A stretch of DNA of 44,768 nt, from NCBI RefSeq assembly GCF_003703975.1, contig NZ_QTJY01000032.1, positions 1 to 44,768 of the forward strand, given 5' to 3'. Of this stretch, positions 1 through 44,768 are shown piece after piece. The stretch is from Larkinella soli (lineage in GTDB: Bacteria > Bacteroidota > Bacteroidia > Cytophagales > Spirosomataceae). The notes beneath the pieces were generated by a model that was given only the letters and a program-made list of their open reading frames with translations, did no database searches and had not been told where the DNA came from. Position 1 is the stretch's first letter. Each line of letters begins with the position of its first letter. A program made the translations under genes and the position numbers.

Positions 1-620
1 GGCTGCTGGCGCGGGGGCCGCGCGTGCGGCTTTCGGCCGAGCAGGTCCGGGATCAGACGCTGGCCCTCAGCGGCCTCATCAGCCCCAAAATGTATGGTCC
101 GAGCGTGATGCCGCCCCAGCCGGAGGGCATCTGGCAATCGCCCTACAACGGAGAAAGCTGGAAGCTGAGCCAGGGCGGGGACCGCTACCGGCGGGCTTTA
201 TATACCTACTGGAAACGGACGTCTCCGTATCCATCCATGATCAGCTTTGACAGCCCCAGCCGCGAGTTCTGCCAGAGCCGCCGGATCCGGACCAACACGC
301 CCCTGCAGGCGCTGGTGACGCTCAACGACCCGGTGTATGTGGAAGCCGCCCGCCGACTGGCCGAGGAATTGCAGCAGCGGGGTACGACGGCCGAGCAGCA
401 GCTGCGGGCCGGTTATCGCAAGGTGCTTTTCCGGGAGCCGTCGCCCCGGAAACTCGCCGTTCTGCTTGGTTTATACCGGCGCAGCGAGTCCTATTACCGA
501 CAGCACCCGGAAGAAGGCCGCACGCTGGTGGCCTGCACCGACGCCACTCCCCAGCTGGCGGCCCTGACCGTGACGACCAACGTTCTTCTCAATCTGGATG
601 AGGTCATTTCGAAGGAGTAA
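1..620 (+). CDS. DUF1553 (PSD1) cytochrome-type protein, 3' end only
   Basis: The reading frame is open at the left edge (first full codon at position 3), so this is the C-terminal 205 or so residues of a larger protein. It contains the C-terminal part of DUF1553/PSD1: the run RLSAEQVRDQ, then YWKRTSPYPSM, then the TPLQALVTLNDP block. The same blocks occur near the C-terminus of the 1160-aa protein at 24730-28212 (RLSAEQIRDN, IWKRSSPPPMM, TPLQALVTLNDP), so the two are paralogues. In that family an N-terminal PSCyt1 haem domain and DUF1549 precede this part, and a DUF1501 gene is usually adjacent. Here the downstream neighbour is an unrelated minus-strand gene, so any partner would lie upstream, outside the window. 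The GTG at 24 is an internal valine, not a start. The family is exported; its biochemical role is poorly defined. Confidence 0.9.
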   Translation, partial: LLARGPRVRLSAEQVRDQTLALSGLISPKMYGPSVMPPQPEGIWQSPYNGESWKLSQGGDRYRRALYTYWKRTSPYPSMISFDSPSREFCQSRRIRTNTPLQALVTLNDPVYVEAARRLAEELQQRGTTAEQQLRAGYRKVLFREPSPRKLAVLLGLYRRSESYYRQHPEEGRTLVACTDATPQLAALTVTTNVLLNLDEVISKE

Positions 621-647
621 GGACCGGAATTGCCGTTGATCGGCTTC

Positions 648-1193
648 TTACCAGTTCTTGACGAGCCGGCCGGCCATATGCAGCGAGTTGCCGTCGAGGA
701 TGACGGTTCCGATCAGGTTGTCTTTTACCACCCGTTTTCCCTGTTTGGACAGGTCCTCCGGCACTTCCTTACTGAAGCCGAACCGCTCGCCGTTCGACTC
801 GTAGTAAAAAATCAGGGGCTCGAAGGTTCCGTCCGCGCTGTTTTCGCTCAGGCTGTAGGTAACCGCCGGTTTGCCCGGGACCGGCACCTCGATGGTGACG
901 GCGATGGCCGAAAGCTGCCCGTTCTTATAAACGGCATTGTGGTAAGCCATCCGGATGCCCTTCTCCCCGAGCATGACGACGGCTTTATCCAGCAGTTCCT
1001 GCGACAACTGGGGCTTGATGACCAGATAAGTGTCCCCTTCTTTCTGGCTTACCGAAACGGCCGACCGGACGCCGGTGGTCGGGGGCACGGTGGCGAAGAG
1101 GGGTGACTGCACGAGGCACGTCAGCGCGATCAGAGAAGAAACAAACCGTTTGCCGGCCAATTGGCCGGAAGAGAGCTGCTGCATGTTTTGCAT
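648..1193 (-). CDS. Secreted protein of unknown function, downstream of PadR
   Basis: This encodes 181 residues that I cannot assign to a family. The N-terminus has basic residues (GKR), a hydrophobic stretch (FVSSLIALTCLVQSPLFA) and a likely signal peptidase site before TVPP, so it is probably exported. The remainder is a mixed alpha/beta sequence with no cysteines in the predicted mature part and no recognisable catalytic motif. The first ATG is used here, but a second in-frame ATG three codons later is also possible. It lies 58 bp downstream of the PadR gene on the same strand with no visible terminator between them, so it is probably co-transcribed from the PadR sigma-54-type promoter. 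Its role may relate to envelope stress or efflux, but that rests on context only. Confidence 0.65.
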   Translation of the reverse strand: MQNMQQLSSGQLAGKRFVSSLIALTCLVQSPLFATVPPTTGVRSAVSVSQKEGDTYLVIKPQLSQELLDKAVVMLGEKGIRMAYHNAVYKNGQLSAIAVTIEVPVPGKPAVTYSLSENSADGTFEPLIFYYESNGERFGFSKEVPEDLSKQGKRVVKDNLIGTVILDGNSLHMAGRLVKNW

Positions 1194-1251
1194 GATAGGG
1201 TTGAATGGGTTGTTATAAAATGGATGGATGATTCAGGTGGTAACTGTTTGC

Positions 1252-1590
1252 TCAGGCAAGACCGGTTCCGAAGGCGGTTTTGGGAATTCCGGCCCACAGT
1301 TCATTGCGGACCCGGCGGGCCTCCTGCAGGGCTTGTTCACCCGTGGTCGTCACGACAAAAAGCCGCTTGCGACGTCCTCCGCGCTCGGCGGTGGCCTCCC
1401 CGAAACGGGAACTGACCAATCCTTTTTCCTCCAGACGCTGCATGGTCCGGTGCACGGCTCCGAGGCTCATGGGCCGCTCCAGCCGACGGCCGAGTTCCTC
1501 CACGACCGCTACGCTGTAGGCATCATCATAAAGCAGGGCAATCGTCAGCAGGACCAGTTCTTCAAATTCACCCAACTGTGTTCCTTTCAT
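1252..1590 (-). CDS. PadR-family transcriptional regulator
   Basis: A 112-residue winged-helix protein of the short PadR (PF03551) type. The N-terminal run GEFEELVLLTIALL is the first helix of the family. SVAVVEELGRRL, GAVHRTMQRLEEKGLV and the basic wing RGGRRKRLFVVT form the DNA-binding core, and a short C-terminal helix serves dimerisation. PadR proteins repress, often in response to small toxic or phenolic compounds. In Cytophagales they commonly accompany FtsX-like permeases, as here (permease at 3425). The promoter region just upstream holds a -24/-12 promoter, a 10-bp palindrome over the start region and tandem upstream sites, so the gene is probably both autorepressed and activated by a sigma-54-dependent regulator. 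The target set is inferred. Confidence 0.88.
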   Translation of the reverse strand: MKGTQLGEFEELVLLTIALLYDDAYSVAVVEELGRRLERPMSLGAVHRTMQRLEEKGLVSSRFGEATAERGGRRKRLFVVTTTGEQALQEARRVRNELWAGIPKTAFGTGLA

Positions 1591-1611
1591 GTCCGGGCCA
1601 ATATCTTTCCA

Positions 1612-1621
1612 CTATGCATAG
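1612..1621. promoter_or_regulatory. Palindrome, possible PadR autorepression operator
   Basis: CTATGCATAG is a perfect 10-bp palindrome. It touches the -12 element of the PadR promoter (position 1621) and extends toward the predicted transcription start near 1609. A repressor bound here would block initiation. PadR proteins often repress their own genes through short palindromes; the assignment to this PadR is inference. Confidence 0.4.
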
Positions 1622-1635
1622 CAAATAAACTGCCA
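1620..1635 (-). promoter_or_regulatory. Sigma-54 (-24/-12) promoter of the PadR gene
   Basis: Read on the minus strand the sequence is TGGCAG-TTTAT-TTGCT. It matches the RpoN consensus TGGCAC-N5-TTGCW with one mismatch and has the required GG-N10-GC spacing. The spacer and -12 block (TTTAT-TTGCT) are identical to those of the permease promoter at 3382-3397, which supports a shared function. The predicted start, about 12 nt downstream of the GC, is near 1609, some 20 nt before the ATG. Confidence 0.72.
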
Positions 1636-1699
1636 GTTTTCCAAAAACCTTGTTTCCAGCACGGCAGGGGTGTTTTCTACGGAAATGCGGCCGGGCCGC

Positions 1700-1736
1700 C
1701 GTCCATAAGCGGACACCGGCTGTACGATTCGGGACG
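1700..1736 (-). promoter_or_regulatory. Tandem upstream activator sites of the PadR gene
   Basis: Two 16-bp imperfect palindromes are separated by 5 bp, so their starts are 21 bp (two helical turns) apart. Read toward PadR they are CGTCCC-N4-CGTACA, then N5, then TGTCCG-N4-TGGACG. The same arrangement, with the same half-sites, lies upstream of the permease gene at 3280-3316. The proximal edge is 64 bp from the -24 element, typical for an enhancer-binding activator of sigma-54. The activator is not encoded in this window. Confidence 0.65.
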
Positions 1737-1742
1737 GTGGTT

Positions 1743-3086
1743 TCAGAACCGGTCGACCACGCCGTTATGCTCGAACCGGGTGTCTTTCACGGCGCCGAGA
1801 CCGTTGAACCGGTATTGCAGACCCACGATGCCGGTCGGCGGGTTGGGGAAGGTCAGCTCGCAGGCCTTCAGGCCGTTAACATGGAGCGTAACGTGTTGAT
1901 CGACGGCTTCGACGCGCAGTTTGGTCCATTGGCTCAGGTCGGCTCCCAGCCGGGAGAGGTCGGCCTCACGGCTGTTCAGGCCTTTGCCGCAGAAGTATAG
2001 ATTCAGTTCGCCCACGCAGGTCCGGGCCGCCAGCGGAATGATGATGATGTCGTCCTTGCACTGGATCAGCACCTCTACAGACTGGCAGGCCCCGGCCCCC
2101 TCCCGGTATTCGACTTTCAGGGTAGTTTCAAAAACGAAATTGTCGTTCATGAGGTCACCCAGGTCGCGCTGGTTGAAAAAACGGACTTTAGGAGCCTTCG
2201 GACGAAGCGAATACCGGTAGGTTTTCAGGAGGTTTTCATCCACCTCGACCCGGTCGTTCCGGACGATGTCCGCCTTTTTGAAGTAGAACGGGATCGGGTC
2301 CTCCTCGATCAGACCGAGCCAGCCGTCGGTCGTGACCTGCAGATCGTGCGTGCGGGCCACCTGCCCGTCGGCCAGCAGTTTGGTCCGGAAGAAGCCGGGA
2401 TAGTAATAAATCGCCGAGTGGGCGTGGTTATTCTTCGAAACCAGCGTTTTACGTCGGATATCCCAGGTCTGGACGATGAACACCGAGTCGGTTCGGGCGG
2501 CCCGGGCGTCGTAATGAAACACCACCGAGTTCGGGACGCCCCGGGTTACCATCTTGTCGGCCCGGAAGGAGAAGCGGGCGGGGTCGATGGGGGCGGGATG
2601 CCGGCTGAAGGCAATGATCAGATAGCCGACACCGGCCAGCAGCAGCCCGGAAATCACCCAGACGGCTTTCCGGAATTTTACGGCCCTTCCGGTGCGGCCG
2701 GGTTCCGGCCCTCCGGCGGCTGCCGGGATCACCCTCGGAGCGGCAACCGCGGGCAACGGTTCAGGGCCGACGGACACCGGTCCGGAATCGGTGGCGGTGC
2801 CGACCGGTCGGGTTTCCTGCCGGCGAAAGCTCCGCCAGTCGGCATAACCGGCAAACTGGGCCAGCACGTTCAGGGTCGTCAGCGTCGGGGTGTTCTCATA
2901 CCGGAGTTTGCCCCAGATGCGCTTGAGGGTGGTTACGCTGAGTCGGACACCGGTCTGATCCTGAATCGTTTCGCTGAGCTTTTCGAAATCATAGTGGTTC
3001 CAGTCGGAGCCGCTGCCCCAGCCCAGCTGCGCTTCGATTAAACGGAGACATTGCTGAAGGTACTGTTCTTCCGTAGTCTTTGTCAT
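1743..3086 (-). CDS. Membrane protein: regulator-like N-terminus, one TM helix, LamG-like exterior
   Basis: A 447-residue protein with an unusual layout. Residues 1-90 are a soluble helical region (EEQYLQQCLRLIEAQLG, SVTTLKRIWGKL, TLNVLAQFAGYADW). I have seen this type at the N-terminus of Bacteroidota membrane proteins; it looks DNA-binding or protein-binding. A Pro/Ala/Gly-rich linker follows, then one TM helix at about 141-160 (VWVISGLLLAGVGYLIIAF), then a periplasmic part. That part has a beta-rich region and a C-terminal concanavalin/LamG-like region (about 300-447, with QWTKLRVEAVDQHVTLHVNG). I chose the ATG at 3086: the frame stays open further upstream, but that extension is Arg/Gly-rich and overlaps the regulatory region. 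Possible roles are a transmembrane signal transducer or a sensor coupled to the flanking efflux genes; function is unassigned. Confidence 0.7.
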   Translation of the reverse strand: MTKTTEEQYLQQCLRLIEAQLGWGSGSDWNHYDFEKLSETIQDQTGVRLSVTTLKRIWGKLRYENTPTLTTLNVLAQFAGYADWRSFRRQETRPVGTATDSGPVSVGPEPLPAVAAPRVIPAAAGGPEPGRTGRAVKFRKAVWVISGLLLAGVGYLIIAFSRHPAPIDPARFSFRADKMVTRGVPNSVVFHYDARAARTDSVFIVQTWDIRRKTLVSKNNHAHSAIYYYPGFFRTKLLADGQVARTHDLQVTTDGWLGLIEEDPIPFYFKKADIVRNDRVEVDENLLKTYRYSLRPKAPKVRFFNQRDLGDLMNDNFVFETTLKVEYREGAGACQSVEVLIQCKDDIIIIPLAARTCVGELNLYFCGKGLNSREADLSRLGADLSQWTKLRVEAVDQHVTLHVNGLKACELTFPNPPTGIVGLQYRFNGLGAVKDTRFEHNGVVDRF

Positions 3087-3279
3087 ACGCGATCCATGGT
3101 TTCCGGTGGCAGGCCGACGACCTCCACCGGATCGGGATAACCCGCACACATTACGTGCCATGCCCAAAAAAGCGGCCCGGTGATCCGGCCCGATAGCAGC
3201 CTGCCGCCGAACCGGCCCGAAAATCGCTTTCGGGACGTGTCTCCCGGCCCGAAGCCGACCGGCCGGAAAGGCCCCGGTC

Positions 3280-3316
3280 TGTCCTAAAGCGTACATTTTC
3301 TGTCCGGTAGCGGACA
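3280..3316 (+). promoter_or_regulatory. Tandem upstream activator sites of the ABC permease gene
   Basis: Read toward the permease, TGTCCT-N4-CGTACA is followed after 5 bp by the perfect palindrome TGTCCG-N4-CGGACA (3301-3316). The order, half-sites and 21-bp phasing equal those at 1700-1736. The proximal edge is 65 bp from the -24 element (64 bp at PadR) and 109 bp from the ATG (110 bp at PadR). Such matched geometry at two promoters is hard to explain by chance. Confidence 0.7.
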
Positions 3317-3381
3317 CCGCCCCGGCACGTTCCCGGCGCGAAAACCCGCATTTCAGGCCGGATTCCGGCTTTTGGCGGGAA

Positions 3382-3397
3382 TGGCAATTTATTTGCT
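3382..3397 (+). promoter_or_regulatory. Sigma-54 (-24/-12) promoter of the ABC permease gene
   Basis: TGGCAA-TTTAT-TTGCT fits TGGCAC-N5-TTGCW with one mismatch and has exact GG-N10-GC spacing (GG at 3383-3384, GC at 3395-3396). The predicted start near 3408 leaves a leader of about 17 nt before the ATG at 3425. Confidence 0.75.
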
Positions 3398-3424
3398 CAG
3401 CAAAAATAGATTTAATACGATTTC

Positions 3425-6067
3425 ATGAAGCGGCAAACCGATTCTCCCCATCCGCCCCGTCTGGCCGACCGCCTGCTGGAATGGTTCGTGGCACCCCACC
3501 TGCTCGAATCCCTCCAGGGCGACCTCCACGAGGAATTTGCCTGGCAGGTCAGGCGCATCGGCGCGGCACGGGCCCGCCGGCGCTACTGGCTGGACGTGCT
3601 GGGTTTCCTGCGCCCGTATGCCATCCGAAGAAAGCCGAACGACGAACCACAACCTTTCCCTCTGCATCCCGATATGATTCGAAATTACATTAAAATCGCC
3701 TGGCGCAATCTCGCCCACACCAAAACCTTTTCACTCATCAACGGCTTCGGACTGATGCTGGGGCTGGCCTGCGCCCTTCTGATCTTCGTGGTGGTCGATC
3801 ACGAAACCGGTTACGACCAGCACCACAGCAAAGGCGACCGGATTTACCGGGTGGAAACCTCGAACACCGGCGAATCCTCCCCGCACCCCGGCACTTATAC
3901 GGAGATGGGGGCGGTCTTACGGAATGAGGTGCCGGAAATTGAAACCGTCGCACCGGTTTTCTACGACTGGGGCCAGAACCTTTCCCTTCCCGCCGACGGT
4001 AAATTCTTTAAAGAGCCGGTCGCTTTCGTGGACCCCGGCCTGTTCAATCTGCTTGATTACCAGTGGCTCACCGGCGATGCCCGCACGGCTCTTTCCCGGC
4101 CCGGCCAGGTGGTGCTGACCGAGTCGACGGCCCGGAAGTTCTTCAATTCGGCTGACGTCACGGGAAAAACCCTCCGGCTCGGCGACCGCCACGACCTGCT
4201 GGTGACGGGCGTCCTGAAAGACCATCCGGTCAATACCAACTTCCCCTTCGATGTCCTGGTGTCGGCCGCGACCCTGAAGCAGGTGAAGCCGGATTACGAT
4301 ACGCACGGCTGGGGCGGCTTCGGGGATAGTTATCAGGTGTATGTCTTGCTGAAAAAGGGCATTGCACCAGACCGACTGGCCGGCCGCTTCCGCGCCATTC
4401 AGAAGAAATATCAGGATGCGAAAACCATTGAGGTCCAGCGGTTCGTGCTCAACCCGCTGTCGGAACTTCATTACGGCTATAATTTCAGCGGGCGGCAGGC
4501 CAGCCCCAAACTGCTCAATATGCTGCTGGTGATCGGCGGGTTCGTGCTGCTGATCGCCTGCATCAACTTCATCAACCTGACCACCGCCCGCGCCCTGAAA
4601 CGGGCGAAGGAAATCGGGGTTCGCAAGGCCATCGGCAGCAACCGGAAGTCGCTGGTTTACCAGTTTCTGGTGGAAGCCGGGCTGATCACCTTCCTGGCCA
4701 CCCTGTTTTCCCTCGGGCTGGCCTGGGCCGTGCTGCCGGCGGTGGCCGGCCTGATGGGCCTGCCGCTGACGACGGCGGACCTCTTTACGCCCCAGGTCGG
4801 ACTGTTTCTGACGATTCTGCTGGTGATGACTACCCTGCTCGCCGGTACCTATCCGGCCTTCCGGCTGTCGGCCCTGCCGCCGATCCGGGCGCTGAAGAAC
4901 AACCGGCTGCCGGGCGCGGGGTCGGGCATCTCGCTGCGGCAGGGTCTGGTGGTGGTGCAGTTTACGGTGTCGATGGTGCTCATCAGCAGCACGTTGCTGA
5001 TCAACCGGCAGCTGTCGCTGTTCCGAAACTCGGATCTGGGCTTTAACAAGGAAGCCATCCTCACGGTCGGGCTGCCGAATAACGATCCCGGAAAACTGCA
5101 AACCCTCCGCAACCGGCTGGTCGAGTCTCCGCAGATCAAAGACGTCAGTTTCTCGCTCAACAGCCCGTCGGCCGAGAGCAACTGGATGCAGATGATGCAG
5201 TACCGGAAGAGTGCCCAGCCGGTGGAGATCCGAACCCAGATGAAATTTGTGGATTCGCATTTTCTGGCTACCTACGGCATCCGGCTGGTGGCGGGCGAAG
5301 CCTTCCGGGACGGCGACACGCTGCCGAAAGCCGTCATCAATGAAGTATTTCTCCAGCGCATGGGCCTCGACCGGCCGGAGAAAGCGCTGGGCCAGCTGGT
5401 TTACTACGGAGACGGGAAAGAATCCATGCCCATCGTCGGCGTCGTGAAAACCTTCCATGTCAACTCGCTGCACCAGGGCATCGACCCGACCATCCTGCGG
5501 GTGGTTCCCAAACACTTTTACCAGGCCGGTATCAAACTGGAATCCGGAAACCGGTCGTCCGAAAACCTTCAGGCCGCCCTCTCGACCATCGAAACCGTCT
5601 GGAAGGCGACGTTCCCCAACCAGGTCTTCGGGTATGAATTTCTGGACCAGACGCTCGCCCAGGCCTACCATAACGAAACCCGGACCGCCCGTCTGATCGA
5701 GACCGCTACCGGGATCGCCATCCTGATCGCGTGTCTGGGTCTGTTCGGGCTGGCGACGTTCGCGGCCGAATCCCGCACGAAGGAAATCGGCGTCCGGAAG
5801 GTACTCGGAGCCTCCGTGGCCGGTATCGTGGCGCTGCTCTCGAAAGACTTCCTGAAGCCGGTCGTCGCGGCCATCGTTCTGGCTACGCCGGTCGCCTGGT
5901 ACGGCATCGACCAGTGGCTGGATAATTTCGAATACAAGACCACCATCGACTGGTGGGTGTTCGTGCTGGCGGGCGCGCTTGCCGTGGTCGTCGCCCTGCT
6001 GACGGTCAGTTTCCAGAGCCTCAGGGCCGCCCTGACCAATCCCGTCAAAAGCTTACGATCCGAATAA
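3425..6067 (+). CDS. ABC transporter permease, MacB/FtsX type with permease prefix domain
   Basis: An 880-residue protein. Residues 8-75 form the soluble 'permease prefix domain 2' found in Cytophagales (ADRLLEWFVAPHLLESLQGDLHEEF). Two MacB-PCD/FtsX units follow. Each begins with a TM helix (FSLINGFGLMLGLACALLIFVV near residue 100; SGISLRQGLVVVQFTVSMVLI near 510), continues with a large periplasmic domain, and ends in an FtsX core with KEIGVRKAIG (near 396) and KEIGVRKVLGA (near 785). The last helices end in NPVKSLRSE, as usual for the family. No ATPase gene is adjacent, so the protein must use an ATPase encoded elsewhere. Family members act in efflux or envelope-stress responses. A sigma-54-type promoter with tandem upstream sites precedes the gene. 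Confidence 0.93.
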   Translation: MKRQTDSPHPPRLADRLLEWFVAPHLLESLQGDLHEEFAWQVRRIGAARARRRYWLDVLGFLRPYAIRRKPNDEPQPFPLHPDMIRNYIKIAWRNLAHTKTFSLINGFGLMLGLACALLIFVVVDHETGYDQHHSKGDRIYRVETSNTGESSPHPGTYTEMGAVLRNEVPEIETVAPVFYDWGQNLSLPADGKFFKEPVAFVDPGLFNLLDYQWLTGDARTALSRPGQVVLTESTARKFFNSADVTGKTLRLGDRHDLLVTGVLKDHPVNTNFPFDVLVSAATLKQVKPDYDTHGWGGFGDSYQVYVLLKKGIAPDRLAGRFRAIQKKYQDAKTIEVQRFVLNPLSELHYGYNFSGRQASPKLLNMLLVIGGFVLLIACINFINLTTARALKRAKEIGVRKAIGSNRKSLVYQFLVEAGLITFLATLFSLGLAWAVLPAVAGLMGLPLTTADLFTPQVGLFLTILLVMTTLLAGTYPAFRLSALPPIRALKNNRLPGAGSGISLRQGLVVVQFTVSMVLISSTLLINRQLSLFRNSDLGFNKEAILTVGLPNNDPGKLQTLRNRLVESPQIKDVSFSLNSPSAESNWMQMMQYRKSAQPVEIRTQMKFVDSHFLATYGIRLVAGEAFRDGDTLPKAVINEVFLQRMGLDRPEKALGQLVYYGDGKESMPIVGVVKTFHVNSLHQGIDPTILRVVPKHFYQAGIKLESGNRSSENLQAALSTIETVWKATFPNQVFGYEFLDQTLAQAYHNETRTARLIETATGIAILIACLGLFGLATFAAESRTKEIGVRKVLGASVAGIVALLSKDFLKPVVAAIVLATPVAWYGIDQWLDNFEYKTTIDWWVFVLAGALAVVVALLTVSFQSLRAALTNPVKSLRSE

Positions 6068-6082
6068 GTCGGACTCATTCCA

Positions 6083-8362
6083 TCACTGGCCCAGCTCGGC
6101 AAGGGTCCAGGCTTTGCTTCGTCCGGTCGTCTGGTCGCGGATTTTCTTCACGTCCGCGGCCGTGACGATCGGGGTGGCGCGGGCATTGGGTCCGGGATAG
6201 CCGCGGAAGGTGCCGAACTCATACCGGATGTAACTCAGCACGGACGCGATCCAGGCGTCGTCGTTGGCGGCCATCGACGGCATGACGTCGGGGTAGGTTT
6301 TTTCGTCGATGGGGCCGGACAGACCGTGGAGCAGGATTTTGATGACCATTTCCTTCTCTCCGCTCAGCCGTTTGGACCCGGCCAGGGGCGGAGCCACCAT
6401 GCTGCTGCCGCCCACCGCCAGCCCTTTGCCGTCCGGGCCGTGGCAGGTGGCGCAGATGGTTTTGAAGCCGGCGGCTCCGGCCAGGATGGTCGTCCGGTCG
6501 GCCTCGTCGAGTCGGCCCAGCCGCAAACCGTATTTCTTCACGTCCTCGCTTTTCTGAAGGCTTTTCCAGGCGCCGGCAAGCATTTCATTACCGGAATTCA
6601 GACCCAGAAGGTCGCGGGTCAGCGCTGCGGCTTTCGGCGATGAACTGCGGCTGAGGGAGAGCACCAATTGGGTACGGACATCGTAGCTCGGATCGGCTTT
6701 CAGCGCGGCCAGCCGCTCGATCATCGGCTCGTCATTTTTGCGGAGATACGGCTCACTGAGCCAGACCCCGGCCCGGCGAAGCTGCGGGTCCTCGTCCTTC
6801 AGTGCCACCTCCAACAGGTCCTTATCGACGGCATCCAGCCCTTCCAGCGTCCAGAACGCGTGCAGGCGCCCCAGCGTCGTTGGCTTCTTCCCGAGCGGCC
6901 CCGGTTTGCCGAGGGCGATCTCGCGCAGGGCCGGAACGACCGAGCGGTCGCCGAGCACCACGAGTTGTTTCTGGGCGTTATCGCGCCACCAGCCGTTCGG
7001 GTGGTCGAGGTAGGTCACCAGTTTAGCCGCCGGCTCGTCCAGCATCCGCGGTTTCGGCCCCGGTTTCATGCCTTCAAAGACCAGACGGTAAATCCGGCCG
7101 TGCTGCACGTTGCGGTCCAGCCCCAGCCGTTTGATCTGGGGCCGCAGGTAGCTGCCTTCGGGCGTCCACTGCGACTCCTGAATGATGCCGCGGTTCATAT
7201 CGACGATGTACAGACAGCCGTCGGGGCCGGTATAGGTGTTGACGGCCCGGAAGTTCATGTCCGTCGAGGCAATGAACTCCTGCTGATGATAGGCGTTTTC
7301 GAGGGTGGTCTTGCCGTCTTTATTGATCATTTTGGCCCGGCGGATGATCCGCGCGACCGGCTCGCTGATCAGGTAATCGCCGACGAGGTCCGCCGGCAGC
7401 CGGTCGCCCCGGAAGATCGACTGGCCGCAGCCGGCCGTGAAGTGGTTGAGGGTCGAGTCGGGCCGGAGCCGCTTCAGCCCGCCCTGAATGTCGGGCGTTT
7501 TGATGATGGGCCAGACGGCCGCAAACTCCTCGCTGTACTGGTCGGGGAACTCCAGCGCGCCGTAGGTCGGATTGATCTGGAAGCCGGAAGCCGGGATTTC
7601 GCCCCCGGCGCGGGAGAAGAACAGCCGGCCGTAGTTGTCGTGCGTCAGGCCCCACTGCCCGTTGGAGCCGTTGGGCAGCGAATCGACCTGGAGGGCGCCG
7701 TTTTTATACCGGAACCGGATCGGGTCGACGGTGACGTAAATCCAGTTGTCGAGGTTCCAGTCGAGGCCGCTGCGCTGGTGTTCGAGGTTGCCGGGCGCCT
7801 TGCGCGGAACGGTAAACAGCGGTTTTTTGGCGTCGGCCACCCCGTCGCCGTTCGTGTCCTTATAGCTGTAGATATTGTAGGTATCGGTTTCGTTGACCAG
7901 CAGTTCGTGATCGACGCAGAGGATGAGCCGGGGCAGCAGGAGTTTGTCGAGGAACACGGAGCTTTTGTCCATCTTCCCGTCGTTGTCGGTGTCTTCCAGC
8001 CGCATGATCCGGCATACCGGGTCGTGTTCGCCGGAGCCGTCCACATCCTGCATGTAGGTGTTCATCTCGGCGACGTACATCCGGGCGTTGCCGTCCCAGG
8101 CGATGGCGACCGGCTCCCGGATCATCGGCTCGCTGGCGACGAGTTCCATGCGGTAGCCCTTCGGCAGCCGGAACGAACGCAGGCTTTGTTCGGGCGTCAG
8201 GTGCGCCGGGCTGGGGTTGTCCGTAAAAGCGGGAACGTCGGGCGTGGCTTCGGACCCGGCGGTCTGCGCGGTTTGCTGCGAAGTCGGGTTCGAAACCTTA
8301 CAGGTAACGACGAGCAGGGAAAAAGCCAGCAGGCCGGCTTTCCAAAAGGTATTATTCATCAT
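6083..8362 (-). CDS. PVC-type haem-binding lipoprotein dehydrogenase with HEAT repeats and cytochrome c
   Basis: A 759-residue lipoprotein. The N-terminal signal ends in LLVVTC, a plausible lipobox. Next comes the six-bladed propeller known as the 'membrane-bound dehydrogenase'/PVC N-terminal domain (about 60-440: SFRLPKGYRMELVASEP, IAWDGNARMYVAEM, Asp-rich loops such as DTDNDGKMD and DTNGDGVAD). HEAT-like helices follow (about 450-600). The C-terminus is a class I cytochrome c (near 630-720) with CATCH and an MPSM methionine ligand. The family is abundant in Planctomycetes and in Cytophagales and is thought to take part in oxidation of carbohydrate-derived substrates; substrate unknown. The gene converges on the ABC permease gene with 15 bp between stops. 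The second of two adjacent ATG codons is equally possible. Confidence 0.92.
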   Translation of the reverse strand: MMNNTFWKAGLLAFSLLVVTCKVSNPTSQQTAQTAGSEATPDVPAFTDNPSPAHLTPEQSLRSFRLPKGYRMELVASEPMIREPVAIAWDGNARMYVAEMNTYMQDVDGSGEHDPVCRIMRLEDTDNDGKMDKSSVFLDKLLLPRLILCVDHELLVNETDTYNIYSYKDTNGDGVADAKKPLFTVPRKAPGNLEHQRSGLDWNLDNWIYVTVDPIRFRYKNGALQVDSLPNGSNGQWGLTHDNYGRLFFSRAGGEIPASGFQINPTYGALEFPDQYSEEFAAVWPIIKTPDIQGGLKRLRPDSTLNHFTAGCGQSIFRGDRLPADLVGDYLISEPVARIIRRAKMINKDGKTTLENAYHQQEFIASTDMNFRAVNTYTGPDGCLYIVDMNRGIIQESQWTPEGSYLRPQIKRLGLDRNVQHGRIYRLVFEGMKPGPKPRMLDEPAAKLVTYLDHPNGWWRDNAQKQLVVLGDRSVVPALREIALGKPGPLGKKPTTLGRLHAFWTLEGLDAVDKDLLEVALKDEDPQLRRAGVWLSEPYLRKNDEPMIERLAALKADPSYDVRTQLVLSLSRSSSPKAAALTRDLLGLNSGNEMLAGAWKSLQKSEDVKKYGLRLGRLDEADRTTILAGAAGFKTICATCHGPDGKGLAVGGSSMVAPPLAGSKRLSGEKEMVIKILLHGLSGPIDEKTYPDVMPSMAANDDAWIASVLSYIRYEFGTFRGYPGPNARATPIVTAADVKKIRDQTTGRSKAWTLAELGQ

Positions 8363-8606
8363 AAGGGCTCAGGAACAATTCGTCAATCTAAATAGCAAGT
8401 TAGGAAGAATTTATACTCTTACCGGCTGAGGTTTAGCAGGATTCGGGGAAAATTTTAATCCCGGGCGTGATTTTAAAAATCAGCCTCGGCCGATCTCACG
8501 GCGGTATCCGAAAAATTCTATCTTAGTGCAGTGATCGGGCCGCCGGCCTTTTTCATAAGCGATTCCCGTAAACCCACTTTCCTCTTTACTCAAATCAGGA
8601 TCCGAG

Positions 8607-9218
8607 ATGACCTTCAAGTATTTCGACAAACCGGAAATCTTTGTCGGCTTTCTTGACGAAAAAACCACCTGCGACACCTGCGGAGAATTTACCCGCTGCT
8701 TCGACGCCGAACCCTTTTACGGAGAAGAAACGCTGGCGGCCGTCTGCCCGTCCTGCCTGGAAAAAGGCCGGCTCTACGGAATGGACGTATATACCTGTGA
8801 GGGAGATTTTTCCGAACTGAAACGGCAGTTGACCGAACGGCATCCGGACCTCGACGAAAACGAAATCGACGCCATGGCCGAGGAAAAAACGCGCGAACTG
8901 GAAAAAACCACCCCGCACCTGGTCACCTGGCAGGACTGGCTGTGGCCCTGCGCCGACGGCGACTACTGCCAGTTCATCGGCTACGGCTCCCGGCCCCTCT
9001 ACAACCGGCTTTCGCGGGATTTCAACGGCCAGGCCCTGTTCGAATCCTCCCTGTATTACACCCTGCGGGACGATTCGGACGCGGACGCGCTCTGGGAAGA
9101 AGAAATGCCCCGCAAGGAAGTCCGGACGTATGAAGAAAGCAGCCGGTACAGCACGCTCTTCTACGTGTTCAAAAGTCTTCATTCCGACCAAATCATCACC
9201 ACCTGGGATTCCGACTGA
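8607..9218 (+). CDS. CbrC (UPF0167)-family zinc-binding protein
   Basis: A 203-residue cytoplasmic protein. Its N-terminal half has two Cys pairs in zinc-ribbon style (C22-x2-C25 and C47-x2-C50, the second as CPSC). The second half has the family signature WQDWLWPCADGDYCQFIGYG, which corresponds to the WQ...W..HC.D.C.F block of CbrC. E. coli cbrC is CreBC-regulated and associated with colicin E2 tolerance; the biochemical role is unknown. Acidic and aromatic residues dominate the C-terminus. The deacylase start follows its stop after 4 nt, so the two are probably one transcript, although no functional link is evident. Upstream (8363-8606) I see no clear promoter. Confidence 0.75.
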   Translation: MTFKYFDKPEIFVGFLDEKTTCDTCGEFTRCFDAEPFYGEETLAAVCPSCLEKGRLYGMDVYTCEGDFSELKRQLTERHPDLDENEIDAMAEEKTRELEKTTPHLVTWQDWLWPCADGDYCQFIGYGSRPLYNRLSRDFNGQALFESSLYYTLRDDSDADALWEEEMPRKEVRTYEESSRYSTLFYVFKSLHSDQIITTWDSD

Positions 9219-9222
9219 GTTC

Positions 9223-10830
9223 ATGAAACACTTCATCTTCTGCCTTTGCCTGCTGTTTTCCATCGGCGCCCATGCCCAGACCTACGACCTGATTATTAAA
9301 AACGGCCGGGTGGTCGACGGCTCGGGCAACCCCTGGTATTATGCCGACGTCGCCATCCTGAACGGAAAAATCGCCCGCATCGGCAGCATCCCGGCCACGG
9401 ACGCCCGCGCGACGGTCGACGCCCGCAACCAGATCGTGGCGCCCGGCTTCATCGATGTGCATACCCACGTCGAAGGCAGCCTTCAGGACCGCCCCGGTGC
9501 CGAGAATTTCCTGCACGACGGCGTCACGACGCTGGTGACGGGCAACTGCGGCAGTTCGGCCGTCGACCTGCGGGCGTTTTTCGACTCGCTCCGGATTCAG
9601 GGCTTTTCGCCGAATCTGGCGTCGCTGGTCGGCCACAATTCGGTCCGGCTGAAAGTGATGAAGATGGCGTTCCGCGAACCCACCGCCCGGGAGCAGGCCG
9701 AGATGGAACGGCTCGTGGAGCAGGCCATGAAAGACGGCGCCGTCGGCCTGTCGACCGGCCTCATCTACACCCCCGGCACCTACGCCCGCACGCCCGAAAT
9801 CGTCAATCTGGCGAAGGTGGCGTCGCGCTACGGCGGGGTGTATGCGTCGCATATGCGAAATGAAGGTCAGGAAGTCAAAAAAGCCATCGGGGAAGCCATT
9901 CAGATCGGGCGGGAGGCCCGGATTCCGGTCGAGATTTCGCATTTCAAGGTCGCCGGCAAACCGATCTGGGGAGCCGCCGTCGAAACCGTGGGGCTGGTGG
10001 AGGCCGCCCGGCGGGAAGGCATCGACGTGACGGTCGATCAGTATCCGTATACGGCATCCAGCACCTCGCTGGCGAGCATCGTGCCCTCCTGGGCGCTGGC
10101 CGACGGTGATTCGGCCACGCTGGCCCGGTTCCGCGACCCGGCTACCCGGACGAAAATCCGGAAAGAAATGCTGGCATCGCTGAAAGAGAACGACCGCAAA
10201 AATTTCGATTACGCCGTGGTGGCTTCCTTCCCGGCCGACACGAGCTTCAACGGCCTGTCGATCACGAAGATCAATCAGAAACTCGGCCGAAAGAACAAAG
10301 CCGACGCGGAGGCCGATCTGGTGATGGACCTGATGGAAAAAGCCGGTATGAAGCGCATCCAGATGGTCTACCACACCATGTCGGAGGAGGATGTCGCCAC
10401 GATCATGCGCTACTCCAACACGATGGTGGCCTCGGACGCGGGCGTGACGCGCTACGGCTCTGGGATGCCGCACCCGCGCGGCTACGGCTCCAACGCCCGG
10501 GTGCTGGGGCGGTATGTCCGTGAGAAGCAAATTATTCCGGTGGAGGAGGCCGTCCGGCGGATGACCTCGCTGCCCGCCCAGCGGTTTTCTCTCGAAGACC
10601 GGGGCCTGCTTCGGCCCGGTTATGCCGCCGACCTTGTGATCTTCGACGAAAAAACGGTGACCGATCAGTCAACCTACGACGTGCCCCATGCTTATTCGAC
10701 GGGTTTCTCCTACGTGCTGGTCAATGGGGTGCCGGTGATCGAAGCCGGGAAACACAACGGGAAGCGGCCCGGCCGGATTCTGACCGGCCGGGGATATGCC
10801 GGGGTCATGGAGGAGAGGGCAGGAAAGTAA
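9223..10830 (+). CDS. Secreted D-aminoacylase / N-acyl-D-amino-acid deacylase family amidohydrolase
   Basis: A 535-residue protein that begins with a clear signal peptide (MKHFIFCLCLLFSIGAHAQ), so it acts in the periplasm or outside. The frame extends upstream into the previous gene, but the signal peptide fixes the start at 9223. Amidohydrolase features are all present: YDLIIKNGRVVDGSGNP (composite beta-sandwich), the HxH metal pair in DVHTHVEGS, the bridging cysteine in GNCGSS, metal histidines in ASHMRNEG and EISHFKVAG, and the catalytic Asp in ASDAG. The C-terminal strand region returns as LLRPGYAADLVIFDE. The family hydrolyses N-acyl-D-amino acids; D-Glu, D-Asp or broader specificity cannot be decided. 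A role in peptidoglycan or D-amino-acid scavenging is inference. Confidence 0.92.
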   Translation: MKHFIFCLCLLFSIGAHAQTYDLIIKNGRVVDGSGNPWYYADVAILNGKIARIGSIPATDARATVDARNQIVAPGFIDVHTHVEGSLQDRPGAENFLHDGVTTLVTGNCGSSAVDLRAFFDSLRIQGFSPNLASLVGHNSVRLKVMKMAFREPTAREQAEMERLVEQAMKDGAVGLSTGLIYTPGTYARTPEIVNLAKVASRYGGVYASHMRNEGQEVKKAIGEAIQIGREARIPVEISHFKVAGKPIWGAAVETVGLVEAARREGIDVTVDQYPYTASSTSLASIVPSWALADGDSATLARFRDPATRTKIRKEMLASLKENDRKNFDYAVVASFPADTSFNGLSITKINQKLGRKNKADAEADLVMDLMEKAGMKRIQMVYHTMSEEDVATIMRYSNTMVASDAGVTRYGSGMPHPRGYGSNARVLGRYVREKQIIPVEEAVRRMTSLPAQRFSLEDRGLLRPGYAADLVIFDEKTVTDQSTYDVPHAYSTGFSYVLVNGVPVIEAGKHNGKRPGRILTGRGYAGVMEERAGK

Positions 10831-10896
10831 ACACCGGATTTTTGGCGTAACTTGCCGGGCGGGATGTAAACCCGCTGATGACCGCACCGTAACGGA

Positions 10897-11373
10897 ATGC
10901 ATTTCGACCAGCACGGCTTTCTGACTCCGTATGGAGTGATAGAAACCGATTTTTCTATTTTTGAACAGGTTTTTGTTTCGGCCTTTCCGGAGTCGACCAC
11001 CCGCCGGGCCTTGTTCGACGGGTTGATGGAGTTCGACGAATGCCTGCAAAAACTGCTTCCCGAGGGCTATTTTCAGTGGATCGACGGCAGCTTTGTGACC
11101 AAAAAGCTGAATCCGGCAGACATCGACCTGGTGACTTTTGTCGACTATCGCTGGTATGAAAGGCAGGAGTCGGCGTTTAATGAGTTGAGAGCCTGGCGCT
11201 TCGACCGGGAGAAGGGAATCGACGGGTATTTCGTGAAGATTTATCCGGAGGATCATCCCCTTGTCAACGGGTATCGATACGATAAAACGGAGTGGGCTTT
11301 TACCTTCTCGAAAACCGCTCCAAAACCGGGTCACCAGAGAAGAAATAAAGGGTTCATTCAGCTAACTTTTTAA
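10897..11373 (+). CDS. Nucleotidyltransferase-fold protein (DUF6932-like)
   Basis: A 158-residue protein with the pol-beta/minimal nucleotidyltransferase active-site signature: FQWIDGSFVTKK, then NPADIDLVTF. This supplies the hGS helix and the DxD metal carboxylates. The N-terminus (MHFDQHGFLTPYGVIETDF) resembles the conserved start of DUF6932-type proteins. It is followed after 5 nt by a 75-aa helical protein. Such tight pairs recall MNT/HEPN toxin-antitoxin modules, in which the nucleotidyltransferase AMPylates and silences a HEPN toxin, but no HEPN RX4-6H motif is visible in the partner. Codon and base use look slightly less GC-rich than the flanks, which may indicate acquisition. Confidence 0.7.
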   Translation: MHFDQHGFLTPYGVIETDFSIFEQVFVSAFPESTTRRALFDGLMEFDECLQKLLPEGYFQWIDGSFVTKKLNPADIDLVTFVDYRWYERQESAFNELRAWRFDREKGIDGYFVKIYPEDHPLVNGYRYDKTEWAFTFSKTAPKPGHQRRNKGFIQLTF

Positions 11374-11378
11374 AACAG

Positions 11379-11606
11379 ATGGATAGACCGACAACTGCAG
11401 AAGAAAGAAACTTGCTGATCCTAAGTACGCTCGAACTGATCGAGCGCACGACCAAGGCCATCGGATATCATCAGTCATTCGAGTCACCCGACCGGTTGGC
11501 TATTGACCAATACACTGAACTTCGCGAAAGACATCTGGCCTTTTTAGCCGAGCTGCTGGAAGATTTCGGCGTAGAAGCCCATCTTTCCGTCAGACAGGCC
11601 GCCTAA
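11379..11606 (+). CDS. Small helical protein, partner of the nucleotidyltransferase-like gene
   Basis: A 75-residue protein of unknown family, predicted almost entirely helical (ERNLLILSTLELIERTTKAI, then DQYTELRERHLAFLAELLEDF). It has no signal peptide and no TM helix. It starts 5 nt after the stop of the preceding gene, so co-translation is likely. Context suggests a complex with that protein. It could be an antitoxin-like cofactor or a degenerate HEPN-type partner, but the sequence gives no direct proof. Confidence 0.6.
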   Translation: MDRPTTAEERNLLILSTLELIERTTKAIGYHQSFESPDRLAIDQYTELRERHLAFLAELLEDFGVEAHLSVRQAA

Positions 11607-11640
11607 CCAATGGCAAGCCGCCAAATCATGAATTAAAAGG

Positions 11641-12033
11641 ATGGAAGTTTCACTACAAAACGAAACACTGGAAAGCCTGGAGGGAGAAATTCGGGACGAA
11701 CCGGATTACGGGGATTTTGTGGGGCAGAAGATTCACGCGCTGCGCAAAACTCCGCTGGGCCGGCTCCGGTCGGAAGACCTGCGGCTGCTGATCGAAAACC
11801 GGGTCTCGCTGCCGTACCTGCTTCCCCTGGCCATCGAAAAACTCCGGAAGAATCTGTTTGAAGAAGGAGATTATTACCCCGGAGACCTTTTACAGAGTGT
11901 GCTGAATCTCAATACCGGCTTCTGGACGAATCACCCGCAGGAATGGCGGCAGGTTCACGAACTGATCCGCTACCGGGAGTTCGAACTGGAGGACCGGCAC
12001 ATTGCCACCGAAACCTTTCTGGAATTATCCTGA
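11641..12033 (+). CDS. CdiI-type contact-dependent inhibition immunity protein, orphan
   Basis: A 130-residue protein that fits the CdiI_2 family pattern: TLESLEGE near the N-terminus, IHALRKTPLGRLRSEDLRLL, LPLAIEKL, then the characteristic EGDYYPGDLLQSVL. These proteins bind and neutralise a cognate CDI or polymorphic toxin tip in the cytoplasm. No toxin, Rhs or two-partner secretion gene is present in the window, so this is an orphan immunity gene. It may give protection against neighbours' toxins or be a remnant of a larger locus. It lies 34 nt after the 75-aa gene, on the same strand, with an AAAAGG stretch just before the ATG. Confidence 0.72.
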   Translation: MEVSLQNETLESLEGEIRDEPDYGDFVGQKIHALRKTPLGRLRSEDLRLLIENRVSLPYLLPLAIEKLRKNLFEEGDYYPGDLLQSVLNLNTGFWTNHPQEWRQVHELIRYREFELEDRHIATETFLELS

Positions 12034-12065
12034 ACATACGCGTACCACTGCTAAACCCCCTTGTT

Positions 12066-13124
12066 ATGAAAACCAATCGCCGAACCTTTCTCGGTCAGGC
12101 TACGACGGCAACCGCGGCCGGTCTGGCCATTCCCAATATCCTTTTCGGTGCCCAGCCGAAAGCCGATGAGGTCGTCATCGGACACGGCAGCCACCGCTAC
12201 CGCGTCGTTCCGAACTGGGGCGTGCTGGATGCGGGCAAAAACCCCGTCAACGACTGCCACGAAATGGTGCAGGACGCCAAAGGCCGCATCATTCTGCTGA
12301 CCAACGAGACGAAGAACAACATCCTGGTTTACGATAAATCGGGCAAACTGCTCGAAAGCTGGGGCAACAGCTACCCCGGCGGGCACGGCCTGACGCTGTC
12401 CAATGAAGGCGGAGAGCAGTTTCTGTTCATCTCCGACCCTGACCGGCACCAGGTCGTCAAAACCGACCTGAAAGGCAAGGTTCTGCTGAAGCTCGAATAC
12501 CCGAAGGAAACCGGCCGGTATGACTACCCGACCCAGTTCAAACCGACCGAAACCAGCATCAACCCCGCCAACGGCGATATCTACGTGGCCGACGGCTACG
12601 GCCTCAACTTCATCACGCAGTATGACCGGAACGGCAAATACATCCGCCACTGGGGCGGTAAGGGCGAGGAGAACGGCCAGTTCGACTGCTGCCACGGCAT
12701 CCTGGTCGACACGCGCAACAAGGCCAACCCGACGCTGCTCATCACCGACCGACGGCATAACGCCCTGAAGCGGTTTACGCTCGACGGCAAATACCTCTCG
12801 ACCATCGCCCTGCCCGGTTCCTACATCTGCCGCCCCGTGCCGCACGGCGACATGATCTACGGGGCCGTCTTCCGCAGTACCTCCGACTCCTACCCCGGCT
12901 CGGGTTACATCCAGATTCTGGACAAAAACGACAAGGTGGTATCGACACCGGGCGGTTCGGAACCGGTTTATAAAAACGGCAAGCTGGAGGAGCAGCGCAA
13001 AGACCGCTCGTTCACGCCTTTCATTCATCCGCACGACGTCCACGTCGACGAGGACGAAAACGTCTATGTGGCCCAGTGGGCTTCCGGAAAAACCTATCCG
13101 ATCAAGCTGCAGCGCGTCGCCTGA
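12066..13124 (+). CDS. Tat-exported six-bladed beta-propeller (NHL-like) protein
   Basis: A 352-residue protein. The N-terminus MKTNRRTFLGQ followed by an Ala/Gly-rich stretch is a twin-arginine signal; this fixes the start at 12066 although the frame is open further upstream. The mature part is an NHL/SMP-30-like propeller with repeated blades such as GRIILLTNETKNNILVYDKSG, NGDIYVADGYGLNFITQYD and LLITDRRHNALKRFTLDG. The closing strand is DVHVDEDENVYVAQW. Such proteins are exported enzymes or binding scaffolds; peptidylamidoglycolate-lyase-like folds are one option, but the catalytic set is not identifiable. Its TGA overlaps the next ATG by one base (13122-13126), which indicates translational coupling with the glycosidase-like gene. 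Confidence 0.85.
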   Translation: MKTNRRTFLGQATTATAAGLAIPNILFGAQPKADEVVIGHGSHRYRVVPNWGVLDAGKNPVNDCHEMVQDAKGRIILLTNETKNNILVYDKSGKLLESWGNSYPGGHGLTLSNEGGEQFLFISDPDRHQVVKTDLKGKVLLKLEYPKETGRYDYPTQFKPTETSINPANGDIYVADGYGLNFITQYDRNGKYIRHWGGKGEENGQFDCCHGILVDTRNKANPTLLITDRRHNALKRFTLDGKYLSTIALPGSYICRPVPHGDMIYGAVFRSTSDSYPGSGYIQILDKNDKVVSTPGGSEPVYKNGKLEEQRKDRSFTPFIHPHDVHVDEDENVYVAQWASGKTYPIKLQRVA

Positions 13125-15118
13125 TGAACCGCTTCGCCGGTCTTGTTCTGGTCCTTCTGGCCTTCGGAACGGCGTCGGCTCAGCCGAAACCGATCCTGCG
13201 CCGGTCCGACAGCTTTTTCGGCCTGCATTTTGACTTCCATGCCGGGCGGAACGATTCGACCATCGGCCGGACGCTCACCGCCGGGATGATCGACACGCTG
13301 CTGAGCCGCGTCCGGCCGGATTTTATCCAGGTCGATACGAAGGGGCATGCGGGCGTGACGAGCTACCCGACGAAGGTCGGCTATGCCTACAGCCGGTTTA
13401 CGCAGGACCCCCTGAAGCTGTTCCGCGAGGTCACCCGGCGGCATGGCGTGGCCCTCTACGTCCACCACTCGGGCGTCTGGGACAACGAGGCCATCCGCCA
13501 CCACCCGGCCTGGGCGCGCCGGTTTCCCGACGGCCGGATCGACGACCGGAAAACCTCCGTTTTCGGGCCGTATGCCGACAGTTTGCTGATTCCGCAGCTG
13601 AAGGAAATCGCCGATTACGGCGTCGACGGCGTCTGGACCGACGGCGAGTGCTGGGCCGTCGAACCCGACTACCGGCCCGAGGTGCTGGCGGCTTTCCGGC
13701 AGGAAACCGGGATTCAGGAGGTGCCTAAAAAGAAGGGCGACCCGCATTACGACGATTTTCTGGAGTTTCAGCGGAAGGCGTTTCTGCGGTATGTCGGACA
13801 TTACGTCGATGAGGTGCATCGGTACAAACCCGGCTTCCAGATCGCCAGCAACTGGGCGTATTCTTCCTTCATGCCCGAGCCGGTCACCCTGAACGTCGAC
13901 TTTATTTCCGGCGACCTCAATGCCACCAATGCCGCCAACAGCGCGGCTTTCGAAGCCCGCTGCATCGCTCCGCAGGGCCGCCCCTGGGACCTGATGGCCT
14001 GGGGGTTCGCGTCGAACTACGACGGCGTTCATTCACCGAAGCCGGCCCGTCAGCTGTGTCAGGAGGCCGCGCAGGTGCTGTCGATGGGCGGAGGCTTTCA
14101 GGCTTATTTCACCCAGCAGCGGGATGCGTCCATCAAGCTTTGGGAGGTGCCGGTCATGGAGGAACTTGCCCGTTTCTGCCGCGCCCGGCAGGCGTTCTGC
14201 CACAAAGCCACGCCCGTGCCGCAGGTGGCGCTGCTGTATTCGACGGCCGGTTATAAAGCCGTCTCGCCAAACCTTTACCGCCCCTGGAACGGGGAACACA
14301 ACGCCCTGCGCGGGATACTTGACCTGCTGCTTTACAACCAGCTGCCGACCGAAATTCTGATGGAACACCACCTCCGGGGCCGGATGGCTTCCTACCCGCT
14401 GATCGTGGTCCCGGAATGGGCGACGCTCGACAAGGGCTTCCGGGATGAGCTGGTGCAGTATGCCCGCAACGGCGGGAACCTGCTGGTGATCGGCAGCGAA
14501 GCCGTCCTGAACTTTCAGGATGTGCTGGGCGTCAGCCTCGGCGACACGATCCGGGGCACCCCCTATTTCGGACTGCCCAACCACATCACCGGCACCACGG
14601 CCCGCTACCGGCCGTTTCGGCCGGCGGCCGGAACCCGAACCGTGGGTGGTTTATACGGAAACGGCGACATGCGCGATTATCGCGGGCCGGCGGCTTCCGT
14701 GGCGCCCCTCGGCAAAGGCCGGATTGCGGCCGTTTACCTGAATCTGGGGGCGCCGTATCAGCAGCGCGAAACCGTGCAGTGCCGCGATTTTCTGGCGGCC
14801 GTCGTCAAAGAGGTATTCCCTCAGCCGCTGGTGACGGTGCAGGGGGCGCCGAGGGTGCATCTGGCCGTCAACCGCAAAGCCGGGAAGCTGATGGTCAATC
14901 TGGTGAATATGAGCGGTTCGCACGGGAACAAGGCCGTCCATACGCTGGACGACATTCAGCCGCTCGGGCCGTTCCGGGTGCAGCTTCGGGCCGACCGCCG
15001 ACCCGGCCGCATCACGCTCCAGCCCGAAAACCGGCCGGTTGATTTTGAGTACCAAAACAAGGTCGTCTCGTTTTTTATACCGAAATTAGATGTCCACTCG
15101 GTGGCCGTAATCGAATAA
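13124..15118 (+). CDS. Secreted glycoside-hydrolase-like protein (GHL6 / alpha-L-fucosidase-like barrel)
   Basis: A 664-residue protein with a signal peptide (MNRFAGLVLVLLAFGTASAQ). The first 330 residues look like a TIM barrel of the hypothetical glycosyl hydrolase 6 / fucosidase-like type: FGLHFDFHAG, RPDFIQVDTKGHAG, ALYVHHSGVWDN, YGVDGVWTDGECWA. The acidic residues in the last motif are candidates for catalysis. A glutamine-amidotransferase-like fold resembling the beta-galactosidase trimerisation domain follows (about 390-550: YPLIVVPEWATLDKGF, NGGNLLVIGSEA), and then a beta-sandwich end. The start is set by the signal peptide and the one-base overlap with the propeller gene. It probably acts on a plant or exopolysaccharide glycan; substrate unknown. 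Confidence 0.8.
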   Translation: MNRFAGLVLVLLAFGTASAQPKPILRRSDSFFGLHFDFHAGRNDSTIGRTLTAGMIDTLLSRVRPDFIQVDTKGHAGVTSYPTKVGYAYSRFTQDPLKLFREVTRRHGVALYVHHSGVWDNEAIRHHPAWARRFPDGRIDDRKTSVFGPYADSLLIPQLKEIADYGVDGVWTDGECWAVEPDYRPEVLAAFRQETGIQEVPKKKGDPHYDDFLEFQRKAFLRYVGHYVDEVHRYKPGFQIASNWAYSSFMPEPVTLNVDFISGDLNATNAANSAAFEARCIAPQGRPWDLMAWGFASNYDGVHSPKPARQLCQEAAQVLSMGGGFQAYFTQQRDASIKLWEVPVMEELARFCRARQAFCHKATPVPQVALLYSTAGYKAVSPNLYRPWNGEHNALRGILDLLLYNQLPTEILMEHHLRGRMASYPLIVVPEWATLDKGFRDELVQYARNGGNLLVIGSEAVLNFQDVLGVSLGDTIRGTPYFGLPNHITGTTARYRPFRPAAGTRTVGGLYGNGDMRDYRGPAASVAPLGKGRIAAVYLNLGAPYQQRETVQCRDFLAAVVKEVFPQPLVTVQGAPRVHLAVNRKAGKLMVNLVNMSGSHGNKAVHTLDDIQPLGPFRVQLRADRRPGRITLQPENRPVDFEYQNKVVSFFIPKLDVHSVAVIE

Positions 15119-15126
15119 CCGGGTGA

Positions 15127-16695
15127 ATGTTAACCCGATTCCTGAACCTGACCGTTTCGATGCATACTTTCATGTTGTTACAGGCCGCCCCGGCCCAACC
15201 TTCCGACTGGGTACTGTTTTTCGGGCATTTCCATCCGCTGATCGTCCACCTGCCCATCGGCTTTCTGCTGATTGCCGGCCTGCTGGAGATCGACCGGCTG
15301 ACCCGGCGGCAGAGCGTCAACGCCCACACCATCACGCTGATTCTGTTCTGGGCGGCCGTCAGCGCCACCCTGGCCTCCATTTTCGGGTATCTGCTGTCGC
15401 TGGGCGGGGGCTATGAGGAAGAAACTCTGAACAACCATATGTGGCAGGGCATCGGCGTGGCGGTTTTCTCATGGATCGCCTGGGCCGTCAAATCCGAGCG
15501 GTTTCGCCACAAAATCCGGATCGGGTCCCTGCTGTACTACCCGGCGCTGGCGGTTTCGCTGGTCTGTCTGCTGGCGGCCGGCCACCTCGGCGGTTCGCTG
15601 ACCCACGGCTCCGACTACCTGACCCAGTATACACCCGAGCCGTTCCGGACGCTGGCCGGCATTCCGCCCCGCGAGGAAACTATCGAAGACATCAAACCCA
15701 TCACCGACGTCAATCAGGCGCTGGTGTATGAGCAGATCGTCCATCCCATCCTGAAAACCCGCTGCATCCAGTGCCACAACCCCTCGAAATCGAAGGCCGA
15801 CCTCCGGCTCGACACGCCCGCGATGATTAGGAAGGGCAGTGAAGACGGCCCGGTGATCGTGGCCGGCAACACGGCCCAGAGCAAGATGCTGAAAGTCTGC
15901 CTCCTGCCCGAAGAAGACGACCACCATATGCCGCCGAAAGGCAAGCCGCAATTGACTGAAAATCAGGTCGCACTCCTGACGTGGTGGATCAGCCAGGGCG
16001 CTCCGTTCGACAAGAAAGTGGCCGAACTCAAGGTGACCGATCCCGTCAAACCGGCGCTGGCGGCCCTCGGAACAGGCAGCGCCGAAACGGGAGCCGGCAC
16101 CGTGGCGTCGGGCCCGGCCCCGGAGTCTCCCGTCCTGACGATGAAGCTGCCCGTCCCCGACCCGAAAGCCGTCGAGGAACTGAAGAAAACCGGGCTGCTG
16201 GTGCTGCCGCTTGCTAAAGAACAGAACCAACTGGAAGTCAGCGCCGTGAATGCCCGCAGCTTCGGCGACGCCCAGGCGGCCCTGCTGCCGAAACTCTCCA
16301 ATCAGATCGTCTGGCTGAAGCTGGGAGATACCGAAGTGTCCGATGCCACGCTGGCACAGGTAGCCCGGCTTAAAAACCTCCAGAAGCTGCACCTCGAACA
16401 GACGAAGGTGACCGACGGCGGCCTGAAAAATCTGAAAGCCCTTCCCTATCTGGAATACCTCAACCTGTACGGGACGGAAGTGACGGATACGGGTCTGAAG
16501 GAACTGGCCGGTATGAAGGCGCTCAAAACCGTGTACCTCTGGCAAACCAAAGTGACCGAAACCGGCGTCGCCGACCTGAAGAAAGCCCTTCCGGGGCTGG
16601 AAGTGAACATGGGCCTGGGCGAACTCTCCATTGCCGAATTTACCAAAGCGGCCCCGACGGGCACCGAAGCCGAGCCGGAGAAGGTTAAAAAATAA
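15127..16695 (+). CDS. DUF2231 membrane protein fused to PSCyt1 cytochrome and leucine-rich repeats
   Basis: A 522-residue fusion. Residues 25-160 form a DUF2231-type membrane domain with four TM helices (HPLIVHLPIGFLLIAGLLEI; ILFWAAVSATLASIFGYLLSL; IGVAVFSWIAWAV; YPALAVSLVCLLAAGHLGG). Near residue 213 is a planctomycete cytochrome motif, CIQCH, followed by KADLRLD and MPPKGKPQLT. After a Pro/Ala/Gly linker, residues 370-500 contain leucine-rich repeats (QIVWLKLGDTEVSD, NLQKLHLEQTKVTD, YLEYLNLYGTEVTD, ALKTVYLWQTKVTE). The gene follows the glycosidase-like gene by 8 nt and probably shares its transcript. It likely tethers an electron-transfer haem and a protein-binding surface to the inner membrane. 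A start at the later ATG (15160) cannot be excluded. Confidence 0.85.
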   Translation: MLTRFLNLTVSMHTFMLLQAAPAQPSDWVLFFGHFHPLIVHLPIGFLLIAGLLEIDRLTRRQSVNAHTITLILFWAAVSATLASIFGYLLSLGGGYEEETLNNHMWQGIGVAVFSWIAWAVKSERFRHKIRIGSLLYYPALAVSLVCLLAAGHLGGSLTHGSDYLTQYTPEPFRTLAGIPPREETIEDIKPITDVNQALVYEQIVHPILKTRCIQCHNPSKSKADLRLDTPAMIRKGSEDGPVIVAGNTAQSKMLKVCLLPEEDDHHMPPKGKPQLTENQVALLTWWISQGAPFDKKVAELKVTDPVKPALAALGTGSAETGAGTVASGPAPESPVLTMKLPVPDPKAVEELKKTGLLVLPLAKEQNQLEVSAVNARSFGDAQAALLPKLSNQIVWLKLGDTEVSDATLAQVARLKNLQKLHLEQTKVTDGGLKNLKALPYLEYLNLYGTEVTDTGLKELAGMKALKTVYLWQTKVTETGVADLKKALPGLEVNMGLGELSIAEFTKAAPTGTEAEPEKVKK

Positions 16696-16703
16696 GCGGG
16701 TGT

Positions 16704-18419
16704 TCAGGCCGGCAGGTAGATCGTGAAGGTAGCCCCTTGGCCCGCCCGGCCCTCGGCCGTGATGAAGCCGTGGTGGTTATCGACCACCTTTTTGCAGATG
16801 GCCAGACCGATGCCCGTACCGCTGTACTGGCTCTTTCCGTGCAGCCGCCGGAACAGTTGAAACAGCTGGTCCGCATACCGCATATCGAAACCGATCCCGT
16901 TGTCGGTGACCTCTATACGGTAATAGGATGGGTGGGTGGCCTTACTCAAAACCACCGGTTCTTCGGCGGCCCCGATCCGGCGGCAGGTAATCGAAATCTC
17001 GGGCCTGACGCCGTCACGGTTGAATTTCAGCGCGTTGGACAGCAGGTTATGGAACAGCTGGTGCAGCTGCATCGGGTCGCCGGACAGCGTCGGCAGCGGA
17101 GCGATATGGAGGACCGCCTGCTGGTCGGCGATCAGCAGTTCCAGGTCTTCCGTTACCTCCACCAGCACACTGGACAGCGCCACCGGGCCGAGCGTCTGTT
17201 CGGAAGACAGGCGGCTGTAGGTCAGCAGGTCCTTGATCAGGGCCGACATCCGTTCGGCCGAATTCTGCATCCGCCCGACCAGATCCATGGCGCCGGCCGG
17301 AATCTGCGGACCGAAATCCCGCTCCAGAATATCGCCGAAGGCCTGAATCTTCCGTAGCGGCTCCTGGAGGTCATGGCTGGCGACGTAGGCAAACTCCTGA
17401 AGGTTTCGGTTGGTCAGGTCCAGCTGCACCACCTTCTCCTGCAATTCCTGCTGGTATTGTTTCACCGTAGTAATATTATGAAGCGTGGCCGTCAGGTTAT
17501 CACCGGACTGCGCCAGCAGCACGTCCATCCAGAGGGTTCGTTCGCCGTCGCGGAGCAGGTACTCGAAAGACCCGAACGCGCCGGTCTCCATGGCGGTTTT
17601 AAACCGGCCGCCCAGCCCCTCCGCCTGCATCCAGCCCGGTAACTGAGAAAGACGCCGGCCGACGAGGCTCCCGGATCGTTCGTCCACCAGTTCCTGGAAA
17701 GCCGCGTTCGAGAACGTAATCCGGAAATCGGTCAGGGCGTTGCCCTGCCGGATCGGCTGGAGGTTGACGATGCCGTTCCGGGTCGAGTTGAGGATGGACT
17801 CCAGGAAGCCCTCCAGCCATTTCCGGCGGTAGGTCAGCACAACCTGGGAGGCAAATACGCCCAGCACGATACCCAGGGCCAGAATGGAGAACAGGGCGGA
17901 AAAATTGCCGGTCAGGGTCGTCGACTCCTGTAGTTCTTCCTTCCGTTTGCTCAGCAGCGAGTTTTCATAGGCGATGGACCGGTCGATCAGGGTGTGTATG
18001 ACAAACAGATCATCGATACGGTAGCCCTCTCCGGATGCGATAATCTCGGCGATATTCTTCTGCATCAGCGCATCCCAGTGCCGCTCGATCAGGCGGGAAA
18101 TGGTCCGCAGTCGGTTCTGCTGGGCGGTATCAGGCCCGAGTAAGGCCCGCAGAAACCGCAGGTCGTCCTTTACCTGCCCGGCCTCTCTGTAAAACATGCT
18201 GTAATAGGCCGGGGAGGCCCGCCGGACGTAGTTTCTGCTGAAAATCTGGGCACTTTTCAGGTTCTTCGACAGGCGTTCGAAGCGGTTGATGACCTCCCGG
18301 GTTCGGTCGACCTCGGCGGTGTATTCGGTCATTTTATTGAAATTGCTGCGGTCGATCAGAATAACGGACGAAAGCAGCAGAAACGAGAGGATAAACGGGA
18401 AAGCAGCTTTTAGACGCAT
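16704..18419 (-). CDS. Membrane sensor histidine kinase (CHASE3-like, PAS, HisKA, HATPase)
   Basis: A 571-residue kinase. TM1 is at 7-23 and TM2 at about 172-197, with a helical CHASE3-like sensor region between them. A PAS-like domain spans about 205-325. HisKA has the phytochrome-type motif FAYVASHDLQEPLRKI, with the phosphorylated histidine at 349. HATPase motifs are the N-box (HNLLSNALKFN, N462), the G1 box (DNGIGFD) and the G2 box (GTGIGLA). The C-terminal run GATFTIYLPA is typical. No receiver domain or adjacent dedicated response regulator follows; the regulator upstream belongs to the LytS kinase. The gene converges on the LRR-cytochrome gene with 8 bp between the stops. Signal and target are unknown. 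Confidence 0.93.
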   Translation of the reverse strand: MRLKAAFPFILSFLLLSSVILIDRSNFNKMTEYTAEVDRTREVINRFERLSKNLKSAQIFSRNYVRRASPAYYSMFYREAGQVKDDLRFLRALLGPDTAQQNRLRTISRLIERHWDALMQKNIAEIIASGEGYRIDDLFVIHTLIDRSIAYENSLLSKRKEELQESTTLTGNFSALFSILALGIVLGVFASQVVLTYRRKWLEGFLESILNSTRNGIVNLQPIRQGNALTDFRITFSNAAFQELVDERSGSLVGRRLSQLPGWMQAEGLGGRFKTAMETGAFGSFEYLLRDGERTLWMDVLLAQSGDNLTATLHNITTVKQYQQELQEKVVQLDLTNRNLQEFAYVASHDLQEPLRKIQAFGDILERDFGPQIPAGAMDLVGRMQNSAERMSALIKDLLTYSRLSSEQTLGPVALSSVLVEVTEDLELLIADQQAVLHIAPLPTLSGDPMQLHQLFHNLLSNALKFNRDGVRPEISITCRRIGAAEEPVVLSKATHPSYYRIEVTDNGIGFDMRYADQLFQLFRRLHGKSQYSGTGIGLAICKKVVDNHHGFITAEGRAGQGATFTIYLPA

Positions 18420-18553
18420 GAGGCAGAACCAACCAGGTGTATCAGATTCGAATCCGGCCTTCTAAGTTACATAATGAACGGAAGTTTTTCGGGAAATCCG
18501 GTTATGAGAAAGGGAAAGCGGTTCCGTCTTGCCCCCTCCGACCGCCGGTCGCA

Positions 18554-19324
18554 TCAGATTACTCTGGATCTGAACAGGTTAAGCACCTCCTCCCGGTAAC
18601 TGACGCCGATCGGCAGTTTATGGCCCTGGTGCGTCTCAATCGTGTTGCCGTCGATGTTCCGGATGCTGGTGAGGCTCACGATGAAGGAGCGGTTGATCCG
18701 CAGGAAATGGGCCTTCGGAAGCAGTTCCTCCAGCCGGGAAAGGGTCATGTGCGGGATCACGGTCCGCTCCCGGGTATGAATTTTGACGTAATCCTTCATC
18801 CCTTCGATAAACACAATCTCGGAACACATGATCTTGACCAGCTTCTTGTTCTCCCGGACCAGGAAGTAGTTTTCGTAGTCGCGGGGTGCGGCACCCGGCC
18901 TTGCCTCCGCCCCTGCTCCACCGGCGGCACGCCGGGCGGGCGGATGCCCGCGTTCGAGGGCAAATTTTTCCCGGACTTTATTGACGGCCCGCACAAACCG
19001 CTCGAATGAGATCGGCTTCAGGAGGTAGTCCGTTACGTCGTAATTATAGCTTTCCACGGCATAATTCGGGTAGGCCGTGGTCATGATGACCTGCGGACGA
19101 AGGGCCGTAAAACTTTCCAGAAACTGCATACCGGTCATTTCGGGCAGCCTGATATCCAGAAAAATCAGGTCCGGCTTATGGGTTTCCATCGCCTGAAAGG
19201 CCGCCACGGCGGTGTCGCAGCGGGCGGCCAGCGAAAGGAAGGGAAGCCGCCTTATGAACTTTTCGAGGACTTCCTGAGCCGGTGGTTCGTCCTCGATGAT
19301 CAGGCAGGATAAAATCTTTTTCAT
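18554..19324 (-). CDS. LytTR-family response regulator
   Basis: A 256-residue protein. The receiver domain (1-120) has the acidic pocket in IIEDEPPA, the phospho-acceptor Asp57 in LIFLDIRLPEM, the switch Thr in MTTAYPNY and the Lys in DYLLKPIS. An Ala/Gly/Arg/Pro-rich linker (about 125-150) leads to a LytTR DNA-binding domain (about 155-250) with IVFIEGMKDYVKIHT, FLRINRSFIV and LPIGVSYRE. Its ATG overlaps the stop of the LytS gene by 4 nt (ATGA), so the pair is translationally coupled; this favours the start at 19324 over one three codons upstream. LytTR proteins bind paired direct repeats, and such a pair lies at 20577-20608 in front of the peptide-export operon. Confidence 0.93.
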   Translation of the reverse strand: MKKILSCLIIEDEPPAQEVLEKFIRRLPFLSLAARCDTAVAAFQAMETHKPDLIFLDIRLPEMTGMQFLESFTALRPQVIMTTAYPNYAVESYNYDVTDYLLKPISFERFVRAVNKVREKFALERGHPPARRAAGGAGAEARPGAAPRDYENYFLVRENKKLVKIMCSEIVFIEGMKDYVKIHTRERTVIPHMTLSRLEELLPKAHFLRINRSFIVSLTSIRNIDGNTIETHQGHKLPIGVSYREEVLNLFRSRVI

Positions 19325-20463
19325 ACTAACCACAGGGTTAACTGGACGCTGTATTCCTGTTCGGAGGGTTCGATCACCAGCCGGTGGCGGTCCGGATACA
19401 GGAACTTCAGCCGTTTCCGGACATTTTCCAGGCCGAGGCCGCCGACCGCCGGGGCGGTCGGCACGGAATCCGACCGGCTGTTCCGTACCGAAAACCGGAG
19501 AAGGTTTGCTTCGGCCTGCACCTGAATGTCGACCCAGGCCGGCCGGCCGGTCCGGTTCAGCCCGTGTTTAAAGGCATTCTCCACGAACATGACCAGCAGA
19601 AAAGGCGGCACCGAATATTCCTGCACTTCTCCTTCCACCGACAGACCGATGCGGACAGGTTTGCGGTGCCGGATGCGTTCGAGCTGAATGTAATCCTTCA
19701 TGAACTGCAGCTCGCGGTCGAGACGGATCAGGTCCGTGCCGGTTTCGTAGAGCGCATACCGCATCATATCCGACAGCCGAACCAGCATCCGGGCGGCCCT
19801 ATCGTCGAGGCCGATGACGCGGGCGTAGATATTATTAAGTGTGTTGAAGAGAAAATGCGGGCTGATCTGGGACCGCAGCAGGTTCAGTTCCAAACGGAGA
19901 TTTTCCTGCTTCAGCCGACGGGCCACCTCATTGTTCCGCAGGCCGTCTTTCGCCAGTTTGAAACAAAGCGGCAAAGCGACGAAATGGAGGTTGAACGCTT
20001 TATGAAAGACGATGGCGTCAATGTTAGAAACCATGTCCGGCAAAGCGGTTCCCAGGTAAATCCGGGCGACACCCACACCGCCGGTTTCCAGTTCGTATCG
20101 CTGGGCAAGGTACGAAATAACGCCCTGGCTCTGGTAAAAAACCACCAGATGAAGAATGATAAGATTGACCAGAAAAGCCTTCCAGCGGCCCCGGTATAAG
20201 GTCAGCGGAGCCACCACATAACCCAGCCAGTAGAATGAGATCAAAATGCCCAGCCAGTGGGAAATATGCATGGCGATGAGGGTAATTTCAGGGATCCCGG
20301 CCGGTAACTCCCTGCGGGTCTGATGAAACGTAATCAGAAACATAAGTGCCCATAGACCGCTATGCAGCAACAGGCGTCCGAAAAGGGTACGTTTTCCGAC
20401 CGAAAGACGATGCGTGATAGGCACAACTATAAAACTATATTTGCTTGCGCAATCATTGAACAA
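19321..20463 (-). CDS. LytS-type membrane histidine kinase
   Basis: A 380-residue kinase of the His_kinase (PF06580) family. The N-terminal 120 residues contain TM helices (LLLHSGLWALMFLITF, GILISFYWLGYVVAPL, FLVNLIILHLVVFYQ, and possibly VALPLCF nearer the kinase core). The phospho-acceptor region is LLRSQISPHFLFNTLNNI, with His203. The ATP-binding part includes PPFLLVMFVENAFKHGL and GGLGLENVRKRL. It is coupled to the LytTR regulator by an ATGA overlap and is divergent from the XRE-HlyD-C39 operon. Kinases paired with LytTR regulators beside peptide exporters often sense the exported peptide, but that is inference here. A -7-like box (TATCTTTG on the minus strand, 20468-20475) is so close that the true start may be internal. 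Confidence 0.9.
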   Translation of the reverse strand: MFNDCASKYSFIVVPITHRLSVGKRTLFGRLLLHSGLWALMFLITFHQTRRELPAGIPEITLIAMHISHWLGILISFYWLGYVVAPLTLYRGRWKAFLVNLIILHLVVFYQSQGVISYLAQRYELETGGVGVARIYLGTALPDMVSNIDAIVFHKAFNLHFVALPLCFKLAKDGLRNNEVARRLKQENLRLELNLLRSQISPHFLFNTLNNIYARVIGLDDRAARMLVRLSDMMRYALYETGTDLIRLDRELQFMKDYIQLERIRHRKPVRIGLSVEGEVQEYSVPPFLLVMFVENAFKHGLNRTGRPAWVDIQVQAEANLLRFSVRNSRSDSVPTAPAVGGLGLENVRKRLKFLYPDRHRLVIEPSEQEYSVQLTLWLV

Positions 20464-20576
20464 AATTCAAAGATAACCAAAAGTTTGAATGTTGTTTCTT
20501 TTATAAAAAATAGGAATTTATCGGAAAGAGTCTTCCCGTCCGACAATCCTCGAGGGAAGCGGGAACCGGTCATTTC

Positions 20577-20608
20577 ATTGGTCGAAGGAGAATCGGGTAT
20601 TGGTCGAA
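20577..20608 (+). promoter_or_regulatory. Paired direct repeat, probable LytTR response-regulator site
   Basis: ATTGGTCGAA occurs at 20577-20586 and again, identically, at 20599-20608, with a 12-bp gap (22 bp start to start). LytTR regulators such as PlnC, ComE and AgrA bind two 9-10-bp direct repeats with about 12 bp between them. The site is 75 bp upstream of the XRE start codon and about 45-75 bp upstream of the predicted transcription start, an activating position. The cognate regulator is likely the one at 18554-19324. Confidence 0.62.
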
Positions 20609-20636
20609 TATTTTTTATAAGGTTTTTAAGACCGGC

Positions 20637-20644
20637 TTTCTTTG
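20637..20644 (+). promoter_or_regulatory. Candidate -7 box of the XRE-HlyD-C39 operon
   Basis: TTTCTTTG matches the Bacteroidota -7 consensus TAnnTTTG with one mismatch. No good -33 TTTG exists at the expected distance (only a T-rich stretch near 20613), as expected for a promoter that needs an activator bound at the direct repeat just upstream. Confidence 0.35.
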
Positions 20645-20683
20645 CTGCCCTGAATGATCGATTGATTAACCCACCTCCCCCGT

Positions 20684-20935
20684 ATGCAACAGCTTGCGTT
20701 CAAGGTTCGCAAATTGCGTGAAATTTTCTGTTACTCTCAGGAATACGTCGCTTACCACCTGGGAATCAGCCAGGCGGCTTACAGCAAGAAAGAAACCGGC
20801 CGGACCAGCCTGTCGCTGGTCTGTCTGCAAAAGCTGGCCGAACTGTATCATTTTTCCATCGAGGAGCTGATCAGCTGCCACCCGCAGGAGCTGATCATGA
20901 AGGCCGTCGAGCGCAACCACCCGGCAGCCGCCTGA
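20684..20935 (+). CDS. Small XRE-family helix-turn-helix regulator
   Basis: An 83-residue protein formed almost entirely by one HTH_3 domain: FKVRKLREIFCYSQEYVAYHL, GISQAAYSKKETGRTSLSL (recognition helix region), then LQKLAELYHFSIEELIS. It is the first gene of the operon with the HlyD-like gene (13 nt later) and the C39 exporter. As a promoter-proximal regulator it may control the operon or the peptide gene. No sensor or dimerisation domain is present beyond the HTH. Its target is not known. Confidence 0.85.
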   Translation: MQQLAFKVRKLREIFCYSQEYVAYHLGISQAAYSKKETGRTSLSLVCLQKLAELYHFSIEELISCHPQELIMKAVERNHPAAA

Positions 20936-20948
20936 CCGACCCGACGCG

Positions 20949-22130
20949 ATGGAATCACGTCTTCCGCCCGCCGAGGTGATCGAATTCACGACCGAGGCCT
21001 ACCTCCCGACCGTTTCGGTACGCGGACAGCTGATCTACCTGACCACCGTCCTGGCGGTGACGGCCGCTCTGATCAGTCTTCCCTTCATCCGGACGGAGGT
21101 GTCGGTGCAGAGTCCGGGGCTGGTGCGGCCCCGCTCCGAACGAAATGAGCTTCGCCCGCTGGTGGCTGGTACGCTGGCCGGGGTGGAAGTCCGCGAAAAT
21201 CAGGCCGTGCGGGTCGGACAGCCGCTGTTCCGGCTCCAGACCGACCAGATCGACAGCAAACTTCGTCTGAACCGGGTGCTTCAGGCCGAAAAACGACGCT
21301 TCATCGCCGACCTGGAACGGCTGGTCAGGGGCGCACGGCCGGCTTCCGGTTCCCTCGCCGGTCTGAGCTCCCCGCTCTACCGCCAGCAGTATGAACATTT
21401 CCGGTTTCAGCTCGCGGAATCCGACGAAACCCGCCGGAAACGCAGACGGGAACTTGACCTGAACCGGAAACTTCTGGCCGACAGGGTGATTCCCCGGCAG
21501 GAGTTCGAAGACCGGGCGTTTGCCTTCCGAACGGCGCAGGTCCAGTACCGGGCGCTGGTGGAGCGTCAGCTCAGCGAATGGGAAACGGCGCTGTCCGGGC
21601 ACCGCATGAGCCTCGATGAACTGCGGGCCCAGGAGCAGCAATGGCTGAAGGAACGCGAACTCTACACCCTCCGGGCGCCGGTCGCGGGCAGCATCAGCCA
21701 GTTGTCGGGGAAATACCCCGGCAGTTACGTGCAGGCCGGGGAAGTACTGGGGCTGATTTCACCCGATTCCAACCTGATGGCCGAGTGTTCGGTACCGCCG
21801 AAAGACATCGGTCTGCTGCGGCCCGGCATGAAGGTCCGGGTGCAGGTCGACGCCTTTGATTATAACCAGTGGGGAATGACCACCGGCACCATCACCGAGA
21901 TCAGCAACGACATCATCGTTCCGGAAAAGCAGCCGCCGTATTTCAAAGTCAAATGCCGGCTCGACCGGCATTACCTCGCCCTGCGCGACGGTTACCGGGG
22001 CTACCTCAAAAAAGGGATGAGCCTGCGGGCCCACTTCGTCGTGACGGAACGCAGCCTGTTCGACCTGCTCTACGACAGGGCCGACGACTGGCTGAATCCG
22101 AAAAATAACCCGGCTCCCGGTGAACAATAA
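20949..22130 (+). CDS. HlyD-family membrane fusion protein of the peptide exporter
   Basis: A 393-residue periplasmic adaptor. A short cytoplasmic N-terminus is followed by one TM helix (about 30-50: IYLTTVLAVTAALISLPFI). The first half of the lipoyl/barrel-sandwich domain comes next (GLVRPRSERNELRPLVAGTLAGVEV, VGQPLFRL). Then comes a long helical hairpin (about 95-235), the second lipoyl half (YTLRAPVAGSISQLSGKYPGSYVQAGEVLGLI) and a beta-barrel end. It would link the C39 ABC transporter to a TolC-like outer-membrane channel encoded elsewhere. It lies between the XRE gene and the exporter, 34 nt upstream of the latter. Confidence 0.92.
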   Translation: MESRLPPAEVIEFTTEAYLPTVSVRGQLIYLTTVLAVTAALISLPFIRTEVSVQSPGLVRPRSERNELRPLVAGTLAGVEVRENQAVRVGQPLFRLQTDQIDSKLRLNRVLQAEKRRFIADLERLVRGARPASGSLAGLSSPLYRQQYEHFRFQLAESDETRRKRRRELDLNRKLLADRVIPRQEFEDRAFAFRTAQVQYRALVERQLSEWETALSGHRMSLDELRAQEQQWLKERELYTLRAPVAGSISQLSGKYPGSYVQAGEVLGLISPDSNLMAECSVPPKDIGLLRPGMKVRVQVDAFDYNQWGMTTGTITEISNDIIVPEKQPPYFKVKCRLDRHYLALRDGYRGYLKKGMSLRAHFVVTERSLFDLLYDRADDWLNPKNNPAPGEQ

Positions 22131-22164
22131 GCCTTTCAACTCCTGACCGATTCATGACCCGCTT

Positions 22165-24342
22165 ATGGCTTTTCCGAAAAAGATAGCGATCCGACAGCAC
22201 GACGTCACCGACTGCGGAGCGGCCTGTCTGGCCTCCGTGGCCGCCTTTTACCGGCTGGTGATTCCGATTTCCCGCATCCGGCAATATGCCTCGACCGACC
22301 GGAAAGGCACCAATGTGCTGGGCCTGATCGAAGCGGCCGAAAAACTGGGGTTTCAGGCCAAAGGCGTCCGGGCCTCGTTTGAGAATCTGGCCGGTATTCC
22401 GAGGCCGGCCATTGCCCACGTCGTCGTTCGGGAGGTGCTGCACCATTATGTGGTCATCTACGAGGTGAGCGCCGGCGGGGTGAAGGTGATGGACCCCGCC
22501 ACCGGCAGCCTCGAAACCTATGACCGCGAGACCTTTCAGACCCTGTGGACGGGTGTTCTGGTCCTGCTGCTGCCCGGCGAAAGCTTTGAAGCCGGAAACC
22601 GCAGGCAACCGGTCCGGAAACGGTTCTGGTCGCTGGCAAGGCCGCATCGCGCAGTCATGATGCAGGCCCTGTTCGGCGCACTGGTGTATACCGTGCTGGG
22701 CCTTTCGACATCCATCTACATGCAGAAAATCGTGGATCATGTCCTGGTGGGCGGCAACCGGAATCTGCTGAACCTCATGAGCGTGGGCATGATCCTCCTT
22801 CTGCTGCTTCAGCTGTACATCGGTTCCATGAAGTCGTTCTTCGCCCTCCGGACCGGCCAGCAGATCGACGCCCGGCTGATCCTGGGTTATTATAAACACC
22901 TGCTGAGGCTTCCCCAGTCGTTCTTCGACTCCATGCGGGTGGGCGAGATTATTTCGCGCATCAACGATGCCGTCAAAATCCGGACGTTCATCAACGATAC
23001 CGCCCTGACGCTGATCGTAAACCTGTTCATCGTGCTGTTTTCGTTCGGGATGATGTTTACCTACGACTGGAAGATGGCGGTTATTATGCTGGCGGTCATC
23101 CCCTTCTACGCCGTCATTTACCTGATCATCAACCGCGTCAACCGGAAAGGACAGCGACGGCTGATGGAAGACGCGGCCGACCTGGAATCCCAGCTGGTCG
23201 AGTCGCTGAATGCCGTCGGAACCATCCGGCGGTTCGGGCTGGAGGAGTTTGCCGACCTGAAAACCGAAACCCGCTTCATCCGGCTCCTCAAAGCCACCTT
23301 CCATTCGGCCTCGGCCTCCGTCTGGGCCGGAAATGCCTCGGAACTGGCCTCCCGGCTGTTTACCATCATCCTGCTGTGGACCGGGGCCGGCTTCGTGCTG
23401 GACAACGACCTGACCCCCGGCGAACTGTTGTCGTTCTATGCCCTCATCGGCTACTTCACCGGCCCGGCCGGGAGCCTGATCGGGGCCAATAAAACCATCC
23501 AGGACGCCCAGATTGCCGCCGACCGCCTGTTCGAGATCATGGACCTGGAACGGGAGTCGGCCGGGGATCGCATCGCCCTGCGGCCGGAAATGATCGGGGA
23601 TATTCATTTCCGGCAGGTTTCGTTCCGGTACGGGACAAGGGTGCAGGTTTTCGACGGGCTCACCCTGACGATACGGAAGGGAGCGATCACGGCCGTGGTC
23701 GGGGAAAGCGGCTCGGGGAAGTCCACGCTGCTGTCCTTGCTGCAAAACCTGTATCCGCTGCAAGAGGGCTCGATTCACATCGGCGACCACGACCTCCGGC
23801 ACCTCAGCCCCGACAGCCTCCGCCGGATCGTCGGGGTGGTGCCGCAGCAGATCGACCTGTTTGCCGGAGATGTGGTCGAAAACATTGCCGTCGGCGAGTT
23901 TCAGCCGGATATGGAGCGCATCCTCGATCTCTGCCGCCTGCTGGGTATGACCGAGTTCATCGAGCGGCTGCCCAACGGTTTTCATACCTGGCTGGGTGAA
24001 AACGGAGCCACCCTTTCGGGCGGCCAGCGGCAGCGGATCGCCATTGCCCGGGCGCTTTACCGAAAACCCGAAATTCTGATTCTGGACGAAGCTACTGCCT
24101 CCCTTGACCCGGTGGCGGAGCAGACGGTCCGGGAGGCCGTCCGGCGGTGGCGGGAAGCCGGCCGGACCGTCATCCTCATTGCCCACCGGCTCAGCACGAT
24201 CCTGAATGCCGACCAAGTCCTGGTTCTGGAGCAGGGAAAGCTCGTGGAGCAGGGAACCCACGAGGACCTGCTGCACCGGCAGGGCGCCTATTACCGCCTG
24301 TGGGCTTCGCAGTATCTGCCCGAACAGGCACTGGAGGCATAA
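22165..24342 (+). CDS. Peptidase-containing (C39) ABC exporter for double-glycine peptides
   Basis: A 725-residue bacteriocin-type exporter. The N-terminal C39 peptidase has Gln11 (oxyanion hole), catalytic Cys17 in TDCGAACL, His94 in HHYVVIY and Asp110 in VMDP, so the protease looks active and should cleave after a Gly-Gly leader. Residues 155-440 form the ABC membrane domain. The ATPase has Walker A GESGSGKST (near 513), the signature LSGGQRQRIAIARAL (near 620), Walker B ILILDEATASLD (near 637) and the H-loop IAHRLST (near 671). The gene follows the HlyD gene in one operon. The obvious substrate is the 43-aa peptide encoded 93 nt downstream. Confidence 0.95.
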   Translation: MAFPKKIAIRQHDVTDCGAACLASVAAFYRLVIPISRIRQYASTDRKGTNVLGLIEAAEKLGFQAKGVRASFENLAGIPRPAIAHVVVREVLHHYVVIYEVSAGGVKVMDPATGSLETYDRETFQTLWTGVLVLLLPGESFEAGNRRQPVRKRFWSLARPHRAVMMQALFGALVYTVLGLSTSIYMQKIVDHVLVGGNRNLLNLMSVGMILLLLLQLYIGSMKSFFALRTGQQIDARLILGYYKHLLRLPQSFFDSMRVGEIISRINDAVKIRTFINDTALTLIVNLFIVLFSFGMMFTYDWKMAVIMLAVIPFYAVIYLIINRVNRKGQRRLMEDAADLESQLVESLNAVGTIRRFGLEEFADLKTETRFIRLLKATFHSASASVWAGNASELASRLFTIILLWTGAGFVLDNDLTPGELLSFYALIGYFTGPAGSLIGANKTIQDAQIAADRLFEIMDLERESAGDRIALRPEMIGDIHFRQVSFRYGTRVQVFDGLTLTIRKGAITAVVGESGSGKSTLLSLLQNLYPLQEGSIHIGDHDLRHLSPDSLRRIVGVVPQQIDLFAGDVVENIAVGEFQPDMERILDLCRLLGMTEFIERLPNGFHTWLGENGATLSGGQRQRIAIARALYRKPEILILDEATASLDPVAEQTVREAVRRWREAGRTVILIAHRLSTILNADQVLVLEQGKLVEQGTHEDLLHRQGAYYRLWASQYLPEQALEA

Positions 24343-24359
24343 ATTATAACTACAAGTTG

Positions 24360-24390
24360 TTGATAACCAAATGGTAGCCGCGCAATTTTG
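24360..24390 (+). promoter_or_regulatory. Candidate promoter of the double-glycine peptide gene
   Basis: A TTG (24360-24362) is followed after 20 nt by CAATTTTG (24383-24390), which matches the Bacteroidota -7 consensus TAnnTTTG except at the first base. The predicted start near 24397 would give a leader of about 40 nt. A separate promoter would let the peptide be made in excess of its exporter. Confidence 0.35.
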
Positions 24391-24435
24391 TTTCGTTAAA
24401 TCAATCTTCAACCACCCAATCAATTCCCAAGTACA

Positions 24436-24567
24436 ATGGAAAATCAAAACGCAATGGTGACCCTGAGCAAGGAAGAAATGCAGGAAATCAACGGCGGCTA
24501 CTTCGCCTTTTCGCTGGGTTTTGCCACGCCTGTCTTCAAATTCATCCTCGGCTTCCTCAGGTTCTGA
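24436..24567 (+). CDS. Double-glycine leader peptide (bacteriocin or signal peptide precursor)
   Basis: A 43-codon gene. Residues 1-21 form a classic double-glycine leader ending in LSKEEMQEINGG. Hydrophobic residues stand at -4 (Ile18), -7 (Met15) and -12 (Leu10) from the cleavage point after Gly21, exactly as C39 peptidases require. The predicted core has 22 residues. It begins YFAFSLGF and ends ILGFLRF; it contains seven Phe and one Tyr, two basic residues (Lys35, Arg42), no acidic residue and no Cys. This is an amphipathic or membrane-active composition. The absence of Cys rules out disulfides and lanthionines. It sits between the C39 exporter gene and an intrinsic terminator. No immunity gene is recognisable nearby. 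It could be an antimicrobial, a pheromone sensed by the LytS kinase, or both. Confidence 0.82.
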   Translation: MENQNAMVTLSKEEMQEINGGYFAFSLGFATPVFKFILGFLRF

Positions 24568-24591
24568 TCCCGTTTTGCAGGCGTTTTATCG

Positions 24592-24630
24592 GCGTAAGCG
24601 CCGGACACCGGTCCGGGCTTACGCTTTTTT
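24592..24630 (+). terminator. Intrinsic terminator of the peptide gene
   Basis: The outer stem GCGTAAGC / GCTTACGC (8 bp) and the inner stem CCGGAC / GTCCGG (6 bp, with one bulged G) enclose a 4-nt loop. Six T follow (24625-24630). It lies 24 nt after the peptide stop and isolates the peptide system from the next gene. Confidence 0.88.
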
Positions 24631-24672
24631 AGTATCTTATTATAAGGAGTGGCGATATTCGATTCTTTTTAA

Positions 24673-24704
24673 TTTGGCGGGCGTCCTATAAAACCTTAAA
24701 TTTG
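24673..24704 (+). promoter_or_regulatory. Bacteroidota-type promoter of the PSCyt1/DUF1553 gene
   Basis: The -33 element TTTG (24673-24676) and the perfect -7 element TAAATTTG (24697-24704) are separated by 20 nt, the consensus arrangement for the primary sigma factor in Bacteroidota. The ATG at 24730 would lie some 20 nt from the predicted start of transcription. Confidence 0.65.
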
Positions 24705-24729
24705 TAGTATTTCCCTAACCCCTTTTCGT

Positions 24730-27700
24730 ATGCGTTGCTCAACCGACATACGATTTCGAGCGATAGCGCTCAGTACGGCGATCTGCCTGTTCTCGGTAGC
24801 GGTCTGGACCTCCTGCGGCCGAAGCGTCGAGAAACCGGCAGAGATCGTTGCCCTGGAAAGCCGCCTGCCCGAAAAAGTCGATTACAATCTCCATATCAAG
24901 CCCCTGCTCTCGGACCGCTGCTTTGCCTGCCACGGTCCCGATAAAGCCAAACAGAAAGCCGGCCTGCGGCTCGACATGCCCGACGTGGCTTTCACCGCCC
25001 TCGAAAAATCAGGTAACACCGCCATCGTCCCCGGTAATCTGGCCGAAAGCGAACTGTACCACCGCATCGTCTCGTCGGACCCCGATTACATGATGCCGAC
25101 GCCGGAGTCGCACCTGAGCCTGACCAACGAGGAAAAGGCGCTGATTATCCGCTGGATCGAGCAGGGCGCCGAATACAAACCGCACTGGTCGCTGATCGTT
25201 CCGAAAGTGGCCGAAGTGCCGAAAGTCAAAAACCCGGCCTGGGTGAAAAATGAGATCGACGCCTACGTCCTGAAGAAACTGGAAGAAAAGGGCCTCCGGC
25301 CCGCTCCCGAGGCCGACAAGGCGACGCTGCTGCGCCGGGTGACGCTGGACCTGACCGGTCTGCCGCCCACGGTGGCCGAAGTGGACGCCTTTCTGGCCGA
25401 TAAAAGCCCCGACGCCTACGAAAAAGTAGTGAACCGGCTTCTTCACAGCCCGCAGTACGGCGAACGCCAGGCCGCGGAATGGCTGGATGTGGCCCGGTAT
25501 GCCGATACGCACGGCTATCAGGACGACGGCCTGCGGACCATGTGGCCCTACCGCGACTGGGTCATCCGGGCCTACAACCGTAATCTCCGGTTCGATAAGT
25601 TCATCACCTGGCAGCTGGCGGGCGACATGCTCCCCCATCCCACCCGCAACATGCTCCTGGCGACGGCCTTCAACCGCAATCACCAGCAGAGCCAGGAAGG
25701 CGGTATCGTCGACGAGGAATACCGGGTCGAATACGTGGCCGACCGCGTCAATACCTTCGGCAAGGCCATGCTTGGCCTGACCGTAGAGTGTGCCCGCTGC
25801 CACGACCACAAGTATGACCCCATCAGCCAGAAGGATTATTATTCGCTGTTCGCCTTTTTCAACAATAACAATGAGCGCGGCCAGATTCCCTACGACGGCG
25901 AACCGGCCCCGACCCTGACGCTGACCTCGCCCGAGGTGGAAAAGCAGTTACGGTTTATCCGGACGCAGCTGGCCCCGATCGAGCAGCGGCTGAATCCCAA
26001 CCGGCCCGAATATCAGAAAGCCTTCGGGCAATGGATGGGTTCGGCGGAGCGTTATCCGCCCATTTTCATCAACACCGGCCTGATTGCCCATTATACCTTC
26101 GATGAATCCGACCCCATCGACTTCAAGGCATACGAACATTCGGAGGAAAAGAAGAAAAAGGACGAGGAACGCCGGAAGGAGGACGAAAAGCGGCAGAAAG
26201 AAAATGAGCGCCGGAAACTGGCCGGTCTGCCGGAAATCAAAAAGCCGGTTGTTCCCAAAACCCGCGAAGAACTGGCGAAAGACCCCCGCAACGCCTTCTG
26301 GAACCAGGTAAACGACACCCTTCCCGCGCGGCTGGGGGGCGACCCCGAAAGCCTGCCCTACCAGATTGCCGGAAAAGTGGGCAAAGCGCGGTTCCTGCCG
26401 GGGGACAGTTATATCGAGCTGCCCCGCAAGCTGGGGGTGTTCGAGCGGACGCAGCCCTTTACGATCAGTTCGTGGCTCAACGTTCGGAAGCCGGGCCTGG
26501 AAGGGATGCTGATGGGCCGCTCCGACGGGCCGTTCGACGGCAACCGGGGCTATGAGATCAACCTCCTGCCCGACGGCCGCATCAAGGTAACCCTCAGTCA
26601 CGTCTGGCCCGCCAACAGCCTCGACATCGAGTCGGTCGGGAAGATTCCGTACAAGCAGTGGTTTCATGTGGCGATGACCTACGACGGTTCCAGCCGGGCG
26701 CAGGGCATCCGGCTGTATCTCAACGGGCAGCCGGCGCCCGTCCGGATCGTGACCGACAACCTCTACCACAGCATGGACGAGGGCAAAAACGGAAAGCACT
26801 GGGTACGGTATCCGTTCTTCATCGGGCGCTGGCACGACCATTACATCAAGGATTTTGCAATCGACGAACTGCGGATCTATAACCGCAGCCTCACCCCGCT
26901 CGAAGTGCCGCAGCTGGCCGGCCGGCCCGACGCCCTGACCGCAGCCCTGCGCACGCCCCCGGCCCGCCGGACGCCCGCCCAGCGAACCGGTCTGTATAAC
27001 TATTATGTCACGGTGGTGGATTCGGCCTATCATAAAGCCTTCGGGGAAGCGACGGTTTACCGGAATCAGGAGATCAGGCTATACAACAACTCCGACCAGG
27101 TCATGGTCATGCAGGAGCGGAAATATCCGCGCCGAACCTTCCTGCTTCAGCGCGGGGCCTACGACGCCCCCGGCGCGGAGGTGTCGGCCAACACGCCTAC
27201 GCAGCTGATGCCGTTCCCGGAAGATTACCCGAAAAACCGCCTGGGGCTGGCCCGCTGGCTGCTCCACCCCGACAACTCGCTGTTCAGCCGGGTGATGGTC
27301 AACCGGTTCTGGCAGCAGTATTTCGGGCAGGGCATCGTAAAAAGCAGCGACGACTTCGGCAACCAGGGCGACCTGCCCTCGCATCCCGAACTGCTGGACT
27401 ATCTGGCCGTCCGGTTCCGGGACGGTGCCGGCGGCTCCGGACCCTGGAACGTCAAAGCCTTCCAGAAATTCATTGTCATGTCGGCCACCTACCGGCAGTC
27501 GTCGGTCGTGGACCTGAAGAAACGGGAAGCCGACCCGGACAACCATTATTTCTCGCGGGGGCCCAGCTACCGGCTCTCCGCCGAACAGATCCGCGACAAT
27601 GCGCTGGCCACCGGCGGGCTGCTGACCCGGAAGATCGGCGGGCCGAGCGTCCATCCCTACCAGCCGTCGGGCATCTGGGAGGCCCTGGCAACCCGCAATG

Positions 27701-28212
27701 CCGTCAACTACGTGCAGAACCACGGCGACAGCCTCTACCGGCGGTCGATGTATACGATCTGGAAACGGTCGTCGCCCCCGCCGATGATGCTCAACTTCGA
27801 TGCTTCCGAACGGCACGTCTGCATCGTCCGGCGGCAGAAGACCTCGACCCCCCTGCAGGCGCTGGTGACGCTCAACGATCCGCAGTTCGTCGAAGCCGCC
27901 CGGGTGCTGGCCCAGCGGATTCTCGGCGCGAACGGAACGGCATCCGGAGCAACCGATCCGGAACCGGCCGCAATCGATTTTATGTTCAGGGCAGTGACGA
28001 GCCGCCCGGCCCGCCCGGCGGAGGTCGAACTGATGAAACGGCTTTATTCGGAGGAACTGGCCGACTTCCGGAAAAATCCGAAGCGGGCGGCCGAGTTACT
28101 GACCGTCGGGGAATATCCGGTCGAAAAAGCCGTTCCGGCTACGGAACTGGCCGCCTGGACGGTCGTCGCCAGCACGATTATGAATATGGACGAAGCGATT
28201 ATCAAGCGGTAA
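24730..28212 (+). CDS. PSCyt1-DUF1549-LamG-DUF1553 cytochrome-type protein
   Basis: A 1160-residue exported protein. The N-terminus is a signal sequence ending near VWTSC, a weak lipobox. PSCyt1 (about 50-130) carries the haem motif CFACHGPDKAKQKAGLRLD. DUF1549 follows (about 165-375), with a second CxxCH-like CARCHDHKYDP near 356. A highly charged Lys/Glu stretch (about 470-505) leads to a LamG/concanavalin domain (about 540-740), and DUF1553/PSD1 ends the protein (about 830-1155: NRFWQQYFGQGIV, RLSAEQIRDN, TPLQALVTLNDP). The next gene, DUF1501, starts 17 nt later; this two-gene module is typical of Planctomycetes and some Cytophagales. The system is thought to work on complex carbohydrates or their oxidation, without a proven reaction. 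It is a paralogue of the fragment at 1-620. Confidence 0.93.
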   Translation: MRCSTDIRFRAIALSTAICLFSVAVWTSCGRSVEKPAEIVALESRLPEKVDYNLHIKPLLSDRCFACHGPDKAKQKAGLRLDMPDVAFTALEKSGNTAIVPGNLAESELYHRIVSSDPDYMMPTPESHLSLTNEEKALIIRWIEQGAEYKPHWSLIVPKVAEVPKVKNPAWVKNEIDAYVLKKLEEKGLRPAPEADKATLLRRVTLDLTGLPPTVAEVDAFLADKSPDAYEKVVNRLLHSPQYGERQAAEWLDVARYADTHGYQDDGLRTMWPYRDWVIRAYNRNLRFDKFITWQLAGDMLPHPTRNMLLATAFNRNHQQSQEGGIVDEEYRVEYVADRVNTFGKAMLGLTVECARCHDHKYDPISQKDYYSLFAFFNNNNERGQIPYDGEPAPTLTLTSPEVEKQLRFIRTQLAPIEQRLNPNRPEYQKAFGQWMGSAERYPPIFINTGLIAHYTFDESDPIDFKAYEHSEEKKKKDEERRKEDEKRQKENERRKLAGLPEIKKPVVPKTREELAKDPRNAFWNQVNDTLPARLGGDPESLPYQIAGKVGKARFLPGDSYIELPRKLGVFERTQPFTISSWLNVRKPGLEGMLMGRSDGPFDGNRGYEINLLPDGRIKVTLSHVWPANSLDIESVGKIPYKQWFHVAMTYDGSSRAQGIRLYLNGQPAPVRIVTDNLYHSMDEGKNGKHWVRYPFFIGRWHDHYIKDFAIDELRIYNRSLTPLEVPQLAGRPDALTAALRTPPARRTPAQRTGLYNYYVTVVDSAYHKAFGEATVYRNQEIRLYNNSDQVMVMQERKYPRRTFLLQRGAYDAPGAEVSANTPTQLMPFPEDYPKNRLGLARWLLHPDNSLFSRVMVNRFWQQYFGQGIVKSSDDFGNQGDLPSHPELLDYLAVRFRDGAGGSGPWNVKAFQKFIVMSATYRQSSVVDLKKREADPDNHYFSRGPSYRLSAEQIRDNALATGGLLTRKIGGPSVHPYQPSGIWEALATRNAVNYVQNHGDSLYRRSMYTIWKRSSPPPMMLNFDASERHVCIVRRQKTSTPLQALVTLNDPQFVEAARVLAQRILGANGTASGATDPEPAAIDFMFRAVTSRPARPAEVELMKRLYSEELADFRKNPKRAAELLTVGEYPVEKAVPATELAAWTVVASTIMNMDEAIIKR

Positions 28213-28229
28213 GTTGAACCAATAAGGCG

Positions 28230-29678
28230 ATGTACAACCTCGAAGACGAAATACACGATCAGTTCAGCCGCCGGACCTTTCTGGGTAAATCCAGCGCCGG
28301 TCTGGGGGCCCTTGCGCTGGCGTCCCTGCTGAACCCCAGCCGGCTGTTTGCGGCTTCCGGGGAGAACAAGGCGCCGGGCAACCCGCACTTTTCGCCGAAG
28401 GTGAAGCGGGTGATCTATCTGTTTCAGAGCGGAGCCCCTTCGCAGCTCGAACTGTTCGACTATAAACCGAAACTGGAGACGATGTGGGGCCAGGACCTGC
28501 CCGAATCCGTCCGGAAAGGCCAGCGGCTCACCGGCATGACCGCCGGCCAGAGCCGGTTTCCGCTGGCGGCTTCCAAATTCCGCTTCGCCCAGCACGGCCG
28601 CAGCCGGATGTGGGTCAGCGAACTGCTGCCCTATACTTCGAAGATCGTCGACGATCTGTGCTTCATCCGGTCGATGCATACCGAAGCCATCAATCACGAC
28701 CCGGCGGTGACCTTCTTCCAGACCGGCAGCCAGCAGGCCGGACGGCCATCGTTCGGCTCCTGGATCAGCTACGGGCTGGGGTCCGACAACCAGAACCTTC
28801 CGGCGTTCGTCGTGCTACTCTCCAAAGGCCGCAACGGCGACCAGCCGCTGTATGCCAAGCTGTGGAGCAACGGTTTTCTGCCTTCCGTGCATCAGGGCGT
28901 CGTCTTCCGCTCCGGCCCCGACCCGGTTTATTACCTGAACAACCCGCCGGGCATCGACAGGACGAGCCGGCGCCGGATGCTCGACTACCTCGGCAAACTG
29001 CATCAGGAGCAGTACAAACACGTGCTGGACCCCGAAATCAATAACCGGATGGCCCAGTATGAAATGGCGTACCGAATGCAGACCTCCGTGCCCGAGACGC
29101 TCGACATTTCCAAAGAGCCGGATTACATCTTCGATATGTACGGCCCGGATTCGCGCAAGCCGGGGACGTTTGCGGCCAACTGCCTGCTGGCCCGCAAACT
29201 GATCGAAAAAGACGTCAAATTCGTGCAGCTCTACCACCAGGGCTGGGACCAGCACGGCAACCTGCCGAACGACATCCAGATTCAGACCAAAAGCGTGGAC
29301 CAGCCGTCGGCCGCCCTGATCATGGACCTCAAGCAGCGCGGTCTGCTCGACGATACGCTGGTAATCTGGGGCGGGGAGTTCGGCCGGACCAACTATTCGC
29401 AGGGTAAGCTGGCGAAAGACAACTACGGCCGCGACCACCATCCGCGCTGTTTCACGATCTGGATGGCCGGGGCCGGCATCCGGAAGGGCATGATCTATGG
29501 CGAAACCGACGAATTCGGCTATAACATCGCCCGGGATCCGGTACACGTCCATGACTTTCAGGCCACCATCCTGCACCTGATGGGCGTTGATCACGAAAAG
29601 CTGACCTTCAAACACCAGGGCCGTCGCTACCGCCTGACCGACGTCGCCGGCAAAGTGGTGAAGCCCGTTCTGGCCTGA
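28230..29678 (+). CDS. DUF1501 (sulfatase-like fold) Tat-exported protein
   Basis: A 482-residue partner of the preceding gene. The N-terminus has a twin-arginine signal (FSRRTFLGK plus a hydrophobic Ala/Leu-rich segment), so it is exported folded. DUF1501 features are VKRVIYLFQSGAPSQLELFDYKP, SMHTEAINHDPA, LVIWGGEFGRTNYSQ and GRDHHPRCFTIWMAG; the His and Asp residues there resemble alkaline-phosphatase-superfamily metal ligands. It ends with KLTFKHQGRRYRLTDV, as is typical. The tight 17-nt spacing indicates an operon with the cytochrome-type gene. The catalytic reaction is unknown. Confidence 0.93.
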   Translation: MYNLEDEIHDQFSRRTFLGKSSAGLGALALASLLNPSRLFAASGENKAPGNPHFSPKVKRVIYLFQSGAPSQLELFDYKPKLETMWGQDLPESVRKGQRLTGMTAGQSRFPLAASKFRFAQHGRSRMWVSELLPYTSKIVDDLCFIRSMHTEAINHDPAVTFFQTGSQQAGRPSFGSWISYGLGSDNQNLPAFVVLLSKGRNGDQPLYAKLWSNGFLPSVHQGVVFRSGPDPVYYLNNPPGIDRTSRRRMLDYLGKLHQEQYKHVLDPEINNRMAQYEMAYRMQTSVPETLDISKEPDYIFDMYGPDSRKPGTFAANCLLARKLIEKDVKFVQLYHQGWDQHGNLPNDIQIQTKSVDQPSAALIMDLKQRGLLDDTLVIWGGEFGRTNYSQGKLAKDNYGRDHHPRCFTIWMAGAGIRKGMIYGETDEFGYNIARDPVHVHDFQATILHLMGVDHEKLTFKHQGRRYRLTDVAGKVVKPVLA

Positions 29679-29759
29679 CCGCCGGTCCGCGGAGTCAAAA
29701 TCCCGAAACCCTCTTTGTTGCGGGTCGTTATAGAAGAGAACCACCTCTTGTAGCAACGT

Positions 29760-30878
29760 ATGAACTGGACGGATTTCTGGGATAATTTAGGACCTTTCGG
29801 GACTGAAATCGAGCGCTGGCTGCGCCATAACCGCAACCTTTCGGGCTGGCTGATGCTGTTGATTTCGGTCGGCTGCGGGCTGCTGGTCAACCTGATCACC
29901 GGTCAGACGGTCAGCTTCATTCTGCACCGGCGCCCGGTCGAGGTCCTGGCGCTGCTGCGGCAATACGCGCGGAAAGCCTTCTATTTCTTCGTTCCGTCCC
30001 TGATTTTTCTGGTCGTCGTCAATCTTCAGGAAAGGGCCTTACAGCGCTACCCGCTGGCTTCCAGGGCCGCCGAGATAGCGTTCATCATGACGACCACCTG
30101 GCTGGTCGTGCAGCTGCTGAAAGTGGGCGAGAAGTCGATCATCCGGCGGTACGACACCGCCAACGACCAGAACCTCCAGCTGCGGAAGTTCGTGACCCAG
30201 ATCGGCTTTCTCCGTCAGCTTTTCACCATCGTGGTGGTGGTCATCGGCTTTTCGATCCTGCTGCTTTCCTTCAACGGGGGCCGGAAAATCGGCCTGAGCT
30301 TCCTGACCTCGGCGGGGATTGCCTCCGTCGTGATCGGTTTTGCCGCCCAGCGGACCATCGCCAATCTGCTGGCCGGGGTGCAGATTGCCTTTACGCAGCA
30401 GATTCGGGTCGAGGATGCCGTCGTGGTGGAGAATGAGTGGGGACGTATCGAGGAAATCAACCTAACGAGCGTGGTCGTGCGGCTCTGGGACCGTCGCCGG
30501 ATGATTCTGCCGATCACTTACTTCATCGAAAAGCCTTTCCAGAACTGGACGCGGTCGCAGGCGTCGGTGCTGGGCACGGTCCTGCTGTATCTGGATTATA
30601 ACGTCCCGGTCGAACGGATTCGGGAAAAGGCCCGGAAACTGGTGGACGACAGTCCGCTCTGGGATAAGGAAGTATGCGTAGTGCAGGTGACCGATACCCG
30701 GGAAACCTGTGTGGAAGTGCGGATACTGATGTCGGCCCGGAATGCCGGGGAAGCCTTCGATCTGCGTTGTTTCGTGCGGGAGCAGATGGTGGTCTTCCTG
30801 CGCGACGAATACCCGGAGAGCCTGCCGAAAACCCGGCTTCAGCTGACCGAGACGACGACTCCGCAGCCTCTTTCGTGA
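29760..30878 (+). CDS. MscS-family mechanosensitive channel
   Basis: A 372-residue inner-membrane protein. Four hydrophobic segments precede the pore helix (WLMLLISVGCGLLVNLIT; AFYFFVPSLIFLVVV; IAFIMTTTWLVVQLL; LFTIVVVVIGFSILLL). The pore region SAGIASVVIGFAAQRTIANL has the Gly/Ala pattern of MscS TM3. It is followed by the beta domain (AGVQIAFTQQIRVEDAVVV, GRIEEINLTSVVVRLWDRR) and an alpha/beta C-terminus. The role would be release of solutes under hypo-osmotic stress. The gene ends at two REP-like hairpins that separate it from the convergent oxidoreductase operon. Confidence 0.92.
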   Translation: MNWTDFWDNLGPFGTEIERWLRHNRNLSGWLMLLISVGCGLLVNLITGQTVSFILHRRPVEVLALLRQYARKAFYFFVPSLIFLVVVNLQERALQRYPLASRAAEIAFIMTTTWLVVQLLKVGEKSIIRRYDTANDQNLQLRKFVTQIGFLRQLFTIVVVVIGFSILLLSFNGGRKIGLSFLTSAGIASVVIGFAAQRTIANLLAGVQIAFTQQIRVEDAVVVENEWGRIEEINLTSVVVRLWDRRRMILPITYFIEKPFQNWTRSQASVLGTVLLYLDYNVPVERIREKARKLVDDSPLWDKEVCVVQVTDTRETCVEVRILMSARNAGEAFDLRCFVREQMVVFLRDEYPESLPKTRLQLTETTTPQPLS

Positions 30879-30879
30879 A

Positions 30880-30966
30880 GAAGCCACCCCCTCCATACCA
30901 AGGAGGGGGTGGCTTCGCAGGGCGTAGAATATGGCGGAGCACTCCCCCTCCATACCAAGGAGGGGG
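30880..30966. repeat. Two REP-like hairpins between convergent genes
   Basis: The first hairpin (30880-30916) has perfect 15-bp arms around the loop ATACCAA. The second (30944-30966) has 8-bp arms, CCCCCTCC and GGAGGGGG, around the same 7-nt loop. A 23-nt unit is therefore present twice, 49 bp apart. Identical loops mean they are copies, not independent terminators. They fill the gap between the convergent MscS and oxidoreductase genes and may act as bidirectional terminators. Confidence 0.8.
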
Positions 30967-30973
30967 GTGGTCT

Positions 30974-32299
30974 TTACACCGCAATCGTTTTGCCTGGAAC
31001 GGCGATCGGATAGAAACCGTCGGCCTGCGGCAGAATTTTCGGCTGAGCATCCCAGGCCAGTTTGGTCGGGAACAGGTCGATCTGCGAGTTGAGCGCTTCT
31101 TCCCATTTCACCACCTTGCCCGAGTAGGTCGCCATCCGGCCCATGATGGCCGTCAGCGTGCTTTTTGCGCCGTTTTCGGCATCGGCGAACTTATACTGGT
31201 TTTTGGCGATGGCCTCGAACAGCTCGTCGTGTTCGACCTGATACGGATTGCCGTCGGCCTTGACGTTGTGCGTATACAGGGCGTTGCCTTTATAATCTTT
31301 CAGGATGCTGTTGCGGCCGAACGAATCGACCCGGCCTTTTGTCCCGACGAACATCTCGTCCACTTTGCTGAACGTCCCTTCGTAGTGACGGCACTGGCTG
31401 TTGATCGTGGTTCCGTCGGCATACTGGTAATCGACGAGGTGGTGGTCGAAGATTTCGCCGTGTTCCTTGCCCGTCCGCACCTGACGGCCGCCCGTGCCCT
31501 GGCAGGATACCGGATACCCGTTTTTCACCCAGTTGGCCACGTCGATGTTGTGAATGTGCTGCTCGTTGATGTGGTCACCGCAGAGCCAGTTGAAGTAATA
31601 CCAGTTGCGCATCTGGTATTCCATTTCGGTCTGGTTGGCCTGACGCGGTTTGGTCCAGACGCCCCCGCTGACCCAGTACACCGATCCGCCGACGATGTCG
31701 CCCAGCATGCCGTCGTGGATGCGTTTGATCATTTCGCGGTAGTTGCCCTGGTAATGGCGCTGCAGCCCTACTACCACGTTCAGTTTTTTCTTTTTGGCCT
31801 CTTCGGCAGCCGCCAGCACCCGCCGGACGCCCGGCGCGTCGGTCGCCACCGGTTTTTCCATGAAGATGTGCTTGCCCTGCTTCACGGCTTCCTCGAAGTG
31901 CATCGGCCGGAAACCCGGAGGGGTTGCCAGAATCACCACATCGGCCAGCGGAATCGCCTGTTTATAGGCCTCGAAGCCGACGAACTTGCGCTCATCGGGC
32001 ACGTCGACCCGCTTGGCAACGTCGGGTTTCTGATTCAGGTTCTTGAACGACTCGTCCAGCCGGTCCCGGAAGGCGTCGGCCATCGCGACGATCTTGACGT
32101 TCTGTTTCGTGCTGAGGGCCTGCATGGCGGCACCGGTTCCCCGGCCACCGCAACCGACCAGGGCAACCTTGATGGTATCATCCGCAGATGTATGGAAGCC
32201 GTACCCGGCCGAAAAGGAAGGCAAACTGGTCAACAGGGCTCCGCCTGTCAGCAGACCGGATTGTTTCAGAAACTCCCGGCGATTGGATTCGTTGGACAT
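30974..32299 (-). CDS. Tat-exported Gfo/Idh/MocA-family oxidoreductase
   Basis: A 441-residue protein. The N-terminus MSNESNRREFLKQSG plus a hydrophobic stretch is a twin-arginine signal, which fixes the start at 32299 rather than at an upstream in-frame ATG. The Rossmann fold begins with IKVALVGCGGRGTGA. The EKP motif appears in KHIFMEKPVATDAPGV, and the catalytic-domain region includes INEQHIHNIDVANWV with the conserved His/Asp. The family oxidises or reduces sugars and sugar acids with NAD(P), and exported forms keep the cofactor bound. It is second in an operon after the SUMF1-domain gene (22-nt gap). Substrate unknown. Confidence 0.92.
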   Translation of the reverse strand: MSNESNRREFLKQSGLLTGGALLTSLPSFSAGYGFHTSADDTIKVALVGCGGRGTGAAMQALSTKQNVKIVAMADAFRDRLDESFKNLNQKPDVAKRVDVPDERKFVGFEAYKQAIPLADVVILATPPGFRPMHFEEAVKQGKHIFMEKPVATDAPGVRRVLAAAEEAKKKKLNVVVGLQRHYQGNYREMIKRIHDGMLGDIVGGSVYWVSGGVWTKPRQANQTEMEYQMRNWYYFNWLCGDHINEQHIHNIDVANWVKNGYPVSCQGTGGRQVRTGKEHGEIFDHHLVDYQYADGTTINSQCRHYEGTFSKVDEMFVGTKGRVDSFGRNSILKDYKGNALYTHNVKADGNPYQVEHDELFEAIAKNQYKFADAENGAKSTLTAIMGRMATYSGKVVKWEEALNSQIDLFPTKLAWDAQPKILPQADGFYPIAVPGKTIAV

Positions 32300-32321
32300 G
32301 GGGCAAAAAGGTTTAGACAAA

Positions 32322-33317
32322 TCAATAATCTTCAATCAAAGGCGGATTATAATACGCCTTAATCTCTTCTTCGGACGGCTGTTTGGCCGGCCGTACCACC
32401 CGGAAACCGACGAACGACGCGCTCGTCAGCCACCACTCGCTCTTGGGCGTCTGCGGGTCGAGCACCTTCCACGAGGGGTCGGAGGGGGTGCGGGCCGCCG
32501 AACGCAGCACCAGCGGCTCGTCGTCCCAGGAGCCGCCCCGCACCGAATTCGGGTAGAGCTGCGTCACCTTGGCGTAGGGTTCCGTGACGGTGCCTTTCGC
32601 CTTCTGGGCGTAATAATCCGGAATATACTGGTCGAGGGTCCATTCCATCACGTTACCGTGCATGTCGTGCAGCCCCCACGGATTCGGTTTTTTAGTGCCG
32701 ACTTTCTTGTAAGACCCTCCGCTGTTGCCGTTGAACCAGGCAAACTGGTCGAGCAGCTTGGGGTCGGCCCCGAACGAGTAGGGCGTTTTGGTCCCGGCGC
32801 GGCAGGCATACTCCCACTCGGCTTCAGTCGGCAGGCGGTAAAAAATGCCCGTTTTGGCATATAGCCAGGCACAGAACTTGATGGCCGAATACTGGGTCAT
32901 GTTGATGGCCGGATAACCCGCCCGGCCCATACCGAAAGACATATCTACATACGGCGGGCTGGGACGCGTGACGGCGTCGGTTTTTGCCAGGTCGAAGCCC
33001 GGATTCTTGGCCGCCATCTCCTTTTCCATGTTATGGAACGAGAAAAGGTCGAACAAATCCCAGGTCACCTCCATTTTGCCCATCCAGAACGGCTCGATTT
33101 TTACCTTATGCTGCGGCCCCTCGTCAGGCTTCCGCCCTTTCTCGGCTTCCGGACTACCCATCATGAACTCTCCGCCCGGAATCGCGACCATGTCGTAAGT
33201 CAGGGTACTACCGGCAATGGATTGGGTATAGGATTGTAAGGCGGTGGGGGGTTGTGCCCGGACGAATGCACTCAGACTACAGGCAGCTACCAACAAGGCG
33301 GCTTTTTTCAATTTCAT
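32322..33317 (-). CDS. Secreted SUMF1/formylglycine-generating-enzyme-like protein without catalytic cysteines
   Basis: A 331-residue protein with a signal peptide (MKLKKAALLVAACSLSAFVRAQ), used to place the start at 33317. The SUMF1 fold is clear: MVAIPGGEFMMGSPE, YPAINMTQYSAIKFCAWL, YRLPTEAEWEYACRAGT, NPWGLHDMHGNVMEW, SVRGGSWDDEP, and FVGFRVVR at the end. Aerobic sulfatase-activating enzymes carry two redox cysteines in the region that reads LRSAARTPSD here; neither is present. It is therefore probably a structural or ligand-binding SUMF1 protein, as in GldK-like proteins, rather than a sulfatase maturase. It leads the operon with the Gfo/Idh gene. Confidence 0.9.
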   Translation of the reverse strand: MKLKKAALLVAACSLSAFVRAQPPTALQSYTQSIAGSTLTYDMVAIPGGEFMMGSPEAEKGRKPDEGPQHKVKIEPFWMGKMEVTWDLFDLFSFHNMEKEMAAKNPGFDLAKTDAVTRPSPPYVDMSFGMGRAGYPAINMTQYSAIKFCAWLYAKTGIFYRLPTEAEWEYACRAGTKTPYSFGADPKLLDQFAWFNGNSGGSYKKVGTKKPNPWGLHDMHGNVMEWTLDQYIPDYYAQKAKGTVTEPYAKVTQLYPNSVRGGSWDDEPLVLRSAARTPSDPSWKVLDPQTPKSEWWLTSASFVGFRVVRPAKQPSEEEIKAYYNPPLIEDY

Positions 33318-33454
33318 GGAACAGGTTGACCGATACTGTGAAAACAAATGGCCAAAATACGCCATTTTCAGACAGTTCACTATCATGGACTGTCGGTTTT
33401 TCAGTCAAAAGCCGGGATTCCGGAAAATCTAACCTTCGTTTGCCGAGAAACCGG

Positions 33455-33462
33455 TAACTTTG
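33455..33462 (+). promoter_or_regulatory. -7 box of the ABC-F gene
   Basis: TAACTTTG is a perfect TAnnTTTG element 18 nt before the ATG. The -33 position has no good TTTG, so the strength is uncertain. The short leader supports the start at 33481 rather than the TTG 21 nt upstream. Confidence 0.45.
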
Positions 33463-33480
33463 TCTGTAGTTAAAGTACGT

Positions 33481-35370
33481 ATGAATTATTTATCCGCAGA
33501 AAGAATATCCAAATCCTTCGGTGACAAATGGCTGTTCCGGGAAGTCACCTTCGGACTAAGCCGGGGTGATAAAGTAGCCATCGTGGGCGCCAACGGAACC
33601 GGCAAATCCACCCTGCTGTCGATCCTGGCCGGAAAGATGCCGCCCGACGACGGGCTGGTCAGCCTCCGGAAAGACATTTCGGTCGGGTTTCTGGACCAGC
33701 AGCCGGAACTGGACGACGCCCTGACCGTGATGGAAGTGGTCCTGACGGGCGACAATCCGGCCCTGGCCGCCATCCGAAACTACGAGCAGGCCCTGCTGTC
33801 GGACGATACGGAGGCTCTGGACCGCGCCATGCAGCGCATGGATACGCTCCAGGCCTGGGATTTTGAAACCCAGATGAAGCAGATCCTGGGGCAGCTCGGC
33901 ATCCAGGACGTGACGCAGCCGGTTTCGACCCTCTCGGGCGGACAGCGGAAGCGGGTGGCGATGGCTCAGGTGCTGATCGAAAACCCCGAGCTGCTGATCA
34001 TGGACGAACCGACCAACCACCTCGACCTGGAAGCGATCGAATGGCTCGAAAATTACCTGTCTACCAATAACTCCACCCTGCTGCTGGTGTCGCACGACCG
34101 GTATTTTCTGGACCGGGTCTGCAACCAGATCGTCGAGCTGGACCAGCAGACGCTCTTCAGCTATAAGGGCAATTACGCTTATTATCTGGAAAAGAAGGCT
34201 GAACGGCAGGCCATCGCGGCCGCCGAGGTCGACAAGGCCAAAAACCTCTTCCGACGGGAGCTGGACTGGATGCGCCGGCAGCCGAAAGCCCGCGGCACGA
34301 AGGCGCAATACCGGATCGATGCGTTCGAAGACGTGAAGGAAAAAGCCCACCAGCGGCTGAATAACGACCAGATGGAGCTGAACATCCGGACGCAGCGGCT
34401 GGGCAGCAAGATCATCGAACTGGAGAACGTCAGCAAGCGGTTCGGCGACAAGCAGCTGCTCGACCACTTCACCTACACCTTCCGGCGCAACGACCGCATC
34501 GGGGTGATCGGCAAGAACGGGATGGGCAAAACCACCCTGCTGAATATGATCACCGGCGAAATGCGCCCGGATTCGGGCCGTATCATCACCGGCGGAACGG
34601 TCAAGATCGGCTACTACACCCAGACGGAACTGAACCTGCCGGAAAACCAGCGGGTGATCGACGTCGTGCAGGACGTGGCCGAGGTCATGAAGCTCGGCAC
34701 CGGCGAAACCGTCTCGGCCTCGCAGTTTCTCCAGCACTTTCTGTTCGACCGCCCGAAGCAGTACGACTACGTGCACAAGCTGTCGGGGGGAGAGAAGCGC
34801 CGGCTTCAGCTGCTGCTGGTGCTGGTGCAGAATCCCAACTTCCTGATCCTCGACGAGCCGACCAATGACCTCGACATTACGACGCTGAACGTTCTGGAAG
34901 AGTTTCTGCTCAATTTTCCGGGCTGCATACTGCTTGTCTCGCACGACCGTTATTTCATGGATCGGCTGGTCGAACATTCATTTGTGTTTGAAGGAAACGG
35001 CAGGATTCGCGACTATCCCGGTAATTATACCGATTACCGCGAATGGCGGGCCGCCGTCCCGGAGCGAAAGGAGTCCGCCGGCGAACCGAAGAAAAAACCG
35101 GCCGACGACCCAAAAGTCCAAACCGCTGAACCTAAGGATGGAACCGCCGATAAAAAGCGCAAGCCGTCCTTCAAAGAGATCCGGGAATATGAGGAACTTG
35201 AAAAAATAATTGAGGAACTCGAACAACGGAAAGCCGGTTTATTAAGTCAACTGAACAGCGGTTCCGGTAACCATGAGGAACTGACTACCTGGGCCCGCGA
35301 AATCGAACGCATCGAACAGGAAATCTCCGAAAAATCCGACCGCTGGCTCGAACTCGCAGAACTAATGTAA
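33481..35370 (+). CDS. ABC-F ATPase, Uup-like
   Basis: A 629-residue soluble protein with two ABC domains and no membrane segment. Domain 1 has Walker A GANGTGKSTLL (near 36), the signature LSGGQRKRVAMAQ and Walker B ELLIMDEPTNHLDL. A helical linker (about 235-310: EKKAERQAIAAAEVDKAKNLF) follows. Domain 2 has GKNGMGKTTLL, LSGGEKRRLQLL and FLILDEPTNDLDI. The C-terminus is a charged linker and coiled coil (about 560-629: FKEIREYEELEKIIEELEQR), typical of Uup. ABC-F proteins bind ribosomes or branched DNA; Uup-type members affect ribosome function and transposon excision. An antibiotic-resistance role is not indicated. Confidence 0.93.
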   Translation: MNYLSAERISKSFGDKWLFREVTFGLSRGDKVAIVGANGTGKSTLLSILAGKMPPDDGLVSLRKDISVGFLDQQPELDDALTVMEVVLTGDNPALAAIRNYEQALLSDDTEALDRAMQRMDTLQAWDFETQMKQILGQLGIQDVTQPVSTLSGGQRKRVAMAQVLIENPELLIMDEPTNHLDLEAIEWLENYLSTNNSTLLLVSHDRYFLDRVCNQIVELDQQTLFSYKGNYAYYLEKKAERQAIAAAEVDKAKNLFRRELDWMRRQPKARGTKAQYRIDAFEDVKEKAHQRLNNDQMELNIRTQRLGSKIIELENVSKRFGDKQLLDHFTYTFRRNDRIGVIGKNGMGKTTLLNMITGEMRPDSGRIITGGTVKIGYYTQTELNLPENQRVIDVVQDVAEVMKLGTGETVSASQFLQHFLFDRPKQYDYVHKLSGGEKRRLQLLLVLVQNPNFLILDEPTNDLDITTLNVLEEFLLNFPGCILLVSHDRYFMDRLVEHSFVFEGNGRIRDYPGNYTDYREWRAAVPERKESAGEPKKKPADDPKVQTAEPKDGTADKKRKPSFKEIREYEELEKIIEELEQRKAGLLSQLNSGSGNHEELTTWAREIERIEQEISEKSDRWLELAELM

Positions 35371-35389
35371 ATGATTGAGTGATAGAATT

Positions 35390-35449
35390 TTGAATGATTG
35401 AATGACGCTCCGCAGTGCCAGATTGGCAGCGCACCATTCAATCATTCAA
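35390..35449. repeat. Inverted repeat between ABC-F and DedA genes
   Basis: TTGAATGATTGAATG (35390-35404) is perfectly complementary to 35435-35449. A small inner hairpin (TGCCA-GAT-TGGCA) sits in the 30-bp spacer. Further partial copies of the AT-rich unit flank both arms (35371-35380 and 35450-35463). The element may act as a transcription terminator or cruciform and looks like a dispersed intergenic repeat. Confidence 0.7.
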
Positions 35450-35477
35450 CAATTCAATCATTCGACAACTCCCTTCC

Positions 35478-36128
35478 ATGGATCAGATCGTTGAGTTTTT
35501 CCAATACATGCTGAATTCCGAGGAGATCATCCGGACGGGTGGGCTGGTATTGATCACCCTCATCATTTTTGTAGAAAACGGTCTTTTCTTCGGTTTTTTT
35601 CTGCCGGGCGACTACCTGCTGTTTCTGTCCGGCGTGTTTGCCGGCACCCGAATGCTGGACGTGCCGCTCTGGCTCCTGCTGTTGTGTATCTTCTGCGCGG
35701 CCGTCCTGGGCTCCCTGGTGGGCTATCTGTCGGGCCGTTACTTCGGCGACCGGCTCCAAAACCGACCCGATTCGCTCTTTTTCAAGAAAAAGCACATCGA
35801 ATCCACCCGTGAATATTTCCTCAAGTACGGCAGCCGGACGCTGGTGGTGGCCCGCTTTCTGCCCGTGATCCGGACGTTTGCGCCGATCCTGTCCGGTCTG
35901 ATCCGGATGAACTTCCGGTATTTTATGCTTTACAATATCCTCGGCGGGGCGGTCTGGGTCTTATCGCTGGTCGGGGGCGGGTATTATTTCGGTGAGAAAT
36001 TCCCGTGGATCGTCGACTACGTCCACTACATCATCATTTTCTTCCTGGCCGTTACAACTTTCACGGTGATTCGGGGTTATCTGAACGCCCGGAAAGATAT
36101 GAAGGAAAAAGAGCCTGAGGAGGCTTAA
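35478..36128 (+). CDS. DedA-family membrane protein (VTT domain)
   Basis: A 216-residue inner-membrane protein with the DedA signatures ENGLFFGFFLPGDYLLFLSGVFAG (re-entrant region with Pro and acidic residues) and LVVARFLPVIRTFAPILSG (conserved Arg-x2-Pro-x2-Arg). Further TM segments are LLLLCIFCAAVLGSLVGYL and YIIIFFLAVTTFTVI. DedA proteins act in phospholipid or undecaprenyl-phosphate translocation and membrane homeostasis. I chose the ATG at 35478; the frame continues upstream into the repeat region, where the sequence is not protein-like. Confidence 0.9.
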   Translation: MDQIVEFFQYMLNSEEIIRTGGLVLITLIIFVENGLFFGFFLPGDYLLFLSGVFAGTRMLDVPLWLLLLCIFCAAVLGSLVGYLSGRYFGDRLQNRPDSLFFKKKHIESTREYFLKYGSRTLVVARFLPVIRTFAPILSGLIRMNFRYFMLYNILGGAVWVLSLVGGGYYFGEKFPWIVDYVHYIIIFFLAVTTFTVIRGYLNARKDMKEKEPEEA

Positions 36129-36157
36129 CGGACGCACTCAGGGCGAAAGTTTTGCTG

Positions 36158-36191
36158 CGAAGGCCTGAAAAGCCGCTTTTTCAAGCCTTCG
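36158..36191. terminator. Hairpin between DedA and GT87-like genes
   Basis: CGAAGGC / GCCTTCG (7 bp) encloses, after one C/A mismatch, TGAAAA / TTTTCA (6 bp) with a 6-nt loop. There is no T-tract after the outer stem, so it may be a processing or attenuating hairpin rather than a true intrinsic terminator. Confidence 0.4.
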
Positions 36192-36236
36192 GTCGGTCCC
36201 GGCGCGGCCGCCGGCCCAACACCCTAACTCAACGAT

Positions 36237-37472
36237 ATGAAAGCCCTTTTCGGAACGGTAGCCGGATTCGTTCTGGTGTTGCTGGGCATCCATCTTTTCG
36301 GCGATGTCCCGGTTTCCCGGATTCTGCAAAGCTTCGGCGTCCCGCCCCTGGCGCATCATTTCAACGATCTGCACGTCATCACTTCGGCGGCCCGGTGCGA
36401 GATGCCGTACGAAGACATTCTGGCCGGAAAGTGCCGGACCGGCTACGCCACCCTCAACTACCCCCAGATCTGGCTGCCGCTCACCCGTTTCTTCAATGGG
36501 TTCGTTCCCGAAACGGATTACACCGCCCTGCTGATCCTGATCGCCTTCGCGCTCGTTTACCTGATCGTTCTCTACCGCTTTTCGAAGAAAGCCGGGTGGA
36601 TTCCTGCGGCCGCGTTCTGCTCGCCGGTGACGCTCCTGGCGATGGAACGGGCCAACAGCGATCTGATCATCTTCGGTCTGCTCGTCTTTTTTGTCCTGCT
36701 GCTCCACCGCAGGGTGTCCCGGCCGATTTCCCGCATGGCGGCCTGCGCCCTTCTCCTGCTGGCCATTCTGCTGAAACTGTATCCGCTGGCTGCCATCGTG
36801 ACGCTACTGCACCGAAAGCTCTACCCGTATGCTCTGGCTCTCAGTGCCCTGACGATTGGCTATCTGTTCCTGACCGCCGGTGACCTGAAGCTGATTTCGG
36901 CCGTGACTCCGAGGGCTTTCGACCTTTCCTACGGCCAGTTTGCGGTGTTTGACCGATTTGGGGCGCTGGCGATCCGGCATCTGCCGGTAGCATTCGGGTC
37001 GTCGGCGCTCCACCGGGTTTCGGCGGTGGTGACGGCCCTGCTCGCGGGCGTTCTCCTGTTTCTGATGAGAAGCTATAAAATCCGGTGGCCGGAACCGGGG
37101 CCTGCCCTGCCGCCGGTTACCGTCGATCTGTTTCTGACCGGCGCTGCGGTATACTGCCTGACGTTTGTCCTGGGAAACAACTGGGATTACCGCGTCATCT
37201 TCCTCCATCTCTGCCTGCCGTACGGCTCGTTTCTGCTGGCCGACGCCCGGCTGAAACGGTTTGGCTATGGGCTGGCCGGCGTCGTTCTGTTCCGCTCCTG
37301 GCTTAATCTGCTGCTCTACGGTACGATTCAGTTACCGGGTTTCGCGTCCAAACTGGTCATTCTATTGAAGGAAACCATCGACTGGACCTTGTTTGCGGCC
37401 TTTCTGTTCGTGCTGTTCTCCGTTCTGCTCCGCGAACTGCCGTTGCTGCGGCAATCGTTCCGGCGGGAATAA
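36237..37472 (+). CDS. GT87-like integral membrane glycosyltransferase
   Basis: A 411-residue protein with about ten hydrophobic segments. The first loop is large and contains acidic residues (HHFNDLHVITSAARCEMPYEDI), as in the GT-C fold. Family-like motifs are LLAMERANSDLIIFGLLVFF and ILLKLYPLAAIVTLLHRK, typical of DUF2029/GT87 proteins, which use polyprenyl-phosphate sugars. A later segment (LGNNWDYRVIFLHLCLPYG) also resembles this family. Exact donor and acceptor are unknown; nearby exopolysaccharide genes suggest envelope glycans. Its last codons and stop form one arm of a palindrome shared with the convergent gene. Confidence 0.8.
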   Translation: MKALFGTVAGFVLVLLGIHLFGDVPVSRILQSFGVPPLAHHFNDLHVITSAARCEMPYEDILAGKCRTGYATLNYPQIWLPLTRFFNGFVPETDYTALLILIAFALVYLIVLYRFSKKAGWIPAAAFCSPVTLLAMERANSDLIIFGLLVFFVLLLHRRVSRPISRMAACALLLLAILLKLYPLAAIVTLLHRKLYPYALALSALTIGYLFLTAGDLKLISAVTPRAFDLSYGQFAVFDRFGALAIRHLPVAFGSSALHRVSAVVTALLAGVLLFLMRSYKIRWPEPGPALPPVTVDLFLTGAAVYCLTFVLGNNWDYRVIFLHLCLPYGSFLLADARLKRFGYGLAGVVLFRSWLNLLLYGTIQLPGFASKLVILLKETIDWTLFAAFLFVLFSVLLRELPLLRQSFRRE

Positions 37473-37505
37473 GGGCGGAGTGCCTGAGGCTCCGCCCTTA
37501 TTCCC
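37465..37505. terminator. Bidirectional terminator overlapping two stop codons
   Basis: Perfect 16-bp arms (37465-37480 and 37490-37505) enclose a 9-nt loop. The outer part, CGGGAATAAGG-like on each strand, encodes the final Arg-Glu-stop of both convergent genes, so each protein ends in -RE by virtue of the palindrome. The stem is GC-rich and followed only by short pyrimidine runs, so termination strength is uncertain. Confidence 0.7.
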
Positions 37506-38010
37506 GGAACCAGCCGGCGTACAGGACGTAATTGTTGGCCGTCCGCATGAAGATTTCCTCCAGTTCGGGCGTCACGGCCTTCAGGAAGCGGGCGGGGTTG
37601 CCGGCGTAGACCGAGCCCGGCGGCACTACGGTATTCTGCGTGACGATGGCCCCCGCGGCAATGATGGAGCCCGTTCCGACCACGGCGCCGTCCATCACGA
37701 TGGCCCCCATCCCGATCAGCACCTTATCCTCGACGGTGCAGCCGTGAACGACGGCGTTGTGGGCAATGGATACGTAGTGGCCGATGGTAGTTTTGAAACG
37801 CTGGTACGTACAGTGGATCACGGCACCGTCCTGCACGTTGCAGTAATTGCCGAGGGTAATGGAATTGACGTCGCCCCGCACCACGGCGTTGAACCAGACC
37901 GTACAATGATGCCCCATTTTCACTTCTCCGACGATCGTTGCGTTATCGGCAAACCAGCATTCGTCTCCAAATTCGGGCTGAATTCCCCGGACCGGTTTGA
38001 TCAAAGCCAT
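37498..38010 (-). CDS. Gamma-class carbonic anhydrase-like hexapeptide protein
   Basis: A 170-residue left-handed beta-helix protein. Hexapeptide repeats run through most of the length (TIVGEVKMGHHCTVWFNAVV, NSITLGNYCNVQDGAVIHC, TTIGHYVSIAHNAVVHGCTV, GMGAIVMDGAVVGTGSIIAAG). The RGD turn and the three His ligands of gamma carbonic anhydrases are present (RGDVNSITLG; His in DGAVIHC, SIAHN and AVVHGC). Family members (YrdA/PaaY/CaiE-type) range from carbonic anhydrases to thioesterases. The frame stays open about 40 codons upstream, but MALIKPVRGIQPEFGDECW is the standard N-terminus, so the start is at 38010. Confidence 0.9.
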   Translation of the reverse strand: MALIKPVRGIQPEFGDECWFADNATIVGEVKMGHHCTVWFNAVVRGDVNSITLGNYCNVQDGAVIHCTYQRFKTTIGHYVSIAHNAVVHGCTVEDKVLIGMGAIVMDGAVVGTGSIIAAGAIVTQNTVVPPGSVYAGNPARFLKAVTPELEEIFMRTANNYVLYAGWFRE

Positions 38011-38134
38011 CTTTAGTAAATTTTTTCTCGCTGGACCGTTCCACCGAACATTTCGGCGATTTAGCACTTTTTTAATACAAAAACCCGCTTTCCGCCCGTT
38101 GCCTATATAATGAGGGAAGGAAACGATCAATTCG

Positions 38135-38142
38135 TAACTTTG
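38135..38142 (+). promoter_or_regulatory. -7 box of the exopolysaccharide locus
   Basis: TAACTTTG is a perfect TAnnTTTG element 23 nt before the ATG at 38165; no -33 TTTG is visible at the right distance. It supports the ATG at 38165 as start, since the GTG at 38144 would be upstream of the predicted transcript start. Confidence 0.42.
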
Positions 38143-38164
38143 GGTGCTATATTACTTTTACTGC

Positions 38165-40582
38165 ATGAACGGTAGCAAAAGGAGACGTTATTTATTGATC
38201 GATCCGTATCCAGTCCATCTGTTGTTCCGGCATCTGACTGTCCTATCCATTCTTCTGTTCCTGGTTTCGGTGCCGGGTGTTGCCCAGCAGCCGACCCGGG
38301 CCGATCAGATGAGTGATGAACAGCTGATTCAGTTTTACCAGCGTGCCCAGGCCGGCGGTCTGACGGAGATGCAGATCGAGCAGGCCGCCATGTCGCAGGG
38401 ATATACGCTGACAGACATTGCCAGGATGCGGCAGCGGATGGCCAGAATCCGGCAGCAGCAAAGCAACCGGGCCGGGCAGTTTTCCGGCGACACGCTGAAC
38501 AACCGCATGCAGCAGGGCGATCTTTCCCAGCGGCAGTTTTCACTGCTCGACAGCCTGAACCAGCTTCGACGCGACACCAGCCGGCGACCCGTGGTGTTCG
38601 GGGCCTCGCTGTTTCAGGGAACCACCCTCACCTTCGAACCGAACCTGCGCATCGCCACCCCGCGAAACTATGTTCTGGGGCCGGACGATGAACTGGTGGT
38701 GGACATCTTCGGCAACTCGGCCGAGAATTTCCGCCTGCGCATCAGCCCGGAAGGAACCGTCCGGATGCTGAACCTGGCCCCGATTTTCGTCAGCGGGCTG
38801 ACCATCGAACAGGCCGAGCAGCGCATCATCGGGCGGCTCCGGCAGGCCTACCAGGGCCTGAACCGCCCCGGCAGCGGCACCTCCGCCAGCGTGACGCTCG
38901 GCAGCATCCGCAGCATCCGGGTCACACTCGTCGGGGAAGTCGTGCGGCCGGGCACCTACACCATCTCGTCGCTGGCGACGGCCTTCAACGCCCTCTATCT
39001 GGCGGGCGGCCCCAATCCGGAAACCGGCTCATTCCGTACTATTCAGGTGATGCGGAACAACCGGGTCATCCGGACCATCGACCTCTACGACTACCTGCTC
39101 CGGGCCGACCGCAAGGACGACATCCGGCTGCTGGACCAGGACGTGATCCGGGTCAACGATTACGGCACCCGGGTGGAACTGGTCGGGCAGGTCAAGCGGC
39201 CGGCGGTGTATGAAACCAGAACCGGCGAAACCCTCCGGAACGTGCTGGCCTTTGCGGGCGGCTTTACCGACCGGGCGTATACCTTTTCCATTACGCTGCG
39301 CCGGAACACTCCCCGCGAACTGCGCATATCCACCATCACCCAGGAACAGATCGAGTCTTTCGTGCCCCAGTCGGGCGATAAATACACCGTCGGCGAAATC
39401 CTGAATCGCTACGAAAACCGGGTGACGGTGTCGGGGGCGGTGATGCGGCCGGGCGAGTATGCCTTCGGCGACGGCATCGCGTCGGTGCGGTCGCTCATCG
39501 ACCGGGCCGAGGGCCTTCGGAAGGACGCCTTTCTGAACCGGGCGGTGCTGTACCGCGAGCGCCCCAATACCGACCTCGAAGCCATCCCGTTCGATGTCGG
39601 CCGGCTGATGCGGAACGAGGTGGAAGACATTCCGCTGGCCCGGCAGGACAGCATTCACATTTACTCGGTCCGGGATTTACGGGAAGCGTATTCGGTCATC
39701 ATTCAGGGCGCGGTCAACCGGCCGGACACCTTCCAGTTCGTTTCGAACATGAGCGTAACGGACCTGATTGCGCTGGCGGGCGGCTTTCAGGAGGGCGCCA
39801 CACCCACCAGGGTCGAGGTGGCCCGCCGGATCCGGGAGGACACCACCAGCCTGACCGGCCGCGAAACCATCCGAATTTTTCAGTTCGACATCGACCGGGA
39901 ACTGCGGCTGAATGCGGCCGACTCCCGTTTTCTACTCAGACCGTTCGACGCCGTCTATGTCCGCACCTCTCCCCAGTATGAAGTGCAGCAGAACGTTTTC
40001 GTAGGCGGAGAAGTGCAGCACCCCGGCTATTATGCCATCCAGTCGCGGGTGGAGCGGATCTCCGACATCATCCGGCGGACCGGCGGCCTTAAACCGGGCG
40101 CCTTTCTGGTGGGGGCGCGATTCTCCCGGCGCGGCAACGCCATCGCCACCGATCTGCGGGCCATTCTGGAAGACCCCGGAGTCAGCGGAAACCTGCTGCT
40201 GGAAGCGGGTGACTCGCTGTTTATTCCCAAACGACCGGAGGTGGTGACGATCGAGGGGGCGGTTCTGAACCCGTCCATCGTCAGCTATTCGCAGGGTTTC
40301 CGGTTTATGGATTATGTGACCCAGGCCGGCGGATTTACGGATAACGCCCGGCAGAAACGGGCCTACGTTGTTTATTCCAACGGACTGAAAGACAGAACCA
40401 AACGATTTTTGTTCTTTAAGAAACGACCGAGAGTGGAACCAGGATCGACCGTGATCGTTCCCTTCGAACCGCTGGACGACCGCCGGCTGACCCCCGGTGA
40501 ACGCATCGGTATCATTTCCGTCATCGGAACCCTGACGGTCACGCTGGCCACGGTGGTCATCAACCTCGTCAGATTGTTTTAA
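38165..40582 (+). CDS. Wza-like SLBB-domain polysaccharide export protein
   Basis: An 805-residue outer-membrane/periplasmic exporter. After a signal sequence (LFRHLTVLSILLFLVSVPGVAQ) come a helical region and the Poly_export domain (NYVLGPDDELVVDIFGNSAENFRLRISPEGTVRM). Several SLBB domains follow (for example IRVTLVGEVVRPGTYTI, RVELVGQVKRPAVYET, RVTVSGAVMRPGEYAF, YSVIIQGAVNRPDTFQF, QNVFVGGEVQHPGYYAI, VVTIEGAVLNPSIV). A C-terminal hydrophobic helix (GIISVIGTLTVTLATVVINL) may form the membrane-crossing barrel as in Wza. It is about twice the length of E. coli Wza because of extra SLBB units, as usual in Bacteroidota. It heads the exopolysaccharide genes. Confidence 0.93.
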   Translation: MNGSKRRRYLLIDPYPVHLLFRHLTVLSILLFLVSVPGVAQQPTRADQMSDEQLIQFYQRAQAGGLTEMQIEQAAMSQGYTLTDIARMRQRMARIRQQQSNRAGQFSGDTLNNRMQQGDLSQRQFSLLDSLNQLRRDTSRRPVVFGASLFQGTTLTFEPNLRIATPRNYVLGPDDELVVDIFGNSAENFRLRISPEGTVRMLNLAPIFVSGLTIEQAEQRIIGRLRQAYQGLNRPGSGTSASVTLGSIRSIRVTLVGEVVRPGTYTISSLATAFNALYLAGGPNPETGSFRTIQVMRNNRVIRTIDLYDYLLRADRKDDIRLLDQDVIRVNDYGTRVELVGQVKRPAVYETRTGETLRNVLAFAGGFTDRAYTFSITLRRNTPRELRISTITQEQIESFVPQSGDKYTVGEILNRYENRVTVSGAVMRPGEYAFGDGIASVRSLIDRAEGLRKDAFLNRAVLYRERPNTDLEAIPFDVGRLMRNEVEDIPLARQDSIHIYSVRDLREAYSVIIQGAVNRPDTFQFVSNMSVTDLIALAGGFQEGATPTRVEVARRIREDTTSLTGRETIRIFQFDIDRELRLNAADSRFLLRPFDAVYVRTSPQYEVQQNVFVGGEVQHPGYYAIQSRVERISDIIRRTGGLKPGAFLVGARFSRRGNAIATDLRAILEDPGVSGNLLLEAGDSLFIPKRPEVVTIEGAVLNPSIVSYSQGFRFMDYVTQAGGFTDNARQKRAYVVYSNGLKDRTKRFLFFKKRPRVEPGSTVIVPFEPLDDRRLTPGERIGIISVIGTLTVTLATVVINLVRLF

Positions 40583-40636
40583 AAGGCACCCGAAAGCCGG
40601 GCGGCACGCCCGGTCTGAATCATAAAAGGTCGCTCC

Positions 40637-41764
40637 ATGACAGTTTCAGCGCATCAATCCCCGGTTCCGTCGGACGTCGATGACGAGTTCGTTCAGATTC
40701 GTCCGGCCGACCTCCGGAAATTTCTGCAGCGCAGCCGCACCGCCGTTCTGGGGTTCGCCCTGCTGGGAGCGGTGGCCGGTATCTATTATGCGTTTTCAAA
40801 GCCGGATGAATATACCTCCGAGGTCATCGTCATGCCCGAAGCCTCCTCGGGCGGTGGGGGCGGAATGGGCAATCTCGGTTCCATCGCCGGGCTGGCAGGC
40901 ATCAGCCTGGACAATCCGGCCGGGGAGGCCGTCCGGCCCGATCTGTATCCGAACGTGCTGGAAAGCATCCCGTTTGCGCTCGACCTGCTTAAACAGCCGG
41001 TCTATGCCAAACAGTACCGGACCACAATGCCGCTTCAGACCTATCTGAAACGGCAGGGCCGGGAAACGTTTCTGGACCGGCTGACCGGAAGTACGGGCGA
41101 TGCGGCCGATGCAGCCGTTCGGCCGCCAGCGCCGGCCAGCCTCCCTGACCCGAAAAATTACAGCAGGGCGCTCCAGATCACCCCGGAGCAGGAAGGGCTG
41201 GCCAATGCGCTTATCAGCCGCATCACGCCTACCATCGACCGCCGGACGGGCATGGTGACCATCGAAGCCAAAATGCCCGACCCGGTCGTGTCCGCCACGG
41301 TGGCCCGGCTTTCACTGGATTACCTGACGAACTACATCACCTCCTACCGGACGCAGAAAATCCGGAACCAGGCCGCCTTCCTGACCCAGCAGGTCGAGCA
41401 GTCGAAACGCCGGTATCAGTCGGCTGAATATGCCCTGGAAAGCTACCGCGACCGGAACCGGAGCCTGTACGGCGGTCTGGCCCGGCTGGAGGAACAGCGG
41501 CTTCAGGCCGATTATCTGCTGGCCCAAACCGTCTACAACGACCTTTCCCGGCAACTGGAACAGGCCAAAATCCGGGTGCAGGAAGAAACGCCGGTTTTCA
41601 AGATGCTGGAACCGCCCCGGATTCCGTTACGAAAAAGCGGCCCGCGACGAACGATGATCATCGTGGTCGCCATCGTGGCCGGTATGTTCGTCGGATTCGG
41701 CTGGACGCTGATGCGGATGCTTTTCTCTGGTCAACTTTTTGGTAAGCGAACTTCTTCAACATGA
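40637..41764 (+). CDS. Wzz/GNVR-type chain-length or co-polymerase protein
   Basis: A 375-residue inner-membrane protein with the two-TM polysaccharide co-polymerase layout. TM1 is at about 35-53 (RTAVLGFALLGAVAGIYYAF), followed by PDEYTSEVIVMPEAS and a Gly-rich stretch. A long periplasmic helical region follows (about 195-320), and TM2 lies near 337-358 (MIIVVAIVAGMFVGFGWTLM) after the conserved Pro-rich segment LEPPRIPLRKSGP. No kinase domain is fused. It acts with the Wza-like exporter 54 nt upstream. Its stop overlaps the next ATG by 4 nt (ATGA). Confidence 0.9.
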   Translation: MTVSAHQSPVPSDVDDEFVQIRPADLRKFLQRSRTAVLGFALLGAVAGIYYAFSKPDEYTSEVIVMPEASSGGGGGMGNLGSIAGLAGISLDNPAGEAVRPDLYPNVLESIPFALDLLKQPVYAKQYRTTMPLQTYLKRQGRETFLDRLTGSTGDAADAAVRPPAPASLPDPKNYSRALQITPEQEGLANALISRITPTIDRRTGMVTIEAKMPDPVVSATVARLSLDYLTNYITSYRTQKIRNQAAFLTQQVEQSKRRYQSAEYALESYRDRNRSLYGGLARLEEQRLQADYLLAQTVYNDLSRQLEQAKIRVQEETPVFKMLEPPRIPLRKSGPRRTMIIVVAIVAGMFVGFGWTLMRMLFSGQLFGKRTSST

Positions 41765-42741
41765 AAAAAGCATTGATTTGTGGCGTTTCCGGCCAGGACG
41801 GAGCCTATCTGGCTCACCTGCTGCTGAGCAAGGGGTATGATGTATACGGGGGCTCGCGCGATGCACAGATGGCTTCGTTTCAGAACCTGAACCGACTCGG
41901 CATCCGCCAGCAGGTGACGCTCGTATCGGTCAATATCAACGATTTCCGCAGCGTATTGCAGACCCTGCTGAAAATCAAACCGGATGAAGTCTATAACCTG
42001 GCCGGCCAGAGTTCGGTAGGTCTGTCGTTCGAACAGCCGGTCGAAACGCTGGAAAGCATCAGCATCGGGACGCTGAACCTGCTGGAAGCCATCCGTTTCA
42101 GCGAACTGCCGATCAAGCTGTACAATGCCGGGTCCAGCGAGTCTTTCGGGGATACGGGAACGCTTTCGGCCGACGAAAACACGCCCTTCCGGCCCCGCAG
42201 CCCGTATGCCGTCGCCAAGGCGGCCGCGTTCTGGCAGGTGGCCAACTACCGGGAAGCCTACCAGCTTTTCGCCAGCACCGGCATCCTGTTTAACCATGAA
42301 TCTCCGCTGCGGCCCGAACGCTTCGTGACCCGAAAGATCGTGGCCGCAGCCTGCCGCATTGCCCAGGGCAGCGACGAAAAACTAACGCTCGGCAACATCG
42401 ACATCGCCCGCGACTGGGGATGGGCCCCGGATTATGTGGAAGCCATGTGGCTCATGCTCCAGCACCCGAAGCCCGACGACTTCGTCATCGCAACCGGACA
42501 CACCCGCAAACTGAAAGATTTCATCCGGGTCGTGTTCGAACAGGTCAATCTGGATTGGGAAGCCCACGTTCAGATCGACCCGTCGTTTTTCCGCCCGACC
42601 GACCTGGCCGAAGGAAAGGCCAACCCCGCCAAGGCAAAGCGCGACCTGGGCTGGTCGGCCCGGTACAAGATGGAGGATGTAGCCCGTCTGATGGTCGAAG
42701 CGCAGCTCAACGGGGTTTTTCATCCGGCCGCGGTCCGGTAA
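41761..42741 (+). CDS. gmd: GDP-mannose 4,6-dehydratase
   Basis: A 326-residue short-chain dehydrogenase/reductase. The NADP-binding motif is CGVSGQDGAYLAHLLL. The catalytic set is present: Ser-Ser-Glu in NAGSSESFGD and Tyr-x3-Lys in SPYAVAKAAAFW. GMD-specific blocks are LFNHESPLRPERFVTRKI, GNIDIARDWGWAPDYVEAMW and the C-terminal KAKRDLGWSARY. It converts GDP-mannose to GDP-4-keto-6-deoxymannose, the precursor of GDP-fucose, GDP-rhamnose and GDP-perosamine. At 326 residues it is shorter than E. coli Gmd (373) but has all core motifs. It is translationally coupled to the Wzz-like gene. The later enzyme that fixes the sugar is not in the window. Confidence 0.92.
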   Translation: MKKALICGVSGQDGAYLAHLLLSKGYDVYGGSRDAQMASFQNLNRLGIRQQVTLVSVNINDFRSVLQTLLKIKPDEVYNLAGQSSVGLSFEQPVETLESISIGTLNLLEAIRFSELPIKLYNAGSSESFGDTGTLSADENTPFRPRSPYAVAKAAAFWQVANYREAYQLFASTGILFNHESPLRPERFVTRKIVAAACRIAQGSDEKLTLGNIDIARDWGWAPDYVEAMWLMLQHPKPDDFVIATGHTRKLKDFIRVVFEQVNLDWEAHVQIDPSFFRPTDLAEGKANPAKAKRDLGWSARYKMEDVARLMVEAQLNGVFHPAAVR

Positions 42742-42751
42742 CCACGTGTCA

Positions 42752-44092
42752 ATGATCGGATTATCCCCTCAGAAACTCAGCAGTACCGCCCGAAAAGCGT
42801 TCGCCAATGCCGGCTGGGTCTTTTTCGACCGCATCTTCCGCATGGCTACGTCCATGATCGTCGGGGTCTGGTCGGCCCGGTATCTGGGTCCCGATCAGTT
42901 CGGTTTGCTGAATTTTGCCATCGTGTTTCCGTCGGTGCTGATGCCGCTGGCCGGGCTGGGTCTGGCCAACGTGCTGGTCACGGAGATCGTCCGCGAAAGC
43001 GACCCGGAAAACCGGCTGATGGGCACGGCTTTCTGGCTCCGGCTGGCCGCCGGGGTGGCCTCCCTCCTGCTGATTACGGCAGTAACGGAAATTTTTTACC
43101 GGGATCAGCCGCTGCTTCAGTCGATGATCCTGTTCACGAGTTCGGTGCTCATCAGCCAGAGCGTGGATGTGGTCGGGCTGTATTTTCAGTCAAGGGTAAA
43201 GGCCCGCACCTCCGTCATCGCCCGGAGCCTGGGCTTCGGGATTGCCACCGCCCTGCGGGTTTATTTTCTGGCAAATCAGTTCGACCTGCTGGCTTTCGCT
43301 TTCATCGTCTTTTTCGAAAATGCCGTTTCCGCCCTGATTCTCATCGTGTTCTATAACCGGGAGCAGGGCCGCCATATGTTGCAGTGGCAGTTCGACCGCC
43401 GGGTGGCCGCCCGGCTCATGCAGCTGGCCTGGCCGCTGATGATCTCGGAGTTTTTTATTTTCATCTACATGCGGGCCGACCAGTATATGCTCAAGGAACT
43501 GGCCAGTGACGCCGAACTGGGCAAATTCAGCGCGGCTCTGCGGCTTTCGGAGGTCTGGTATTTCATTGCGACGGCCATCACCTCCTCGTTTTATCCGTCG
43601 ATCGTGGCGCTGAAGACCCGGAATGAGGAAGCGTTCCGGCAGGCCTTCCGGCGGCTGCTCGCTCTGCTTACCTTCATCAGCATCGCCATTGCGGTCGTGA
43701 TCTCCTTCACGGCACCCTTCCTGACGAACCTGCTGTTCGGGCAGAAATACGCCGGAGTCGATCAGATCCTGATCATCCATATCTGGTCGGCGGTGTTTGT
43801 TTTTACGGGGGTCGGAAGCAGCTACTGGTTCGTTCTGTACGACAAGCAGCGGGTTCTTCTGATGAAAACGGTCGCCGGGGTGATCGTCAACGTCCTGCTG
43901 AACTTCCTGCTGATTCCGACGTATGGGGCCAGCGGAGCGTCGATCGCCACGTTGTTCGGTCAGATGACGTCCTCCTACCTGATGAACTACGCCATCGGCC
44001 TGGCCCGGCCGGTTTTCCGGATTCAGACGGCGGCTTTCGGCGACGCGCTCCGGCTGAGTTTCCTGCGGGATTTTATCCGTCGGCCCGGCTGA
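42752..44092 (+). CDS. Wzx-like oligosaccharide flippase
   Basis: A 446-residue membrane protein of the MOP/Polysacc_synt family with about 12 TM segments. The N-terminus (NAGWVFFDRIFRMATSMIVGVWSARYLGPDQFGLLNFAIVF) is the standard start of this family, including the Arg/Tyr-Leu-Gly-Pro segment. Later parts include QLAWPLMISEFFIFIYMRADQYML, the typical mid-protein region. It would move undecaprenyl-linked repeat units across the inner membrane in the Wzx/Wzy pathway. A GTG at 42746 is an alternative start two codons earlier. It lies 10 nt after gmd. Confidence 0.92.
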   Translation: MIGLSPQKLSSTARKAFANAGWVFFDRIFRMATSMIVGVWSARYLGPDQFGLLNFAIVFPSVLMPLAGLGLANVLVTEIVRESDPENRLMGTAFWLRLAAGVASLLLITAVTEIFYRDQPLLQSMILFTSSVLISQSVDVVGLYFQSRVKARTSVIARSLGFGIATALRVYFLANQFDLLAFAFIVFFENAVSALILIVFYNREQGRHMLQWQFDRRVAARLMQLAWPLMISEFFIFIYMRADQYMLKELASDAELGKFSAALRLSEVWYFIATAITSSFYPSIVALKTRNEEAFRQAFRRLLALLTFISIAIAVVISFTAPFLTNLLFGQKYAGVDQILIIHIWSAVFVFTGVGSSYWFVLYDKQRVLLMKTVAGVIVNVLLNFLLIPTYGASGASIATLFGQMTSSYLMNYAIGLARPVFRIQTAAFGDALRLSFLRDFIRRPG

Positions 44093-44518
44093 CGGGTTTC
44101 AGGAGCCGGCCCATTGTGGGCTTCTTACCCTTTTCTTCGTGGCTTAACCATCGGGGCATACGATAATTTTCCGTGAAAATTTGGCTCAAAAGGCCGGATA
44201 AATTGTTCTTTTGGCAATACAATCCGCCGGCTATCTGTCTGTTAAATCATATGAATAGATTCAGCCGGCGCGTGGTCCATCCGGCGTTTCGCCCAATCCC
44301 GGTGTGACTTCAGGCCCGATCCTTCGTCTTTATCATAGGTCAGGCCGGTGCCATTTCCGGGAGAGCTAAAATGGATATCCGGCCGGTTCCCTGACAACTA
44401 TTTCCGGGAATTTACTGTCCTCCACCTTACCCTGGTCACTTAGTTCACATGGAAAACGGCAGGAACTGCGTTATTGAATCGGCACCTAACCCAAACGGAA
44501 CCCAAACTCAACGTAACG
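44093..44518. other. Non-coding gap within the exopolysaccharide locus
   Basis: This 426-bp region is more AT-rich than the neighbours. It has no open frame longer than about 26 codons and no protein-like sequence. A weak hairpin (GCCCA-TTG-TGGGC, 44109-44121) follows the flippase stop. I see no convincing promoter. It could hold a long leader or a regulatory RNA of the following glycosyltransferase gene. Confidence 0.5.
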
Positions 44519-44768
44519 ATGCAATTTGACATTCCCGTTCTCTTCCTCCTTTTCAACCGGCCGCAGCACGCCCGTCAGGTTCTCGATCAAATCCGGAGAA
44601 TACGCCCTGCCGAGCTTTTCATCGCCGTGGACGGACCGCGTCCCGACCATCCGACGGACGCCGGGCAGGTGGCGGAATGTCAGGCGCTGGCCGATGAAAT
44701 CGACTGGCCCTGTCAGGTACACCGGCTGTTTCAGGAAAAGAATCTGGGCTGTCGGCGGGCCGTCAGCA
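44519..44768 (+). CDS. Glycosyltransferase (GT2-like), 5' part only
   Basis: The first 83 codons of a gene cut by the right edge. The sequence FDIPVLFLLFNRPQHARQVL, then LFIAVDGPRPDHP, then QEKNLGCRRAVS is characteristic of a Bacteroidota GT2/GT-A family of sugar transferases in exopolysaccharide and O-antigen loci. The VDGPR segment is the start of the nucleotide-sugar site, and KNLGC leads toward the catalytic region outside the window. It probably adds a sugar to the growing repeat unit. Confidence 0.85.
   Translation, partial: MQFDIPVLFLLFNRPQHARQVLDQIRRIRPAELFIAVDGPRPDHPTDAGQVAECQALADEIDWPCQVHRLFQEKNLGCRRAVS

Follow-up and report, generated by a model that had tools for sequence, protein, structure and literature searches.

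The streptococcal Com, Blp and Sil systems rely on a double-glycine (GG) peptide that is exported by a C39-type exporter. As far as the available portions of the corresponding reports describe them (PMC6193735, PMC9298176), these systems also possess a LytTR regulator and a direct-repeat operator, and both features recur in the locus analyzed here, which is situated in a 44,768-nucleotide stretch of Larkinella soli DNA (NZ_QTJY01000032.1, positions 1 to 44,768; hereafter "the window"). The window differs from them in that its kinase belongs to another family, its export genes are of the HlyD/Gram-negative type and its regulatory genes are arranged divergently, and a role in sensing would be assigned to its peptide by analogy. 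The bacteroidetocins, according to the available text of PMC6671954, share with our locus an origin in Bacteroidota, a GG leader, an exporter with a double-glycine peptidase domain and, in one case, a net charge of +2; in those loci, too, no immunity gene was identified. However, that source describes a 42-aa mature peptide with four Cys residues, a 15-aa leader, and genes for a thiol oxidoreductase and a TM protein, whereas here the predicted core comprises 22 aa without Cys, the leader comprises 21 aa, and neither a thiol oxidoreductase nor a TM protein is among the operon parts. Class IIb bacteriocins of the lactobin A/cerein 7B family (TIGR03949) have a similar double-glycine leader and short hydrophobic core, but our 43-aa peptide scores only 14.7 against a cut-off of 21.5. 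A two-peptide bacteriocin was also considered and rejected, as a partner peptide was not found in the peptide's own genome at E<=1. Finally, the loci annotated with a bacteriocin-type signal peptide on plasmids pBACSA02 and pAT7 contain an orthologous exporter (60-64% identity), GG peptides and an HTH gene, and in pAT7 a small GG ORF directly follows the exporter, as in the window, albeit with a leader profile score of only 5.3 bits; unlike these loci, the window contains a single peptide and a LytTR pair with an operator, and lacks both a CAAX protease and an adjoining TolC. The peptide/exporter pair is of a known and widespread kind, namely peptides resembling class II bacteriocins that leave the cell through C39/HlyD systems; what is new is the divergent LytTR two-component pair and the tandem ATTGGTCGA operator preceding the exporter genes, which, like the small HTH gene, are absent from the initial annotation.

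The precursor gene (24436..24567, plus strand) begins with ATG and encodes 43 aa (MENQNAMVTLSKEEMQEINGGYFAFSLGFATPVFKFILGFLRF), which can be divided into a leader of 21 aa (24436..24498, MENQNAMVTLSKEEMQEINGG, ending in LSKEEMQEINGG) and a core (YFAFSLGFATPVFKFILGFLRF). The hydrophobic residues ascribed to leader positions -4, -7 and -12 can be read directly from the translation as I(-4), M(-7) and L(-12), and the gap of 93 nt between the exporter stop (24342) and the peptide gene is likewise as originally reported. TIGR01847 assigns the leader 15.6 bits against a cut-off of 15.7. We constructed a separate leader profile from 119 distinct leader ends from orthologous exporter loci (with the window and the loci L062 and L065 excluded), in which the ORF obtained 19.4 bits (E 1.8e-5 among the 373 small window ORFs scanned), compared to 1.8 bits for the runner-up; 60 Markov shuffles supplied 42,952 control ORFs, none of which exceeded 8.9 bits. 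Selection of the training peptides relied on a GG motif also present in this ORF, which favors it, and the shuffled ORFs met the same model. Two half-trained models gave 17.6 and 20.5 bits. The codon adaptation of the ORF is 0.644, versus 0.383 on average when synonymous codons are drawn uniformly, with none of 2000 recoded versions reaching as high a value. Judged by its sequence, 24436-24567 looks like a real gene, tiny and easy to overlook. The terminator proposed to follow it was recovered by RNA folding as an intrinsic terminator-like hairpin with a T-run (24591..24631, plus strand), comprising a 15-bp stem (24591-24625) interrupted by a single bulge and the T-run immediately after it; the 86-nt stretch has an MFE of -28.9 (z -2.05), 8 of 200 shuffles fold equally well, and this hairpin is absent from the list returned by a simple consensus terminator scan. 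The next gene downstream (24730-28212) encodes an unrelated PSCyt1/PSCyt2/PSD1 protein.

The core predicted from the position of the GG motif (24499..24564, plus strand; 22 aa, average mass 2589.1 Da, monoisotopic mass 2587.40 Da) has the composition given in the initial annotation: eight aromatic residues (one Y and seven F), a net charge of +2 (K and R), no D or E, and no C. Its GRAVY value is 1.35, and its C-terminal half is amphipathic, with a helical hydrophobic moment of 0.58. Comparison with 124 distinct cores of relatives shows that the aromatic content (36%) exceeds the highest value found among them (27%); 44 of the 124 have at most 26 residues, 24 lack acidic residues and 13 carry a charge of +2 or more. 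The contrast drawn earlier with Cys-rich peptides of Bacteroidota does not hold in this clade, as 82/124 cores contain no Cys. A search with the precursor against 222 genomes of the family gave matches at E<=0.1 in eight other genomes (five to other GG peptides and three inside large unrelated ORFs) and no homolog of the core; the best match, with 49% identity across residues 3-40, is due mainly to the leader. Plasmids yielded no match. A candidate core homolog among the 124 cores of relatives was rejected, since the best local score was equalled by 69 of 300 shuffled cores. A leader profile that includes the 43-aa peptide itself revealed no second leader-type peptide in its own genome (6.9 Mb) at E<=1. 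Among openly licensed papers on double-glycine peptides, class II bacteriocins, LytTR or pheromones of Bacteroidetes/Bacteroidota or Spirosoma, judged by titles and the beginnings of abstracts, we found none describing this core.

The peptide gene follows, on the same strand, a gene for a C39 peptidase/ABC exporter (PCAT) of 725 aa (22165..24342) with the C39, ABC_membrane and ABC_tran domains. The C39 domain (22186..22578), delimited by Pfam and by an exporter alignment, indeed has the intact residues claimed for it: Cys17, His94 and Asp110, and also Gln11, are invariant among 16 aligned exporters, the 15 others of which are 54-74% identical to that of the window. Both marks of a C39 (PCAT) substrate, namely a double-glycine leader with hydrophobic residues at -4, -7 and -12 and a linked exporter with intact Cys, His and Asp, are found for the 43-aa precursor. 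Upstream of the exporter and in the same orientation are the genes for a small XRE/HTH regulator of 83 aa (20684..20935) and for an HlyD-type periplasmic adaptor of 393 aa (20949..22130), separated by 13 nt; both were identified with Pfam, and the HTH gene would be the first of the presumed operon. The window contains no TolC gene adjoining the exporter, and the best TolC match in the same genome shows 38% identity. A second C39 domain of this genome (G000:C10:116008-116394, L060) lies in a 1056-residue open frame.

Orthologs of the exporter (E <= 1e-220) are present in 75 of 222 genomes of the family and, in a sample spanning the phylum, in 29 of 395 genomes, L. soli included in both. We compared 80 fetched orthologous loci and four from a scan of genome contigs, and dropped L062 (evidently the same contig as L044) and the distant L065 from the leader-profile, locus and core counts. 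The expectation that homologous ORFs would accompany orthologous C39 exporters is borne out at the level of the leader: in two-fold cross-validation 69 of the 82 loci have a plus-strand leader match, and the same intervals near the exporters contain 159 matches on the plus strand versus 4 on the minus strand. The combination of a GG peptide and an exporter is therefore a general arrangement; the 13 loci without a match include some on truncated contigs. Matches are located upstream of the exporter in 63 loci and downstream in 8, and the window, with a single peptide placed after the exporter, is unusual. The leader profile, the gene-like codon usage and the GG peptides at 69/82 orthologous loci indicate that the 43-aa peptide is very probably the substrate of the adjoining exporter; the earlier proposal that it is the natural substrate agrees with these counts and with the lack of another candidate in the genome.

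Other constituents of these loci vary. Of the 20 loci whose exporters are closest to that of the window, 18 have a TolC homolog after the exporter, compared to 19 of 85 overall, and one such protein checked in Pfam matches OEP. Homologs of CPBP/CAAX-type proteases occur in 27 of the 85 loci, the window being among the 85 and having no match; a few are several kb from the exporter, and in L050 the homolog is on the other strand. Putative peptidases of the DUF3267 family were found in 7/85 loci. In L145 (126-947) and L219 one GG peptide (core WYVSLLWGAIEFGSSHN) is repeated in tandem as five near-identical copies spaced by 173-174 nt, and further GG-peptide copies on another contig of the same genome suggest an amplified array broken by assembly. 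Upstream of HlyD, L032, L146 and L158 contain proline-rich GG peptides that form a class of their own (e.g. core LSVIGPIRGPIILPPITFPPIIKPIGPILVPYPLPPLV). Among the matches listed (15 of 88 records), exporter orthologs are found on plasmids of Bacteroidota and rhizobia, the rhizobial ones being 56-58% identical, and transfer of the exporter across phyla is possible. The rhizobial plasmid loci L231 and L232 have small GG-type ORFs near the exporter, with weak leader scores. Elsewhere in the window (10897-12033), a DUF6932 gene is followed by a CdiI_3-type immunity gene, with no toxin partner among the ORFs scanned.

Divergently from the HTH gene, the minus strand encodes a LytS-type histidine kinase (19321..20463), for which PF06580 is the sole Pfam match, and a LytTR response regulator (18554..19333), also assigned by Pfam. 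Between the kinase and HTH genes we found an exact repeat of ATTGGTCGAA at 20577-20586 and 20599-20608, and repeat search together with conservation define a tandem element ATTGGTCGAA-N12-ATTGGTCGAA of period 22 (20577..20608, plus strand). Its conserved part consists of 9-bp ATTGGTCGA repeats 12-13 bp apart, a LytTR-type geometry that fits the spacing of 11-13 bp given for LytTR direct repeats in the available text of PMC6193735. Twenty-five of 40 other places with the HTH gene were examined with ATTGGTCGA pairs of period 20-23. A pair with at most 3 mismatches precedes the HTH gene in 19 of the 25, with 0 of 200 shuffles each as good, although 19 overstates the independence of the cases because near-identical loci (L158/L223, L211/L212, L217/L218) are among them; in the other 6 the operator is weak or absent (5-8 mismatches). 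Counted from the second 9-bp repeat through the ATG, the distance is 79 nt in the window and 76-83 nt in 12 of the 19 other loci; in the other 7, where it was taken up to the point at which the HTH match begins, it is longer (127-140 nt). Homologs of the regulator and kinase are near the HTH gene in 22/25 loci, and at least 19 of the 40 HTH places have a listed kinase within 4 kb. The 40 places comprise 28 in genomes that possess this exporter (19 of them within 20 kb of it) and 12 in genomes that do not.

Several of these counts speak against a tight link between peptide and regulator, as do some from operator searches outside the HTH gene context. The 85 exporter loci contain 18 ATTGGTCGA-type pairs, whereas 30 scrambled probes gave 0-9; thirteen pairs are situated by regulator genes or their upstream regions, and the five apart from any regulator, two of which share one contig, look like chance matches. 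In L. soli the window site is the sole perfect operator at its spacing, three others with 3 mismatches are at the control level, and when one mismatch is allowed at a spacing of 12 bp, no operator is present in the genome. A family-wide scan with these latter settings, which do not match the window's own spacing of 13 bp, yielded 56 sites in 36 of 222 genomes, versus 4 for a reversed control; 30/56 are near a listed HTH gene (within 500 nt), a listed kinase (1.5 kb) or an exporter (9 kb), and 26/56 are not. From these observations we infer that the LytTR regulator probably binds the tandem repeats and controls the operon. A further operator copy in front of the peptide gene itself was sought and rejected, as 24343-24435 contains no direct repeat and no ATTGGTCGA; this interval and the kinase/HTH gap have in common a 10-bp match, GATAACCAAA. 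A consensus promoter scan performed at the level of shuffles, and a pattern search for the -7 motif of Bacteroidota matched one of 20 operator promoters; by eye, TTTG recurs about 35 nt after the second repeat among these promoters. A protein of about 140 aa (CPSYIAKPGAELFGI...), conserved and in one copy (L158) without a Pfam match, often follows the HTH gene (L143, L146, L158, L208, L210, L214, L219), while in the window HlyD comes directly after the HTH gene. In L164, L167, L170 and L171, a LytTR/kinase pair starts within about 100 nt of the end of the exporter on the opposite strand, and a related repeat GTTGGTCGG/GTTGGTCGA of period 21 is found beside the kinase, about 1.9 kb after the exporter. 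Openly licensed papers, judged by titles and the beginnings of abstracts, included none on a LytTR-controlled GG-peptide operon in Bacteroidota.

On balance, we consider it probable that the product of the 43-aa ORF is matured into a small, secreted, class II bacteriocin-like peptide whose production is regulated. The peptide, probably unmodified, would be encoded last in a single presumed transcription unit (HTH regulator, HlyD, C39 exporter, peptide); the C39 domain would cut the precursor after Gly-Gly, the ABC/HlyD machine together with a TolC-type outer-membrane channel encoded elsewhere would deliver the core outside, and the Phe-rich cationic 22-residue core would most likely act as a class II bacteriocin-like membrane-active toxin, with the divergent LytS-type kinase and LytTR regulator controlling the unit via the tandem ATTGGTCGA repeats. 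We favor this reading because precursors of relatives pass TIGR03949, the NCBI class IIb bacteriocin model (4 of 10 chosen, with 2 just below), because CPBP/CAAX genes occur in the loci, and because a Phocaeicola plasmid locus carries a set annotated as 'bacteriocin-type signal sequence', CAAX endopeptidase, HlyD, exporter and TolC; CAAX proteases in bacteriocin loci are tied to immunity, processing or signaling in the available text of PMC9298176. The leader, the codon usage, the GG ORFs at orthologous exporter loci, the status of the peptide as the sole leader-type peptide found in its genome, the GRAVY value and the amphipathic C-terminal half also speak for it. Against it, no CPBP homolog was found among window ORFs of at least 90 aa, comparison of 26 window ORFs with Pfam revealed no immunity family known for peptides of this kind (although the bacteroidetocin loci studied in PMC6671954 have no obvious immunity gene either), TolC does not follow the exporter, the core lacks a homolog, and the 43-aa peptide is below the cut-off of every curated bacteriocin model. 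According to the available text of PMC11879956, no killing was seen with the 'bacteriocin-type' peptides that Treponema denticola secretes. A lanthipeptide or a product of rSAM or ATP-grasp enzymes was rejected, as none of the 26 window ORFs scanned has a corresponding domain and the precursor models score below their cut-offs (e.g. 11.7 bits versus 25 for TIGR04149, rSAM-modified RiPP).

The main competitor of a regulated bacteriocin, which we regard as rather unlikely, is an autoinducer: the core would be read by the neighboring LytS-type kinase, and LytTR and the operator would switch on the peptide's own operon in a ComCDE/Sil-like manner. This would fit a genome without a second leader-type peptide, in which the only perfect operator at this spacing precedes the presumed operon of the peptide, as well as the agreement of the 9-bp repeats with the LytTR sites in the available text of PMC6193735, the short, cationic, Phe-rich core, and the lack of a CPBP gene found nearby. 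However, while a LytTR gene and a direct-repeat operator, marks of a LytTR-linked pheromone of the ComC/AgrD type, are found here (with operon membership and binding presumed), the HATPase_c_5 type described for LytTR quorum-sensing kinases in the available text of PMC8895600 is not, the kinase being of the PF06580 type. Moreover, 12 of the 40 HTH places are in genomes without the exporter, and all five places fetched from such genomes keep the kinase and regulator nearby, so the kinase/HTH module does not need the 43-aa peptide; peptide repertoires elsewhere are also plural and diverse. A minimal signaling loop of Bacteroidota, in which one Phe-rich peptide, one exporter, the LytS/LytTR pair and one perfect operator would suffice for the peptide to induce its own operon via the kinase, we consider less likely again. 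The two roles might be combined in a bacteriocin that induces its own production, for which one could cite the single peptide beside a regulator with a conserved operator and the bacteriocin-type relatives; it meets the same objections as the autoinducer, there is no direct sign of sensing, and we judge it improbable. The upstream peptides and adjoining TolC of close relatives are missing from the window and no homolog of the peptide was found in 8 other genomes of the genus, as would be expected of a decayed leftover with a now idle exporter, but an intact exporter of 725 aa with its catalytic residues, the strong leader score, the gene-like codon usage and the intact operator make such a remnant very improbable. 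Least credible of all is that 24436-24567 is no gene; its length of only 43 codons and the lack of a core homolog would suit a chance ORF, which we nevertheless discard in view of the leader-profile score, the GG ORFs at orthologous exporter loci to which it is linked, and the codon usage.

The locus is unusually simple, with one exporter, one substrate found by the profile, one regulator pair and one perfect operator. The role of the many double-glycine peptides of Bacteroidota, as a weapon, a signal or both, is therefore testable in a single strain, and the conserved operator provides a handle for switching such loci on.
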